Part shown: piece after piece, positions 1 through 56,866 of the stretch | How positions within the stretch are numbered: the first letter of the stretch is position 1 | Layout of the letters: every line of letters starts with the position of its first letter | From: an uncultured Thermoleophilia bacterium | GTDB lineage: Bacteria; Actinomycetota; Thermoleophilia; Miltoncostaeales; Miltoncostaeaceae | Length of the DNA stretch: 56,866 nt | Direction: 5' to 3' | Assembly: GCA_938017905.1 (NCBI GenBank) | Contig: CALIKX010000013.1 | Location: 1 to 56,866 of the forward strand | Position numbers and translations under genes: made by a program | Notes under the pieces: model-generated | Databases searched by the model: none | The model's input: only the letters and a program-made list of their open reading frames with translations | What the model was told of the DNA's origin: nothing

Positions 1-2
1 GC

Positions 3-590
3 GGCTGGCGCGACTACCAGCAGACGGGCGCGACGAGCGGCGTGGCCCTGCCCCCCGGCCTTCGCCAGGCCGATCGGCTGCCCGCGCCCATCTTCACCCC
101 GGCGTCGAAAGCCGACGTGGGCGACCACGACGAGAACATCACGATGGACGACGTGGTGGCCACGGTGGGGCCGGAGCTCGCGGCCGAGATGGAGCGGGTG
201 TCGCTGGCGGTCTACGAGCGGGCGGCGGCTGACTGCGCCGCGGCGGGGATCATCCTGGCCGACACCAAGTTCGAACTGGGGACGACCCCCTCGAAGGGGT
301 CGGGCCCAGTGGGTGACGTCCGGACCACGCTCACCCTGGGGGATGAGGTGTGCACGCCCGACTCCTCGCGCTTCTGGCCCGCCGACACCTGGGCGCCGGG
401 CACCAGCCCGCCCAGCTTCGACAAGCAGTACGTGCGCGACTGGCTGGATGCGAGCGGGTGGGATCACTCGCCGCCCGGCCCGGAACTGCCGCCCGACGTG
501 GTGGCCGGCACCCGGGAGCGGTACGTGGATGCATACGAGCGCATCACCGGCCGCTCGTTCGACCAATGGCTCAAGGAGGCCGCTGAATGA
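3..590 (+). CDS. purC: SAICAR synthetase, C-terminal part (cut by window edge)
   Basis: Phosphoribosylaminoimidazole-succinocarboxamide synthase joins aspartate to CAIR using ATP in purine synthesis. Only the last 195 or so residues are present and the frame is open to the left edge, so the start lies outside the window. The family signature is clear: GWRDYQQTG near the edge, then LPPGL, the PIFTPASKAD segment and GDHDENI, which belongs to the substrate and ATP site. The C-terminal half carries the PSFDKQYVRDWL and PPELP-like region typical of the end of PurC. The stop overlaps the purS start as ATGA, and AAGGAGG at 573-579 in its last codons serves purS. It is the first visible gene of a pur operon. 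Confidence 0.93.
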   Translation, partial: GWRDYQQTGATSGVALPPGLRQADRLPAPIFTPASKADVGDHDENITMDDVVATVGPELAAEMERVSLAVYERAAADCAAAGIILADTKFELGTTPSKGSGPVGDVRTTLTLGDEVCTPDSSRFWPADTWAPGTSPPSFDKQYVRDWLDASGWDHSPPGPELPPDVVAGTRERYVDAYERITGRSFDQWLKEAAE

Positions 591-823
591 CCCTGGTCGT
601 CGTCACCGTCATGCCCAAGAAGGGCGTGCTTGATCCCCAGGGGCAGGCGGTGCAGGGCGCCCTTGCGCACATGGGGTTCGGGGACGTCAGCGACGTGCGC
701 GTGGGCAAGCGCATCGAGTTGGAGATCGCCGGGCACGATCCGGCCGGGCAGGCCACGAAGATGTGCGAGGACCTCCTCGCCAACCAGTTGATCGAGGACT
801 TCCACGTGGAGGTACCCGGGTGA
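587..823 (+). CDS. purS: FGAM synthase subunit PurS
   Basis: PurS is the small structural subunit of formylglycinamidine ribonucleotide synthase; it bridges PurQ and the small form of PurL. The 78-residue product has normal length for the family and the expected alternating strand pattern: an N-terminal VTVMPKKGVLDPQG segment, the DVRVGKRIELEI strand, and a final helix followed by FHVEVP. The ATG at 587 overlaps the purC stop by ATGA and has AAGGAGG seven bases upstream. The end overlaps purQ by GTGA, so purS, purQ and purL are probably made in matched amounts. Confidence 0.95.
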   Translation: MTLVVVTVMPKKGVLDPQGQAVQGALAHMGFGDVSDVRVGKRIELEIAGHDPAGQATKMCEDLLANQLIEDFHVEVPG

Positions 824-1464
824 GCGCCACCCGCGTGGCGGTGCTGCGGTTCCCCGGAACGCTCGACTACGAGAGCGCCGCCCGCGCCGTGGAGGGCGTC
901 GGCGGCGAGCCGGTGTACGCACATCACGAGGACACCGCGCTGCCGGAGGGCACGGGTGCCGTGGTGATCCCGGGCGGCTTCAGCTACGGCGACCACCTGC
1001 GGCCGGGCGCCCTTGCCAGCCGCACGCCCATCATGAGCGCCGTGCGGGCGCACGCCGCGGATGGCGGCAAGGTGCTGGGCATCTGCAACGGCTTCCAGAT
1101 CCTGTGCGAGAGCGGGTTGCTGCCGGGGGTGCTGCGGCCCAATGCCTCGCTGTCGTTCATCTGCCGGCAGGCCGACCTGCAGGTGGCCGACTCCGGCACG
1201 CCGTGGACCGGCGGGCGCGACGAGGGCGAGGTGCTGTCGATCCCCTTCAAGCACCATGACGGCGCGTGGTTCGGCGACCCGGGCGAGGCGCGCGTGGTGC
1301 TGCGCTACGCGGGCGAGAACCCCAATGGCAGCATCGACAAGGTCGCGGGAATCTCGAACCTCGGGGGCAACGTGATGGGCCTTATGCCGCACCCCGAGGA
1401 GGCCCAGGAGCCGCTGCTGGGCTCCGTGGATGGCCGCGTGCTCTTCGCGGCGCTGCTGTCATGA
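820..1464 (+). CDS. purQ: FGAM synthase glutaminase subunit PurQ
   Basis: PurQ is the class I glutamine amidotransferase that supplies ammonia to PurL. The product is 214 residues from GTG 820. I prefer this start because it forms the GTGA overlap with purS, has GGAGG at 808-812, and gives the usual beginning VAVLRFPGT. The nucleophile elbow GICNGFQ puts the catalytic Cys near residue 89, and the HPEEAQEP motif near the C-terminus supplies the His and Glu of the triad. The oxyanion strand VVIPGGFSYGD is also present. The gene overlaps purL by ATGA. Confidence 0.95.
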   Translation: MSATRVAVLRFPGTLDYESAARAVEGVGGEPVYAHHEDTALPEGTGAVVIPGGFSYGDHLRPGALASRTPIMSAVRAHAADGGKVLGICNGFQILCESGLLPGVLRPNASLSFICRQADLQVADSGTPWTGGRDEGEVLSIPFKHHDGAWFGDPGEARVVLRYAGENPNGSIDKVAGISNLGGNVMGLMPHPEEAQEPLLGSVDGRVLFAALLS

Positions 1465-3659
1465 GCGACGCCGCGAAGGACGACGTGCCGCTGCACCGCA
1501 CCCTCGGGCTCACCGATGCCGAGGCCGCGCGCATCGTGGCGCTGATGGGGCGCGAGCCCACCGACCCCGAGCTCGTGATGTTCAGCCTCATGTGGAGCGA
1601 GCACTGCTCGTACAAGCACAGCAAGCCACTGCTCTCGGGCTTCCCCACCACCGGGCCGCGGGTGGTGATGGGCCCCGGCGAAAACGCCGGCGCCGTGGAC
1701 GTGGGCGACGGCCTGGCCATCGTGTTCAAGGTGGAGAGCCATAACCACCCGAGTGCCGTGGAGCCGTTCCAGGGCGCCGCCACCGGCGTGGGCGGGATCG
1801 TGCGCGACATCATCGCCGTGGGCGCGAAGCCCATCGCCCTGCTGGACAGCCTGCGCTTCGGCACCCTCGATTCGGCGCGCAGCAGGTTCCTGTTCCGGCG
1901 CGCCGTGGAGGGGATCGGCCACTACGGCAACTGCATCGGCATCCCCAACGTGGGCGGCGAGGTGCAGTTCGACGAGCGCTACGAGGACTCGTGCCTGGTC
2001 AACGCCATGTGCGTGGGGGTGGTGCCGCAGGACCGCATCCTGTCGTGCGCAGCGCGCGGCGTGGGCAACCGCCTTGTGCTTATCGGAAACCGCACGGGCC
2101 GGGACGGCATCGGCGGCGCCAGCGTGCTGGCCAGCGCCGAACTGGGCGACGACGATGCCGACAAGCGGCCCAGCGTGCAGGTGGGCGACCCGTTCACCGA
2201 GCGCAAGCTGATGGACCTGTGCCTCGCCATGAGCGAGGCCGGACTGCTGGTGGCGCTGCAGGACCTGGGCGCCGCGGGACTCACCAGCGCGGCCAGCGAG
2301 ATGGCCAGCCGTGGGGGCGTGGGACTGTCGATCGACCTGGACCGCGTTCCGCTGCGCGAGGAGGGAATGGCGCCGGGCGAGGTGCTGGTGAGCGAGAGCC
2401 AGGAGCGGATGCTGGCGATCGTGGAGCCCGCGCAGATGGACGCCGTGGTGGCGATGGCGCGCAGGCACGAGCTCGACGCCACCGACATCGGGGAGGTGAC
2501 GGACACGGGTGAGCTGGAGGCGCTGTGGCGCGGCGAGGAGGTCGTGCGCATCCCGTCCCTGTACCTCACCGACGACGTCCCGTTCTGCGAGGTGCCGCGT
2601 GATCCTGCGCCCACCCCGGAGGCCATCGACCTGTCGTCCGTGCCCGAGCCCGACGATCTCGGCCGCGCATGGCTGGACCTGACGGCCGACCCCAACGTGG
2701 CCAGCAAGCGATGGGTGTTCGAGCAGTACGACCAGCTGGTGGGTGCGAACACCATGCGCCGGCCCGGGGGTGACGCCGGCGTGGTGAGGATTCCCGGCAC
2801 GGACCGGGCAATCGCCGTCACGCTCGACTGCGCCGAGTGGCTGACCGAGCTCAGCCCGTATGACGGCGGCATGGCGTCGGTGCTCGAGGCCGCGCGCAAC
2901 GTGGCCTGCACGGGCGCCGTACCCATCGCCGCCACCGACTGCCTGAACTACGCCAACCCCGAGAAGGGCAGCACCGGGTGGCGCCTGGCCGAGAGCATTC
3001 GCGGCATGGCCGATGCCCTCACCGCCATCGGCGCACCGATCGTGTCGGGCAACGTCTCGCTGTACAACGAGAGCCCGCGCGGGCCCATCTATCCCACGCC
3101 GGTCGTCGGCGTGGTGGGGCTGCTGGACGATGCATCCACCAGCATCGGCACGGCCTTCGCCCGCCACGACGACGCCATCCTGCTCATCGGCTACGGCGAG
3201 CCGCGCGTGGATGCCAGCCGCTACCTGGGCAGGTGCGCGGGCAGCCCGCCGCCGCCCGATCCGGACGCGGATGCCGCGCTGTACCGCCTACTCGCCACGT
3301 GCGCGCGCGAACGCCTGCTGGCGAGCGCGCACGACATCAGCGAGGGCGGGCTGGCCGTCGCGCTCGCGGAGAGCGCGATCGCGGGCGGCATCGGTGCGGG
3401 CGTGGCCGTGTCGGCGGGGCGCCGTGCCGACGAGGCCATGTTTGGCGAGGGCGGCGGCCGGGTGATCGCCTCGTGCCACCCGGCCCAGGTGGCCGCAGTC
3501 AGCGCCCTCGCGGGCGATGGCGTCCACGTCACGCAGATCGGCGCGGTGGGAGGGGATGACGTGGTCATCGACGCCGGCGGATCCGTCGCACGGGTGCCGC
3601 TTCGCGATCTGGCCCAGGTGTGGGAAGGTTCGGTTCCGGCGGCGCTGGAGGCGCAGTGA
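1461..3659 (+). CDS. purL: FGAM synthase synthetase subunit PurL (small form)
   Basis: PurL converts FGAR to FGAM with ATP and ammonia from PurQ. At 732 residues it is the small form that needs PurS and PurQ, and both are encoded just upstream. Visible motifs include the N-terminal EHCSYKHS segment around residues 47-54 with the active-site His, VESHNHPSAVEPF, GGIVRDI, and LGAAGLTSAASEM; the second AIRS-like half follows after residue 420 with SPYDGGMASVLEAARN and ISEGGLAVALAE. Much longer in-frame extensions exist upstream, but they lie over purQ; ATG 1461 makes the ATGA overlap. Confidence 0.96.
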   Translation: MSDAAKDDVPLHRTLGLTDAEAARIVALMGREPTDPELVMFSLMWSEHCSYKHSKPLLSGFPTTGPRVVMGPGENAGAVDVGDGLAIVFKVESHNHPSAVEPFQGAATGVGGIVRDIIAVGAKPIALLDSLRFGTLDSARSRFLFRRAVEGIGHYGNCIGIPNVGGEVQFDERYEDSCLVNAMCVGVVPQDRILSCAARGVGNRLVLIGNRTGRDGIGGASVLASAELGDDDADKRPSVQVGDPFTERKLMDLCLAMSEAGLLVALQDLGAAGLTSAASEMASRGGVGLSIDLDRVPLREEGMAPGEVLVSESQERMLAIVEPAQMDAVVAMARRHELDATDIGEVTDTGELEALWRGEEVVRIPSLYLTDDVPFCEVPRDPAPTPEAIDLSSVPEPDDLGRAWLDLTADPNVASKRWVFEQYDQLVGANTMRRPGGDAGVVRIPGTDRAIAVTLDCAEWLTELSPYDGGMASVLEAARNVACTGAVPIAATDCLNYANPEKGSTGWRLAESIRGMADALTAIGAPIVSGNVSLYNESPRGPIYPTPVVGVVGLLDDASTSIGTAFARHDDAILLIGYGEPRVDASRYLGRCAGSPPPPDPDADAALYRLLATCARERLLASAHDISEGGLAVALAESAIAGGIGAGVAVSAGRRADEAMFGEGGGRVIASCHPAQVAAVSALAGDGVHVTQIGAVGGDDVVIDAGGSVARVPLRDLAQVWEGSVPAALEAQ

Positions 3660-5071
3660 GCGACCACCCCAAGGAGGAGTGCGGCGTGTTCGGCGTGGCC
3701 GCGCCGGGCCGCGATGTCGCACGCCTGTGCTTCTTCGGTCTGCACGCACTGCAGCACCGCGGGCAGGAGAGCGCCGGAATCGCCGTGAGCGACGGCACGC
3801 ACGTGATGGTGCAGCGCGAGCTGGGCCTGGTGTCGTCGGTGTTCGACGAGCCCGCACTGCGCAGCCTGACCGGCAACAGCGCGATCGGCCACGTGCGCTA
3901 CTCCACCACCGGCAAGAACAAGTGGGACAACGCGCAGCCCGTGGCGCTGCCGCGCGGCGACGGCCTGGTGGCCCTGGGCCACAACGGCAACCTGACCAAC
4001 AGCGATGCCCTGCGCCGGCGGGTGACCGACCTGGGGCATGAACTCCGGGCCACGACCGACAGCGAGCTCATCACCGCGCTGCTGGCCCACGAGCCGGGCA
4101 GCCTGCTGGACGCCGTGTGCAACGTGATGCCGCTGCTTCAGGGCGCCTACTCCATCGTGGCACTCACCGAGGACGAGCTGGTGGCGTTCCGCGACCCCAA
4201 CGGCGTGCGCCCGCTCGTGCTCGGCCGCATCGACGGCGGGTGGGTGGTGGCCAGCGAGACCTGCGCCCTCGACCAGGTGGGCGCCGAGTTCGACCGCGAG
4301 GTGCGCCCGGGCGAGGCCGTGCGGCTCACGCCCGATGGCACCGAGGGGCGCCAGGCCATGCCCCCCACCTCCCGCGCGCTCTGCATCTTCGAGGCCATCT
4401 ACTTCGCGCGCCCCGACAGCATCATCGACGGCCAGGCCGTGTGGCAGGCACGCCACGACATGGGGGTGCAGCTGGCGCGCGAGAGCACGCCGGGCGCCGA
4501 CCTGGTGGTGGGGTTGCCGGACTCGGGCACGCCTGCCGCCATCGGGTTCGCCAACGAGAGCGGGGTGCCGTTCTCCGAGGCCGTGGTGCGCAACCGCTAC
4601 GTGGGGCGCTCGTTCATCCAGCCCGACCAGGAACTGCGCGCCACCGGCGTGCGCCTGAAGTTCAACCCGCTGGAGTCGGTCATCCGGGGCAAGCGGCTGG
4701 TGGTGGTGGACGACAGCATCGTCCGGGGCACCACCACGCGGCGCACCGTGCAGATGCTTAAGGACGCCGGCGCCCTGGAGGTGCACCTGCGCATCTCGTC
4801 ACCGCCCATCACCTGGCCGTGCTTCTACGGCATCGACATGGCCGACCGCGACGAGCTGATCGCTGTGGGGCAGGACGAGCCGGGCATCGCGGCGGCGGTG
4901 GGCGCCGACTCGCTGCACTACCTCACGCTGGAGGGGCTGCAGCGCGCGATGGGCCGACCGGCCGACGGCTACTGCCGTGCGTGCTTCACGGGCGACTACC
5001 CCATCCCGGTGCCCGACGCCTCCGGCAAGGAGCGGTTCGAGGCCGGCGCCGGCGCCGCACCCAGCCGGTAG
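3656..5071 (+). CDS. purF: amidophosphoribosyltransferase
   Basis: PurF commits PRPP to purine synthesis by transferring ammonia from glutamine. The 471-residue product starts at GTG 3656, overlapping the purL stop as GTGA with GGAGG at 3647-3651. An eight-residue propeptide precedes Cys9 (EECGVFGV), the N-terminal nucleophile after processing. The N-terminal Ntn domain is followed by a phosphoribosyltransferase domain with VVVDDSIVRGTT. CFYGIDM and CRACFTGDYP carry cysteines like those of the iron-sulfur PurF of Bacillus, so this is probably the 4Fe-4S form. Its stop codon TAG is also the first half of a candidate promoter for purM. Confidence 0.96.
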   Translation: MSDHPKEECGVFGVAAPGRDVARLCFFGLHALQHRGQESAGIAVSDGTHVMVQRELGLVSSVFDEPALRSLTGNSAIGHVRYSTTGKNKWDNAQPVALPRGDGLVALGHNGNLTNSDALRRRVTDLGHELRATTDSELITALLAHEPGSLLDAVCNVMPLLQGAYSIVALTEDELVAFRDPNGVRPLVLGRIDGGWVVASETCALDQVGAEFDREVRPGEAVRLTPDGTEGRQAMPPTSRALCIFEAIYFARPDSIIDGQAVWQARHDMGVQLARESTPGADLVVGLPDSGTPAAIGFANESGVPFSEAVVRNRYVGRSFIQPDQELRATGVRLKFNPLESVIRGKRLVVVDDSIVRGTTTRRTVQMLKDAGALEVHLRISSPPITWPCFYGIDMADRDELIAVGQDEPGIAAAVGADSLHYLTLEGLQRAMGRPADGYCRACFTGDYPIPVPDASGKERFEAGAGAAPSR

Positions 5072-5074
5072 CCT
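5069..5074 (+). promoter_or_regulatory. candidate -10 box of an internal purM promoter
   Basis: TAGCCT ends 7 nt before the purM GTG. The first three bases are the purF stop codon. There is no Shine-Dalgarno sequence between it and the start, so a transcript from here would be leaderless. The call rests on position and on the many equal arrangements in this window. Confidence 0.5.
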
Positions 5075-5080
5075 GCCCCC

Positions 5081-6046
5081 GTGGCCGAGGGGGGAATCTC
5101 GTACGACGACGCGGGCGTCAACCTGGACGCCGCGCGGGCGCTGACCCAGGGCATCCGCGACCTGGTGCACGGGGGCACCACGGGATTCGCCGGCACGTTG
5201 CCCATGCCCCCCATGCGCGACCCGGTTCTGGTGGCCTGCACGGACGGCGTGGGCACCAAGGTGCTGCTGGCACGGCAGATGGGCGACATCTCCGGACTGG
5301 GCCAGGACCTGGTGGCCATGAGCGTCAACGACCTGGTGTGCTCGGGCGCGACGCCCCTGTTCTTCCTGGACTACCTGGCGGTGGGACGCCTGGACCCGGG
5401 CGAGGCCACGCAGATCGTCCAGGCGGTGCGCGGTGCCTGCCTCGACAGCGGGTGCGTGCTGCTGGGCGGTGAGACCGCCGAGATGCCGGGCCTGTACGCC
5501 GACGGGCACTTCGACATGGCCGGGTTCGCCGTGGGGGCCGTGGAGCGCGCCGAGATGCTGGGCCCCGAGCGGGTGGTGGACGGCGATGTCATCGTGGGCA
5601 TCGAGAGCAGTGGAATCCACAGCAACGGGTACTCCCTGGTGCGCAAGCTCGTGGACGACGGCGCGATCACGGCGGACCCATCGCTGCTCGACCCCACGCG
5701 CCTGTACCCGGAGGACATCCACGCGCTCCGTTCGTCGGGGGTGGAGATCCACGCCGCGGCCCACATCACGGGCGGGGGCCTGCCCGAGAACCTGCCGCGT
5801 GCGATTCCGGACGGCCTGCGCCCGGTGCTGCGGCGGGGCTCCTGGCCCCAGGCCCCGGCCATCGCGCACGTGCTGGCAGCGGGCGCCGTGGACGACGACT
5901 CCGCGTGGGACACCTTCAACATGGGGCTCGGCATGTGCCTGGTGATGCCGCACGCGGCGGCCGACCGGGCGCTGTCCATGGTGCGCGGCAGCCATGTGGT
6001 GGGCCGCGTGGAGCCGGGGCCGCCTGGCCTGGCCTGGGAGGTGTGA
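5081..6046 (+). CDS. purM: AIR synthetase (FGAM cyclo-ligase)
   Basis: PurM closes the imidazole ring, turning FGAM into AIR with ATP. The product is 321 residues, slightly short of the usual 340-350 but complete: ISYDDAGVNLDAA at the N-terminus, the DGVGTK loop near residue 50, SVNDLVCSGATPLFFLDY, GGETAEMPG near 130, and IHSNGYSLVRK. The HITGGGLPENLPR and FNMGLGMCLV segments of the C-terminal half are intact. The GTG start follows purF by 9 nt, lacks a good ribosome-binding site, and sits behind TAGCCT. The stop overlaps purN as TGATG. Confidence 0.95.
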   Translation: MAEGGISYDDAGVNLDAARALTQGIRDLVHGGTTGFAGTLPMPPMRDPVLVACTDGVGTKVLLARQMGDISGLGQDLVAMSVNDLVCSGATPLFFLDYLAVGRLDPGEATQIVQAVRGACLDSGCVLLGGETAEMPGLYADGHFDMAGFAVGAVERAEMLGPERVVDGDVIVGIESSGIHSNGYSLVRKLVDDGAITADPSLLDPTRLYPEDIHALRSSGVEIHAAAHITGGGLPENLPRAIPDGLRPVLRRGSWPQAPAIAHVLAAGAVDDDSAWDTFNMGLGMCLVMPHAAADRALSMVRGSHVVGRVEPGPPGLAWEV

Positions 6047-6675
6047 TGTACCGCGTGGCCGTGATGGTCTCGGGGACGGGATCGAACCTGCAGGCGCTGA
6101 TCGACAACGTCCACCGCAACGACAAGGTGGACGCGCAGATCGTGATGGTGGTGTGCTCGAAGGAGGACGCCCCGGCGATCGCACGGGCCCGCGAGGCAGG
6201 CATCCGCGCCGAGGTGGTGACGCTCCACGCCCACGGCGGCGACCGCGCCCGTCGCGATGGCGAGGTGGTGCGCCTGCTCCGCCTGGAAGCGCCGGACCTG
6301 GTGGTCATGGCGGGGTGGATGAGCATCGTCACGCCCGTGCTGCTGGATGCCTTCCCTGACCAGGTGATCAACCTTCACCCGTCTCTGCTGCCGGCGTTTC
6401 CCGGGCTGGATGCAATCGGGCAGGCGCTGGACTGGGGCGTGCGCCTCACCGGGGTGACGGTGCACATCGCCGAGGAGGCCGTGGACGGCGGGCCGCCGAT
6501 CCTGCAGGAGCCGGTGCCGGTACTGCACGGTGACACCCGCGATTCACTGGGCGCGCGCATTCACGGGGTGGAGCACCGCCTGCTCAGCCACTGCGTCACG
6601 CTGTACGCGCAGGGGCGCATTCACAGGGATCCGGCGCACCCGCGCCGGATGATCGTCGACGACGGAGGTTCATGA
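6046..6675 (+). CDS. purN: phosphoribosylglycinamide formyltransferase
   Basis: PurN transfers a formyl group from 10-formyl-tetrahydrofolate to GAR. The 209-residue protein starts at ATG 6046, sharing one base with the purM stop. It shows VMVSGTGSNLQALID for phosphate binding, the catalytic-site sequence INLHPSLLPAFPG, and GVTVHIAEEAVDGGPPI with the conserved Asp. The usual order in purine synthesis would put this step before FGAM formation; here it is simply distal in the operon. GGAGGT at 6664-6669, in its last codons, serves purH. Confidence 0.95.
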   Translation: MYRVAVMVSGTGSNLQALIDNVHRNDKVDAQIVMVVCSKEDAPAIARAREAGIRAEVVTLHAHGGDRARRDGEVVRLLRLEAPDLVVMAGWMSIVTPVLLDAFPDQVINLHPSLLPAFPGLDAIGQALDWGVRLTGVTVHIAEEAVDGGPPILQEPVPVLHGDTRDSLGARIHGVEHRLLSHCVTLYAQGRIHRDPAHPRRMIVDDGGS

Positions 6676-6676
6676 G

Positions 6677-8236
6677 GTGGCATCACGCCGCGCACTGCTG
6701 TCGGTATCGGACAAGACCGGGCTGGTGGACCTGGCCCGCGGGCTGGCCGCCGAGGGGGTGCAGCTCATCTCCACGGGCGGCACCGCGCGCACGCTGCGCG
6801 AGGCCGGCCTGGAGGTCACCGACGTGAGCGAGGTGACCGGACACCCCGAGATCATGGGCGGCCGGGTGAAGACGCTGCACCCCAGGGTGCACGGCGGCAT
6901 CCTGGCCAGAAAGGACCACGCGGGCGACGACGCCGACATGACCGCGAACGGCATCGAGGCCATCGACATGGTGGTGGTGAACCTCTACCCCTTTGAGGAG
7001 GCCGCGGCCAGGGAGGGCCTGGGGCGCGCCGACGTGGTGGAGGAGATCGACATCGGCGGCCCGGCGATGGTGCGGGCCTCGGCGAAGAACCACGAGCGCG
7101 TGGCCATCGTGACCGACCCGTCGCAGTACGAGGCCGTGCTGGCCGAGGTGACGGGCGGGGGCTGGGTGGGCGAGACGACCCGGCGCGCGCTGGCCGCCGC
7201 CGCGTTCCGGAAGACGGCCGCCTATGACACCGCCATCGCTGCATGGATGGCGTCCGAGGGCGATGCGGACGAGGACTTCCCCGATCGCTTCACGGTGGGG
7301 TTCCGCAAGGAACTCGAGTGCAGCTACGGGGAGAACCCGCACCAGCGCGGCGCCTACTACTCCCAGGTGGGCGCGCCGCAGCACCTGCTGGGCGGGGTGG
7401 CCGTGCGCCACGGCAAGCCGCTTTCATACAACAACCTGCTGGACGTGGACGCGGCGCGCGGGCTGGTGGCCGAGTTCGACGACCCGGCCGTGGTGATCAT
7501 CAAGCACAACAACCCGTGCGGCGTCAGCCTGGGCGACGACCTGGCATCGGCGTACCTGCGGGCGAAGGCCTGCGACCCGGTGTCGGCATTCGGCGGCGTG
7601 TACGCCGTGAACCGCACGGTAGACCTGGCGCTGGCCGAGCACCTGGCCGAGATGTTCGTGGAGGTGCTGTGGGCACCCGGCTACGACGAGGACGCCTTCG
7701 AGGTGCTTACGCGCAAGCCCAACGTGCGGCTGCTGGAGACGGGCGGGCAGGTGCGGCCGGGCAACCCGGGCGAGCCGGTGTACCGCCGGGTGCTGGGCGG
7801 CGTGCTGGTGCAGGACGCCGACGACGTGCGTGAGGGCCGCGACACGATGGGCGTGGTGACCGAGCGCGCGCCCACCGAGCAGGAGTGGACCGACCTGGTG
7901 TTCGCCTGGAAGGTGGCGAAGCACGTGAAGAGCAATGCGATCGTCTTCGCGAAGGACGGCGCCACCGTGGGGATCGGCGCCGGGCAGATGAGCCGCGTGG
8001 ACTCGGTGCGCATCGCGACCTCGAAGGCCAAGGAGAACGACCTGCCCATCCAGGGCAGCGCCATGGCCAGCGACGCCTTCTTCCCGTTCCCCGATGCCCC
8101 GGTCATGGCCATCGAGGGCGGCGCCACGGCCATCGCCCACCCGGGCGGCTCGATCCGCGACGACGAGGTGATCGAGGCGGTCAACGCCCTGGGCGCGGCC
8201 ATGGTGACCACGGGACACCGGCACTTCCGGCACTAG
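6677..8236 (+). CDS. purH: bifunctional AICAR formyltransferase / IMP cyclohydrolase
   Basis: PurH performs the last two steps to IMP. The 519 residues contain the N-terminal MGS-like cyclohydrolase domain (ALLSVSDKTGLVDLA, STGGTARTL, HPEIMGGRVKTLHP) and the C-terminal formyltransferase domain (GENPHQRGAYY, NNPCGVS, KSNAIVFAKDG). The C-terminus ends in the family-typical RHFRH, so the TAG is the true end. GTG 6677 has GGAGGT seven bases upstream. The next gene lies in the same frame directly behind the stop. Confidence 0.96.
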   Translation: MASRRALLSVSDKTGLVDLARGLAAEGVQLISTGGTARTLREAGLEVTDVSEVTGHPEIMGGRVKTLHPRVHGGILARKDHAGDDADMTANGIEAIDMVVVNLYPFEEAAAREGLGRADVVEEIDIGGPAMVRASAKNHERVAIVTDPSQYEAVLAEVTGGGWVGETTRRALAAAAFRKTAAYDTAIAAWMASEGDADEDFPDRFTVGFRKELECSYGENPHQRGAYYSQVGAPQHLLGGVAVRHGKPLSYNNLLDVDAARGLVAEFDDPAVVIIKHNNPCGVSLGDDLASAYLRAKACDPVSAFGGVYAVNRTVDLALAEHLAEMFVEVLWAPGYDEDAFEVLTRKPNVRLLETGGQVRPGNPGEPVYRRVLGGVLVQDADDVREGRDTMGVVTERAPTEQEWTDLVFAWKVAKHVKSNAIVFAKDGATVGIGAGQMSRVDSVRIATSKAKENDLPIQGSAMASDAFFPFPDAPVMAIEGGATAIAHPGGSIRDDEVIEAVNALGAAMVTTGHRHFRH

Positions 8237-8293
8237 GCGGTTCCCATCTGGGCCGTCGTCATCGGGGCGCTGGCCCTGGCCTGCTGGGCGGGG

Positions 8294-9406
8294 GTGCTGC
8301 TGCACCCCGCCCGGCCGTGGGACCTCCGCCCCGACGATGACGGGCCTGCGCCACCCGACCCCGGCAAATGGCCCGAGGTGGGCGTGGTGATCCCGGCCCG
8401 CAACGAGGCGGATGCGATCGGGCCCACCCTTGCCGCGCTGGATCGGCAGGACTACCCGGGCGCAATGCGCGTGGTGGTCGTGGACGAGCGCTCCTCCGAC
8501 GGCACGGGCCAGGTGGCACGGGCGGCGGCGCGGGCGGCCTCGCGGCGGGTGCAGGTGGTCACCGGCGCGGCGCTGCCCGATGGATGGGTGGGCAAGGTGT
8601 GGGGAATGGAGCAGGGGGTGCGGGCCCTGGAATCAGTCGGGTCGGCGCCCCCGTGGGTGCTGCTGACCGACGCCGATATCCATCATGCGCCCGATTCGCT
8701 TCGCCGGCTGGTGGCGGCAGCCATGGCGGGTGGCACCGGCCTGGAGAGCCGCATGGCACGGCTGCGCTGCCAGTCGCCTGCGGAGAAGCTGCTCATCCCG
8801 CCCTTCGTGCTGTTCTTCTTCCTGCTGTACCCCCCGCGCTGGGCGAACCGGGCCGGATCGCGCGTTGCCTCAGCCGCCGGGGGCTGCAACCTGGTGCGCC
8901 GCGACTCCCTGCGCGGTGCCGGCGGGTTCGCCGCGGTGAGTGACGCCCTGATCGACGACCTGGCGGTGGCGCGCCTGGTGAAGTTCCGGGCGGGCATGCC
9001 GACGCGGCTCGCGCTCAGCCGTGGACGCGTCACCAGCACCCGCCCGTACGACGACCTGGCATCGGTGTGGACCATGGTGCGCCGCAGCGCCTTCACGCAG
9101 CTGCGGCGGTCGTGGGTGCTGGTGGTGCTGGTGGCCCTGGCGCTGCTGCTGATGTTCGCGGGGCCGATCGCGGCGCTGGTGGCGGGCGGCATCGGCATCA
9201 CCATGGGTGCCGTCCCCATGGGTGCCTGGGCACTGGGGCTGGGGCTCGCCGGGTGGCTGGCCATGGCGGTGGCCGCCGGGCCCGCCACCCGCGCGTTCGG
9301 CCTGGCCTGGCCTTGGCGGCTGGCACTGCCCATGGCGGGCCTCCTGTACGGGGCGATGACGGTGGACTCCGCACTGCGCGGCCCGCGGGGAGGCGGCTGG
9401 CGGTAG
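8294..9406 (+). CDS. family 2 membrane glycosyltransferase (HpnB-like)
   Basis: A GT-A glycosyltransferase with a cytoplasmic catalytic domain and C-terminal membrane segments. VGVVIPARNEADAI opens the nucleotide-sugar domain, VVVVDERSSDGTG follows, and LLTDADI is the DxD-like metal site near residue 120. Hydrophobic stretches occur near residues 172-182, 270-330 and 340-360. The layout resembles the hopanoid-associated HpnB family, but the substrate cannot be read from sequence. The only standard start is GTG 8294, yet codons 8246-8293 in the same frame encode a hydrophobic segment that looks like the missing N-terminal helix; see findings. Confidence 0.8.
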   Translation: MLLHPARPWDLRPDDDGPAPPDPGKWPEVGVVIPARNEADAIGPTLAALDRQDYPGAMRVVVVDERSSDGTGQVARAAARAASRRVQVVTGAALPDGWVGKVWGMEQGVRALESVGSAPPWVLLTDADIHHAPDSLRRLVAAAMAGGTGLESRMARLRCQSPAEKLLIPPFVLFFFLLYPPRWANRAGSRVASAAGGCNLVRRDSLRGAGGFAAVSDALIDDLAVARLVKFRAGMPTRLALSRGRVTSTRPYDDLASVWTMVRRSAFTQLRRSWVLVVLVALALLLMFAGPIAALVAGGIGITMGAVPMGAWALGLGLAGWLAMAVAAGPATRAFGLAWPWRLALPMAGLLYGAMTVDSALRGPRGGGWR

Positions 9407-9442
9407 CCACCGGTTCGGCCCGGTGGGCGGGCCGGGGCGTTC

Positions 9443-9448
9443 TAGCCT
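9443..9448 (+). promoter_or_regulatory. candidate -10 box, leaderless protease gene
   Basis: TAGCCT ends 9 nt before ATG 9457, and no Shine-Dalgarno sequence lies between. It sits in the 50-nt gap behind the glycosyltransferase gene. Confidence 0.55.
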
Positions 9449-9456
9449 TGACCGGG

Positions 9457-10716
9457 ATGCGCATCCGCACCGTCATCGCCACTCTCATCCTGGGCGCGGC
9501 AACCGTGTTCGGCACGGCAGGAACCGCGGCGGCGGACATCCCCACCGGGGTGCCCGATGCGCTGTCGCCCGAGCCGCTCGATCGCGGGGCACTCATCGCC
9601 ATGCCCGCCGTGTGGCAGGTGCAGGTGACCACCCGCATGCAGGCCCTGCGCACGAAGGACGGCACGGTGGTGCGCCTCCCGCAGGCGGCCCGTGAGGTCA
9701 GCCGCGAGGGCACCGCCTTCGCCGTGACCCCCAACGGCTACCTGGCCACCGCCGCGCACGTCATCCAGCCATCGGCCGATGACCTGTCGGAGGTCGCGTA
9801 CTTCACGTACCTGGCGGTGTCGGGCAAGCCGCACAGCGCAGAGGTGGCCGCCCGGTGGGTGGAGGAGAACGAGCCGGTCCCGGTGGGGCTGGAGCCACTG
9901 CAGCGCGTGGTGCGACCCGCCGCCGCCGGTGCGGCCGCGAAGGTGGACCGGGGCCTGGTGCCCGAGGTGGTGGAGACCGACGAGCTGCGCGACATCGCAG
10001 TGCTGCGCGTGGCGGGCCAGCGGAACGCCCCGTCCCTGGGCCTGGACCGCGGACTGGACACGGGCACCCCCATCGCCACGCTGGGCTACGGGTCGGAGAA
10101 CCCCTTCGCCACCCCGCCGCATGGCGCAATGGTGCCCTCGGTGCGCCTGGGCACCATCGGCCGCACCGGCCCGCTGGAGGACGAGCCGCTGCGCATCCTG
10201 ACGTTCATCACGAACGAGGTGCAGAAGGGCGACTCGGGTGGCCCGGCGGTGGATCGCAATGGCCGGGTGCGCGGGATCGTGCTGATCAAGCGCGCCGCGG
10301 GTGGCGGAGCCATGGCACCCACCGAGCAGTTGCTGCGCGTGCTGGGGCGCGCGAACGTCCGTGGCTGGGAGGGGCGCACGCAGTTGACCTACCGCGAGGC
10401 GCTCGACCGGTTGTCACGCTTCGACCTGGATGGCGCGCGCGCCGACCTGCGGCGCACGCTGGCGAGCTACCCCGGCCATGGGTTCGCGGGGTACGAGATC
10501 GCCCGCATCGGGGACCTGCGCGAGGCCCGCCTGGCCCTTGCCGGCGAGCCGTGGTACCGCGGCGGCCTGGTGGCCGCGGGCATCACCGCGCTGCTGATCG
10601 CCGCGGTGCTGGCCGTGCTCCTGTGGAAGGCCGTCAACCGTGCCCCGGGGGTGCTGGGGCCACGCGACCGGAAGGCACCCTTCGACCAGGACGCCGATCC
10701 GCGGGACGACCCCTAG
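9457..10716 (+). CDS. secreted, membrane-anchored trypsin-like serine protease
   Basis: The 419-residue protein begins with a signal peptide (Arg-rich start, hydrophobic core, cleavage likely after TAAA near residue 26). A trypsin-fold domain follows: TAAHV holds the catalytic His, RDIAVLRV the Asp, and KGDSGGP the Ser. No PDZ domain is visible. After a helical region near residues 310-365 there is one transmembrane helix (about 370-392) and a short basic tail, so the protease domain is probably exposed outside the membrane. It may be a housekeeping or envelope protease of the HtrA/trypsin clan; its target is unknown. It converges with the S9 peptidase, with only 3 nt between the stops. Confidence 0.85.
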   Translation: MRIRTVIATLILGAATVFGTAGTAAADIPTGVPDALSPEPLDRGALIAMPAVWQVQVTTRMQALRTKDGTVVRLPQAAREVSREGTAFAVTPNGYLATAAHVIQPSADDLSEVAYFTYLAVSGKPHSAEVAARWVEENEPVPVGLEPLQRVVRPAAAGAAAKVDRGLVPEVVETDELRDIAVLRVAGQRNAPSLGLDRGLDTGTPIATLGYGSENPFATPPHGAMVPSVRLGTIGRTGPLEDEPLRILTFITNEVQKGDSGGPAVDRNGRVRGIVLIKRAAGGGAMAPTEQLLRVLGRANVRGWEGRTQLTYREALDRLSRFDLDGARADLRRTLASYPGHGFAGYEIARIGDLREARLALAGEPWYRGGLVAAGITALLIAAVLAVLLWKAVNRAPGVLGPRDRKAPFDQDADPRDDP

Positions 10717-10719
10717 GGA

Positions 10720-12573
10720 CTAGGCGGCGCCGGGCTCGGCACGCCCCCCGAGGTGCTCGGCGAAGAAGGCCTCCATGGCACGGTAGGCGCGCATCCGGTT
10801 GGCAGGCTTGGCGAAGCCGTGGCCCTCGTCGTCGGCCACGATGTACTCCACCGCGATGCCCCGGTCCTCGAGCGCCTGCACGATCTGATCGCTCTCGTGC
10901 TTGGTGACGCGCGGGTCGTTCGCCCCCTGGATCACCATGAGCGGCGTGGTGATGGCGTCCACCCGCGAGAGCGGTGAGCGCGCCCACATGTCCTCGCGGT
11001 CGGCCTCCACCTCCGGGTCGCCCACGAACCGGAACCAGGTGCTGGCGAGGAAGGGCCGCCAGTAGTCGGGGAACGACCGGACCAGCGTGACCAGGTTGGA
11101 CGGCCCCACGAAACTGACGGCCGCGCGGAACCGGTCAGGCGTGAAGGTGACGCCCACCAGGGTGGCGTAGCCGCCGTAGGAGCCGCCGTAGATGGCGATG
11201 CGATCCGGATCGGCCACGCCCTCGACCACGGCCCAGTCGACCGCATCGATGAGGTCGTCATGCATCTTCCCTGCGAACTCGCGCTCGGCCGCATGCATGA
11301 AGTGCTTGCCAAAGCCCGTGGATCCGCGGTAGTTCACCTGCAGCACGGCGTAGCCGCGGTTGGCGAGGAACTGGGCCACGCCGTCGTACCCCCAGGCATC
11401 GCGGCTCCACGGACCGCCATGCACGTAGAGCACCATCGGCAGCCCGGTGGGCTCGAGCCCGCGTGGCGCGGTGAGGTAGCAGTACATCGTGAGCCCGTCG
11501 CGCGTCGCGATCTGCACGGGGCGCATGGGTGAGAGATCGTCCGGCGAGAGCCAGGGGCGCGGGCGGAAGAGGAACTCGCTCTCCCCCGTCTCACGGTTGA
11601 ACAGGTACGTGGCCCCGGGGTCCACGTCACTGTCGAAGGCCACCGTCCACATCGTCTCGTCGGCATCGCTGCCGGTGATGCGCGGGTCGCCGTCGGCGAT
11701 CTGCCGCACCTTCTCGAAGTCGCGGGCGAAGCGGTCGTCGAAGGCGTGCACCACGAGGCGATCCCGCAGGTAGGCGGCCCCCAGCAGCGTGCGGTCCCGG
11801 TCGCTGATGATGGGCATGCCGAGGTCGGCCACCTCGTCCTCGTCGATCACCGTCTCCGCGCCGGTGGCGACGTCGATGGCCACCAGCCGCGAGCGATCGC
11901 TGCCGCGGGCGCTGCCCACCCACATCACGCCGCCATCGGAATCGAACCCGTAGGGCTGGCCGCCGTCCTCGTTGTCGAACTCGGCCAGCACGCGGAAGTC
12001 GTCCTGCTCGGTGTCGCGCACCAGCAGCTCGTAGTCGCCTGTGGGGGTCTGCGCGTAGGCACCGAGCACTGCGCCGTGGCGGTCGGCCACCCAGCCGATG
12101 ATGTTGCCGGGGTTCTCCGCCACGGGCGTGAGGGCGCCGGTTGCCAGGTCGAGCCGCTCCACGTCGAACACCGAGCGGTCGCGCCGGTTGGTGCTGACGA
12201 TGATCTGGCCGGGAGTGGCCCTGGGCACCGACACGATGCTCGCGCGCGCGCCGTCGAAGGGCGTGAGGTCGCGCGCCGTGCCGTCGCCGGCAACGTCCAC
12301 CATCATCACGTGGTGGTTCTCATCCCCTCCCTGGTCCTTGCTGTACAGGATGTGCTTCGAGTCGCGGGTCCACGAATACCCCATCACGCCGCGGTCGGTG
12401 TCGCGGGTCACCGGCACGGCCTCACCACCCGCGATGGGCCGCACCCACACGTTCAGCAGGCCGTCGAGCGGCGCGAGCCACGAGAGCATGGTGCCGTCGG
12501 GCGACGGCTTGGCCAGGGCGCGCTCGGGGTTGTCGAAGAACTCGCCGAGCGGGATGAGGCGGGGCTGTGTCAT
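10720..12573 (-). CDS. S9 family prolyl oligopeptidase / acylaminoacyl peptidase
   Basis: A 617-residue cytoplasmic serine peptidase. The first 350 or so residues form a beta-propeller-like region (repeated strands such as [16 protein letters not shown]). The C-terminal alpha/beta-hydrolase domain has the nucleophile GGSYGG, the Asp in QGANDPRV and the His in [16 protein letters not shown] contributes the oxyanion region. The start is ATG 12573, preceded on the minus strand by CAGTGT at 12581-12586 ending 8 nt before it, a weaker form of the leaderless arrangement. It diverges from hicA across 84 nt. Confidence 0.88.
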
Positions 12574-12644
12574 GGCGTGAACACTGGCACCCCAACAGGC
12601 GCATTGCGGCGCGATCGGCGCACCTCGCGCGTGCACCGCTTCCA

Positions 12645-12650
12645 TACGTT
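12645..12650 (+). promoter_or_regulatory. candidate -10 box of hicAB
   Basis: TACGTT ends 8 nt before the hicA ATG. No Shine-Dalgarno sequence is present, so the toxin would be read from a leaderless mRNA. Confidence 0.55.
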
Positions 12651-12657
12651 CGGCCAC

Positions 12658-12858
12658 ATGCCGCCAACGTATCGAGAGGTTCGCCACGCCCTGCGCGCTG
12701 CGGGATGGGCCCCGACGCGACAGCGTGGCTCCCACGAGGTGTGGGTCAGCCCCGGCGGTCGATCGCGCGTGACCGTGGCGGGCAAGGACTCCACTACAGT
12801 CATGCGCGGAACTCTTGCGGCAATCCGGCGCCAGACGGGATTGGAGGATCTTCGATGA
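12658..12858 (+). CDS. hicA: HicA-type mRNA interferase toxin
   Basis: A 66-residue protein of the YcfA/HicA family with a double-stranded-RNA-binding-like fold. The N-terminal helix (TYREVRHALRAAGW) leads to the RGSHEVW motif, whose His near residue 26 is the conserved catalytic position. RVTVAGKDSTTVMRGTLAAI matches the second strand and helix of the family. Toxins of this family cleave mRNA and are neutralised by the adjacent HicB. The gene overlaps hicB by ATGA, with toxin first as in classical hicAB order. Confidence 0.85.
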   Translation: MPPTYREVRHALRAAGWAPTRQRGSHEVWVSPGGRSRVTVAGKDSTTVMRGTLAAIRRQTGLEDLR

Positions 12859-13064
12859 AGGAGTACCTCGTGATCTATGAGCAGGGCGACGACAGCACGT
12901 GGGGCGCGTACTGCCTCGACCTTCCCGTCTACGCCGGCGCTGGCACCCGTGAGGAGACCGCCGCATTGATGCGCGAGGCCCTTGCCGGGCACATCGAGGC
13001 GCTGCGCGAAGCCGGCATGGCGGTTCCCGAGCCCATGCACCAGGCCGAGTTCATCGCCGCCTAG
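12855..13064 (+). CDS. hicB: HicB-type antitoxin
   Basis: The 69-residue partner shows the partial RNase H-like HicB fold: YLVIYEQGDDSTWGAYCLDLPVYAGAGTREE followed by the helix ALMREALAGHIEALREAG. The C-terminus is too short to carry an obvious separate DNA-binding domain, so autoregulation is not evident from the protein alone. GGAGG at 12843-12847 precedes ATG 12855. The stop codon shares CTAG with the opposing DHFR-like gene. Confidence 0.83.
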   Translation: MKEYLVIYEQGDDSTWGAYCLDLPVYAGAGTREETAALMREALAGHIEALREAGMAVPEPMHQAEFIAA

Positions 13065-13582
13065 CCGGCCGGCACATACCGCCGCTGCTCGACCCCCGAC
13101 GGGAATGCGCGTGACGCCTCCAGGCTGAGCCGGTCCCGTTGGTCCGCCCCCGCGAGCAGGGGGATTCCATCCCCGAGATCGACGGGGATCACCGTGACGA
13201 TGAACTCGTCGATCAGTCCGGCATCGAGCAGTTGCCGGATCAGCTGACCGCCGTCCACGTACACGTCCCGCCGACCGGCCACCTCCCGGGCCTCGGCGAG
13301 CATCGCCTCCGGCGTGCCTGACACCGCCCGCACGCTGGGCTCCACGGGATCGAGCGGCCGCGTGGTGGCCACCAGCACGGGCGTGTCGCCATACGGCCAG
13401 CCGGTGCCGAAGCCCTCGACGACGTCGTAGGTGCGGCGGCCCATGAGGATCGCCCCCACCCCGGCCATGAACTGCTCATAGCCGTAGTCCTCCCCGGCGT
13501 GGCCGTCAGGCAGCCAGGAGAGATCGTCATCGACCCCCGCGATGAAGCCGTCCCGCGAGGTGGCAATGAACACGCGAATCAC
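13061..13582 (-). CDS. dihydrofolate reductase-like (RibD C-terminal family) reductase
   Basis: A 173-residue NADPH-dependent reductase of the RibD_C/DHFR superfamily. VFIATSRDGFIAG opens the fold, ILMGRRTYDVV is the conserved nucleotide-binding stretch, and DVYVDGGQLIRQLLDAGLIDEF completes it. These stand-alone proteins are usually of unknown substrate. I choose GTG 13582 because CACAGT at 13590-13595 ends 8 nt upstream in the leaderless spacing; GTG 13591 is an alternative adding three residues. The 3' end interlocks with hicB through CTAG. Confidence 0.8.
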   Translation of the reverse strand: MIRVFIATSRDGFIAGVDDDLSWLPDGHAGEDYGYEQFMAGVGAILMGRRTYDVVEGFGTGWPYGDTPVLVATTRPLDPVEPSVRAVSGTPEAMLAEAREVAGRRDVYVDGGQLIRQLLDAGLIDEFIVTVIPVDLGDGIPLLAGADQRDRLSLEASRAFPSGVEQRRYVPAG

Positions 13583-13601
13583 GCGCGCCACTGTGCCACA
13601 G

Positions 13602-13619
13602 GGGGGAGGGACTGTCCCC
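13602..13619 (+). repeat. 18-nt near-palindromic dispersed repeat, copy 1
   Basis: GGGGGAGGGACTGTCCCC; the part GGGACTGTCCC is an odd-length palindrome. An identical 18-mer in inverse orientation is at 25972-25989. This copy lies between two divergent genes, directly upstream of the -10 box at 13624. Confidence 0.6.
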
Positions 13620-13623
13620 TTGC

Positions 13624-13629
13624 TAGCGT
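13624..13629 (+). promoter_or_regulatory. candidate -10 box, receiver-like gene
   Basis: TAGCGT ends 8 nt before GTG 13637, with no Shine-Dalgarno sequence in between. Confidence 0.55.
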
Positions 13630-13636
13630 CGGGCGC

Positions 13637-14032
13637 GTGGACGACCGGCCGCTTGTCATCGCGCTGTGCCCCGACCTCATGATGCGGTCACGCATCGAGA
13701 GCGGGCTGGACATCGCCGGGTACCGGCTGCGGGTTGCCGGCGGGCCCACGCGGCTCATGGAGGCACTGGGCGAGGACACGCCGGCCTGCATCCTCGTTGA
13801 CCTCGAGGCCGGCGGCGGCGCGATCGCCGTGATCGAGGCCCTCCGCGCCGACCCGGCATCGCGCGATATCCCACTGGCCGCCTTCGCCGGACACACCAAT
13901 ACCGAACTGCTCGATCGGGCACGCGTGGCGGGTGCAGATCCCGTGGTGGCGCGGGGGCAGGCGGCCATCAGCACCGGGTCGGTCGTGGATTCCGCACGGG
14001 CGGCGGTTTCACCGAACGCCGATGCGCGATAG
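13637..14032 (+). CDS. degenerate response-regulator receiver-like protein
   Basis: The 131-residue product looks like a CheY-type receiver without an output domain: a first strand ending in LCPD, a third strand CILVDLEAGG whose Asp55 would be the phosphorylation site, a helix VIEALRADPASRDIPLAAFAGH, and GADPVVARG at the end. The acidic pair is incomplete, the conserved Thr/Ser after strand 4 is Ala, and the conserved Lys is Arg or Ala. It is therefore likely a pseudo-receiver that works by protein contact. Start GTG 13637 is set by the promoter box. It ends 12 nt before metH, and its TAG stop is part of the metH -10 box. Confidence 0.65.
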   Translation: MDDRPLVIALCPDLMMRSRIESGLDIAGYRLRVAGGPTRLMEALGEDTPACILVDLEAGGGAIAVIEALRADPASRDIPLAAFAGHTNTELLDRARVAGADPVVARGQAAISTGSVVDSARAAVSPNADAR

Positions 14033-14035
14033 CCT
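14030..14035 (+). promoter_or_regulatory. candidate -10 box of metH
   Basis: TAGCCT ends 10 nt before GTG 14045 and begins with the stop codon of the receiver-like gene, as at purF/purM. There is no room for a cobalamin or SAM riboswitch. Confidence 0.5.
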
Positions 14036-14044
14036 GAGCCCTAC

Positions 14045-17000
14045 GTGAAGAACGCTGGCCTCTACCTACCGGCCCTCCGTGATGGCGTCGTGATCTTCGA
14101 CGGCGGGATGGGCACGCAGATCCAGGCACGCGACCTCACCGCCGATGACTACGGGGGCGGGGCGTTGGAAGGTGCCGTGGATTACCTCTCCATCACGCGT
14201 CCCGACCTGATCGAGGAGATCCACCGCGCGTACCTCGAGGCGGGTGCGCAGGCGGTGGAGACCAACTCGTTCCAGGCCACCGCCCTGCGCCTGGAGGAGT
14301 GGCAACGGCCCGACGGCGGCAATCTGGCCGAGTTCGTCACCGACATCAACGTCGCCGCAGCGGGCAACGCCCGTCGCGCATGCGACGACTTCGAGGCGGC
14401 CGACGGCATCCCCCGGTTCGTCATCGGCTCCATCGGGCCCACCGGCATGCTGCCCGGCACCGACGACCCCAAGCTGTCGGGCATCACTTTCGATGAGCTG
14501 GCGCAGCAGATCCGCGTGCAGGCCGCGGGCCTGATGCAGGGCGGCGCCGACGTGCTGCTGATCGAGACCCAGCAGGACATCCTGGAGACGCGCGCGGCCA
14601 TCCACGGAATCCGGCTGGCGTTCGACGACCTCGGCGCCAGCGTGCCGATCCAGGCGCAGGTGGCGTTCGACCAAACCGGGCGCATGCTGCTGGGCACGGA
14701 CGTGGGCGCGGTCGTCACCATCCTCGAGGGCATGGGTGCCGATGTGATCGGCACCAACTGCTCCGTCGGCCCCGAGCACCTGCGCGAGCCGGTGTCGTAC
14801 ATGTGCAGCCATTCGCGGAAGCCCATCTCCGTGGTGCCGAACGCGGGACTCCCCCGGAACGTGGGCGGCGAGGCGCACTACGACCTGGGCCCGGACGAGA
14901 TGGCCGCGCAGATGGCCGCGATGGTGCGCGACTACGGGCCCAACGTGGTGGGTGGCTGCTGCGGCACCACGCCCGACCACATCCGCGCGCTCGTCGCCGC
15001 GCTGCGGGATGTGACCCCACACGCGCACGAGGTGACCGCCGAGCCACGGATCGCCAGCGCCATGCGGGGCGTCGACCTGGGGCAGGAGCCCCGCCCCACC
15101 ATCGTGGGTGAGCGCGTCAACACACAGGGCAGCCGCAAGATCAAGGAGATGATCCTCGCCGACGACTTCGACGGCGCCCTCGCCGTGGCCCGCGAGCAGG
15201 TGGAGTTCGGCGCCCACGTCCTGGACGTGTGCGTGGCCCTCACCGAGCGCACCGACGAGGCCGAGCAGCTGGCCATCCTCGCGAAGAAGCTGGCCATGGG
15301 CGTCGAAGCGCCCCTGATGATCGACAGCACCGAGCCCGACGCCATCGCCGCCGCGCTGGATACCTACCCCGGTCGGGCGATCGTGAACTCCATCAACATG
15401 GAGAACGGTCGCGAGCGCATCGAACGCGTGGTGCCCATCGTGAAGAAGCACGGTGCCGCGGTGGTCGCGTTGACGATCGACGAGGACGGCATGGCCAAGA
15501 CGCCCGAGGCCAAGCTCGCCGTCGCCCGGAAGATCCACGACATCGTGGTGGATGAGTACGGGCTGCCCCCCGAGAGCCTCATCTTCGATGCGCTCACGTT
15601 CACACTGGCCACGGGCGAGGATGAGTACCGCGATTCCGGCGCCGCCACCATCGAGGGCATCAGGCTCATCAAGGAGAACCTGCCGGGCGTCTACACCAGC
15701 CTCGGCGTGAGCAACGTGTCGTTTGGGCTCACCCCGCCGGCGCGCGCCACGCTGAACAGCGTGTTCCTGGCGCGGGCGGTGGACGCCGGACTCGACCTAG
15801 CGATGATCAACCCCACGCACAACCGTCCGCTGGGGGAGATCCCCGCCGACGAGGTGGAGTTGGCCGACGACCTGATCTTCGCGCGCCGCGAGGACGCCCT
15901 GCCGCGCTTCATCGCCAAGTACGAGGGCGTGGAGGCCGAGGCCGCACCGGACCCCGCCGCGCGCTTCGAGGGCCTGCCGCCCGACGAGATCATCTTCGAG
16001 CGCATCCTGCACCGCGTACCCGAGGGCGTGGAGGAGGACATCGACGCCGCGCTCGACCAGCGTGGAGGACGCACCAACGACCCGGCCATCGCCGTGCTGA
16101 ACGAGGTGCTCCTGCCCGCAATGAAGGAGGTGGGCGACCGCTTCGGCCGGGGTGAACTCATCCTGCCCTACGTGCTGCAGAGCGCCGAGGTGATGAAGAA
16201 GAGCGTGGCCCACATCGAGCAGTTCCTCGACCAGGTGGAGGGCTACACCAAGGGCACGGTCATCATGGCCACCGTGTTCGGCGACGTGCACGACATCGGC
16301 AAGAACCTCGTGGGCACCATCCTCAAGAACAACGGCTACACGGTGCACGACCTGGGCCGGCAGGTCCCCGTGACGGCCATCATCGACGCTGCCGAGGAGC
16401 ACGGCGCCGATGTGATCGGAGTGTCGGCGCTTCTGGTGAGCACCAGCAAGCAGATGCCCCTGTTGGTGCAGGAGCTGGCCGTGCGCGGCATGGACTACCC
16501 CGTGCTCATCGGCGGAGCCGCCATCAACCGCCAGTTCGGGCGGCGCACGCTCTTCCTGGAGGATGGTGACCCGTACGCCGGTGGGGTGTTCTACTGCAAG
16601 GACGCCTTCGACGGGCTGTCCGCGGTGGACCGCCTGCAGGACCCCGACGATCGCCCGGTGTTCCGCCAGGAGCAGTTGGACGAGGCGCGTGAGAGCGCCG
16701 AGAAGGTCACCGAGGCCAAGGCGCGGCCGCGTCCGGCGGCCGAGCCGGTGCAGCTCGACGAGGCCCCTGTTCCCGGCCCGCCGTTCTGGGGCGCCGTGCG
16801 CGTGACGGACTTCGATGTGGACGAGATGTTCGCCCGCATGGACGAGAAGTCGCTCTACAAGATGTCGTGGGGCGGGCGTGGACAGGATGACGCCGAGTTC
16901 CAGCGCATCGTGCGCGAGGAGTTCGAGCCCCGGCGCGCCGACATGGAGAGGCGCTCCATCGAGGAGGGCTGGATCGTCCCGCGGGCCACCTACGGCTACT

Positions 17001-17554
17001 TCCCCGCCGGTCGCGACGGCGACGCCGTGGTGGTGTTCGACCCGGAGACGGGGGACGAGGCCGCCCGGTTCGACTTCCCGCGCCAGGATGAGGGGCGCCT
17101 GCTGTGCCTGGCCGACTACGTGCGCCCCGTGGATTCCGGAGTGCGTGATGTCATCGCGCTGCAGGCCGTGACCGTGGGGCAGGAGGCCACCGAGTACCTG
17201 GACCGCCTGCAGGCGGAGGAGGAGTACACCGAGGCGTACTTCGCCCACGGGCTCGCCGTGGAAGCCGCCGAGGGCATGGCCGACCTGGTGCACGCGCGCA
17301 TCAAGCGCGAACTCGGCCTGGGCACCGACCAGGGCCGGCGGTACTCATGGGGCTACCCGGCCTGCCCGGACATCGAGCAGCACGTGGACGTGCTGCGCCT
17401 GCTGGCGCCGCACCCCGACGAGATGGGCATGGGCCTCACCAGCGCATTCCAGCTCACCCCCGAGCAGAGCACGGCGGCGATCATCATGCATCACCCACAG
17501 GCCACCTACTTCTCGGCACGGCGCCGAAACCGCCTGCCGGAGGGCGCCGCCTAG
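14045..17554 (+). CDS. metH: cobalamin-dependent methionine synthase
   Basis: MetH methylates homocysteine using methyl-tetrahydrofolate through cobalamin. The 1169 residues hold all four modules: the homocysteine/zinc barrel (FDGGMGTQIQ; zinc cysteines in GTNCSVG and GGCCGTT), the pterin barrel (VGERVNTQGSRKIKE, MIDSTEP, NPTHNRP), the cap and B12 domain with DVHDIGKN placing the axial His at about residue 749, and the reactivation domain from about 880 with the SAM-binding region and the terminal ATYFSARR. Length is close to the usual 1180-1230. GTG 14045 lacks a Shine-Dalgarno sequence and follows a -10 box. Confidence 0.95.
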   Translation: MKNAGLYLPALRDGVVIFDGGMGTQIQARDLTADDYGGGALEGAVDYLSITRPDLIEEIHRAYLEAGAQAVETNSFQATALRLEEWQRPDGGNLAEFVTDINVAAAGNARRACDDFEAADGIPRFVIGSIGPTGMLPGTDDPKLSGITFDELAQQIRVQAAGLMQGGADVLLIETQQDILETRAAIHGIRLAFDDLGASVPIQAQVAFDQTGRMLLGTDVGAVVTILEGMGADVIGTNCSVGPEHLREPVSYMCSHSRKPISVVPNAGLPRNVGGEAHYDLGPDEMAAQMAAMVRDYGPNVVGGCCGTTPDHIRALVAALRDVTPHAHEVTAEPRIASAMRGVDLGQEPRPTIVGERVNTQGSRKIKEMILADDFDGALAVAREQVEFGAHVLDVCVALTERTDEAEQLAILAKKLAMGVEAPLMIDSTEPDAIAAALDTYPGRAIVNSINMENGRERIERVVPIVKKHGAAVVALTIDEDGMAKTPEAKLAVARKIHDIVVDEYGLPPESLIFDALTFTLATGEDEYRDSGAATIEGIRLIKENLPGVYTSLGVSNVSFGLTPPARATLNSVFLARAVDAGLDLAMINPTHNRPLGEIPADEVELADDLIFARREDALPRFIAKYEGVEAEAAPDPAARFEGLPPDEIIFERILHRVPEGVEEDIDAALDQRGGRTNDPAIAVLNEVLLPAMKEVGDRFGRGELILPYVLQSAEVMKKSVAHIEQFLDQVEGYTKGTVIMATVFGDVHDIGKNLVGTILKNNGYTVHDLGRQVPVTAIIDAAEEHGADVIGVSALLVSTSKQMPLLVQELAVRGMDYPVLIGGAAINRQFGRRTLFLEDGDPYAGGVFYCKDAFDGLSAVDRLQDPDDRPVFRQEQLDEARESAEKVTEAKARPRPAAEPVQLDEAPVPGPPFWGAVRVTDFDVDEMFARMDEKSLYKMSWGGRGQDDAEFQRIVREEFEPRRADMERRSIEEGWIVPRATYGYFPAGRDGDAVVVFDPETGDEAARFDFPRQDEGRLLCLADYVRPVDSGVRDVIALQAVTVGQEATEYLDRLQAEEEYTEAYFAHGLAVEAAEGMADLVHARIKRELGLGTDQGRRYSWGYPACPDIEQHVDVLRLLAPHPDEMGMGLTSAFQLTPEQSTAAIIMHHPQATYFSARRRNRLPEGAA

Positions 17555-17563
17555 CCCCCGGGG

Positions 17564-18094
17564 TCAGTCGGGGTCGCTCTGCTGCTTCGACAACCACAAG
17601 CGCGCCATCCGGGTGCCCTCGCACATGGCCTCCAGCTTGGCCTGCACGACGTCCTCGGGCACCGGGGACAGGTCGGGGGCCGCCACCCAGATGGCCGACG
17701 CCCGGCCCCCACGGGCGGCCTCCAGCACCACGCGCGCCACGTCGTTCGCGTTCTCCGCGGGACGGTCGGCCGATACCGCGACCACCACCTGCTCATCCGG
17801 GCGGAAGGCATATGCACCAAGGGGTACCGGACCATCCGTGGCCACCATCCGTGCCCCGGCGGCCACCAGGGCGTCCACATCCGCCCCACGCGCGAGCACC
17901 GGACGGAACGGCACCGCGGCCACGGCCTCCTGCACTATCTCCGGGTGATCCACCTCGGCACCGGTGGTGATGACGTCGAGTCCTGCGCGCTCGAGGCGCG
18001 CGGCCCACTCCCCGGGCTGCGGGAGGGGCCCCGCGCACACCGTGGCCAGCACCGGAACGTTGATCCCGGCCATCTCCAGTTCATCCCGCCGCAT
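17564..18094 (-). CDS. conserved-looking protein of unknown function
   Basis: I do not recognise this 176-residue protein. The alternation of hydrophobic strands (VPVLATVCAG, DVITTG, PFRPVLARG, RMVATDG, VVVAVSADRP, AIWVAAP) and helices suggests an alpha/beta or partial TIM-barrel fold. There is no signal peptide or membrane helix. Codon use matches its neighbours, which supports coding. It converges with metH, 9 nt apart, and diverges from pckA. ATG 18094 follows TAGCGT by the leaderless spacing. A role in C1 or methionine metabolism would be only a guess from position. Confidence 0.7.
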   Translation of the reverse strand: MRRDELEMAGINVPVLATVCAGPLPQPGEWAARLERAGLDVITTGAEVDHPEIVQEAVAAVPFRPVLARGADVDALVAAGARMVATDGPVPLGAYAFRPDEQVVVAVSADRPAENANDVARVVLEAARGGRASAIWVAAPDLSPVPEDVVQAKLEAMCEGTRMARLWLSKQQSDPD

Positions 18095-18100
18095 GGGCCG

Positions 18101-18106
18101 ACGCTA
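18101..18106 (-). promoter_or_regulatory. candidate -10 box, leaderless unknown gene
   Basis: On the minus strand TAGCGT ends 7 nt before ATG 18094. Confidence 0.55.
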
Positions 18107-18187
18107 CCAGCGGTACGAATGGCCCTTGCCCCGGAACCCCGTACACCGGGCCGAACAGGTACTTTTACGCGGCTGAATAACCCCATC

Positions 18188-18193
18188 GGAGGG
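18188..18193 (+). promoter_or_regulatory. ribosome-binding site of pckA
   Basis: GGAGGG stands 5 nt before ATG 18199. This is a true leader, unlike most heads in the window. TACTTT at 18160-18165 is a possible -10 box, giving a leader of roughly 25 nt; no convincing -35 was found. Confidence 0.6.
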
Positions 18194-18198
18194 ATTGC

Positions 18199-19791
18199 AT
18201 GAGCAACGGCAGCGGCCCCGTCGGCCTGGACGCCCACGGCATCACCACCTCGGGCACCATCCACTGGAACCCCACGACGGAAGAGATCTACGAGCACGCC
18301 CTCCGCCGCGGCGAGGGGGAGATCTCGGCCGGCGGTCCCCTCCTGGTGAACACCGCTCCCAACACCGGGCGGTCCCCCAAGGACAAGTTCACCGTCAAGG
18401 AGCCCGGCAGCGACGACCGCGTGTGGTGGGGCCCCAACCAGCCCATCTCCCCCGAGCACAATGCGCACCTGCGCAAGGACCTGGTGTCATGGCTGTCGGA
18501 CGGCCGTGAGCTGTTCGTCCTGGACGCCTTCGCCGGCGCCCACCCCGAGCACCGCCTGCCGCTGCGCCTGGTGAGCGATTCCGCGTGGCACACGCTGTTC
18601 GCCCGCACAATGTTCATCCCGGCATCGCCCGAGGAGATCGCCGTGCACCAGCCGCGCGCGGTCATCCTGCACGCGCCCGAGTTCAAAGCCGACCCGTCCA
18701 CGCACGGCACCAACGCCAGCGGGTTCGTCACCCTCAATCTGACCGAGCTCGAGATCCTCATCGGCGGCACGCGCTACGGCGGTGAGATCAAGAAGTCGAT
18801 CTTCACCCTGATGAACGACCGCCTGCCCGAAGAGGGCATCCTCTCGATGCACTGCTCGGCCAACGTGGCCGACGACGGCCGCGTTGCGGTGTTCTTCGGG
18901 CTCTCGGGCACCGGCAAGACCACGCTGTCGACCGACCCCGAGCGCCGCCTCATCGGTGACGACGAACACGGCTGGGCCGACGACGGCGTGTTCAACATCG
19001 AGAACGGCTGCTACGCGAAGATCATCAACCTCTCGGCCGAGGCCGAGCCGGAGATCTTCGCCACCACCCACCACTTCGGCACCGTGGTGGAGAACGCCGT
19101 GGCCAACCCCGCCACCCGCGTGCTTGACCTGGACGACGACAGCATCACCGAGAACACCCGCGCCGCCTACCCGCTCACGCAGATCCCGGGGTCGGTCCCG
19201 GAGAAGCGCGCGGGCATCCCCAGCACCGTCGTGATGCTCACAGCAGACGCCTTCGGCGTGCTGCCCCCCATCGCCCGCCTCACGCCCGAGCAGGCGATGT
19301 TCCACTTCCTCTCCGGCTACACCGCCAAGCTGGCCGGCACCGAGGTGGGCGTCACCGAGCCGCAGACCACGTTCAGCACCTGCTTCGGCGCACCGTTCCT
19401 GCCGCAGAGGCCGAACGTGTACGCCGAGATGCTGGGCGAGCGCCTCGCCAGCACCGGCGCGACCGCCTACCTCGTCAACACCGGATGGACGGGCGGCCAG
19501 TACGGCGTGGGCTCGCGCATGCCCATCAAGGCCACCCGCACGCTGGTGCGCGCCGCCATCAACGGCGAGCTCGACACGGCGGAGACCCGCCAGGACCCGA
19601 TCTTCGGCCTTCACGTGCCGGTGAGCGTCACCGGCGTGGACCCGAAGCTGCTCGACCCCATCCAGACCTGGCCGGACCCGGCGCAGTTCGAGGAGACGGC
19701 CAAGAAGCTCGCGGCCGCCTTCCGCGAGAACTTCCAGCAGTACACGTCGATGGTGAGCCCCGAGGTCGTGGCCGCGGGGCCGATCGCCTAG
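18199..19791 (+). CDS. pckA: phosphoenolpyruvate carboxykinase (ATP)
   Basis: This enzyme turns oxaloacetate into PEP with ATP and opens gluconeogenesis. The 530-residue protein has the ATP-type signatures: NTGRSPKDKF near residue 55, the P-loop GLSGTGKTT near 234-242 with the kinase Lys at about 240, LIGDDEHGW with metal-binding Asp, ENGCYAK, and FSTCFGAPFLP near 395. The GTP type common in other actinobacteria lacks this layout. A GGAGGG site sets the start. A 15-bp hairpin begins 17 nt after its stop, inside the opposing gene. Confidence 0.95.
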   Translation: MSNGSGPVGLDAHGITTSGTIHWNPTTEEIYEHALRRGEGEISAGGPLLVNTAPNTGRSPKDKFTVKEPGSDDRVWWGPNQPISPEHNAHLRKDLVSWLSDGRELFVLDAFAGAHPEHRLPLRLVSDSAWHTLFARTMFIPASPEEIAVHQPRAVILHAPEFKADPSTHGTNASGFVTLNLTELEILIGGTRYGGEIKKSIFTLMNDRLPEEGILSMHCSANVADDGRVAVFFGLSGTGKTTLSTDPERRLIGDDEHGWADDGVFNIENGCYAKIINLSAEAEPEIFATTHHFGTVVENAVANPATRVLDLDDDSITENTRAAYPLTQIPGSVPEKRAGIPSTVVMLTADAFGVLPPIARLTPEQAMFHFLSGYTAKLAGTEVGVTEPQTTFSTCFGAPFLPQRPNVYAEMLGERLASTGATAYLVNTGWTGGQYGVGSRMPIKATRTLVRAAINGELDTAETRQDPIFGLHVPVSVTGVDPKLLDPIQTWPDPAQFEETAKKLAAAFRENFQQYTSMVSPEVVAAGPIA

Positions 19792-19794
19792 CGA

Positions 19795-20676
19795 CTACCG
19801 CGCGAACGAGGACACCGTGGCCAGGTTGATGGCCACGGTGTCCTCGATGCGCCGGCCGTAGCCCCCGGCCAGCAGCACGCACACGGGCACCCCGGCCGCA
19901 CGCATGCGGTCCCGCACCATCCGGTCGCGCTCGGCCAGGCCTGCCTGCGTCACCGCCAGGCGACCCAGCCGATCGTCCTCATACGGGTCCGCCCCGGCCA
20001 AATAGATGCACAGGTCCGGTGCGCCCCGGGCAAGGGCGGCCGGCAGCAGGCGCCCCAGCGCCTCCAGGTAGGCGTCGTCGCCCGTGCCATCCGGCAGGTC
20101 CTCCTCCACGTCGCCCGGCACCCTGCGGAATGGATAGTTCGCCCCGCCGTTGATGCCGGCGCAGGTGGTGAGCGGGTCCGGGCCCAGGAGCGCATTCGTG
20201 CCGTCACCCTGATGGACGTCCAGGTCCACCACCAGCACACGTCGCACGGTGCTGTCCCCGCGCAGGCGCCGAACCGCCACCGCGACATCGTTGAACGTGC
20301 AGAACCCCCGGCCCGATGCCGCGAAGGCATGGTGCGTGCCCCCACCCAGGTTCACCGCCGCACCCTCCACGCAGGCGGCGCGGGCGGCAGCGAGGGTGGC
20401 ACCCACGCTCCTGCGCCCGCGCTCCACGAGCTGCGGCGACCACGGCAGCCCCAGGCCACGCTGCTCGCGGTCGGTCAGGCGCCCATGCGCGACGCGCTCG
20501 AGATAGCGGGGATCATGGGCCAGGAGCAGATCCGCGTCGTCCGCGGGTGGCGCCTCCAGGACCTCGGCCAGCCCCGTGGACTCAATGGCCTCGCGGAGCA
20601 TCCGGTAGCGCCCCAGCGGGAAGCGGTGGCCCTCCGGCAGCGGATAGGTGAACCGATCATGCGCAAACGCCCGCAT
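19795..20676 (-). CDS. histone deacetylase / AcuC family zinc deacetylase
   Basis: A 293-residue zinc-dependent deacetylase of the HDAC superfamily. The core is clear: GGGTHHAFAASGRGFCTFND with the paired His, VVDLDVHQGDGT with zinc Asp and His, and YLAGADPYEDDRLG with the second zinc Asp. Bacterial members deacetylate acyl-lysine proteins such as acetyl-CoA synthetase, polyamines or small amides. I place the start at ATG 20676; GTG directly before it is equally possible. It is last in a five-gene minus-strand run, 10 nt after the enoyl-CoA hydratase gene. Confidence 0.87.
   Translation of the reverse strand: MRAFAHDRFTYPLPEGHRFPLGRYRMLREAIESTGLAEVLEAPPADDADLLLAHDPRYLERVAHGRLTDREQRGLGLPWSPQLVERGRRSVGATLAAARAACVEGAAVNLGGGTHHAFAASGRGFCTFNDVAVAVRRLRGDSTVRRVLVVDLDVHQGDGTNALLGPDPLTTCAGINGGANYPFRRVPGDVEEDLPDGTGDDAYLEALGRLLPAALARGAPDLCIYLAGADPYEDDRLGRLAVTQAGLAERDRMVRDRMRAAGVPVCVLLAGGYGRRIEDTVAINLATVSSFAR
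19808..19845. terminator. 15-bp hairpin beyond pckA, inside the opposing gene's 3' end
   Basis: GAGGACACCGTGGCC (19808-19822) and its exact reverse complement (19831-19845) flank an 8-nt loop. It lies 17 nt past the pckA stop and within codons for EDTVAINLATVSS of the convergent deacetylase gene. No U-run follows; stem-only terminators are often proposed for GC-rich actinobacteria. It could stop pckA transcription. Confidence 0.6.
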
Positions 20677-20686
20677 CACGGGGCGC

Positions 20687-21472
20687 TCACGCGCCGCGGA
20701 AGTCGGGGTCCCGCTTCTCGCGGAAGGCCCCGAGGCCCTCGGCGATGTCGTCGCTGGCGAACGCCCGGTCACGCCACTCGTCGGCAACCGCCTCCGCCCG
20801 CGCAGGATCGGGGTCATCCTCGATCGCCCGGATGATGGACCGCATGCCGGCCACGGCAATGGGGCCATTGGCGGCAATCGCCCGGGCATCGGCCATCGCG
20901 AGCGCACGCAGTTCCAGGCGGTCCACCACCCGGTTCACAAGGCCGATGCGGCGTGCGGCCTCGGCATCAATGGGTCGGCCGGTCAGGAACAGCTCCCGGG
21001 TGGCCGGGGCACCGATCACCCGCACGAACCGCCGGATGCCCGGTGCCGCATAGACCCACCCCAGGCGTGCCGGGGGCATGCCGAGCCGGGCCCCGCGGGT
21101 GGCGAGCCGCCAGTCCGCAGCCATGGCGATCTCCAGCGCCCCGCCGAACGCATTGCCGTTGAGCGCCGCGATCACCGGCACGGGGCAGTCCTCCACCGCG
21201 TCGGCGACGCGGCCCAGCAGTCGCTCGCCCGTGCGGACCGCGTCCGTGAGGGCCGCGCCATCACGGGCCTGCAGGTCCACACCGCCGGAGAAGTTGCGGT
21301 CGCCTGCACCGGTCAGCAGCACGGCCCGGGCGCCCTCCAGCGCATCCGCCGACAGTGCCGCGACCAGCGCATCCAGCATCGGGTCGTCCAGGCTGTTGGC
21401 CCGCGACTCGTTCGTGATGGTGACGACGGCCACCCACCCGTCGCGCACGGTGTCGATACGACCCGCGCTCAC
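20687..21472 (-). CDS. enoyl-CoA hydratase/isomerase family protein
   Basis: A 261-residue crotonase-fold protein. The CoA-site segments are present: the strand WVAVVTITN, the first oxyanion region RNFSGGVDLQA and the second, IAALNGNAFGGALEIAMAADWRLA. The usual second catalytic Glu region reads GMPPARLGWVYAAPG, so the acid found in true hydratases appears absent, and it may be an isomerase or another crotonase. GTG 21472 overlaps the stop of the upstream hydrolase gene as GTGA, which fixes the start and shows coupling. Confidence 0.87.
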   Translation of the reverse strand: MSAGRIDTVRDGWVAVVTITNESRANSLDDPMLDALVAALSADALEGARAVLLTGAGDRNFSGGVDLQARDGAALTDAVRTGERLLGRVADAVEDCPVPVIAALNGNAFGGALEIAMAADWRLATRGARLGMPPARLGWVYAAPGIRRFVRVIGAPATRELFLTGRPIDAEAARRIGLVNRVVDRLELRALAMADARAIAANGPIAVAGMRSIIRAIEDDPDPARAEAVADEWRDRAFASDDIAEGLGAFREKRDPDFRGA

Positions 21473-22356
21473 CGGGTGCGCGCCAGGTGGTCCCGCATGG
21501 CCGCGGTCACCAGGTCCGGGGCCTCCTGCTGCGCCCAGTGGCTCACGCCCTCCAGCATCACCACCTCGAGGGGGCCCTCCACCTTGGTGATGGAGCGCTC
21601 GAGCAGGAGCGGGGTCATGTAGGCGTCGGCGTCCGCCCACATGATGGTGGTGGGCACCGTCACGGGCGGCAGGTCGGGCGGCGGCTTCAGCCAGTTCCCC
21701 GGGGGGATGTTGGCGCGGTAGTACTCGAGCGCCGCGGTCATGGCCCCCTCACGCATCAGGGCATCGGTGAACACCCGGCGCTCCTCGTCACCGAATGTCC
21801 CCGGTGCAGCGGTGTCGAACACGAAGGCCGAGAGGTTCGCCGCACCGTCCTTCAGCAGCCACTCCTCGGCCACGCCCTCGAACTGGAAGAGCAGCATGTA
21901 CCAGCTCTTCTGCTGCTGCTCGGGCACCTGACGGCACTCCGCGCTGGCGACCGGATGCGGGGCGTTCAGGATCATCAGCGAGCGGACCGTGTCGGGCATC
22001 AGCGCCGACGTGGCCCAGCACAGGCTGCCGCCCCAGTCGTGGCCCGCGAGGTGCGCGTATCCGTGCCCCAGGGCGTTGATGAGCCCCACCACGTCGCCCA
22101 CCAACTGGGGGAAGGCATAGGCATCAGTCCCCGTCGGCCGGTCGCTCTCCCCGTAGCCGCGCAGATCCGGGACGATCGCGCGATAGCCATCCGCGGCGAG
22201 CGCCGCGGCCTGGTGGCGCCATGAGTACCCCATCTCCGGGAACCCGTGCCACATGATCACCGGCTCGCCATCGTCGGGCCCCATGAACTGCACCGACAGC
22301 ACGGCCCCACCGCAGTCGATCCGCTCGCGGCGTGCGCCCGGGATGTCGCCGTTCAC
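21469..22356 (-). CDS. alpha/beta hydrolase, epoxide hydrolase-like
   Basis: A 295-residue hydrolase with the features of soluble epoxide hydrolases and haloalkane dehalogenases: HGFPEMGYSWRHQ supplies the HGxP oxyanion motif, GHDWGGSLCW the Asp nucleophile, WADADAYM the third acid region, and VSHWAQQEAP the base His. YRANIPP with nearby tyrosines fits the cap domain. The exact substrate is open. GTG 22356 overlaps the ligase gene by GTGA, and its stop overlaps the next gene in the same way. Confidence 0.86.
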   Translation of the reverse strand: MNGDIPGARRERIDCGGAVLSVQFMGPDDGEPVIMWHGFPEMGYSWRHQAAALAADGYRAIVPDLRGYGESDRPTGTDAYAFPQLVGDVVGLINALGHGYAHLAGHDWGGSLCWATSALMPDTVRSLMILNAPHPVASAECRQVPEQQQKSWYMLLFQFEGVAEEWLLKDGAANLSAFVFDTAAPGTFGDEERRVFTDALMREGAMTAALEYYRANIPPGNWLKPPPDLPPVTVPTTIMWADADAYMTPLLLERSITKVEGPLEVVMLEGVSHWAQQEAPDLVTAAMRDHLARTR

Positions 22357-23294
22357 GTGTCGAGCGCCGCCAGGTCGAGCATGTCGGCCACCACGCGGTC
22401 GAAGCCGATGCCGGCGACCTCGGCGGCCTTGGGCAGCAGGCTGGTGTCGGTCATGCCCGGGATGGTGTTGACCTCCAGCACCCACAGGCGGCCCTCATCG
22501 TCGAGGATGAGGTCCACGCGGGCAATGCCCCGGCACGCGAGCGCATGGGCGGCAGCGATGCTGACGGCGGCGGCCTCCTGCACCGTGGCCTCGTCCAGGT
22601 CCCGCGGCGGGCGCAGTTCGGTCTCGCCGGGCGTGTAGCGCGCCTCGAAGTCATAGAAGTCATGCCCCAGCGGGACGGCCTCGATGACCGGCAGCGCCCA
22701 CGGGTCGCGGGCCATCACCACGCTCACGGCCAGTTCACGCCCCGGGACGAACCGCTCCACCAGCACGCGGTCGTCGAACCCCATGGCGTTCAGGATCGCG
22801 CCGCCCAGGTCACCCGGCTCGCGGACGATCGAGATGCCCAGCGCCGACCCCTGCCGCGCCGGCTTCACGCACAGCGGCAGGCCCAGCGCCTGCTGGATCT
22901 CGGGCAGCGCCTCGGCGGCGCCCATCTTGCTGAAGGCCTCCTTCGAGAAGGCATAGCCGTGCGGGGTGGGCACGTCCGCGGCGCGGAACAGGGCCTTGGA
23001 CACCACCTTGTCCATGGCCCGCTCGCTGGCCAGCACGCCCGACCCGGTGTAGGGGATCTTCAGGATCTCGAGGATCTCCTGCACCGTGCCGTCCTCCCCG
23101 CCACGCCCATGCAGCGCGATGAACGCCACCTCCGGTCGCGCGTCGCGGAGCGCGCGCACCAGGTGCTGATCGGCATCGATGGGCACCACCTCGTGCCCCA
23201 GCCGGCCCAGTGCCAGTTCCACGTTGGTGCCCGAGCGCAGCGACACCTCGCGCTCCAGCGAGGGACCGCCCTTGAGGACGGCAACGCGGCTCAT
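22353..23294 (-). CDS. ddl: D-alanine--D-alanine ligase-like ATP-grasp enzyme
   Basis: A 313-residue ATP-grasp ligase matching D-Ala-D-Ala ligase, which makes the peptidoglycan dipeptide. VAVLKGGPSLEREVSLRSG is the Ddl N-terminal motif, FIALHGRGGEDGTVQ the next, MDKVVSKALF holds the ATP lysine, and RVDLILDDEGRLWVLEVNTIPGMT is the C-terminal metal and substrate site. Length is normal for the short class. ATG 23294 overlaps the aminotransferase gene by ATGA. Whether this is the only Ddl of the cell cannot be told here. Confidence 0.92.
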   Translation of the reverse strand: MSRVAVLKGGPSLEREVSLRSGTNVELALGRLGHEVVPIDADQHLVRALRDARPEVAFIALHGRGGEDGTVQEILEILKIPYTGSGVLASERAMDKVVSKALFRAADVPTPHGYAFSKEAFSKMGAAEALPEIQQALGLPLCVKPARQGSALGISIVREPGDLGGAILNAMGFDDRVLVERFVPGRELAVSVVMARDPWALPVIEAVPLGHDFYDFEARYTPGETELRPPRDLDEATVQEAAAVSIAAAHALACRGIARVDLILDDEGRLWVLEVNTIPGMTDTSLLPKAAEVAGIGFDRVVADMLDLAALDT

Positions 23295-24610
23295 CGTGCG
23301 CCGGGGTTGAGGGCCTGGTGCAGGGCGATGAAGTCGGTGACCACGTCACCCAGCCGCCCGATGCCCTCGGTGATCATGCTCTCGGGCACGCCCGAGAAGT
23401 TCAGCCGCATGGAGTTCCGGCCGCGGCCGTCGAGGAACGCACCCTCGCCGGGCACGAACGCCACCTGGCGCTCCAGGGCCTTGGCCTGCAGCGCGGTGGT
23501 GTCGAGGAAGTCCGGGAGCGTGGCCCACACGAACAGCCCGCCGCGCGGGCGGGTCCAGGTGGCGCCCTCCGGGAAGCGGGCCTCGAGGGCCGACAGCATG
23601 GCGTCGCGCCGGCTGCGGTAGATGCCGGTGACCCGGGCAACGTGCTCGCGGTAGTCGTAGCGGCGCAGGTACTCGGTGACGAACCGCTGCGTGAGGGTGC
23701 TGGAGCAGAGATCCGCGGCCTGCTTGCCCAGGTTCATCTTGCGCAGCACCTGCGGGGGCGCCACCGCCCAGCCCACGCGCACGCCCGGCGCGAGGATCTT
23801 CGAGAACGTCCCCAGGTACACCACCCACCCGGCGCCATCGTCCAACTCGTACAGGGTGGGGAGCGGATCCCCCTCGAACCGGATCTGCCCGTAGGGGTTG
23901 TCCTCGATGATCAGCAGCCCCACCCGGTGCGCGAACTCCACCAGGCGCTCGCGGCGCTCCCGCGACATGGTGACGCCTGCGGGATTCTGGAAGTTCGGGA
24001 TGGTGTAGAGGATCTTGGGCGGGCGGCCCTCAGCGGCCAGCCGGTGATAGGCCTCTTCCAGCAGGTCCTCGCGCATGCCGTCGTCATCCATGGGCACATG
24101 GGTCACGTCGGCGCCGTACGCCGTGAAGCACGGTGCAGCGCCCGGGTACGTGGGGCCCTCGGCCAGCACCGGGTCACCGCGGTTCACGAAGGTGCGGATG
24201 CTGAGGTCGATGGCCTGCTGCCCGCCCGTGGTGATGAGCACGTCGTCCGCGCGGGCGCGCGCGCCCTCATCGGCCATCACCGACACGATCTGCTCCCGCA
24301 GGTCGCCCATGCCGTCGGTCGGTCCGTACTGCAGCGATGCCGCGAGGAAGTCCGTGCCGATCTCCCCGACGATCTCGTCGAAGATCTCGCGCGGGAACGT
24401 CTCGGTGTCGGGCAGCCCGCCGGCCAGCGAGATGATGTCGGCCTTCTCGGTGATGGCCATCAGGTCGCGCATCACCGACGACGTCGTGCCCGACGCCAGC
24501 GCCGAGAACCGGGAGTCGTACCGGGCCGCGTCAGCGGGTCCGACGAGCGGCGTCTGCGGGGGCATCGGGGCCCCTGTGCCTGTGTTGTCGGTCACGTCAC
24601 TGGTGCTCAT
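23291..24610 (-). CDS. PLP-dependent aminotransferase (LysN/MocR-like class I)
   Basis: A 439-residue fold-type I aminotransferase. Residues 45-70 read SGTTSSVMRDLMAITEKADIISLAGGLPD, typical of the 2-aminoadipate/LysN and MocR-related group. ITTGGQQAIDLSIR, IPNFQNPAGVTMS and EDNPYGQIRF are cofactor-site motifs, and GTFSKILAPGVRVGW carries the lysine that binds PLP. MRLNFSG near the end has the carboxylate-binding Arg. No DNA-binding domain is fused. It heads the run with ddl, so a role in supplying an amino acid near peptidoglycan synthesis is possible but unproven. Start ATG 24610. Confidence 0.88.
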   Translation of the reverse strand: MSTSDVTDNTGTGAPMPPQTPLVGPADAARYDSRFSALASGTTSSVMRDLMAITEKADIISLAGGLPDTETFPREIFDEIVGEIGTDFLAASLQYGPTDGMGDLREQIVSVMADEGARARADDVLITTGGQQAIDLSIRTFVNRGDPVLAEGPTYPGAAPCFTAYGADVTHVPMDDDGMREDLLEEAYHRLAAEGRPPKILYTIPNFQNPAGVTMSRERRERLVEFAHRVGLLIIEDNPYGQIRFEGDPLPTLYELDDGAGWVVYLGTFSKILAPGVRVGWAVAPPQVLRKMNLGKQAADLCSSTLTQRFVTEYLRRYDYREHVARVTGIYRSRRDAMLSALEARFPEGATWTRPRGGLFVWATLPDFLDTTALQAKALERQVAFVPGEGAFLDGRGRNSMRLNFSGVPESMITEGIGRLGDVVTDFIALHQALNPGAR

Positions 24611-24638
24611 GGGATAGGGCCCACCGGGGCTGTGCAAG

Positions 24639-24644
24639 ATGATA
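24639..24644 (-). promoter_or_regulatory. candidate -10 box of the aminotransferase-ddl run
   Basis: On the minus strand TATCAT ends 29 nt before ATG 24610, which would give a leader of about 22 nt with a weak GGTGGG site. No clear -35 was seen. Confidence 0.35.
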
Positions 24645-24711
24645 CGCCGCGGCGGCGCCCGCACCTGCCGCGCACGTGACGACCGCACGCAGGAGGCCGC
24701 ACCCCCTCTGA

Positions 24712-24717
24712 TAGCCT
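24712..24717 (+). promoter_or_regulatory. candidate -10 box of the gtrA operon
   Basis: TAGCCT ends 9 nt before TTG 24726, supporting a leaderless TTG start for the GtrA gene. Confidence 0.5.
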
Positions 24718-24725
24718 CACCCGCC

Positions 24726-25175
24726 TTGCCTGCGAACCAGACACCGGCGAGCGGGCGTTCACCGCTCGCGATGCTCCGCCTTCCCGACCCCCGCCGGGTG
24801 GCGCGATCCGACTGGCTGCAACTGGCCAAGTTCCTGGCCGTCGGCCTGTCCGGCTATGCGGTCAACCTGCTGGTGTTCTGGCTGGCCACGGCGGGCGGGA
24901 TGCATTACATCCCCGCGGCGACCGTCGCATTCGTGGTCGCGTGGCTCAACAACTTCCTGCTCAACCGCCACTGGACCTTCCGCGCAGCCGGCGAGGGCCT
25001 CATGGCCCAGGGGGTGCGCTACCTGCTGGTGTGCCTGGTGGCGCTGGGCGCGAACCTCATCATCCTGCACGTGCTGGTGGATGCCGGGCTCGGCGAGCTG
25101 TACGCCCAGGCCATCGCCATCATCCTCGTGACGCCGCTGAACTACCTGCTCAGCCGGCGCTGGTCCTTCCGCTAG
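24726..25175 (+). CDS. GtrA family membrane protein
   Basis: A small polytopic protein of 149 residues with about four membrane helices (near 35-56, 60-80, 98-118 and 120-140). FLAVGLSGYAVNLLVFWL and NNFLLNRHWTFR are hallmarks of the GtrA family, whose members help move or present lipid-linked sugars across the membrane. I use TTG 24726 because of the -10 box; ATG 24771 would give a 134-residue form that still contains all helices. It starts a module with two GT87-like proteins and a NodB deacetylase, so a glycolipid or wall polysaccharide role fits. Confidence 0.85.
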   Translation: MPANQTPASGRSPLAMLRLPDPRRVARSDWLQLAKFLAVGLSGYAVNLLVFWLATAGGMHYIPAATVAFVVAWLNNFLLNRHWTFRAAGEGLMAQGVRYLLVCLVALGANLIILHVLVDAGLGELYAQAIAIILVTPLNYLLSRRWSFR

Positions 25176-25191
25176 GCGGCCGGACGGGCCC

Positions 25192-27090
25192 ATGATCGGT
25201 CGGCGCGGCTCCGTGGTGATCGCGCTCGCCGCCGCCGCGACGCTGGCGCTGCCCCTCGCCGCCGCGGCACAGCAGGCGCCGGGGCCGGGCATTGCGGTCA
25301 CCACGCCATCCGAGGCGCTCGCCGCCGCGGGGGGCGTCATCGACGGGGTGGCCGAAGGCGCGGCCGACCTGCGCGAGCAGGTAGCGGGCCGCGACCAGAC
25401 CGACCGGGCGGACACGCCGTACTCCCCGGCCCTCTCGCGCGATGAGGCCATCTCGCTGGCGGAGGCCGACCCGCGCCTGGCCGCATGGGTGGCCGACCAC
25501 CCCATCCGGCGGACCACCGCCGAACTGCAGGAGAAGGACCGCCGCTGGAAGGTCTCGTTCGTGGGTGGCACCGCCGATGACGAGGCGGTCGAGGCCGAGG
25601 TGTACGTCGCGGACGAGACCGGCGACATCGCCGAGGTGCGGACCGGGCCACAGGTGGCCTGGATGATGGCCCGGGGCTACGAGGGGGCCTTCGGGCGGGC
25701 GGTGAACCGGTGGCGCATCTGGATTCCGCTGTCGCTGGTGTTCCTGCTGGTGCTGCTACCCATCACGCGGCCACGCCACCTGCTCTCCTGGCGCACCCTC
25801 GACCTGCTCGCGCTGCTGTCGTTCACCGTGTCGTGGGCATGGTTCAACGAGGGCGACATCTTCACGTCGGTGCCGCTGCAGTACCCGCCGCTGCTGTACC
25901 TGCTGGCGCGCATGGCATGGATCACGGTGCGCCGGGCACGCGTGCGGCGGGCGACGCCGGATGCCAACCCCGGGGACAGTCCCTCCCCCGGGGGCCCGGG
26001 CCGCGCTCCCGGACTGCCCGGGTGGATGCCGGCGTGGCTGCTGGTCACCGTGCTCATCGTGCTCATGGCCCTGCGCTGGGGCCTGAACGGCCTGAACAGC
26101 AATGTGATCGACGTGGGCTATGCGGGGGTGATCGGCGCCGACCTGATCGTCCATGGCGAGACGCCCTACGGGAACTTTCCCTCGGACTGCGGGCAGTGCG
26201 ACACCTACGGCCCCCTGAACTACCTGGCGTACGTGCCATTCGAGGCCGCCATGCCCTACACGGGGAAGTGGGACGATCTCCCCGCCGCGCACGGCGCCGC
26301 GGTGCTCTTCGACGGCCTCACCCTGCTCGCGCTGCTGGTGCTGGGGTGGCGCCTTGCCGGACGACGCATGGGGCTGACATTCGCCATCGCATGGGCGGCG
26401 TTCCCGTTCACGGCCTTCACGCTGTCGAGCAACTCCAACGACGCCCTCATCGCCGCGTGCGTGGCGTGGGGGCTGGTACTGGCCGCGCGGCCCCTGGGCC
26501 GCGGGGCCATGATCGGGCTCGGGGTGGCCGCGAAGGTCGCCCCGGCGATCCTGGTGCCCCTATGGGCGCGCCACCCGTTCCCGCGCCGCGACCCGGCCTC
26601 CGGGCCCCGGCGCCTGCTGGCCTATCTGGGTGGGCTGGCCCTCGCGGCGCTGCTCACGGGATGGGTGCTGTTCCTCGATGGCACCGACGGCATCCGCGCG
26701 TTCTGGTCGCGCACCATCGGATACCAGGCCGACCGCGAATCACCCTTCTCCATCTGGGGCCAGTACGACGGGCTGCGCCCCGTGCACATCGCGGTGGGCG
26801 TGCTGGTGGTACTGGCGGCGCTGCTGGTGCTCCGGTGGCCCCGCCGCCTGGACATCGTCCAGTGGGCCGCCATCTCGGCGGCGCTACTGATCGGCTTCGA
26901 GTTGGTGCTCACCCATTGGTTCTACCTGTACATCCCGTGGTTCCTCCCCCTGGTGATCCTGGTGGTGGTGCCCGACTGGCCGGACCCGGACCCGCAGCCC
27001 AACCCGCCCGATGGGCGACTGATGGCCGCGACGCGGCGGATGCTCCGACGGGGCTCCCGAAGCGCCGCGCCCGCCGGGGGTGATGCCTGA
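25192..27090 (+). CDS. GT87-like (DUF2029) membrane glycosyltransferase with secreted N-terminal domain
   Basis: A 632-residue protein with two parts. Residues 1-25 are a signal-like hydrophobic segment, and residues about 80-160 form a soluble PepSY-like region (DEAISLAEADPRLAAWV, WKVSFVGGTADDEAVEAEVYVADETG). From about 182 it is polytopic with about ten membrane helices. VIDVGYAGVIGADLIVHGETPYG matches the first external loop of GT87/DUF2029 mannosyltransferases, with the acidic residue expected to act with a polyprenyl-phosphate sugar. THWFYLYIPWFLPL is a typical late segment. A linker near residue 260 contains the 18-nt repeat. It shares the last base of its stop with the next gene. Confidence 0.8.
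   Translation: MIGRRGSVVIALAAAATLALPLAAAAQQAPGPGIAVTTPSEALAAAGGVIDGVAEGAADLREQVAGRDQTDRADTPYSPALSRDEAISLAEADPRLAAWVADHPIRRTTAELQEKDRRWKVSFVGGTADDEAVEAEVYVADETGDIAEVRTGPQVAWMMARGYEGAFGRAVNRWRIWIPLSLVFLLVLLPITRPRHLLSWRTLDLLALLSFTVSWAWFNEGDIFTSVPLQYPPLLYLLARMAWITVRRARVRRATPDANPGDSPSPGGPGRAPGLPGWMPAWLLVTVLIVLMALRWGLNGLNSNVIDVGYAGVIGADLIVHGETPYGNFPSDCGQCDTYGPLNYLAYVPFEAAMPYTGKWDDLPAAHGAAVLFDGLTLLALLVLGWRLAGRRMGLTFAIAWAAFPFTAFTLSSNSNDALIAACVAWGLVLAARPLGRGAMIGLGVAAKVAPAILVPLWARHPFPRRDPASGPRRLLAYLGGLALAALLTGWVLFLDGTDGIRAFWSRTIGYQADRESPFSIWGQYDGLRPVHIAVGVLVVLAALLVLRWPRRLDIVQWAAISAALLIGFELVLTHWFYLYIPWFLPLVILVVVPDWPDPDPQPNPPDGRLMAATRRMLRRGSRSAAPAGGDA
25972..25989 (-). repeat. 18-nt near-palindromic dispersed repeat, copy 2
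   Basis: The plus strand reads GGGGACAGTCCCTCCCCC, the exact reverse complement of 13602-13619. It lies inside the coding sequence of the GT87-like protein, in a Pro/Gly-rich linker between membrane helices. Confidence 0.6.
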
Positions 27091-28361
27091 TGCGCCACGA
27101 CGCCCTGCTGGAGCGGTGGCTGCCGTGGATCATGGGCATCGCCGCCGTGCTGGTGTGGGTGGGCCCCATGCAGTGGGTCAACGCCTCGGTGGCCCAGATC
27201 TCCGACATCCCGGTGTACGAGGAGGCCTACCGCCAGATGTCCGGCGGGGCACTGCCCTACCGGGACTTCGCCCTGGAGTACCCCCCGCTTGCCGCGGCGC
27301 TCTTCTGGTTCGCGGGCGTGCTGCCCGGTGGGTACGCGGCGTCATTCTCGTTCCTCATGATGATCGCCCTGGTGCTCACGGTGGTGCCCGTGACCCTCAC
27401 CGCGCGTGCGCTCGGGCTGAGCACCGCTCGCCAGGCCGCCGCGGGGGTGATCACGGCGTTCATCCCCGTGCTGCTGGGCGGCCTCGTATCCACACGGTTC
27501 GACCTGGTCCTGGCAGCCCTGATCGCGTGGATCCTCTGGGCCGTGGTGACCGACCGCATGACGGCCGCCTGGCTGCTGCTGGGCGCCGCCGTGCTGGTCA
27601 AGCTCGTGCCCCTCGCGTTCATCCCCGCACTGGTGCTGGTGCACGCCCGCAGGCATGGTGGCCGCGATGTCCTGCGCGGCGCGCTGTCCGGGCTTGCCCT
27701 GGTGGCCCTGGTGCTCGTTCCGCTCGCGCTCGTGGCGCCCTCGGGCCTGTGGGACAGCGTGGCCTACCACCTGGACCGCCCCCTGCAGTTGGAGTCCACC
27801 GGATCCGCGTACCTCATGGGGATGCGCCTGCTGGCCGGTATCCCCCTGTCCGTGGACACCTCATTCGGCTCGCAGGGCCTGCAGGGCGACGCACCCGATC
27901 TCATGGCCCTGCTCTCGAGCATCCTGCTGGTGGTGCTGGTGCTGGCCATCGCGCTCACCGTTCAGCGGCTGCTGGTGACGCAACCCCCGTCCGCCGATTC
28001 CGCGATCTTCGTCGCCGGCATCGCGGCCACCGCCGTGGCCCTGCTGGTGGCCGGGAAGGTGCTGTCCCCGCAGTTCCTCGCCTGGATCATCCCCGCAGCC
28101 GTGCTGGTGGGTGGCCGCTTCGGGTGGGGCGCCACCATCACCTCGGCACTGGCTCTGCTGCTCACCCAGTCGTACTTCCCGCAGGCGTACTGGGATCTGG
28201 TGGCGCTGCAGCAACCGGAGATGGGGCTGCTGGTGCTGCGCAATGCGGTGCTGATCGCGCTGCTGGCACTGACATGGCCCCGGCCCGGGATGGAAGAGCC
28301 GTTGCCGGGTGATCCGCCGCGGCAGGGGGTTGGCGCGTCGCCGGGAATGCCGCACCGATGA
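27090..28361 (+). CDS. second GT87-like (DUF2029) membrane glycosyltransferase
   Basis: A 423-residue polytopic protein with roughly ten membrane helices. The segment ISDIPVYEEAYRQMSGGALPYRDFALEYPPL corresponds to the conserved external loop of the GT87 family, with Asp and Glu followed by PYRDF and YPPL. LVSTRFDLVLAALIAW and KLVPLAFIPALVL are family-like helices. It lacks the extra N-terminal domain of its neighbour. The start ATG shares one base with the upstream stop (TGATG) and the end overlaps the deacetylase gene by ATGA, so all three are coupled. Confidence 0.82.
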   Translation: MRHDALLERWLPWIMGIAAVLVWVGPMQWVNASVAQISDIPVYEEAYRQMSGGALPYRDFALEYPPLAAALFWFAGVLPGGYAASFSFLMMIALVLTVVPVTLTARALGLSTARQAAAGVITAFIPVLLGGLVSTRFDLVLAALIAWILWAVVTDRMTAAWLLLGAAVLVKLVPLAFIPALVLVHARRHGGRDVLRGALSGLALVALVLVPLALVAPSGLWDSVAYHLDRPLQLESTGSAYLMGMRLLAGIPLSVDTSFGSQGLQGDAPDLMALLSSILLVVLVLAIALTVQRLLVTQPPSADSAIFVAGIAATAVALLVAGKVLSPQFLAWIIPAAVLVGGRFGWGATITSALALLLTQSYFPQAYWDLVALQQPEMGLLVLRNAVLIALLALTWPRPGMEEPLPGDPPRQGVGASPGMPHR

Positions 28362-29638
28362 CGACCGCGCGAACCACGACCCTGGCCGCACTGGCCATCA
28401 TCGCCAGCGCCGCACCGGCGGCGCTGGCGGGCGCGCCGGTGAACCCCGTCATGACGCCCGTGCAGGTGACGGTTCCCGTGCCCCTGGGGTACGGCGTGGG
28501 TGCGCGCATCGTGCGCGTGTCCGATGGCCGGACGGTGGCCACGCTCGGCCCCGCGACCGGGGCCGCCATCCCCGTGGTGCTGCCCTGGGCGGGAGGGCGC
28601 GGCCCGGGCGGAAGTGGCCCCGTGGTGCCCGATGGCACCTACCGCGTGGAGGGCCTGGCCCCCGACGGTGTGACCCCCCTTCCGGCCGACCCGCCCCTGA
28701 TCGAGGTGGACACCACGCCCCCGGCCCCGATGCTCCGCCCGCCGGCGCCCACGATCCCCGCCAGCACGCGCCGCTCACTGCCGCTGCGCGCGGGAGGCGC
28801 CGCGGAAGTGCGGGCCGTGGTCCGGCGCCCGGGGCGCGACGCCGTGCTGGTCGCAGGCGCATGGAAGCCCGCCGGCGCTGAGATCGTGCTGCCCGCCGCC
28901 CTGCGATCGAAGGGAATCGTGGGCACCGTCGAGGTGACGGTGGAGGGACGCGATGCCGCTGGCAACACGGGCGCGGGCGCGCCGGTGGTGTGGTCCGTCC
29001 AGCCGCGGGGGTCAGGCACCAGGGTGGTGCGCCGGGTGCGCACTGGCCGCCCGCTGGTGGGCATCACCGTGGACGACGGATACGGCCCGCGCGAAGCTGC
29101 ACGCATGATCGCCGCCGCCCGGGACGCCGACGTGACCATCACCTTCTGCTTCAACGCCATCAACGCGCGCATGTGGAACGCATCGCTGCGGTCGGCCATG
29201 CGCGCCGCCGTGCGGTCGGGCCACCTCGATACCTGCAGCCACGGCTACGCACACCGCACCGGCACGGGCACCAGTCGCGCCGCAGGCATCACGGATCTGT
29301 CCCGCAACCGGGGGTTCGACCGGGCCGTGGGAGTGGCCACCGCGCCGTTCTACCGGCCGCCCTACGGGGCATACGGCGCCGGCCTGCTGTCGGCGGCCGG
29401 GGCAACCGGGTACCGCTACACGGTGCTGTGGGATGTCGACACGAACGACTGGCGCGGCCCGAGCGCATCGGCCATCACGCAGCGCGCCGTCGGCGGCGCC
29501 CGGAAGGGGTCGATCATCCTCATGCACACCAAGCCGAACTCCGCGGCCGCGATGCCGGCCATCATCCGGGGACTGAAGGCCAAGGGACTCCGGCCCGTGG
29601 GCCTGGGCGAACTGTTCTCCGCCGGCCGCCCCGCCTGA
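28358..29638 (+). CDS. secreted NodB-type polysaccharide deacetylase
   Basis: A 426-residue exported protein. A signal peptide covers residues 1-24. An Ig-like or FlgD-like module follows (DGTYRVEGLAPDGVTPLP; TVEVTVEGRDAAGNTG). The NodB barrel begins near residue 233: TVDDGY with the two metal/catalytic Asp, SHGYAHRTG with the HxxxH metal pair, FYRPPYGAYG, VLWDVDTNDWRG and IILMHTK with the catalytic His. Such enzymes remove acetyl groups from wall or extracellular glycans, which fits the preceding glycosyltransferase genes. It converges with the spermidine-synthase-like gene. Confidence 0.88.
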   Translation: MTTARTTTLAALAIIASAAPAALAGAPVNPVMTPVQVTVPVPLGYGVGARIVRVSDGRTVATLGPATGAAIPVVLPWAGGRGPGGSGPVVPDGTYRVEGLAPDGVTPLPADPPLIEVDTTPPAPMLRPPAPTIPASTRRSLPLRAGGAAEVRAVVRRPGRDAVLVAGAWKPAGAEIVLPAALRSKGIVGTVEVTVEGRDAAGNTGAGAPVVWSVQPRGSGTRVVRRVRTGRPLVGITVDDGYGPREAARMIAAARDADVTITFCFNAINARMWNASLRSAMRAAVRSGHLDTCSHGYAHRTGTGTSRAAGITDLSRNRGFDRAVGVATAPFYRPPYGAYGAGLLSAAGATGYRYTVLWDVDTNDWRGPSASAITQRAVGGARKGSIILMHTKPNSAAAMPAIIRGLKAKGLRPVGLGELFSAGRPA

Positions 29639-29647
29639 CCGCCCGCC

Positions 29648-29661
29648 GACGCCCCGGCGTC
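29648..29661. terminator. weak hairpin between convergent genes
   Basis: GACGCC and GGCGTC are separated by CC, effectively a 5-bp stem with a 4-nt loop, in the 40-nt gap between the deacetylase and spermidine-synthase-like stops. There is no U-run. The half-site GACGCCCCGGC recurs in the stronger hairpin at 31372-31400. Confidence 0.3.
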
Positions 29662-29678
29662 AGGCACGTAACCGTTCC

Positions 29679-30524
29679 TCAGCGCACGGGCTGATCGGGC
29701 CGGGACTGCGACACGCGTCCCCACAGCGGCGCGAGGCGGGCGAGTTCGTGGGTGGGCGGAACATCGTCGTGAAGCGGGGCGTGCCCCTGGAGCATGCGCC
29801 CGAGCGCCCGGCCCGTCCGTGCCTCCCACGGTGCGTCGTCGCGCGCCAGGGCGCGGCCAAGCGCCTGCGGCGGCAACGGGACATCCGCGGACAGCAGCAG
29901 CACGTTGCCCGAGGTACGGTGCTGAAGAACGGCGGGGTCGGCCACCAGTGCCACCTCGCCCCCGGCATCGCGCATGCCCACGGCCACCGCGCGCGCGAGC
30001 TCCAGCGGCTCGACGTCGATGAGGTTCATCGCGTGCAGCCCGCCCGGCCGCAGCACGCGCCGGACATCCTCCATGAACTGCGCGGTGGACAGCGCATGCG
30101 GGGCCATCAAGCCGACGAAGGCATCCACCACCACCAGGTCCAGCGAGGAATCGGGCAGGGCGGCAATGGCTGCGCGGCCATCGCCGATCTCCACCTGCAG
30201 GCGGGGGACCTCGTCGAGCATGAGGTGGTCGCGCGACGCCTGCACCACGCCCCCGTCGCGCTCCACCACCCGGACACGCGCGCGGCGGCGGGTTGCCGTG
30301 ACGTACCGCGCCAGCGTGCATGGGCCGCCACCCACCTGCAGGACGTCCAGCGACTCGCCCGGCGGGAACACCGCGTCGATCACCCCCACCAGATGGCGCA
30401 GATACTCGAACGCGATGCGCGTGGGATCGGCCAGGTCCACGTGCGAGGCCTCCACGCCATCCATGAGCAGCAGGCGGCCCCCGGGGTGCGCCGGGTCGCG
30501 GTCGGGCCGGATCTCCAGAGTCAC
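29679..30524 (-). CDS. spermidine synthase-like methyltransferase-fold protein
   Basis: A 281-residue protein with the Rossmann-like fold of spermidine synthases. LLLMDGVEASHVDLADPTRIAFEYLRHLV matches the N-terminal substrate region, LQVGGGPCTLARYV the nucleotide-binding Gly loop, VRVVERDGG the acidic end of strand 2, and DLVVVDAFVG the active-site Asp. Many actinobacterial relatives are of unproven function and may not make polyamines. GTG 30524 is the best standard start but has no clear ribosome-binding site; the frame stays open back to the end of the SDR gene, so the start is uncertain. It lies 38 nt behind the SDR gene. Confidence 0.75.
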   Translation of the reverse strand: MTLEIRPDRDPAHPGGRLLLMDGVEASHVDLADPTRIAFEYLRHLVGVIDAVFPPGESLDVLQVGGGPCTLARYVTATRRRARVRVVERDGGVVQASRDHLMLDEVPRLQVEIGDGRAAIAALPDSSLDLVVVDAFVGLMAPHALSTAQFMEDVRRVLRPGGLHAMNLIDVEPLELARAVAVGMRDAGGEVALVADPAVLQHRTSGNVLLLSADVPLPPQALGRALARDDAPWEARTGRALGRMLQGHAPLHDDVPPTHELARLAPLWGRVSQSRPDQPVR

Positions 30525-30562
30525 GTAGTCCGCGGCGATCGGGTATGCGGGCGCGGGGGGGA

Positions 30563-31351
30563 TCAGCGGAGCAGGAGCCCCCCGTCCACCACCACCTGGC
30601 TGCCGGTCATGTATCCCGACATCGGCACGGCCAGGAAGAGCACGGCGCGGGCGATGTCGTCGGGGTCGCCCATGCGCTGCAGCGGAACGCGCTCGGCGAA
30701 GGCCGCGACGGCCTCGTCGGTGCCGGCGCCCATCTCCCGCACGCCTTCCGTCAGCACGCCCCCGGGCGCGACGGCGTTCACGCGGATGCCGTGGGGCGCC
30801 AACTCCAGGGCGACGTTCTTCGTGAACCCCCACATGCCGTGCTTGGAGGCGTCGTAGTGGGCCAGGCCCACCATGGACGGGTGCAGGGCATCCACCGAGG
30901 TGACATTGACGATGCTTCCGCCCCTGCCCTGCTCCACCATGGCGAGCGCAGCCTCCCGGGTGCACAGGAAGGCTCCCCGCAGGTTGACCGACACCACGCG
31001 ATCGAAGTCGGCGGTGGCCATCTCCAGCACCGGTCGCATCGGGAAGATCCCGGCATTGTTCACCAGTACGTCCAGCCCGCCCATCTGCTCGCCGCAGGCC
31101 CGGACGAGGGTCTTCACATCGGCCTCGTCCGATACATCCGCGGGAGCGGCCTCGGCCGTGCCCCCGGCGGCACGTATGGCCTCGGTCACCTGCAGCGCCG
31201 CCTCGGCGTCGAGGTCGGCCACCGCCACCGCGGCGCCGGCCTCGGCCAGCCGCATGGCGATGGCGCGTCCGATGCCCCGCCCGGCTCCGGTGACCAGGGC
31301 CACCCTGCCGTCCAGCCTCATCAGGTGCGTGATGGATTCGTTCCCGGTCAT
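30563..31351 (-). CDS. short-chain dehydrogenase/reductase
   Basis: A 262-residue classical SDR. TGAGRGIGRAIA near residue 22 is the dinucleotide-binding loop, with ADLD at the end of strand 2 suggesting NAD preference. NNAGIF, the catalytic Ser in NVTSVDALHP, and YDASKHGMWGFTK with Tyr and Lys are all present, as are VNAVAPGGV and the C-terminal YMTGSQVVVDGGLLL. The substrate cannot be named. ATG 31351 is used; an internal ATG ten codons on is possible. It follows the transhydrogenase terminator and precedes the spermidine-synthase-like gene. Confidence 0.87.
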   Translation of the reverse strand: MTGNESITHLMRLDGRVALVTGAGRGIGRAIAMRLAEAGAAVAVADLDAEAALQVTEAIRAAGGTAEAAPADVSDEADVKTLVRACGEQMGGLDVLVNNAGIFPMRPVLEMATADFDRVVSVNLRGAFLCTREAALAMVEQGRGGSIVNVTSVDALHPSMVGLAHYDASKHGMWGFTKNVALELAPHGIRVNAVAPGGVLTEGVREMGAGTDEAVAAFAERVPLQRMGDPDDIARAVLFLAVPMSGYMTGSQVVVDGGLLLR

Positions 31352-31371
31352 GCCGTAGTGGTACCAAACGA

Positions 31372-31400
31372 CGACGCCCCGGCGGATGGCCGGGGCGTCG
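31372..31400 (-). terminator. hairpin terminator of the pnt operon
   Basis: A 12-bp perfect stem, CGACGCCCCGGC against its reverse complement, closes a 5-nt loop, 38 nt after the pntB stop. In the minus direction it is followed by TCGTTTGG, a short T-rich stretch. It separates pntB from the SDR gene. Confidence 0.75.
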
Positions 31401-31438
31401 CATGGAACAACCGGGGCGCAGCGAGGCGCCGGAACCGG

Positions 31439-32899
31439 TCAGACGTTGATCGAGTCGCGGTTGCCCGAGACCTCGGTGATGAGCTCGCCCATGACGTCCT
31501 TGGCGTCGCCGAACACCATGAGGGTCTTCTCGTTGAAGAAGAGTTCGTTCTCGACGCCGGCGAAGCCCGGACGCATGGAGCGCTTGACCACCATGACGGT
31601 GGCCGCCTTGTCGACATCAAGGATCGGCATGCCGTAGATCGGGCTGCTCTGGTCGTGACGCGCGGCCGGGTTCACCACGTCGTTCGCGCCCAGCACCAGC
31701 ACCACATCGGCCTGCGGGAACTCGGGGTTGATCTCCTCCATGTCGATCAACTGCTCGTACGGCACGTTCGCCTCGGCCAGCAGCACGTTCATATGCCCCG
31801 GCATGCGGCCCGCCACCGGGTGGATCGCATACTTGACCTCCACGCCCTCCTTGCCCAGTGCGTCGGCCAACTCGCGCACCTTGTGCTGGGCCTGGGCGAC
31901 GGCCATGCCGTAACCCGGGACGATCACCACGAGGCGCGCCATCTTCAGCAGGTCCCCGGCCTCGTCGAACGACGCCGACCGGATGGACCCGGCCTCCTGG
32001 TCGCCCGCGGCCTGCTCGGCGGAACCGAACGCCCCGAACAACACGTTGCGGAACGATCGATTCATGGCGCGGCACATGATGATCGAGAGGATCAGGCCCG
32101 ACATGCCGTCGAGGGCACCCGCCACGATGAGCAGGTTGTTCGACAGCACGAATCCGAGCAGCGCCGCCGCGATGCCGGCGTAGGAGTTGAGCAGCGCGAT
32201 GACCGTCGGCATGTCGGCGCCGCCGATCGGGATGATCAGCAGGATGCCGAACGCCAGGCCCGCGACGATGATCACGGGGATGGCCCACATCTGCGTGGGG
32301 TCGATGACCAGTGCGATCACACCGGCCACGGCCACCGCCAGCACGGCGAAGTTGAGCGTCTTCTGCAGCGGGAAGGTGATGGGCCGCTGCGCGAGCCACT
32401 TGACCTCCTGCAGCTTCCCGGCCGCCATCAGCGAACCGGTGAAGACCAGCGACCCCAGCACGATCTCGATGCCGAGCACGGCCATGACGAACCAGCCGAT
32501 GTCGGGCTGGTTCTCGTAGAACTTGGCGATACCCACGAGGCCGGCGGCCAGGGCGCCGAAGGCATGCGACAGCGCGATGCGCTGCGGCATGGCGGTCATC
32601 GGCACCAGCAGGCCCAGCGGCACGCCGATGGCGGCACCGATGAGCATCGCGATGGCGATGTAGATGTAGCCGGTGGTGGTGATGACCGGCAGGAGCAGCG
32701 TGCCGATGATGGCCAGCACGAAGCCGATCTCGCCGGCGAAGATGCCCTTGCGCGCCGTCTTGGCGTCGCTCATCCACTTCAGCGAGAGCACGAAGCCCAC
32801 TGCGCCCACCAGGTACAGCAGGCTGATGATGACGTAGCGGACCGTGTCGGTGTCGGGATCGACGAAGAACGACGAGGCCATGGGGAGGAACGTGCTCAT
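31439..32899 (-). CDS. pntB: proton-translocating NAD(P) transhydrogenase subunit beta
   Basis: PntB carries membrane domain II and the NADP(H)-binding domain III of transhydrogenase, which uses the proton gradient to drive hydride transfer from NADH to NADP+. The 486-residue protein has about nine membrane helices in residues 20-270, then a soluble domain: VVIVPGYGMAVAQAQHKVREL, KYAIHPVAGRMPGHMNVLLAEANVPYE, VLVLGANDVVNPAA and VKRSMRPGFAGVENELFF. These are the family's NADP-site motifs. ATG 32899 overlaps the stop of the small alpha subunit gene by ATGA. Confidence 0.95.
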   Translation of the reverse strand: MSTFLPMASSFFVDPDTDTVRYVIISLLYLVGAVGFVLSLKWMSDAKTARKGIFAGEIGFVLAIIGTLLLPVITTTGYIYIAIAMLIGAAIGVPLGLLVPMTAMPQRIALSHAFGALAAGLVGIAKFYENQPDIGWFVMAVLGIEIVLGSLVFTGSLMAAGKLQEVKWLAQRPITFPLQKTLNFAVLAVAVAGVIALVIDPTQMWAIPVIIVAGLAFGILLIIPIGGADMPTVIALLNSYAGIAAALLGFVLSNNLLIVAGALDGMSGLILSIIMCRAMNRSFRNVLFGAFGSAEQAAGDQEAGSIRSASFDEAGDLLKMARLVVIVPGYGMAVAQAQHKVRELADALGKEGVEVKYAIHPVAGRMPGHMNVLLAEANVPYEQLIDMEEINPEFPQADVVLVLGANDVVNPAARHDQSSPIYGMPILDVDKAATVMVVKRSMRPGFAGVENELFFNEKTLMVFGDAKDVMGELITEVSGNRDSINV

Positions 32900-33228
32900 G
32901 CGCCCGCCTCCGCCTCGGCCGGCTCAGGCTTCTTCTTCTGCCGCGGCTTGAACATCTTCAGCATCTTGTCGGTGATGAGGAAGCCACCCACCACGTTGAT
33001 CATCGACGCGATCACGGCGATGAAGCCGAGGATGGTGGAGTACGTGGAGTACTGACCGCCAAGCACCACGATGGAGCCCACCAGCGAGATCGCCGAGAGG
33101 GCGTTGGTGAGCGCCATGAGCGGCGTGTGCAGCAGGCGCGGGACGCGCCGGATGGTCTCGAAGCCCAGGAAGCCCGCGAGGGCGAACACGAAGAGCCCCG
33201 TCATGATGAATTCGGTGCTGACGTTCAC
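32896..33228 (-). CDS. pntAb: transhydrogenase small membrane alpha subunit (PntAb)
   Basis: A 110-residue protein with three membrane helices, corresponding to the C-terminal membrane part of E. coli PntA that is separate in split-subunit transhydrogenases. VPRLLHTPLMALTNALSAI is the conserved first-loop motif, and ILGFIAVIASMINVVGGFLITDKML completes the core. A basic stretch then a Pro/Ala/Glu tail ends the protein. GTG 33228 overlaps the pntAa stop by GTGA. Confidence 0.92.
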   Translation of the reverse strand: MNVSTEFIMTGLFVFALAGFLGFETIRRVPRLLHTPLMALTNALSAISLVGSIVVLGGQYSTYSTILGFIAVIASMINVVGGFLITDKMLKMFKPRQKKKPEPAEAEAGA

Positions 33229-34472
33229 TTGGCGGCCTCCTCAGCAGCCGGGGCGTCGTCCGCCGCGGGCTCGGGCTCCGGGGCCGGGGGCTCCGGCTCC
33301 GGCAGCTTCTCGAGGCCCAGGGCCTCGCGCACGCGGTTGTTTGCCACGTCGCCGCCCTTCGCGACCACGCTCTCCTTGATGACGTCGTCGTCGACGTCGG
33401 TGTCGAGCCTGCCGTCGACCACCATGAGGCCGAGGAAGTTCGCCACGTTCTTGCCGAACAACTGGCTGGAGTGCACGGGGATCGTGCCGGGCAGGTTCAC
33501 CACGCCCATCACGCTCACGCCGTCCACGTCCACCGTCTCACCGGCCACCGTGGGCTCGCAGTTGCCGCCCTGCTCGGCCGCCAGGTCCACGATCACCGAC
33601 CCGGGCGCCATGCCCTTCACCATCTCGGTGGTGACGATGACCGGAGCGGTGCTGCCCTGCACCTGCGCGGTGGTGATGACCACGTCGCTCGCCGCGACCG
33701 TCTTGGCCATCAGCTCCTGCTGCTTCTTGATGGTCTCCTCGGAGAGCTGCTTGGCGTAGCCGCCGGAGCCCTCCTCCTGACCGGTCTCGAGCGGCAGCTC
33801 CACGAACCGGGCGCCCAGCGACTCCACCTCTTCACGGGCGGCAGGGCGCACGTCGTAGGCCTCCACCAGCGCGCCCATGCGGCGCGCGGTGGCGATGGCC
33901 GCGAGGCCTGCCACGCCGGCCCCGATGATGAACACCTTGGCAGGGGCGATCGTGCCGGCGGCTGTGGTGAGCAGCGGGAACATCTTCGGCAGATTGTCCG
34001 CGGCCAGCAGCACGGCCTTGTAGCCGGCCACCGCGGCCTGCGAGGACAGGATGTCCATGGACTGGGCGCGGGTGGTGCGCGGCACCAGCTCCAGCGCGAA
34101 CAGCGTGGCGCCGGTCCCCGCGATGGCCTTCACGAGTTCCGGACGGGCAAACGGGGCGACCGATCCCACCACCACCTGGCCTGCGCGCAGGCGGGACAGA
34201 TCACCGCTCGCGGGATCGGCGTCCATCACGTTCACCTGCACCAGCACGTCGGCGGCGAAGACCTCGTCGCGGCTGCCGATGCGCGCACCACGATCGGTGA
34301 ATGCGGAATCCGGATACCCGGCCAGGTCACCGGCCCCGGATTCGATCACTACGTCGAAGCCCGCCTTGGTCAGCTGGGGCAGTGCCGTGGGGGAGAGCGC
34401 CACGCGCGTTTCTCCGGCGCGGTTCTCCCGCGGCACCCCAACCACCATGCGCGGCGTGTCGGTTGTCGCCAT
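33225..34472 (-). CDS. pntAa: transhydrogenase soluble NAD-binding alpha subunit (PntAa)
   Basis: The NAD(H)-binding domain I subunit, 415 residues. It belongs to the alanine dehydrogenase/PNT family: VGVPRENRAGETRVALSP at the start, SMDILSSQAAVAGYKAVL, the Rossmann loop IIGAGVAGLAAIATARRMGA, DVRPAAREEVESLGA, and VVNLPGTIPVHSSQLFGKNVANFL near the end. The last 30 residues are an acidic Pro/Ala/Glu tail not needed by the fold. ATG 34472 is used, with a weak GGAAG upstream. First gene of pntAa-Ab-B. Confidence 0.93.
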   Translation of the reverse strand: MATTDTPRMVVGVPRENRAGETRVALSPTALPQLTKAGFDVVIESGAGDLAGYPDSAFTDRGARIGSRDEVFAADVLVQVNVMDADPASGDLSRLRAGQVVVGSVAPFARPELVKAIAGTGATLFALELVPRTTRAQSMDILSSQAAVAGYKAVLLAADNLPKMFPLLTTAAGTIAPAKVFIIGAGVAGLAAIATARRMGALVEAYDVRPAAREEVESLGARFVELPLETGQEEGSGGYAKQLSEETIKKQQELMAKTVAASDVVITTAQVQGSTAPVIVTTEMVKGMAPGSVIVDLAAEQGGNCEPTVAGETVDVDGVSVMGVVNLPGTIPVHSSQLFGKNVANFLGLMVVDGRLDTDVDDDVIKESVVAKGGDVANNRVREALGLEKLPEPEPPAPEPEPAADDAPAAEEAAK

Positions 34473-34709
34473 CTCGCTCTTCCGGTCGGTCCCGTACCCC
34501 GAACGCGCTAGGCGCGCGTCGCCGGGTGAGGCGTTGTCGAGGTGATTGTCGGGCGGTGGATCATTTGACGCGTCACGCACTTCCCGGGGCAGCATTCGTC
34601 GCGCTTCCCGACCCGGGAGGATGGGGATTGGTACATGACCGAAACGGAGAGGTCAACGGGTGCGCCCGAATGCCGCGCGCTGTATCCGCATGCGGAAAAC
34701 CCGCAAGGC
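34473..34709. other. 237-nt gap upstream of the pnt operon
   Basis: This holds the pnt promoter presumably, but I see no clean -10/-35 pair on the minus strand. No RNA gene, repeat or convincing small gene was found. The DsbA-like gene ends at its right border, transcribed in the same direction as pnt. Confidence 0.4.
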
Positions 34710-35354
34710 CTATTCACGGCCATCCCGCAGCGCCCGAACCGCGGCGTCCAGGTCGTCGTGCGTCACCAGGCCGCTGATGAGCAGACGCCCGTCCAGCACC
34801 ATGCCGGGTACCCCGGAGATGCCCGCGGCGCGCGCCCACCGGGTGGAGTCGTCCACCGCCGCCGCCCACTCCCCGGCCTCCACGGAAGCCATGCCGGCGT
34901 CGGCATCCAGACCCACCGCGCGGGCGACGTCGGCGAGCACCGCGGGCTGGGTGATGTCGCGCCCATCCCGCCAGCAGGCATCCATGATCGCCGCGTGCAG
35001 CGCACGATGCGCCCCGCCGCCCTGCGCGCGTGCCCACTCGGTCAGCTCCAGCGCACGACGCGTGCGCGGCACCACATCGGGGTTCGGGCGGTACGGAAGT
35101 CCTGCCTGCTGGGCCAGCTCCCGGACGGGGGCGTCGAAACCGGGGCCCCCGTGCAGGGCCTCCAGCGTGGCGCGCCGCAGGCCATCACCCGGGTACTCCG
35201 GGTGCAGATCGAAGGGGAACCACTCCACCTCCGCGCCGTGGTGCGCCTGCAGGTAAGACACCCGCTCGCGCGCGACATGGCAGAAGGGGCAGCAGTAGTC
35301 GGCCCACACCTGCACCTGCAGGGCGGGGCCCGCCTGCGCGGCGGGCCCGCTCAC
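34710..35354 (-). CDS. DsbA/FrnE family thioredoxin-fold oxidoreductase
   Basis: A 214-residue cytoplasmic DsbA-like protein without signal peptide. VQVWADYCCPFCHVARERV contains the CxxC-type redox site CPFC at about residues 21-24. PFDLHPEYPGDGL and GISGVPGMVLDGRLLISG, with the cis-Pro motif GVPG, match the FrnE subgroup of disulfide isomerases. GTG 35354 overlaps the aldo/keto reductase stop by GTGA, so the two redox proteins are co-translated. Confidence 0.88.
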   Translation of the reverse strand: MSGPAAQAGPALQVQVWADYCCPFCHVARERVSYLQAHHGAEVEWFPFDLHPEYPGDGLRRATLEALHGGPGFDAPVRELAQQAGLPYRPNPDVVPRTRRALELTEWARAQGGGAHRALHAAIMDACWRDGRDITQPAVLADVARAVGLDADAGMASVEAGEWAAAVDDSTRWARAAGISGVPGMVLDGRLLISGLVTHDDLDAAVRALRDGRE

Positions 35355-36307
35355 CGACCGGCGGCGTCCAGGCGCGCGAACTCGTCATCGGTGAGCGCGA
35401 GGCCCACGGCGCCCATGATCTCCCGCACCTGATCCGGGCTGGTGGCGCTGGCAATGGGGCTCACCACGCCGGGGTACCGCATGAGCCAGGCAAGAGCCAC
35501 CTGCGCCGGGGTGGCGCCATGCGCGGCCGCGACGTCGTCGAGCACCGCCAGCACTCCCCACCCGCGGTCGTTCAGGTAGGCCTGCGAGATGCCCGCCGCG
35601 CGCGGGGTGGCGGGCAGGTCCTCCCCCGGGCGGTACTTGCCCGTGAGGAACCCGCGCGCAAGCGTGAAGTACGGCGCCACGCCGATGTGCTCGCGCACGC
35701 AGATCTCCTCGCCGTCGCCCTGGTACTCGGCGCGCTCGAGCAGGTTGAAGTGCGGCTGAAAGCCCTGGAAGCGGGCCAGGTCGTGCTGCTCGGACACCGC
35801 CAGGGCCTCGGCCAAACGCCCGGGCGTGTAGTTGGACGCCGCCAGGTAGGTGACCAGGCCCTCCTGCGTGAGGGCGTCCAGGTTGCGCAGGGCCTCCTCG
35901 AGCGGGATCGACTCATCATCCTTGTGCGCGTAGTACAGGTCGATCGCGTCCACGCCCAGGCGGGCCAGCGAGCCGTCAATGCCCGCGCGCACGTTCTCGC
36001 GGTCCAGGCCCGCACGCATGTGGGGGTCACCCGGATACCCCACCTTCGTCGCGATCACCAGATCGTCCGGCCGGCCGCGCGCGGCGAGCCAGCGGCCGAT
36101 GATGGCCTCCGACTCGCCTCCGGAGTTCCCCGGCACCCACGTGGAGTACACCGTGGCCGTGTCGAGGAAGTTCCCGCCGGCCTCGACGTAGGCGTCGAGC
36201 ACGGCGAATGAGGTCTCCTCGTCGCACGTCCACCCGAACACGTTCGTGCCCAGGCACAGCGGGGAGACCATGAGGTCGGTTGATCCGAATCGGCGTCGTT
36301 CAGGCAT
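35351..36307 (-). CDS. aldo/keto reductase
   Basis: A 318-residue NADPH-dependent TIM-barrel oxidoreductase. FGSTDLMVSPLCLGTNVFGW opens the fold; NFLDTATVYS holds catalytic Asp and Tyr, VIATKVGY the Lys, and IDLYYAHKDD the His position. PIASATSPDQVREIMGA near the end is the cofactor-binding loop. The tetrad therefore looks complete. The substrate is not evident. ATG 36307 follows TAGGTT by 7 nt. Confidence 0.9.
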   Translation of the reverse strand: MPERRRFGSTDLMVSPLCLGTNVFGWTCDEETSFAVLDAYVEAGGNFLDTATVYSTWVPGNSGGESEAIIGRWLAARGRPDDLVIATKVGYPGDPHMRAGLDRENVRAGIDGSLARLGVDAIDLYYAHKDDESIPLEEALRNLDALTQEGLVTYLAASNYTPGRLAEALAVSEQHDLARFQGFQPHFNLLERAEYQGDGEEICVREHIGVAPYFTLARGFLTGKYRPGEDLPATPRAAGISQAYLNDRGWGVLAVLDDVAAAHGATPAQVALAWLMRYPGVVSPIASATSPDQVREIMGAVGLALTDDEFARLDAAGR

Positions 36308-36313
36308 GCCGGC

Positions 36314-36319
36314 AACCTA
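36314..36319 (-). promoter_or_regulatory. candidate -10 box of the aldo/keto reductase-dsbA pair
   Basis: On the minus strand TAGGTT ends 7 nt before ATG 36307. No Shine-Dalgarno sequence is present. Confidence 0.55.
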
Positions 36320-36421
36320 CCGGGTCGGGTGGGTTCGTGACGAAACGGACATGCGCTGAGAGGCGTCACCGTCCGACCGTTGGGTGGCATGCGCGCGGGC
36401 ACATGGGCGACCATACGGGGC

Positions 36422-36625
36422 ATGGAGAACCGCACGGAACACGATGAGCACGCGGTCGTGGTGGCACTGACGGCGGACCACCTGCGCGCGATTGAAGCGG
36501 CGCTGGACCTCGCACGGGCGGTGGAGCACGGGGAGATCCCGGTCCACGACGCGGACGAGATCGGCCAGGCCTCGGTTGCCGCCGAGGGCCTGTCGCAGAT
36601 CGCCCGCCTCACGGCGAACGCGTAG
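36422..36625 (+). CDS. small hypothetical protein
   Basis: A 67-residue acidic protein I do not recognise. It has a strand-like AVVVALTADHLRAIEAALDLARAVEHGEIP stretch and a second helix DEIGQASVAAEGLSQIARL, with no membrane segment or metal motif. ATG 36422 is the simplest start; ATG 36389 would add eleven residues and has GACCGT 9 nt upstream. Codon use is like the neighbours. It stands alone between a divergent aldo/keto reductase and a convergent CDGSH gene. Confidence 0.55.
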   Translation: MENRTEHDEHAVVVALTADHLRAIEAALDLARAVEHGEIPVHDADEIGQASVAAEGLSQIARLTANA

Positions 36626-36644
36626 GCGACGGGACCCGGTCGCC
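36625..36644. terminator. short hairpin at the end of the small hypothetical gene
   Basis: GGCGAC (36625-36630) pairs with GTCGCC (36639-36644) around an 8-nt loop; the stem starts on the last base of the stop codon. It lies between convergent genes. No U-run. Confidence 0.35.
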
Positions 36645-36659
36645 CGGGCCCCGCCCCCG

Positions 36660-36854
36660 CTACTTCGAGGTCCACCCCTCACGCGAGTGGCTGCCGTCGC
36701 AGAACGGCTTGTTCGCGCTCAGCCCGCACCGGCACAACGCAATGGTGGGATTGAGGTCCGCGAAGGGCTGGCCGTCCTCGCCCGTGAGCGTGAACTCACC
36801 GGTCACCAGGATCGGGCCATTTTCCTTGAGGCTGATCTCCGCGCCATCTGCCAT
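36660..36854 (-). CDS. small CDGSH iron-sulfur domain protein
   Basis: A 64-residue protein with one CDGSH zinc-finger-like motif: CRCGLSANKPFCDGSH supplies three Cys and one His for a 2Fe-2S cluster. The first 40 residues (ISLKENGPILVTGEFTLTGEDG) form the short beta region seen in stand-alone bacterial members. ATG 36854 is chosen because AAGGAG lies seven bases upstream on the minus strand. A near-consensus -10 box and an operator-like dyad precede it, suggesting regulation by a redox or iron-linked repressor; that link is inference. Confidence 0.88.
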   Translation of the reverse strand: MADGAEISLKENGPILVTGEFTLTGEDGQPFADLNPTIALCRCGLSANKPFCDGSHSREGWTSK

Positions 36855-36877
36855 GGAGGGTCTCCTTCGATAATGTG

Positions 36878-36895
36878 CTTGCGCTTGCAAGTATA
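36878..36895 (-). promoter_or_regulatory. promoter and operator-like dyad of the CDGSH gene
   Basis: On the minus strand TATACT (36890-36895) is the best -10 box in the window. The dyad CTTGC-GCTT-GCAAG (36878-36891) overlaps its end and the expected start point near 36883. The leader would be about 30 nt with an AAGGAG site. Confidence 0.5.
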
Positions 36896-36967
36896 TGCAT
36901 GCGACCACATCGGATGCCGGCTACCGACCCTACGCTCGTACAGGCGCATCAGCCGGCGCGTACCGGC

Positions 36968-36973
36968 TACGTT
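36968..36973 (+). promoter_or_regulatory. candidate -10 box of the MFS exporter
   Basis: TACGTT ends 8 nt before ATG 36981 without a Shine-Dalgarno sequence. It is divergent from the CDGSH promoter. Confidence 0.55.
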
Positions 36974-36980
36974 GCGTTGA

Positions 36981-38408
36981 ATGCGGAACCCCCACGTGCC
37001 CCACCCCGAGCCGCCCCCTGCCGGGTCATCCCGCGCGCACATCTGGGCACTGGTGGTCACGGGCATCGGGCTGTTCATGGTGGTGCTCGACAACCTCGTG
37101 GTCACCACCGCCCTGCCGGTGATCCGCGTGGACCTGGGCGCCTCGGTGGAGACCCTCGGGTGGGTGGTGAACGCCTACACCCTCGCGTTCTCCGTGCTTC
37201 TCCTGACGGGCGCGGCACTCGGTGACCGCCTGGGCCGGCGCCGGGTGTTCGCGGCCGGCCTCGTCATCTTCTCGCTCGCCTCGGTGGGGTGCGCGCTGGC
37301 GCCGGACATCGGATGGCTCATCTTCTTCCGGGCCCTCCAGGGCCTGGGCGCCGCCCCGGTGCTGCCGCTCTCGCTCACGCTGCTGGCCGATGCATTCCCG
37401 CCCGGCAAGCGGGGCCTGGCCATCGGCATCTGGTCCGGCATCAGCGGCCTGGCCGTGGCCGCCGGGCCCGTGATCGGCGGCGCCATCGTCGACGGCATCT
37501 CCTGGCACTGGATCTTCTGGGTCAACGTGCCCATCGGGCTGCTGGGCGGTGCCATCGCCATGTGGAAGCTGCGGGAGTCGTTCGGCCCGGACACCGGCCT
37601 GGACATCCCCGGCATCCTCCTGGCCGGCATCGGCGTGTTCGGCATCGTCTACGGAATCGTCCGTGGGAACGAGGCCGGATGGTCCTCGCCGGAGATCCTC
37701 GGCACGCTCGTCGGCGGGGTGGGGTTCGTGGTGGCGTTCCTGTGGTGGGAGTCGCGCGCGGCGCACCCCATGCTGCCGCTGGCGTTCTTCCGCAATCGCG
37801 GCCTCAACGTGGCGAACGCGGCATCGGTGTGCCTGTACTTCGGCCTGTTCGGCGCCGTCTTCTTCCTCGCCCAGTTCCTGCAGACGGTGCAGGGCGACAG
37901 CCCGCTGGTGGCCGGGCTGAAGGTGCTGCCGTGGACGATCATGCCGATGTTCATCGCCCCGGTGGCGGGACTGCTGAGCGACCGGGTGGGGGCGCGGCCA
38001 TTCATGGCGGCGGGACTCACCATCATGGCCGGCGGCTTCCTGTGGATGGGCCTCACCATCACCCCCGGCATCTCCTACGCCGGGCTGGTGGGCGGGTTCC
38101 TGCTCGCGGGCTTCGGCATGGCAATGGTGTTCGCGCCGGTGTCCAACCTGCTGGTGCAGTCGGTGGATGAGGTGCAGATCGGCAAGGCCTCCGGCACCAA
38201 CAACACGGTGCGCGAGGTGGGCGGCGCCCTCGGCATCGCGGTGATGACCGCCATCTTCACCGCCACGGGCTCGTACGCATCGGGACAGGCCTACGTGGAC
38301 GGCCTGAACCCCGCGGTGCTCGTGGCCGCCGGGGTACTGCTGCTCGGCGCGATCATCTCGCTGGGTGCCCCGCGCCCTGCCCGGGCGCCGGATACGGCCG
38401 CGCCCTAG
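36981..38408 (+). CDS. MFS exporter of the DHA2 (EmrB/QacA) family
   Basis: A 475-residue integral membrane protein with about 14 helices, the DHA2 drug:proton antiporter layout. LDNLVVTTALPVIRVDLGAS is helix 1 and its following loop with the family Asp, WVVNAYTLAFSVLL is helix 2, and GALGDRLGRRRVF-like motif A follows (GAALGDRLGRRRVF). VAAGPVIGGAIVDGISWHWIFWVNVPIG carries motif C. The C-terminal half is complete. It probably exports toxic compounds; the substrate is unknown. The stop codon sits in the loop of a hairpin. Confidence 0.9.
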   Translation: MRNPHVPHPEPPPAGSSRAHIWALVVTGIGLFMVVLDNLVVTTALPVIRVDLGASVETLGWVVNAYTLAFSVLLLTGAALGDRLGRRRVFAAGLVIFSLASVGCALAPDIGWLIFFRALQGLGAAPVLPLSLTLLADAFPPGKRGLAIGIWSGISGLAVAAGPVIGGAIVDGISWHWIFWVNVPIGLLGGAIAMWKLRESFGPDTGLDIPGILLAGIGVFGIVYGIVRGNEAGWSSPEILGTLVGGVGFVVAFLWWESRAAHPMLPLAFFRNRGLNVANAASVCLYFGLFGAVFFLAQFLQTVQGDSPLVAGLKVLPWTIMPMFIAPVAGLLSDRVGARPFMAAGLTIMAGGFLWMGLTITPGISYAGLVGGFLLAGFGMAMVFAPVSNLLVQSVDEVQIGKASGTNNTVREVGGALGIAVMTAIFTATGSYASGQAYVDGLNPAVLVAAGVLLLGAIISLGAPRPARAPDTAAP

Positions 38409-38419
38409 GGGCGCGGCCG
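38395..38419. terminator. 11-bp hairpin with the MFS stop codon in its loop
   Basis: CGGCCGCGCCC (38395-38405) pairs perfectly with 38409-38419; the 3-nt loop is exactly the TAG stop of the exporter gene. The opposing amidase gene stops 11 nt further, so the hairpin may end both transcripts. Confidence 0.6.
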
Positions 38420-38429
38420 GGAGCGGCCC

Positions 38430-39374
38430 TCAGTACGGAAGGTCGGCGGGCGTGAGCGCCCCGAGCACATCCCCGGCCGTGGTGGGGTCCGAGGGGTCCA
38501 CGCACAGGGGTCCGTCGGCAGCTGCAGCGCGGCAGGCCGCGGGTAGCGCGAGCCACGTGGCGAAGGGCGACCGCGTCGACTGCACCAGGTAGGTACCGCC
38601 CACCAGATCCCCCGCGGAGATCCACCACGTCGGGTAGGTGCCGAACGGCTCGGATGGCGCACCGAACGGCACGGACATGGAACGGATGACGCTGACCGCA
38701 TCGGCCAGTGCCTCGTCCGCATCCGCGGCCGCGGGCAGGTGGTCCAGGAAGTACCGGCCGCGCACGAAGCGCGAGGCGGGGTCGACATCCCCCGGAAGCG
38801 GCAGATCGCCGCCAAACCCCGCATAGTTCCGCAGGTTCGCGAGCTGCTCGGTGAGCGGCGGCTCGTTCGTCACCACGCGTGCGTCGTCGCCGCGGTGGAT
38901 CACGGGGCCACCCGCGAGCAGTTCGATGACCGCCGCAGCACCGCTCCGGTCCTCGAGCGCCAGGTGCAGGGGCAGGGACTGGCCGCGGGCCGGCATATCG
39001 ACGATGCGGATGCCGGTGAAGGCATCCAGTGCCTCATCCACGGTGGCGCAGGTGTCCAGCACCCACTGGGCCCACATGGTGTTGCCCAGGGCGGGCCGGT
39101 CATCGGCGGGCGGAAGGGTGGTGTCCGCCAGGTAGAGGAGGTGCGCCGCCAGCCCGGCATCGTTCATCCCCTCGCTCGTCAGCAGGTCCCACCCGCTCAC
39201 CACCACCGATGCATGCCGGGACGTCCATCGCAGCCCATCGCCATCCGGGGTGCCACGGCGTTCGATCCCGGCCGGAAGGGCCCACAGGCGTGGCTCATCG
39301 CTCACCGCCCAATCAAGGGTGCGGCAGAAGACGGAGATGCCGCCGCGCCGATGCAGTGTGATGCGTGAGCACAT
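38430..39374 (-). CDS. choloylglycine hydrolase family (linear amide) Ntn hydrolase
   Basis: A 314-residue member of the bile salt hydrolase/penicillin V acylase family. Cys2 directly after the start Met is the expected N-terminal nucleophile, released by Met removal. FCRTLDW contains the conserved Arg and Asp, EGMNDAGLAAHLLYL is the family's Asn-containing loop, and VVTNEPPLTEQL supplies a second Asn region. A bile salt substrate is not implied in this setting; acyl-homoserine lactones or other amides are possible. ATG 39374 is fixed by the Cys2 rule. Confidence 0.87.
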   Translation of the reverse strand: MCSRITLHRRGGISVFCRTLDWAVSDEPRLWALPAGIERRGTPDGDGLRWTSRHASVVVSGWDLLTSEGMNDAGLAAHLLYLADTTLPPADDRPALGNTMWAQWVLDTCATVDEALDAFTGIRIVDMPARGQSLPLHLALEDRSGAAAVIELLAGGPVIHRGDDARVVTNEPPLTEQLANLRNYAGFGGDLPLPGDVDPASRFVRGRYFLDHLPAAADADEALADAVSVIRSMSVPFGAPSEPFGTYPTWWISAGDLVGGTYLVQSTRSPFATWLALPAACRAAAADGPLCVDPSDPTTAGDVLGALTPADLPY

Positions 39375-39387
39375 GGTTTCTTCCCTG

Positions 39388-39552
39388 TTAGTCCGGATTG
39401 TGTGCCTGGCACCAGGGCGTCCGGGCCGGCGGCATCCTCGGCCTGCCACCTCTTGATGGACTTCCCCCGGCCACCAGCACGCCGATCGCCAGGCCCTGCA
39501 CGCCGCCGATGCCGCCGGGCAGCGAGGGGATGAACTTCGTGAGCCCGGGCAC
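39388..39552 (-). CDS. possible small or frameshifted gene upstream of the amidase
   Basis: A 54-codon frame starting at GTG 39552 that follows TAGCGT by the leaderless spacing and ends 13 nt before the amidase start. Its first half has the strong third-position GC of real genes here and reads KFIPSLPGGIGGVQGLAIGVLVAG, mildly hydrophobic. After a run of five Gs the codon pattern breaks; one added G would restore a good pattern (KSIKRWQAEDAAGPDALVPG). It may be a short real gene, a broken one, or chance. Not recognised. Confidence 0.3.
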   Translation of the reverse strand: MPGLTKFIPSLPGGIGGVQGLAIGVLVAGGSPSRGGRPRMPPARTPWCQAHNPD

Positions 39553-39559
39553 GCGCGGC

Positions 39560-39565
39560 ACGCTA
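39560..39565 (-). promoter_or_regulatory. candidate -10 box before the small frame and amidase
   Basis: On the minus strand TAGCGT ends 8 nt before GTG 39552. It could also drive the amidase gene downstream. Confidence 0.4.
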
Positions 39566-39602
39566 CTCCCGCGCGTCGCGGCGATCTGCGAGGATCAGCG
39601 GG

Positions 39603-39626
39603 ATGTCGGGGCACGGCGCGCCATGA
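39603..39626 (+). CDS. seven-codon upstream ORF overlapping trkH
   Basis: ATG 39603 starts a frame encoding MSGHGAP whose TGA overlaps the trkH start as ATGA. GAGGAT ends 8 nt before it, in the window's leaderless spacing. Translation of this mini-ORF could deliver ribosomes to trkH, which has no Shine-Dalgarno site of its own. No direct proof of expression. Confidence 0.35.
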   Translation: MSGHGAP

Positions 39627-40984
39627 AGTGGTTCCCGCGGAGCCCCGCCCGGAGGCGCCGGGTGCGCCCCACCCGACCCCTCCTGCTGGCCTTCCTGGGC
39701 GTCATCGCGCTCGGGACCATCCTTCTGATGCTTCCGGTGAGCAGCGCGGCGCCGGGGTCCGCGCCCTTCAGCGACGCGGTGTTCACGGCCTCGAGCGCCG
39801 TGACGGTCACGGGCCTCACCGTGGTGGACACCGCCACCTACTGGAGCGGCTTCGGCGAAGCCGTGTTGCTCGCGCTCATCCAGATCGGCGGGCTGGGCAT
39901 CATGACCTTCACGGCGCTGCTGGTGATGATCATCGGTGGCCGCCTCGGCATGCGGCGACGTCAGGCCGCGCAGGCCGAGCAGGGCGTGCTGGACCCGGGC
40001 GAGATCAAGCGCGTGGTGATCGGCGTGGCCATCCTGTCGGTCACCGTCGAGGTGATCCTGGCCATCGTCCTCTACGGGCGCTTCCTCGCCATGGGCGAAG
40101 ACGCCGGCGTGGCTGCCTGGAACGCCCTCTTCCAGGCCGTGAGCTCGTTCAATGGCGCGGGCCTCACGCTCTTCCCCGACAGCCTGGCCTCGTTCAGCGG
40201 CGACATCATCCTGCTGTCCACCGTGGCGATCGGCGTGATCGCCGGGGGACTCGGCGTGCCCGTGTGGGCCGACCTCACGCGCCGCCGCAGGCTGCGCACC
40301 GGACGCCGCCGATGGTCGTTCCATACCCGCCTCACGCTGCTCGGCACCGGCATCCTGCTGGTGCTGGGCTTCGCCGTCATCACCGCCTTCGAGTGGAGCA
40401 ACCCGGCCACCCTCGGCAACCTCCCCGTGGGCGAGCGGGTCCTGAACGGGGCGTTCGAGGCGGTCACCCCGCGCTCCGCGGGATTCTCGACGGTGGATTA
40501 CTCGGGAATGCGCGACGAGACGCTGTTCTTCACCGACTTCCTCATGCTCATCGGCGGCGGCAGCGTGTCCCCCGCAGGAGGCATCAAGGTCACCACCATG
40601 CTGGTGCTCGCGCTGGCCACCGTGGCATCCCTGCGCGGCGCGGGTGATGTGCAGTTCATCGGACGCCGCCTGCCCACCGCGGCCATCCGCCAGGCGCTCT
40701 CGGTGACGGTGATCTTCGCGAGCGCCATCCTGGTGGGCACCCTCGCCCTGCTCATCGCCTCGGACGTCGGCCTCACGCCCGCGCTGTTCGAGGTGACATC
40801 GGCATTCACCACCACTGGGCTCTCGACGGGCATCACCTCATCGCTGCCCGCGGTCGGCGAGGGCATACTGATCGTGCTCATGGTGGTGGGGCGCCTCGCA
40901 CCGCAGTTGCTCGGGGCATCGCTCGTGCTCCGCGAGACCGGTTCCACCTACCGCTACCCCGAGGAGAGGCCGATCGTTGGCTAG
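39623..40984 (+). CDS. trkH: TrkH/KtrB family potassium transporter
   Basis: A 453-residue membrane protein of the potassium channel-like Trk/Ktr superfamily. The four pore loops are visible: SSAVTVTGLTVVDT, SSFNGAGLTLFP, TPRSAGFSTVD and SAFTTTGLSTGI, each with the selectivity Gly. An N-terminal Arg-rich segment precedes the first helix. It imports K+ under control of the cytoplasmic TrkA/KtrA ring. The start ATG 39623 overlaps a mini-ORF; the end overlaps trkA by 8 nt. Confidence 0.92.
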   Translation: MKWFPRSPARRRRVRPTRPLLLAFLGVIALGTILLMLPVSSAAPGSAPFSDAVFTASSAVTVTGLTVVDTATYWSGFGEAVLLALIQIGGLGIMTFTALLVMIIGGRLGMRRRQAAQAEQGVLDPGEIKRVVIGVAILSVTVEVILAIVLYGRFLAMGEDAGVAAWNALFQAVSSFNGAGLTLFPDSLASFSGDIILLSTVAIGVIAGGLGVPVWADLTRRRRLRTGRRRWSFHTRLTLLGTGILLVLGFAVITAFEWSNPATLGNLPVGERVLNGAFEAVTPRSAGFSTVDYSGMRDETLFFTDFLMLIGGGSVSPAGGIKVTTMLVLALATVASLRGAGDVQFIGRRLPTAAIRQALSVTVIFASAILVGTLALLIASDVGLTPALFEVTSAFTTTGLSTGITSSLPAVGEGILIVLMVVGRLAPQLLGASLVLRETGSTYRYPEERPIVG

Positions 40985-41633
40985 CCGTTCCGAAATCATG
41001 ATCGTGGGCCTGGGCCGGTTCGGCTCGGCAGCAGCCACCAGCCTGATGGACCTGGGACAGGATGTCGTCGGCGTCGACTCCGACGAGAAGCTGGTGCAGC
41101 GGCACGCCCCCCTGCTCACCGAGGCCGTGCAGGTGGATGCCACCGACATCGACGCCATGCGACTGATCGGCGCGGAGGAGGTGCAGACGGCGGTCGTGGC
41201 CATCGGCAACGACATCGAGGCCAGCATCCTCGCGGCGTCGGTGCTGTTGGAGCTCGAAGTACCCCGCGTGTGGGCCAAGGCCGTGAGCGACCGGCACGGA
41301 CAGATCCTCGGCCGCCTGGGCGTGCACCGCGTGGTGTTCCCCGAGCGCGACATGGGCGACCGCGTCGCTCATGGCCTGGTGGGGCTGGCCATCGACTTCG
41401 TGCTCATCGGCGCCGACTTCGCCATGGCCGAGACCACGGCCCCCAAGGAAGCCCTGGGCCGCACGCTCGCCGAGGTCGGCCTGCGCCGCAAGTACGACGT
41501 CACCGTGGTGTGCACCAAGCCGCCGGGCGGCACCTTCAGCCTCACCGGCCCCGACACCATCCTCCAGCCCGACGACACCCTGCTGGTGATCGGCGAGAAG
41601 GAGAACGTCGAGAGGTTCTCCCGGCTGGACTAG
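40977..41633 (+). CDS. trkA: TrkA/KtrA potassium uptake regulatory subunit
   Basis: A 218-residue cytoplasmic regulator. IMIVGLGRFGSAAATSLMDLG is the nucleotide-binding Gly loop of the RCK/TrkA-N domain, followed by VVGVDSDEKLVQ. The C-terminal third (LGRTLAEVGLRRKYDVTVV, DTLLVIGEKENVERF) is a TrkA-C domain. One of each domain is present, as in KtrA. TTG 40977 is supported by GAGGAGAGG seven bases upstream; a later in-frame ATG would cut the first strand. The stop interlocks with the opposing vWA gene as CTAG. Confidence 0.9.
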   Translation: MASRSEIMIVGLGRFGSAAATSLMDLGQDVVGVDSDEKLVQRHAPLLTEAVQVDATDIDAMRLIGAEEVQTAVVAIGNDIEASILAASVLLELEVPRVWAKAVSDRHGQILGRLGVHRVVFPERDMGDRVAHGLVGLAIDFVLIGADFAMAETTAPKEALGRTLAEVGLRRKYDVTVVCTKPPGGTFSLTGPDTILQPDDTLLVIGEKENVERFSRLD

Positions 41634-42619
41634 GGGGTGAGCGGCGGCAGGCCCGCCGAGGGCCCGGCCCCTGGACCCGACGCGATGGGCCGACGGCGGA
41701 CAGCGGACATCAGCACCCCCGCGCCGCTCAGGCACAGCAGCGCGATGAGCGGGGCCAGCACCGTCAGCTGACGCACGGTGGACACCTGCGTCAACGCGCC
41801 GCCGATGTCCTCGAAGATCCTCACCAGGTCGTCGGTGGAGGCCGTCTGCGCGAAAACCCCGCCCGTCTGCGTGGCCATGGACGCCAGCGTCACCGGCGGG
41901 GCGGGCCGATCCGGTCGGCCCGGGTCGTCCCCCAGCATCACCGTGTACAGGGGCACGCGCTTGTCACGTGCCCGCTGCGTGGCCTCCTCCGGGCTGACGC
42001 CCACGTTCCCCGCGCCGTCCGTGAGGATGAGCATGCGCCCCGCCGACTCCTGGGGCGTGGGCGGCAGGGTGTCCAGCACGCCCGCTCCGGCCAGCGATCC
42101 GAGCCCCGCCACCACCGCGGACCCCAGCGCCGTGCCCTCGGCCGTCGGCATGTCGTCCAGTGCCGCGCGCACCGCCGGGCGGTCGAGCGTGGGGGCCACG
42201 CGCACCACGGCCTTCTCGTCGAATGTCACGAGCCCCACGCGCACCTCATCCGGAGCGGCGTCGAGGAACCGGTTGGCCGCCTCGCGGGCCGCGGCCAGCC
42301 GCGAGGGCTTCAGGTCGTCCTTGTTCATCGACAGGGAGGTGTCGATGGCCAGCACCACCGCGCCCTGGCGCTTCTCCTCGGTGGTGTCCACAGCCGGGCG
42401 GGCAAGGGCGATGGGCCCCATGGCAACGGCAATGACGGCCAACGCCAGGGCGCTCCGGCGCAGCAGGCGGCCGGGGCGGTCGGCGCCCACGGACATCACG
42501 CGGGAATCCGCGAAGGCGCGTGCGGCCACCCCGCGCTGGCGCTCCCACGCGATCGCCAGGGCGACCAGCACGGGCACCAGAAACAGGCCCCACAGCCATA
42601 TGGGCGACAGGAACGTCAC
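41630..42619 (-). CDS. BatA-like von Willebrand A membrane protein with LPPL tail
   Basis: A 329-residue protein with two N-terminal helices (about 8-25 and 55-75), a vWA domain, and one C-terminal helix near 288-306. The MIDAS motif is DTSLSMN, with the remaining metal ligands in TALGS and LILTDGAGN. This is the Bat/Aerotolerance architecture that works with MoxR ATPases. The short cytoplasmic tail ends SAGLPPLTP, the same motif as in the HtrA protein of this operon. GTG 42619 overlaps the upstream stop by GTGA. Confidence 0.87.
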   Translation of the reverse strand: MTFLSPIWLWGLFLVPVLVALAIAWERQRGVAARAFADSRVMSVGADRPGRLLRRSALALAVIAVAMGPIALARPAVDTTEEKRQGAVVLAIDTSLSMNKDDLKPSRLAAAREAANRFLDAAPDEVRVGLVTFDEKAVVRVAPTLDRPAVRAALDDMPTAEGTALGSAVVAGLGSLAGAGVLDTLPPTPQESAGRMLILTDGAGNVGVSPEEATQRARDKRVPLYTVMLGDDPGRPDRPAPPVTLASMATQTGGVFAQTASTDDLVRIFEDIGGALTQVSTVRQLTVLAPLIALLCLSGAGVLMSAVRRRPIASGPGAGPSAGLPPLTP

Positions 42620-43548
42620 AGCCGGGGCCCCACGCGCCACGCGGCGACGCCCGCGAGCACCAGCAGCAGGGCCGCGATCCCGGTGGGCCACGCCGTCACC
42701 TCGGCCATCACCTGCCGGGTGCCGATGAACGTCCCCAGATCCTCATACACCGTGCGCACCGACTCGGCGTCGGTGCTCTCGAACGCCTCGCCACCCGTGA
42801 TCTCCGCCACGGCGGCCAGCGACGCCGCGTCGGGCGGCACGGCGCGGCCATCGGGCAGCACGCCCTCGGCCGTGCCCAGGGCCACGGTGTACACCGGGAC
42901 GCCGGCCTGCTTGGCCTGCTGGGCGGCCTCCTCGGGCATGGTGCCCACGGTGTTGGCGCCGTCGGACAGCAGCAGGATGCGACCGCTGCGCAGCTGCTGC
43001 GAGCCGGGCTGCGTGGAGCGGATGGCGTCCAGCGACGACAGGATGGCCTCGCCCGAGGCGGTGGCGCCGTCGGCCACCAGCGAATCCACCGCGCGCGCGA
43101 AGGCCGCGCGATCCGTGGACGGCGGCAGCAGCACGTCGGCCTGACCGCTGAAGGCCACGAGGCCCACCTGGAACTGCCGCGGCACCTTCTCCGCAAACGT
43201 CTTGGCGGCGTCCTGGGCGGCACGGAGCCGGTAGGGCGCCACGTCGTCAGCCGCCATGGAGCCCGACACGTCGATGGCCAGCATGATCGTGCCCTCCTCG
43301 CGGGGCACGGAGGTGACCGCCTCGGGGCGGGCCAGCGCCACGGTGAAGCCCGTGAGCGCCAGCACCAGCAGCGTGGCGGGCAGCCATCGGGTCCACCGGC
43401 GACGCGGTGCGGCGATGGCGACCAGGTCGAGGTCGGCGAACGGCACGGCGGCGGCGCGCGTGCCGCGGCGCTCGCGCCATGCCCACCACGCCACGCCCGC
43501 CGCAAGCGGGAGCAGCAGCAGCAGCGCCCATGGACTCGCGAAGCTCAC
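42616..43548 (-). CDS. BatB-like von Willebrand A membrane protein
   Basis: A 310-residue paralogue of the next gene: two N-terminal helices (about 6-22 and 55-72), a vWA domain with MIDAS DVSGSMA and LLLSDGANTVG, and a final helix near 285-303. The N-terminal Bat region PWALLLLLPLAAGVAWW is typical. It has no LPPL tail. GTG 43548 overlaps the DUF58 gene by GTGA. Bat proteins are thought to form membrane complexes remodelled by MoxR; direct evidence here is only gene order. Confidence 0.87.
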   Translation of the reverse strand: MSFASPWALLLLLPLAAGVAWWAWRERRGTRAAAVPFADLDLVAIAAPRRRWTRWLPATLLVLALTGFTVALARPEAVTSVPREEGTIMLAIDVSGSMAADDVAPYRLRAAQDAAKTFAEKVPRQFQVGLVAFSGQADVLLPPSTDRAAFARAVDSLVADGATASGEAILSSLDAIRSTQPGSQQLRSGRILLLSDGANTVGTMPEEAAQQAKQAGVPVYTVALGTAEGVLPDGRAVPPDAASLAAVAEITGGEAFESTDAESVRTVYEDLGTFIGTRQVMAEVTAWPTGIAALLLVLAGVAAWRVGPRL

Positions 43549-44477
43549 GCCGCCCTCCGTGCGGGGCGGGCTGTGCCCAGGCTGCGCGCGAGGTCCAGCA
43601 GCCAGTCACGCCCCGGCTCCATCACCACGTAGCGGGCGCCGGTGCGGGCGATCATCCCCCGGCGACGGCGCTCGGCATCCTCCACAGCGGCGGCGAACCG
43701 CCGCTGGAAGGCCGGATCGGAGGTATCCACCATCAGCGTGCGACCGGTCTCCACATCGCGCAGGGGGATGATCCCCACCGGCGGAATCTCCCGCTCGCGC
43801 CTGTCGCGGATCTCCACCACCACCACGTCGTGCCGGCGGCCGAGGCCACCGATGGCCCGCTCCAGCCCCTCGGCCCAGGGCATGTCGCTGATGATCACCA
43901 CCATGCCGCGATGCCGGGCCACCCGGCCGATCAGGCCCACCGCGTGGGCCAGGTCCGTACGTCCCTCGCCGGCGGGCACCACGGAATCCACGGCGGCCAC
44001 CGCGTCGATGAGGCCACGGCGGTCCCCGCGGGGCGGATGGATCAGGTCCAGGTCGCCGTCGGTGGTCACGGCGAGCCCCAGGCGGTCACCGCGTCGGCGC
44101 AGCACCACGCCGAGTGCCGCGACCACCTCTCGCGCCTGGGCGATCTTCGTACCGCCGTGCGTCCCGAAGGCCATGGACGGCGACATGTCCACCAGCGCCC
44201 AGGTGGTGAGCACGGGCTCGAGCTCGGGCACCCGCACCATGGGCTCGCCCGTGCGGGCGGTCAGCGGCCAGTCGATCCAGCGCACGTCATCGCCCGGCTC
44301 GTACCCGCGGGTGATGGATGCCTCCCCGCCCGGGCCCGGCCGCCGACCGCGCCTCTCGCCCTGCAGCAGGCCGTCGAGGCGGCGCCCCACGCGCACCTCC
44401 ACCTGCCGCAGCAGCGCGGCGGCACCCCGCCGCGCCGATGCGCCCGGCGACGGGTCAGGCGACGGAGCGACCGCCAC
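43545..44477 (-). CDS. DUF58 domain protein
   Basis: A 310-residue soluble protein with the DUF58 core: GEASITRGYEPGDDVRWIDWPLTARTGEPMVRV is the family's signature, with the RxYxPGDxxRxIDW pattern. A vWA-like region follows (VDMSPSMAFG, VVIISDMPW). In MoxR operons such proteins accompany vWA partners. GTG 44477 lies 23 nt inside the moxR gene, a longer overlap than elsewhere; a shorter start is possible, but the N-terminal residues contain no domain to test this. Confidence 0.88.
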   Translation of the reverse strand: MAVAPSPDPSPGASARRGAAALLRQVEVRVGRRLDGLLQGERRGRRPGPGGEASITRGYEPGDDVRWIDWPLTARTGEPMVRVPELEPVLTTWALVDMSPSMAFGTHGGTKIAQAREVVAALGVVLRRRGDRLGLAVTTDGDLDLIHPPRGDRRGLIDAVAAVDSVVPAGEGRTDLAHAVGLIGRVARHRGMVVIISDMPWAEGLERAIGGLGRRHDVVVVEIRDRREREIPPVGIIPLRDVETGRTLMVDTSDPAFQRRFAAAVEDAERRRRGMIARTGARYVVMEPGRDWLLDLARSLGTARPARRAA

Positions 44478-45528
44478 CGATCTCCACCTCGGGCTGCGGG
44501 ATGGCCGACACGATGCGGTCCAGCACCTGATCGGGCTGCACCTCGGCGGCGAGAGCCTCGTAGCTCAGCACCACGCGGTGCCGCAGGGCATCGTGGAACA
44601 GCGTGGCCACGTCCTCCGGGAGCACATAGGACCGGCCCCGCATCACGGCCAGCGCGCGGGCGCCGCGGATCAGCGACAGCGACGCGCGCGGCGATCCGCC
44701 CAGCTCCAGGTACGGCGCCAGGTCGGCCAGGCCCGCCTCGGCCGGATCGCGCGTGGCGGTCACCAGCTGCACGGCATACGCCCGCACCCGGTGGTCCACG
44801 AACACGTCATCCGCCCGGCGCTGCAGATCCATGATCTGGTCCGGGTCCAGCAGCCGGCGCGGCTCGGGCGGGTCGGACGCCATGCGGCGCACGATCTCCT
44901 CCTCATCCGCCGCCGTGGGGTAGCCCACCACGAGCTTGAAGATGAAACGGTCGAGCTGGGCCTCGGGCAGGGCGTACACGCCCTCGCTCTCGATGGGGTT
45001 CTGCGTGGCCAGCACGAAGAAGGGCTTGTCCACCGGGTGGGTCTCGCCGGCGATCGAGGCGTGACCTTCGGCCATGACCTCGAGCAGCGCGGACTGCACC
45101 TTGGCGGGAGCACGGTTGATCTCGTCGGCCAGCACGAAGTTGGCGAACACCGGGCCGAGGCGGGTGGTGAATTCACCCGCGCGGTCGAGCACCTGTCCGC
45201 CCACCACATCGCTCGGCACCAGGTCCGGCGTGAACTGGATGCGGCTGAACCGGCCGCCCGACACGCGCGCCACGGTCTCGAGGGTGAGGGTCTTCGCCAG
45301 GCCCGGGACGCCCTCCAGCAGCACATGCCCGCGGGCCAGCAGCGCCACCAGGATCCGGTCGAGCAGCTGATCCTGCCCCACCACCACCCGCCGCAGTTCG
45401 TACAGCACGGCCTCAAGCCGATCCCGCGGGGTGGCCCCCGGGGCGGGCACGGGCACCACGTCGGGATCGCTCCCCACGGGCGTCACGGACGTGTCGCTCA
45501 GGTCAGCCACGGTCTCTCCTTCGTTCAT
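44455..45528 (-). CDS. MoxR family AAA+ ATPase
   Basis: A 357-residue AAA+ chaperone. GVPGLAKTLTLETVA is the Walker A motif, FVLADEINRAPAKVQSALLEVMAEG holds Walker B, and FFVLATQNPIESEGVYALPEAQLDRF contains sensor 1 and the arginine-finger region. MoxR proteins assist metal loading or assembly of vWA proteins, which follow directly. ATG 45528 shares its position with the htrA stop (TGATG). GTG 45510 with AAGGAG five bases upstream is an equally good start, shortening the protein by six residues. Confidence 0.93.
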   Translation of the reverse strand: MNEGETVADLSDTSVTPVGSDPDVVPVPAPGATPRDRLEAVLYELRRVVVGQDQLLDRILVALLARGHVLLEGVPGLAKTLTLETVARVSGGRFSRIQFTPDLVPSDVVGGQVLDRAGEFTTRLGPVFANFVLADEINRAPAKVQSALLEVMAEGHASIAGETHPVDKPFFVLATQNPIESEGVYALPEAQLDRFIFKLVVGYPTAADEEEIVRRMASDPPEPRRLLDPDQIMDLQRRADDVFVDHRVRAYAVQLVTATRDPAEAGLADLAPYLELGGSPRASLSLIRGARALAVMRGRSYVLPEDVATLFHDALRHRVVLSYEALAAEVQPDQVLDRIVSAIPQPEVEIGGGRSVA

Positions 45529-46505
45529 CAGTTGACGCTCCCGAGGATGCGGCGCACCTCGTCGGCGGTCACCGCGAAGCCGATGCCCACGTTGCCGGGC
45601 ACCGGGGAGTTGATGGATGTCGGCACGCCCACCAGGCGGCCGCGCAGGTCGAACAGCCCGCCCCCCGAGTTGCCGGGGTTGATGGGGGCATCGGTCTGGA
45701 TCATCGGGGCACCGCCCTCGCCCCTGCGCGCGACGGCGCTCACCACGCCCACCGTGACGGTGCCCTGCAACCCGAAGGGGCTGCCGATGGCGAACACCTG
45801 GTCGCCGGGGCGCAGTGCGGCATCGGGCTCGGGAGCGATCTGCACCCCCTGGCCCACCGATCCCTTCGGCCGCAGCACGGCCAGGTCACGGCTGGCATCG
45901 GACGCCACCACGGTGGCCGGCACGCGCCGGTCGTCGGCAGTGATGACCATCACCTCGTCGCCGCGCGAACCGGCCACGTGCTCATTCGTGATGATGAGGC
46001 CACGGGGCGCGGTGACCACCCCGCTGCCGAGCCCGCCGGCCGTGCGCACCTGCACCACGGAGCCGTCTACGGCGGCGATGGCGTCCTGCAGCGCGCCCGG
46101 CGTCGATGCCTCGCCCGCGGCGCCGGATGCCGCGACCACACCCGACTGCGGGTCGTCATCCAGCAGATACGTGGTGGCTCCCCCCGCCATGGCGCCCGCA
46201 AGGGCCGCCGCAACGATCAGACCTGCCGTGGCCCGGCGTGCCCGGCCCCCGCGTCGCGGCTGGCGCGGTGCCCGGCCGATGCGCCCCGCGCGTCCCCGGC
46301 GTGGCGGCGGCGGGGCCCCCTCCTGCGCATCAGCGGCAGGCCGTTGCTCCACGGGAGCCTCATCCCGTGGTGCGCCCGCGGCGTCCAGTGGCGGCAGTCC
46401 GCCACCGCGGGATGCCGCGCGGGGCGACAGCGGTGGAAGGCCATCGGCGCGATCGGGACGCGGGCCGAGTGGCGGAAGCGATTGGGTCATCTCGTCATCG
46501 TGCAC
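45528..46505 (-). CDS. HtrA-like membrane serine protease without PDZ, with LPPL repeats
   Basis: A 325-residue protease. Residues 1-90 are a disordered cytoplasmic tail with three LPPL motifs (LPPLGP, LPPLSP, LPPLDA) and an Arg-rich stretch, followed by a membrane helix near residues 92-112. The extracytoplasmic trypsin-like domain has His in TNEHVAG, Asp in SRDLAVLR and Ser in GNSGGGL. No PDZ domain follows; the protein ends right after the fold. GTG 46505 is chosen from the TAGGGT box. It heads the moxR-DUF58-bat operon. Confidence 0.88.
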   Translation of the reverse strand: MHDDEMTQSLPPLGPRPDRADGLPPLSPRAASRGGGLPPLDAAGAPRDEAPVEQRPAADAQEGAPPPPRRGRAGRIGRAPRQPRRGGRARRATAGLIVAAALAGAMAGGATTYLLDDDPQSGVVAASGAAGEASTPGALQDAIAAVDGSVVQVRTAGGLGSGVVTAPRGLIITNEHVAGSRGDEVMVITADDRRVPATVVASDASRDLAVLRPKGSVGQGVQIAPEPDAALRPGDQVFAIGSPFGLQGTVTVGVVSAVARRGEGGAPMIQTDAPINPGNSGGGLFDLRGRLVGVPTSINSPVPGNVGIGFAVTADEVRRILGSVN

Positions 46506-46512
46506 GACGGGC

Positions 46513-46518
46513 ACCCTA
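46513..46518 (-). promoter_or_regulatory. candidate -10 box of the htrA-moxR-bat operon
   Basis: On the minus strand TAGGGT ends 8 nt before GTG 46505. The earlier in-frame GTG 46514 overlaps this box, so it cannot be the start if the promoter call is right. Confidence 0.5.
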
Positions 46519-46575
46519 AGCGGGCCGTGTGAAGGCCGGGGTAACGACCCTTAAGAGGACGTGAAGAATCCGCGG

Positions 46576-46833
46576 TCAGGTTCCCGCGGCACGCCCCCCG
46601 CGCGAGCGCTCGGCCTGCCCGATGCGGTCGGCCAGGTCATCGGCCAGCATCGCCCGCGTGCTGGCCCGCTCGGCCTGTATCCGCAGACGGGCGAGTTCCA
46701 TGCGGGCGTCGTCGTCAAGCCCCTCGCGGCGGTCCAGCGCCTCCAGCCGGGCGATGTCCGCGGCGATCCCGCGAACGCGCTCCCATCGGCGATCGGCCAC
46801 CTCGTCCGCGCCGCCGGCGGAGGGCACGCTCAT
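46576..46833 (-). CDS. small charged helical protein
   Basis: An 85-residue protein not recognised by family. Residues 15-75 are one long charged helix with heptad-like spacing (RRWERVRGIAADIARLEALDRREGLDDDARMELARLRIQAERA), suggesting a coiled coil. It starts at ATG 46833, overlapping the helicase stop by ATGA, so it is probably made with the helicase and may bind it. No membrane segment. Confidence 0.7.
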   Translation of the reverse strand: MSVPSAGGADEVADRRWERVRGIAADIARLEALDRREGLDDDARMELARLRIQAERASTRAMLADDLADRIGQAERSRGGRAAGT

Positions 46834-49316
46834 TCCCCTGCGGATTCCGTGCCCGGGGCGCCGCCACCGGATGCAGTGCCGGTGGAGGAGCCGCCCGACC
46901 GCCTGCGCCGGCGCCGGCGGCGCCGACGGGACGCCGTGCCCTGCGCCGGGGAATCGCCCCCGGACCCATCGCCCTCCGCGGTCGGCGTGGGCGTCGAACC
47001 GGTGTCCGCGACCTCCGCGGTGGACATCTTCCGGCGCCGGCGCCGGCGCTTGCGCGGGGATCCCCCATCGCCCGAGGCCGAACGGCCCACGCCCACGTCC
47101 TCGGCGGATGGAAGGCGCGGGGCCTTGCCCTGCAGCTGGTTCCACGCGCGCGCGCTCTGCAGGGCGCGCGGGCTGCGGGTGCCCACCGCGGCGCGGAGCG
47201 CGCGGCGCGCGTCGGGGGCCGTCCAGTCGATGGCGTCGAGGGCACCGCGCAGGGCGGCCCACCCGCCGCATGCACCCGCGGCACGGCTGGCCACGCGGAT
47301 GTCCTCGCTCTTCAGGGGTACATCCCCCGGGCCCAGGGCGAGCACCACGCGTCCGGCCTGTCCCACGCGCAGGGGCGAGCCGCCCTCGGGCGGGGCGATG
47401 GCATCGGGTGCCGGGGCGCCCACGGCACGCAGCCACGTGCCGATCAGGCCCACCTCGCCGCCGTTCTCGATGAGGTGCTGCGACTCCCACTTGGCGATGC
47501 GGTGGATTTCCTGGTTGCGGCCCGGGCGGCTGGCGTCGGCGAGGCCGCGCGACACCTCCCACGCCCACGCGGGTGCCCACGACGATGCGCTGTCCAGCGC
47601 CGACCACCGGCGGCGGCGCTCGGCAGAGCGCCCCTGCTGCTCGAGCGACGCCACGTTCTCCCACTTGCCGGCCTCATCCGCGTGGAACCACAGTGCCCGG
47701 ATGCGCTCCCGGGCGGTCATGCGCAGGCGGTCGAGGATCGCCCGCGGCGCATCGGCCGGAAGCGCCTGGCGCAGCTCGGGCTGCACCAGCAGCGCCAGCG
47801 CCCATGCCCGCCACATGGGCTGCTCATCGCCGTTCTCGGCCTTGCGCGCCACCACGCCCGAGAGCGCCCACCACGCATGCGCCCCCAGGGGATCGATGCC
47901 CTCGGCCAGTCGCTCGGCCACATCGCCCCACTCACTGTCGCGCCCTGCAGCCTCAACCCACTCCTCCATGACGCTCACGGGGATCTCGGCCGGGTCGGCC
48001 TCGCGCCACCCCCCGTCGCGGAAGCCCGCGACGAGCGCCGACGGCGAGGCGCTGGGGTTGACCAGGCTGGCGCGGCCACCGTCCTGCTGGGCCAGGATCT
48101 CGGCCGCGCGCGCCAGCTTGCCGCGCTCGCCGCCCTCCGGCGGACCGGCCACCCGGCCCAGTGGCTTGTACCACCCCATGCCGAACAGGTCGTGGCTGGT
48201 CTGCACGCCCATGGGATCGCCGGCCGGCAGGAACTCCACCGACACGGCCTCCTTGCCCGGGGCCGGGCGCATCACGCGTCCCAGGCGCTGCACGAACACG
48301 CGCTCGCTGGTGGTGGGGGCCAGGTGCATCACCACGGACGCCCGGGTCTCGTCCCACCCCTCGGTGAGGAGGTCGGCATTGCACAGCACGTCGATCTTCC
48401 CCGCCCCGAAGTCGGCGAGGATGCGCTGCAGGTCACGGGCCGCGGTCTGCCCCGACACGGCCGCAGCCCTCACACCGCGCTCGGTCATCTCGTCGGCCAG
48501 GGCGTGGGCCTGCGCCACGGTGGCCGTGTAGGCCACGCCCGCCAGATCCATCGGCATGAAGTGCTCGGCCCACACCTCGGCGCATGCCCGGTGCCACAGA
48601 GCCCGGTCCAGCGCGCGACCCAGGCTGGCCTGGTCGAAGTCACCGCGCACGCGCGTGACGTCGGAAAGGTCCACGGACCGCTCCACGCGCAGCGACCGGA
48701 GCGGACACAGGATGCCGCGGTCAATGGCCGACTGGCGGTCCAGCGTGGCCGCCACCGGTCCGAATACCTGCTCCACGTGACCGGTTGTGGTGGCGGGCGT
48801 GGCCGTGAACCCCACCACCACCGCGTCGGCGGCGCGGTCGATCATTCGCCGGGTCTGGGCCCCCAGCGTGGTGTGGGCCTCGTCGCATACCAGCAGCGAC
48901 ACGGACTCCCAGTCGGCGTCCTCCTGGTTGCGCAGCGCCGCCTGATAGGTGCAGATGGCCACGCCCGGGCGCCCGATGCCGGACACCCCGTCGGCCACGT
49001 AGTGCACATCCCGGAAGAACGTGGACAGGGCCTGCGCGGTCTGCTCGGCCAGGTTGCGGCGGGGCACGAGGATGACAGCCGAGCCGTCGAGCGCCGCGGC
49101 CAATGCGCAGAAGGTGATGGTCTTCCCGGACCCGGTGGGGGCATCCACCCACGTACGTGAGGCCCCGGACCGGAGGCGGATGGCGAGTTCATCGAGGGCC
49201 TCGATCTGATGCTCGCGCAGCACCACGTTGGGCCACCAGGCGGCCGGATCAGCCAGGGCGGCCTCCAGGCGCTCGGCGGGCGCCTGCGCCTCGGTGGTCT
49301 CTGTGTGCGTGCTCAT
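46830..49316 (-). CDS. SF2 DEAD/DEAH-type helicase with Arg-rich tail
   Basis: An 828-residue protein. The N-terminal half is an SF2 helicase: LREHQIEALDEL, Walker A APTGSGKT near residue 65, LVCDEAHTTLG (motif II, DEAH), TATPAT (motif III), and VFVQRLGRVMRP (motif VI with Arg fingers). This resembles the RecG/UvrB-like or type III restriction-type group; no nuclease motif is visible. The C-terminal half is helical and unassigned. The last 80 residues contain two arginine runs (RKRRRRRRK and a ten-Arg run) among Gly/Ser/Thr, likely nucleic-acid-binding and disordered. ATG 49316 is used; GTG 49328 is possible. Confidence 0.85.
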   Translation of the reverse strand: MSTHTETTEAQAPAERLEAALADPAAWWPNVVLREHQIEALDELAIRLRSGASRTWVDAPTGSGKTITFCALAAALDGSAVILVPRRNLAEQTAQALSTFFRDVHYVADGVSGIGRPGVAICTYQAALRNQEDADWESVSLLVCDEAHTTLGAQTRRMIDRAADAVVVGFTATPATTTGHVEQVFGPVAATLDRQSAIDRGILCPLRSLRVERSVDLSDVTRVRGDFDQASLGRALDRALWHRACAEVWAEHFMPMDLAGVAYTATVAQAHALADEMTERGVRAAAVSGQTAARDLQRILADFGAGKIDVLCNADLLTEGWDETRASVVMHLAPTTSERVFVQRLGRVMRPAPGKEAVSVEFLPAGDPMGVQTSHDLFGMGWYKPLGRVAGPPEGGERGKLARAAEILAQQDGGRASLVNPSASPSALVAGFRDGGWREADPAEIPVSVMEEWVEAAGRDSEWGDVAERLAEGIDPLGAHAWWALSGVVARKAENGDEQPMWRAWALALLVQPELRQALPADAPRAILDRLRMTARERIRALWFHADEAGKWENVASLEQQGRSAERRRRWSALDSASSWAPAWAWEVSRGLADASRPGRNQEIHRIAKWESQHLIENGGEVGLIGTWLRAVGAPAPDAIAPPEGGSPLRVGQAGRVVLALGPGDVPLKSEDIRVASRAAGACGGWAALRGALDAIDWTAPDARRALRAAVGTRSPRALQSARAWNQLQGKAPRLPSAEDVGVGRSASGDGGSPRKRRRRRRKMSTAEVADTGSTPTPTAEGDGSGGDSPAQGTASRRRRRRRRRRSGGSSTGTASGGGAPGTESAGE

Positions 49317-49522
49317 GCCATCTCGCACCTCTCAGCGCATGGCGCAACCCATGCACGGCAGGCCCCTGCGGGGGCGATGCGGACTCGGGGGATCACGAGG
49401 CGGTCGGCATGGCGCTCTGTCGAGGCGCCGGACGGCCCATGAACCGCGCGGAACCATAGCACCAGCACGCGGAGGCAGTCATTCCGCGGGCCCCAATGCG
49501 GCAGGACGCCGATGCCGATCGC
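49317..49522. other. intergenic region between helicase and LytR_C genes
   Basis: About 200 nt between divergent genes. I see no convincing helicase promoter, RNA gene or repeat; short open frames here lack support. Confidence 0.4.
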
Positions 49523-49528
49523 TACAGT
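49523..49528 (+). promoter_or_regulatory. candidate -10 box of the LytR_C-fusion operon
   Basis: TACAGT ends 8 nt before ATG 49536, with no Shine-Dalgarno sequence. Confidence 0.55.
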
Positions 49529-49535
49529 GCCCTGC

Positions 49536-50114
49536 ATGGGTACCGGATCCTCGGGCGGCGGCGCCAATCAGTGGGCACGTCCCGTACTGCTCGCCGTGTC
49601 GTGCATCGTCATCGGCTTCGTCATCGGATGGTTCGCCAGGGGTGACGGCGGGGGCGTGGTGCTGCCCACCGTCGCGGACGCCGTGGAGACCACCGCGACG
49701 GTGGCGAGCGTGGACACCACCGGCACCTCGACCACCTTCGACACCACCGGCACCACGGCGACCACGGGCACGACCGGCACGACCGGCACGACCGGCAGCA
49801 CGGTCACGGGGGCCCCGGCGCGCAACCAGATCAACCTGGTGATCCTCAACGGAACCGAGACCGCCGGCCTGGCGGGCAAGACCCAGACCCAGGCCGAGTC
49901 CATCGGCTACACCACTGTGGGCATCGGTGACGCACCCGAGACGCAGGCAACCACCGTTGCCTACTACCGCACGGGTGAGCAGGCCGCCGCACAGCAGGTG
50001 GCCGCCGACCTCGGCGCGCAGACCGAGGAGGCCCTCACCGACGGCAGCCCGATCGAGTCGGCCGCCGTCACGGTGCAGCCGGACGTCGACGTGGTGCTCG
50101 TGCTCGGGGGATGA
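49536..50114 (+). CDS. membrane-anchored LytR_C domain protein
   Basis: A 192-residue protein with one membrane helix near residues 16-35, a Thr/Gly linker (about 50-90, encoded by tandem ACGACCGGC units), and a C-terminal LytR_C domain: INLVILNGTETAGLAGKTQTQAESIGY and VDVVLVLGG are typical. These domains occur on LytR-CpsA-Psr wall ligases and on stand-alone anchored proteins; no catalytic LCP domain is present here. ATG 49536 is set by the -10 box, not the earlier ATG 49512. The stop overlaps the fusion gene by ATGA. Confidence 0.83.
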   Translation: MGTGSSGGGANQWARPVLLAVSCIVIGFVIGWFARGDGGGVVLPTVADAVETTATVASVDTTGTSTTFDTTGTTATTGTTGTTGTTGSTVTGAPARNQINLVILNGTETAGLAGKTQTQAESIGYTTVGIGDAPETQATTVAYYRTGEQAAAQQVAADLGAQTEEALTDGSPIESAAVTVQPDVDVVLVLGG

Positions 50115-52600
50115 GCCTCGTCGCGGGGCCCGGCCTGAGGGTCGGCCTCCGCCTGCCGCAGTACGCGTCGTCATGGCCTGACCTGCGTGATGCCGCCATC
50201 CGGGCGGAATCACTGGGATTCGACTCCGCGTGGCTGAACGACCACCTGTGGACGCCCGGGCGGCTGCACGGCGATGACGCCGTCGATGCCTTCACTGGGC
50301 TGGCGGCGGTGGCCGCGGTCACCGACCGCATCACGCTGGGCACTGCCGTGCTGTCGGCCTCGTACCGCCCCGCGCCCCTGGCGGCGAAGATGGCCTCGGT
50401 GCTGGACGTCATCAGCGGCGGACGGCTGGTGCTGGGCATCGGGACCGGATCCGACGCCGCCGAGCACCGCGCCTATGGATACCCCTTTCCGCCCGCCCGC
50501 GCGCGCACCGCCGGCCTGGTGCAGGCCCTCGACGTGCTGGAGGCCATGTGGAGATCACCCGATGGCGCCTCGATCGCGGGATCGATCGACGAGGCCCCGT
50601 GCAATCCGCCGCCCATCACCCTCCCCCGGCCGCCGGTACTGGTGGCCGCCCACCGGCCGGGCCTGCTGCGGATGGCAGGGGCACGGGCCGACGGGCTGTT
50701 CGCCGCATTCCTGACGCCGGAGGACCTGCGGGAGCGGGTCGCCATCGCCCGCAATGCGCGGCTCGAGGCCGGCGGATCCGATGACCTGCGCGTGGCCGTG
50801 TACCTGTACGCGCTGCCCATGCGCGACGAGGACGAGGCCCTCGGCTGGATCGCCCCCGAGGCGCGCGCACTCGGGTCGTCACCGCGGTCGCTGCTGAAGT
50901 GGCTCGGCACCCGGGGCCTTGTGGCACCGCCCGCGGCAATCGCGGCCGCGCTCGCGCGCTACGCCGACGCCGGGGCCACCGACGCCGTGCTGGTGTTGCC
51001 CAACCGCGTGCCCCCGGAGGCTGTCGACGCCCTGGCCGAGGTGCGCACCGTGAGCCCCGACGAGGGCGGCGCAGAGCACCCCGCCCCGAGCGGCGACGCG
51101 CGACGGGTGGCATCCGCGCGCCACAACCTGGTGGACCTGCTGGTGGAGCAGCACCGTCGCGCGGGGCGCGGCGGGGACCCCGCGGTCAGCGACCACGACG
51201 GCACCTGGGACTACGACGCGCTGTCACTCGCCATGCGGAGGGCGGCGGCCGCGCTCCGGGCAGCCGGACTGCGCGCGGGGCAGCACGTGGCCGTGGTCAT
51301 GCGCGACGGACGCCCCTGGGTGCAGGCCGTGCTTGGCGTGGCCGCGGCGGGGGGCGTGGCGATACCCCTTGACCCCGACACCGACCCCGGGGCACTGGAG
51401 GACGTGCTGGGCGACGCCGCGGTGGCGATGGTGCTGGCCGACCATACGGTGCCCGGCGGTTCATGGCGGGTGGTCGGCAGCGACGTGCTGAACGCAGGGC
51501 GGGCCGCGGGTATCGCGCCGGTGCACCCGGAGGACCTCGCTTACATCATCTACTCGTCGGGATCCACGGGGCGGCCGAAGGGCGCCATGCACGCGCATCG
51601 CGACATGCGGACCTCCGTGGAGGGCTACGCCGACCAGGTGCTGGGCCTCGCCCCCGGCGATACCTGCCATGCGGTGTCGCGCGGCTTCACCTCGCTGGGA
51701 TTCGGCAATGGGTTCTTCCGGCCCCTCGGGCGCGGAGCACATGTGGTGCACCTGCCCACCCGCCCGACCGTGCGCACCGTCACCCGCGCGTGCGCCGCGC
51801 ATGGGGTGACGGTGCTCTCCGGCGTACCCACGTTCTGGTCGCAGCTGGCCGCCTTCCTCGACCGCCACCCCGGCGAGCGCGCCACGCTGCGGGGCCTGCG
51901 ACTGGGGGTGTCGTCGGGTGACTCCCTGCCCGGGCCGGTGCTGGAGCGGCTGGCCGAGGTGCTGCCCGACCTCGACGTTCTGGAGGGGTTCGGGTGCTCC
52001 GAGGCGTCCAACATCGTGCTGTCCACGCGGGAGGGCGAGCACCTGCCCGGGTGCCTGGGTCACCCCGTTCCGGGCGCCGAGGTGTCGCTGCGCGATGAGG
52101 ACGGTGCGCCGGTGGCGCCCGGAACGCCCGGGCGCCTGTGGATCCGGTCCGAGAGCAACACGTCCGGGTACTGGCGGCGCGCCAACCTGACCCGCGACCT
52201 GCTGCACGGCGAGTGGGTGCGCATGGGCGACATGCTGGTGGAGGACGACGGGGTATACCGGCACGTAGGGCGCGCGGACGACCTGTTCAAGGTGGATGCC
52301 ATGTTCGTGAGCCCCGTGCAGGTGGAGGCCGTGGTGCTGGAGCACCCCGCCGTGGCCGAGGCCGCCGTGGTGGGGCGTGCCGACACGCGGGGCCTGATGC
52401 GCGCCGTGGCGGTGGTGGTGGCATGCGACGGCGCGGATCGCGAGGGCGCGGACGATCAGATCCGGCGCTCGGTGGCCCATGCGCTGGGTCCGCACTGCGC
52501 GCCCGCGGAGATCGAGTGGCGCGACGGGTTGCCCCGGCTGCCGTCGGGCAAGGTCGCACGCCGCGCCCTGCGCGACGGTACGGGCCCTTCAGACTCCTAG
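50111..52600 (+). CDS. fusion of LLM-class F420-type oxidoreductase and aryl-CoA ligase
   Basis: An 829-residue single frame with two enzymes. Residues 1-315 are a luciferase-like TIM barrel: VGLRLPQYASSWPDLRDAAIRAESLGFDS, the ISGGRLVLGIGTG segment and EHRAYGYPF are typical of F420-dependent oxidoreductases. Residues about 335-829 are an ANL adenylating enzyme near benzoate-CoA ligases: YIIYSSGSTGRPKG (478-491), SLGFGNGFFRPLGRGA, GVPTFWSQL, GCSEASN, GDMLVEDDGVYRHVGRADDLFKV and PSGKV with the catalytic Lys at 814. There is no carrier domain. A linker near 313-335 joins them. The pair could activate an aromatic acid and reduce or oxidise it; this is inference. Confidence 0.9.
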   Translation: MSLVAGPGLRVGLRLPQYASSWPDLRDAAIRAESLGFDSAWLNDHLWTPGRLHGDDAVDAFTGLAAVAAVTDRITLGTAVLSASYRPAPLAAKMASVLDVISGGRLVLGIGTGSDAAEHRAYGYPFPPARARTAGLVQALDVLEAMWRSPDGASIAGSIDEAPCNPPPITLPRPPVLVAAHRPGLLRMAGARADGLFAAFLTPEDLRERVAIARNARLEAGGSDDLRVAVYLYALPMRDEDEALGWIAPEARALGSSPRSLLKWLGTRGLVAPPAAIAAALARYADAGATDAVLVLPNRVPPEAVDALAEVRTVSPDEGGAEHPAPSGDARRVASARHNLVDLLVEQHRRAGRGGDPAVSDHDGTWDYDALSLAMRRAAAALRAAGLRAGQHVAVVMRDGRPWVQAVLGVAAAGGVAIPLDPDTDPGALEDVLGDAAVAMVLADHTVPGGSWRVVGSDVLNAGRAAGIAPVHPEDLAYIIYSSGSTGRPKGAMHAHRDMRTSVEGYADQVLGLAPGDTCHAVSRGFTSLGFGNGFFRPLGRGAHVVHLPTRPTVRTVTRACAAHGVTVLSGVPTFWSQLAAFLDRHPGERATLRGLRLGVSSGDSLPGPVLERLAEVLPDLDVLEGFGCSEASNIVLSTREGEHLPGCLGHPVPGAEVSLRDEDGAPVAPGTPGRLWIRSESNTSGYWRRANLTRDLLHGEWVRMGDMLVEDDGVYRHVGRADDLFKVDAMFVSPVQVEAVVLEHPAVAEAAVVGRADTRGLMRAVAVVVACDGADREGADDQIRRSVAHALGPHCAPAEIEWRDGLPRLPSGKVARRALRDGTGPSDS

Positions 52601-52656
52601 AAAACGCGGGGTCCACGCGCCGCCAAACGGCGGGCGGGTCGGCGCGCCCCGGCTGA

Positions 52657-52662
52657 TACCGT
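52657..52662 (+). promoter_or_regulatory. candidate -10 box of the ZIP transporter
   Basis: TACCGT ends 8 nt before ATG 52670. No Shine-Dalgarno sequence. A weak CCGCC/GGCGG hairpin just upstream may end the fusion-gene transcript. Confidence 0.55.
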
Positions 52663-52669
52663 CGCCTCA

Positions 52670-53461
52670 ATGTCGACGGTCGCCGTGGCACTCCTCATCA
52701 CTCTGCTGGCAGGCCTGGCGACCGGGCTCGGCGGACTCGTCGCCGTGTCGGGCCGGCGCGGCAGCCCCGCGTTCCTTGCCATCGCCCTGGCCTTCAGCGC
52801 CGGGGCGATGCTGTATGTGTCGTTCGCCGAGATCATGCCGAAGGCGATCGACGCGCTGGGCGGCGGGACCGGATCCCGGGGCCTGGCCGTGGCCAGCGCC
52901 GGGTTCTTCGCCGGCATCGCGGCCGTGGCGCTGCTGGATCGCCTGCTGGCACGCATGCAGGCGCGGGGCCGCGCCCGCGCCGCGCGCGAGGAGGGCTCCG
53001 CGCGCAACCGGCTGCTGCGCATGGGGATCCTCATCGGCCTCGTGGTGGCGCTGCACAACTTCCCCGAGGGCCTGGCCACGTTCCTGGTGCTGATCGAGCA
53101 GCCCGAGGTGGGGCTGGCCATCGCGGTGGCAATCGCCATCCACAACATCCCGGAGGGCATCGCTGTCGCCGCACCCATCCACGAGGCCACCGGCAGCCGC
53201 GCCCGCGCGGTCGGGGCATCCCTGGTCGCGGGCCTTGCCGAGCCGGTCGGGGCGCTGGCCGGCTACGCAGTGCTCGGGCCCGTGCTCGGGGATGCCGTGT
53301 TCGGCTTCGTGTTCGCCGGCGTCGCGGGGGTAATGGTGTTCATCTCCATCCACGAGTTGCTGCCCGCGGCGCGCGAGCACGGGCGTCCGCTGCTGGCCAC
53401 CAACGGGGCCGTCGCCGGCATGTTCGTGATGGCCGCGTCGCTGGTACTGCTGCAGGCCTAG
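52670..53461 (+). CDS. ZIP family metal transporter (ZupT-like)
   Basis: A 263-residue membrane protein with about eight helices. HNFPEGLATFLVL and HNIPEGIAVAAPI are the paired metal-binding motifs of helices 4 and 5 in bacterial ZupT-type ZIP transporters that take up zinc and other divalent metals. A charged cytoplasmic loop rich in Arg/Ala sits near residues 93-113, where eukaryotic members have His. The TAG stop interlocks with the HAD gene through CTAG. Confidence 0.9.
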   Translation: MSTVAVALLITLLAGLATGLGGLVAVSGRRGSPAFLAIALAFSAGAMLYVSFAEIMPKAIDALGGGTGSRGLAVASAGFFAGIAAVALLDRLLARMQARGRARAAREEGSARNRLLRMGILIGLVVALHNFPEGLATFLVLIEQPEVGLAIAVAIAIHNIPEGIAVAAPIHEATGSRARAVGASLVAGLAEPVGALAGYAVLGPVLGDAVFGFVFAGVAGVMVFISIHELLPAAREHGRPLLATNGAVAGMFVMAASLVLLQA

Positions 53462-54261
53462 TCCGCGAGCAGGGCGCCCAGGTCGTCCGCCACGGCCACG
53501 GGGCGCGCACCGCGCCAGGCGTCGGCCTCATCGCGGCTGGTCACCCCACTCAGTACCAGCGCCGCATCCAGCCCGGCGGCCACCGCGCCGCCCACGTCGG
53601 AGTCCAGACGGTCGCCCACGGCCAGCACGGGCCCGTCCACGGCCAGCCGCTCACGGGCGATGCGCCAGGCGTCCGGGCCGGGCTTGCCCACCGCCACGGC
53701 CTCCGCGCCGGATGCGTATTCCACATAGGCCACGACCGCCCCGGTGCCTGGCACCACCCCGTTCTCCGACGGCACCAGCCGGTCACGACCCGTCGCGATG
53801 ACCGGTGCTCCCCGGTGCGCGGCGCGCACCGCCCAGGTGAGCTCCCGGTAGGACAGGTCGGGGTGACCCGCCAGCACCACCACGTCGGCATCCGCCACGT
53901 GCGATTCGCGGGAGACCACGCGCAGGCCCGCCGCCTGGACGTGGCGCACCATCGCAGGGCTCCCCACAACGACGGCCACGCCACCGGCGAAGCGCTCGGC
54001 CAGGTACCCCTGCATGACCACTCCGGATGTCACCACCTCATGCGCCGAGCCACGCACCCCGTGGCCCCACAGCCGCTGCACGACGTCCTCGGGTGCCGAC
54101 CGCGGGTCGTTGGTCAGGAACACCAAGGGCTTGCCTGATGCCCGCCAGCGGTCGACCGCCTCGGGCGCGCCCGGCACCGCATGCGCACCCACCCATAGGC
54201 AGCCGTCCAGGTCGAGGATGAGTCCGGCGTACCGCGAGGCGATCGGGGGCGTGCCCGTCAT
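53458..54261 (-). CDS. HAD superfamily IIA (NagD-like) phosphatase
   Basis: A 267-residue hydrolase. LILDLDGCLWVG has the nucleophile Asp pair of motif I, VFLTNDPRS is motif II with Thr/Asn, and KPGPDAW carries the motif III Lys, followed by AVGDRLDSDVGGAVAAG with motif IV acids. The cap is of the C2 class as in NagD and 4-nitrophenylphosphatase. Probable substrates are small phosphomonoesters such as nucleotides or glycerol phosphate. ATG 54261 has TAGCAT 7 nt upstream. Confidence 0.9.
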   Translation of the reverse strand: MTGTPPIASRYAGLILDLDGCLWVGAHAVPGAPEAVDRWRASGKPLVFLTNDPRSAPEDVVQRLWGHGVRGSAHEVVTSGVVMQGYLAERFAGGVAVVVGSPAMVRHVQAAGLRVVSRESHVADADVVVLAGHPDLSYRELTWAVRAAHRGAPVIATGRDRLVPSENGVVPGTGAVVAYVEYASGAEAVAVGKPGPDAWRIARERLAVDGPVLAVGDRLDSDVGGAVAAGLDAALVLSGVTSRDEADAWRGARPVAVADDLGALLAD

Positions 54262-54267
54262 GGCGTG

Positions 54268-54273
54268 ATGCTA
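54268..54273 (-). promoter_or_regulatory. candidate -10 box of the HAD gene
   Basis: On the minus strand TAGCAT ends 7 nt before ATG 54261. It stands 10 bp from the opposing uspA box. Confidence 0.6.
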
Positions 54274-54283
54274 CCCGGGCCCC

Positions 54284-54289
54284 TACGAT
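54284..54289 (+). promoter_or_regulatory. candidate -10 box of the UspA gene
   Basis: TACGAT ends 7 nt before ATG 54296. Together with the HAD box it fills a 34-nt divergent intergenic region. Confidence 0.6.
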
Positions 54290-54295
54290 GGGCGC

Positions 54296-54727
54296 ATGGA
54301 GACCTACCGTCATGTGGCCGTGGCCGTGGAGGACAGCCCCGGATCGCACAAGGCCCTGGACGAGGCCGTGCGCATGGCATCGCTCACGGGTGCGCGCCTG
54401 TCGGTGCTGCATGTGACCACCATCCCGCTGCCGCCGCCGTACATGGGCGAGGGCGGGGTGTTCCTGCCCGACCCCGAGGTGATGCAGGACGCCGCGCTCA
54501 CGTGGCTGCGCGAGATGCTGCAGGACATCCCGGGCGCGGAGCCGCACGTGCTGGAGGGCCATCCGCCCGAGGCGGTGTGCGTGTGGGCCGGCGAGAACGC
54601 CGTGGACCTGCTGATCGCGGGTGCCGAGCGCGGCCGGGTGGAGCGCCTGCTCTTGGGCAGCTTCGCGCTGCACCTGGCGCGTCACGCGCCGTGCGACATC
54701 CTGCTCGCGCGCCCCGACGCCTCCTAG
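54296..54727 (+). CDS. universal stress protein (UspA family)
   Basis: A 143-residue single-domain Usp. VAVAVEDSPGSHKALDEAVRMA opens the fold with the nucleotide Asp, ARLSVLHVTT is strand 2, and DLLIAGAERGRVERLLLGSFALHLARHAPCDILL contains a slightly altered ATP loop (G-x3-G then GS) and the final strand. ATP binding is plausible but the motif is not canonical. Such proteins aid survival in stress and energy limitation. Confidence 0.9.
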   Translation: METYRHVAVAVEDSPGSHKALDEAVRMASLTGARLSVLHVTTIPLPPPYMGEGGVFLPDPEVMQDAALTWLREMLQDIPGAEPHVLEGHPPEAVCVWAGENAVDLLIAGAERGRVERLLLGSFALHLARHAPCDILLARPDAS

Positions 54728-54800
54728 CCCTTACCCAATCCTTCCCATGCCCACGCCGAACCCCGCCCGCGGCGGTCCCCACGCGTGCCGCGGCGCTGAA

Positions 54801-54806
54801 TATGGT
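54801..54806 (+). promoter_or_regulatory. candidate -10 box of uppP
   Basis: TATGGT ends 9 nt before ATG 54815. No Shine-Dalgarno sequence. Confidence 0.5.
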
Positions 54807-54814
54807 GCCCGCCG

Positions 54815-55636
54815 ATGACCTGGTACGAGGCGATCGTCTACGGCGTGGTGCAGGGGCTCACGGAGTTCCTGCCCATCTCGAGTTCCGGCCACCTGCTGCT
54901 GGTGCCCGCCTTCTTCGGCTGGGAGGACCCCGGCGCCCTGTTCACGGCCGTGGTGCAACTGGGAACCATGCTGGCGGTGGTCCTGTACTTCTGGCGCGAC
55001 CTGGTGGCCGTGGCCACCACATGGGTGCGCTCGTGGACCAACCCCGCGCTGCGGTCCGACCTCAATGCGCGCATGGGGTGGTACCTGGTGATCGGCACCA
55101 TCCCCATCGTCGTGTTCGGCTTCATCTTCAAGGACCAGGTGGAGACGGCCGCGCGCAGCCTGTACATCGTCGGCACCGCGCTGATCGTGTTCGGGATCAT
55201 CCTCGGCCTCATCGACTGGCTCAGCCGCAAGACGCGACCCGTCACCTCGGTCGGCCGCAACGACGCCATCGTCATGGGCTTCGCGCAGGCACTGGCCCTC
55301 ATCCCCGGGGTGTCGCGGTCCGGCGCCACCATCAGCGCGGGCCTGCTGCTGGGCCTTACGCGCGAGGCGGCCGCGCGGTTCTCCTTCCTGCTGTCCATAC
55401 CCGCCATCGTGCTGTCGGGCCTATACGGGCTGTACGGCGAGCTGGGCTCGGGCGGCGGCGGCGTGGGGCTGGGATCGATCATCATCGCCACCATCGCCGC
55501 CTTCATCGTGGGATACGCCTCCATCGCGTTCCTGCTGCGCTGGCTGGCCCGCCACTCCCTCTACGTCTTCGTGGTGTACCGGGTGGCCCTGGGCGTGATC
55601 GTCCTGGCCCTAGCATCAGGCGGCGCGATCTCGTGA
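54815..55636 (+). CDS. uppP: undecaprenyl-diphosphatase UppP (BacA)
   Basis: UppP recycles undecaprenyl diphosphate to the monophosphate lipid carrier for wall synthesis, and its overproduction gives bacitracin resistance. The 273-residue membrane protein has the two family motifs: GLTEFLPISSSGHLLL near residue 14-29 with catalytic Glu and Ser, and PGVSRSGATISAGLLLGL near 166-183 with the catalytic Arg region. About eight helices are visible. The TGA stop lies in the loop of an 11-bp hairpin. Confidence 0.94.
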   Translation: MTWYEAIVYGVVQGLTEFLPISSSGHLLLVPAFFGWEDPGALFTAVVQLGTMLAVVLYFWRDLVAVATTWVRSWTNPALRSDLNARMGWYLVIGTIPIVVFGFIFKDQVETAARSLYIVGTALIVFGIILGLIDWLSRKTRPVTSVGRNDAIVMGFAQALALIPGVSRSGATISAGLLLGLTREAAARFSFLLSIPAIVLSGLYGLYGELGSGGGGVGLGSIIIATIAAFIVGYASIAFLLRWLARHSLYVFVVYRVALGVIVLALASGGAIS

Positions 55637-55649
55637 GTGATCGCGCCGC
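55620..55649. terminator. 11-bp hairpin with the uppP stop codon in its loop
   Basis: GCGGCGCGATC (55620-55630) pairs perfectly with 55639-55649; the loop TCGTGAGT contains the uppP TGA (55634-55636). The right arm ends 8 nt before the next -10 box. No U-run. Confidence 0.55.
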
Positions 55650-55656
55650 ACGGCGC

Positions 55657-55662
55657 TATCCT
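55657..55662 (+). promoter_or_regulatory. candidate -10 box of the small charged protein
   Basis: TATCCT ends 9 nt before GTG 55671. Confidence 0.5.
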
Positions 55663-55670
55663 CACGGATC

Positions 55671-55877
55671 GTGTTCGGAGCACATCACGACAGCACCCTC
55701 GCCCGCGCCAAGCGCAAGGCCGCGCAGGAGGCGAAGGAGAAGGAGCAGCGGCGCCACGAGATGATCGAGGCGCTGCGACGGGCCAAGGAGTCAGCGGACG
55801 ACCCCGCCGAGCAGGCCCGGCGCGACCGCGCCAAGCGCCACAGCGAGGTGCTGGAGCGCTGGCCCGCCAACTGGTAG
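55671..55877 (+). CDS. small highly charged helical protein
   Basis: A 68-residue protein, not recognised, made of charged helix: ARAKRKAAQEAKEKEQRRHEMIEALRRAKESADD and ARRDRAKRHSEVLERW. It has many Lys, Arg and Glu and no hydrophobic core, so it is probably a coiled coil or binds nucleic acid or a partner. GTG 55671 is supported by the -10 box, and the codon pattern is native. It stands between uppP and carD. Confidence 0.65.
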   Translation: MFGAHHDSTLARAKRKAAQEAKEKEQRRHEMIEALRRAKESADDPAEQARRDRAKRHSEVLERWPANW

Positions 55878-55910
55878 CCCTGCCTCGCGGGGGCACACCC
55901 GCAGGCGCGG

Positions 55911-55916
55911 TACAAT
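55911..55916 (+). promoter_or_regulatory. -10 box of carD
   Basis: TACAAT matches the sigma-70-type consensus well. The expected start near 55923 gives a leader of about 100 nt. No TTG-type -35 is at 16-18 nt, as is common for CarD-dependent promoters. An inverted repeat GCGGGGTC/GACCCCGC (55917-55924, 55941-55948) surrounds the start point. Confidence 0.55.
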
Positions 55917-55964
55917 GCGGGGTCAATAACGCCGGATCCGGACCCCGCGGCGGGGGCTTCCACG

Positions 55965-55998
55965 GCGTCGCCGTCCGGTGCAGCGCACCCGGCGACGC
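55965..55998 (+). promoter_or_regulatory. stable stem-loop in the carD leader
   Basis: GCGTCGCCG (55965-55973) pairs with CGGCGACGC (55990-55998); after a 3-nt bulge, GGTGC pairs with GCACC around an AGC loop. It ends 14 nt before the GAGGAG site at 56012-56017. Its role is unknown: mRNA stability or control of translation are options. Confidence 0.5.
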
Positions 55999-56022
55999 GT
56001 TCCGGTGGCACGAGGAGAGTGA

Positions 56023-56866
56023 ATGTTCGAGGTTGGGGACAAGGTCGTCTACCCGCACCACGGCGCGGGCACGGTTCTGGCCAGGGAGTTCCACGAGATC
56101 CGCGGCGAGCGCCGGGAGTACCTGACGATCGAGATCCTGCAGCCGCAGATGACCGTCATGGTGCCGTGCGAGAGCGCCGAGACCGCAGGGCTCCGCCCGG
56201 TCATCAACGAGCGCGCGGTGAACGAGGTGCTGGCCGTACTGGTGGCCGACGGCAGCGAGATGCCGGCCCAGTGGAACCAGCGCTTCAAGCGCAACCAGGA
56301 GAAGCTGCGAAGCGGCGACATCCTCGAACTGGCCGAGGTGGTGCGGAACCTGGAGCGGCGGGCGCAGGACGCACGCCTGTCCCCCGGTGAGATGCAGATG
56401 CTGGAGCGGGCGCGCCGCGTGCTGGTGAGCGAGCTCATGTACGCCCGGAACGTGGAGGAGGAGGCCGCCAACCAGCTGATCGACGACGCCCTCGCCGGCA
56501 AGCTGAAGATCAAGCACAAGCCCAGCGCGAAGCGCGTGGCGCCCAAGCCGCCGCCCAAGGCGGACCCCAAGGCCGCCGCCGCGGCCCGCGCCGCCGCCGC
56601 GCAGCAGTCGCGGTCGTCCATGCGCGCCACCGTGCGCCCTCCACTGTCCTCCACGCCGCAGTCGGTGCAGGCCATGGCCCGGGCCGCGATGGAGAAGGCC
56701 GCCGAGACGAAGGGCGAGAGCGCCCCCGACGCCACAAAGCCCGCGGCGAAGAAGCCGGCAGCGAAGAAGGCGACCACCGCGGCGGCCAAGAAGCCGGCGG
56801 CGAAGAAGGCGACCACCGCGGCCAAGAAGCCGGCGGCCAAGAAGGCGACCACCGCAGCGGCGAAGA
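56023..56866 (+). CDS. carD: CarD family transcription regulator with AK-rich tail (cut by window edge)
   Basis: CarD binds RNA polymerase and stabilises open complexes at housekeeping and rRNA promoters. The N-terminal RNAP-interaction domain is clear (FEVGDKVVYPHHGAGTVLARE, YLTIEILQPQMTVMVPCESAETAGLR), followed by the helical DNA-binding domain (RNQEKLRSGDILELAEVVRNLERR, LMYARNVEEEAANQLIDDALA) to about residue 165. The usual CarD ends there at roughly 160 residues; here at least 115 more residues follow, rich in Ala, Lys and Pro, and still open at the edge. ATG 56023 has GAGGAG at 56012-56017. Confidence 0.92.
   Translation, partial: MFEVGDKVVYPHHGAGTVLAREFHEIRGERREYLTIEILQPQMTVMVPCESAETAGLRPVINERAVNEVLAVLVADGSEMPAQWNQRFKRNQEKLRSGDILELAEVVRNLERRAQDARLSPGEMQMLERARRVLVSELMYARNVEEEAANQLIDDALAGKLKIKHKPSAKRVAPKPPPKADPKAAAAARAAAAQQSRSSMRATVRPPLSSTPQSVQAMARAAMEKAAETKGESAPDATKPAAKKPAAKKATTAAAKKPAAKKATTAAKKPAAKKATTAAAK
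56743..56866 (+). repeat. tandem AAKKPAAKKATT repeat in the CarD tail
   Basis: From codon 241 onward the tail is built of 12-13-residue units reading AAKKPAAKKATTA, at least three copies before the window ends. It resembles the tails of histone H1-like and actinobacterial HupB proteins. Confidence 0.8.

Follow-up and report, generated by a model that had tools for sequence, protein, structure and literature searches.

Toward the end of the DNA stretch analyzed here (56,866 nucleotides, hereafter the window), a single open frame appears to join an oxidoreductase to an acid-activating ligase, which raises the question of whether the fusion is real and, if so, what its two halves accomplish together. 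The window comes from a draft genome whose 89 contigs total 1.54 Mb, with a completeness of 95%. The organism belongs to the Miltoncostaeales, an order that NCBI taxonomy places in the class Thermoleophilia of the Actinomycetota. The gene runs from ATG to stop at positions 50111 to 52600 on the forward strand and encodes 829 amino acids. Residues 1 to 312 (50111 to 51046, forward strand) form a luciferase-like (LLM) TIM barrel, as indicated by Pfam family PF00296, an AlphaFold model, and Foldseek comparison; the Pfam Bac_luciferase match covered residues 19 to 247 (E value of 7e-40; 137.7 bits against a cutoff of 27.9). Residues 337 to 829 (51119 to 52597, forward strand) constitute an AMP-forming ligase, identified by Pfam, motif residues, and nearest structures, with matches to AMP-binding at residues 349 to 688 (E value of 3e-67) and to AMP-binding_C at residues 737 to 814 (E value of 1e-14), both well over cutoff. 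The segment between them, residues 313 to 336 (51047 to 51118, forward strand), is a flexible linker of about 25 residues that stood out by its variable length, its relaxed codon positions, and pLDDT values of about 23 to 40 at residues 311 to 330 of the full-length model. The Pfam search of the 829-residue protein gave no match to a PP-binding carrier domain. The original prediction of an uninterrupted frame combining an LLM barrel with a complete ligase, with intact A3 and A10 motifs and no carrier domain, was thus borne out by the reading frame, the Pfam matches, and the motif residues.

A fusion seen in one draft assembly might be created by an assembly or sequencing error at the junction. 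Apart from the fragmented state of the source genome, we found no sign that supports such an artifact, and conservation refutes it so clearly that we give it practically no weight. Among 42 genomes of Miltoncostaeales, which are the basis of all genome counts below, 30 encode the full-length fusion in a single frame at 91 to 52% identity, and another five (G001, G010, G028, G031, and G034) carry copies that are cut by a contig end yet still cross the junction. The junction is therefore read through in frame in 35 of the 42, and the original claim of a real fusion free of a junction indel stands. In one further genome (G014) a contig end falls near the junction, three (G024, G026, and G035) encode the halves as separate genes, and neither half of the family was found in the remaining three: G020, which is 99% complete, and the drafts G032 (80%) and G039 (86%). 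The linkers of the relatives differ greatly in length, and all are in frame. Split genes were at first suspected from stops inside the matches of 8 of 51 remapped loci, but every one of these stops fell at query residue 825, where the protein normally ends, so those loci are not split at the junction; no stop at the junction occurred in any of the 51. In a comparison with a relative of 91% identity, the LLM half showed 12, 11, and 73 substitutions at codon positions 1, 2, and 3 and the ligase half 24, 25, and 112, and constraint on codon position was relaxed in the linker. The excess at third positions indicates purifying selection on both halves in the fusion frame. The two halves are genuinely fused, in a form that the order has conserved. 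A draft genome with 7% contamination (G029) carries two full-length copies, on contigs C111 and C71 (L066 and L067), and the copy on C71 lacks the flanking LytR_C and helicase genes described below.

The original prediction had also tentatively regarded a direct LLM-ligase fusion as new. Searches with the query P0001 in two partly overlapping samples, 399 genomes from the class and 396 from the phylum, found no fused copy outside the Miltoncostaeales, and a literature search covering part of the literature found no report of one; the claim held within the scope of these samples. A scan for peptide patterns, which covered 84,980 species genomes and was sensitive to close relatives only, gave 21 loci, each of which reads as a member of the fusion family. 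Among named records, the closest copies came mostly from assembled genomes (MAGs) of Miltoncostaeales, Thermoleophilia, or Actinomycetota, and no place in a plasmid collection matched 80% of the fusion protein. Some record titles deserve caution. Loci L041, L051, and L056 (CAMCDF and CAMAVU), titled as a Bifidobacterium breve MAG, carry genes about 73 to 76% identical to the fusion in the window, and L041 also has the gene order of the window. The Bifidobacterium breve label looks wrong; so does the label of L040, titled Acidobacteria, which carries a relative of the fusion. Genome G170 was considered as a second lineage with the LLM-ligase pair and was rejected, its LLM protein being only 29% identical and outside the family clade. 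The fusion is, then, a trait shared across an order that has hardly been studied, and it was seen nowhere else in the samples searched.

The original prediction named separately encoded halves in related genomes as evidence against a real fusion. Such a case exists in three genomes, where it is a minority form nested among fusions, and for that reason it does not refute the fusion. In G026 and G035, which belong to the same genus, an LLM gene of 298 to 301 amino acids is followed directly by a ligase gene of 491 to 496 amino acids, and in G035 the LLM stop and the ligase start overlap as ATGA. This pair sits apart from the helicase-LytR_C locus, which is kept separately in both genomes. In G024, a stand-alone LLM gene follows LytR_C, and the ligase gene lies beyond the helicase gene. 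The separate forms were placed among the fusions in trees of the LLM half as well as of the ligase half, which favors an early fusion with later splitting over an origin from ancestrally separate genes. A constraint uniting the fusions in one clade was not rejected by the AU test (P values of 0.09 for the LLM half and 0.29 for the ligase half), so the trees suggest this direction while the opposite one stays compatible with them. These natural separate forms allow a comparison of fused and unfused enzymes.

The LLM half alone was modeled with confidence as a TIM barrel (pLDDT of 88.6, pTM of 0.88), and Foldseek matched it to LLM enzymes with E values of 1e-16 to 1e-20. The gathering score and the fold together place it in PF00296. 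Its residues N43-D44-H45 are invariant and align with S38-D39-H40 of FGD1 in a HMMER alignment to structure 3b4y. Its redox cofactor bears on an alternative close to the original prediction, in which the ligase would convert an aromatic acid to its aryl-CoA ester for the LLM half to reduce or oxidize with F420. The NCBIfam models that score best with the LLM half are indeed F420-named, and the genome of the window contains CofD, CofE, and CofH, all in one cluster on contig C6. However, the half fell below the cutoff of every F420 or LLM family model among those listed, the best being TIGR03560 (130.6 against 231.4 bits), and among the nearest solved structures FMN and F420 enzymes were ranked together. 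When F420 synthesis was judged by profile matches above cutoff to CofD, CofE, and CofH, six genomes that bear the fusion (G022, G023, G028, G030, G033, and G037) had none of the three, although all are at least 92% complete and G030 is a single contig at 99% completeness. Matches to CofH of about 300 bits in these six look like paralogues from the menaquinone pathway, and F420-positive genomes have such matches too. G041 carries its F420 genes and its fusion on different contigs, so an uncaptured replicon could account for some of the absences. The three genomes with separate forms all have F420 genes, and G020 has them in the absence of the fusion. Not every host of the fusion, then, appears to have the genes to make F420, and the six genomes lacking them argue that the enzyme probably does not require it. 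The LLM superfamily has both FMN-using and F420-using members (PMC6279831), so FMN appears at least as likely a cofactor. The label "F420-type," drawn from family names, thus failed a genome-wide check for F420 synthesis, and we could not retain it.

The ligase half was examined by residue counts over 35 aligned family members (32 fused and 3 separate). The A3 motif, which reads YSSGSTGRPKG, is intact, and T486 and K490 of the A3 P-loop, E631 (A5), D707 (A7), R721 (A8), and K814 (A10) are invariant in all 35. The A3, A5, A7, and A10 residues are thus those of the ANL superfamily, and with the ATP-binding and catalytic residues all kept, the ligase half should adenylate a carboxylic acid. The nature of that acid is a separate matter. 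Benzoate-CoA ligases are the nearest solved structures, and the corresponding TIGR02262 is the nearest family, which speaks for the aryl-CoA alternative, but the fusion scored 311.5 bits against a cutoff of 375.25 and the ligase half alone 314.4 bits, still below it. The benzoate pocket of BadA consists of Y228, G327, S328, T329, H333, and I334 (PMC7277991), which correspond in the ligase half to L529, G628, C629, S630, N634, and I635. The replacements are family-wide, with L529 in 33 of 35 and C629, S630, and N634 in all 35, whereas relatives outside the family keep the BadA tyrosine in 24 of 25 cases and the histidine in 18 of 25. Benzoate is therefore an unlikely substrate on this reading of the pocket, and together with the cofactor evidence above, the pocket makes F420-dependent chemistry on an aryl-CoA an improbable account of the fusion.

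The A8 motif, Rx(D/K)x6G, ends in a glycine at the pantetheine tunnel (PMC8388817). The ligase half has R721 and D723, and the glycine position is occupied by A730. As this is a single motif position, membership in the ANL superfamily stands, resting on Pfam and fold. Alanine occupies the position in 33 of the 35 family members (all 32 aligned fusions and one of the three separate forms) and glycine in 2, whereas 22 of the 25 relatives from outside the family have glycine there. With the change present in every aligned fusion, CoA is a likely but not certain acceptor. The ligase half may even have ceased to form CoA esters and pass its acyl-AMP to an amine, a separate carrier protein, or another acceptor. 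We consider this doubtful, given that alanine is small and also occurs in three stand-alone relatives (L068, L082, and L090), all of which adjoin a gene of the 4HBT acyl-CoA thioesterase type. In the ligase tree, fused and separate forms fall in one clade, and the nearest rows are five stand-alone ligases from Miltoncostaeales (L068:2546-4120, L069:16367-17854, L082:8210-9757, L087:8849-10357, and L090:1146-2621). The 4HBT-type gene adjoins the ligase in all four of those examined for it, the fourth being L087, and an SDR gene does so in both of those looked at (L082 and L087). The original assignment to the benzoate group of aryl-CoA ligases was accordingly right as to the nearest family, but only half right overall, given the score below cutoff, the replaced BadA pocket, and Ala730 in place of the A8 glycine.

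The genes around the fusion offer limited guidance. Directly upstream, a gene for a LytR_C-domain protein (49512 to 50114, forward strand; Pfam PF13399), a neighbor conserved across the order, overlaps the fusion by the four bases ATGA at 50111 to 50114, such that the fusion starts inside the LytR_C stop. Divergent from LytR_C is a gene for an SF2-type helicase of 832 amino acids (46830 to 49328, reverse strand), identified by the Pfam domains ResIII, DEAD, and Helicase_C and by synteny. The order helicase, LytR_C, fusion is kept in most of the Miltoncostaeales, and LytR_C was upstream of nearly all fusions among those whose upstream side was examined. From this overlap, the original prediction placed the chemistry near the envelope. 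The overlap is real and conserved, but the argument is one of neighborhood only, and the protein itself points elsewhere: barrel strand 1 lies at residues 10 to 14 in the AlphaFold model of the LLM half, nearly at the protein start, which leaves no space for a signal or membrane segment. On our best reading the fusion is a putative cytosolic two-domain enzyme. In most other genera, the 3' end of the fusion has close by a gene for an epoxide-hydrolase-like alpha/beta hydrolase, usually in convergent orientation. The orthologue in the window (21469 to 22356, reverse strand) is 28 kb from the fusion and 60% identical to a fusion-adjacent hydrolase, and the nearest solved structure is the epoxide hydrolase 5ng7 (E value of 1e-55). 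The hydrolase is a possible pathway partner. No pathway operon is visible around the fusion, so the fusion itself is the ground for supposing that the two reactions are coupled.

We favor, at a probability of roughly 55%, a cytosolic two-domain enzyme whose halves would catalyze successive steps on one substrate. The N-terminal half would act as a flavin-dependent oxidoreductase or oxygenase using FMNH2, or optionally F420H2, and the C-terminal half would adenylate a carboxylic acid and transfer it to some acceptor, either a thiol (CoA being the probable one) or another group. In the order thought likeliest, the LLM half would oxidize an aldehyde or ketone to the acid, which the ligase half would capture as the acyl-AMP and then the acyl-CoA. 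The directly adjacent separate genes in G035, where they overlap, and in G026 suggest that the halves are functionally linked. We also count for two successive steps the epoxide-hydrolase-like gene and two other LLM-ligase pairings, one in G170 (L077), where a ligase gene lies directly downstream of the different LLM gene, and one in G213 (L083), where an LLM gene, MaoC, and a ligase share one cluster. Against the favored reading we count the missing pathway operon, the halves held apart by another gene in G024, the A8 change from glycine to alanine, with which the ligase may form no CoA thioester, and the full-length model (pLDDT of 73, pTM of 0.49), whose disordered linker leaves the two domains without a fixed orientation to each other.

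It is also conceivable, if unlikely, that two enzymes without a common substrate were joined for the convenience of coexpression. The halves are joined by a long, disordered linker that shows no conservation, and three genomes manage with separate forms; in G024, the helicase gene between the halves indicates that tight channeling is not essential. On the other hand, the fusion has been retained across the Miltoncostaeales, and the genes are still directly adjacent in two of the three separate-form genomes. We continue to prefer successive steps on one substrate. A bolder version, which we regard as a long shot, is an order-specific two-step enzyme: its flavin oxygenase would make an acid other than benzoate, and the fused ligase, with its altered thiolation loop, would capture it directly as an acyl-AMP and deliver it to something other than CoA. 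If true, this would be a new, self-contained class of oxidize-and-activate enzyme. Because the fusion ties the oxidoreductase to the ligase, solving the role of one half would constrain that of the other.

Other benzoate-type ligases with additional domains were met in the course of the searches. One, L079:5330-7753 (reverse strand), from another Thermoleophilia family, is a protein of about 807 amino acids in which Pfam identified an N-terminal alpha/beta hydrolase followed by the ligase. L086:2245-4677 and L092:8022-10448 match L079 in length and ligase clade, the Pfam domains having been determined from L079 only. In L091:8615-11536 (forward strand; 973 amino acids), a benzoate-type AMP-binding domain is followed by a PP-binding carrier domain.

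Among known systems, the benzoate-CoA ligases (TIGR02262; BadA structure 4eat, and 2v7b) are the best match in sequence and fold and have the A3, A5, A7, and A10 motifs in common with the fusion, which differs from them in its score below the family cutoff, in the exchange of BadA Y228, S328, T329, and H333, in the A8 alanine, and in the added N-terminal LLM domain. L079 resembles the fusion in that a benzoate-type ligase is directly preceded by another enzyme in one chain, but the partner is a different one and the ligase of L079 is far from the LLM-fusion family in the tree. With the LLM oxidoreductases (PF00296; the Rv1855c type of TIGR03560, FGD1, and Mer), the LLM half shares the TIM barrel, and its D44-H45 matches the D39-H40 pair of FGD1; it differs in falling below every listed NCBIfam LLM cutoff and in having hosts that include genomes without F420 synthesis genes. 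The LLM domains embedded in nonribosomal peptide synthetases (NRPS; TIGR04020, the MupA/Atu3671 family) share a chain with an adenylating domain, as in the fusion, yet the fusion scored 44.2 bits against a cutoff of 244.45, has no carrier or condensation domain, and sets the LLM half before a ligase of the stand-alone type.

A looser parallel is found in bioluminescent bacteria, where the luciferase LuxAB is an LLM enzyme that works with LuxE, an ATP-dependent acid-activating enzyme. There the proteins are separate, the ligase belongs to another family, and the aldehyde is long chain, so that we draw an analogy and claim no homology of the ligases. By that analogy, successive LLM and ligase steps in the fusion would resemble the logic of luciferase with LuxE. 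Both halves of the fusion come from large, known superfamilies, and what stands out is their direct fusion, which the samples searched showed in the Miltoncostaeales only.
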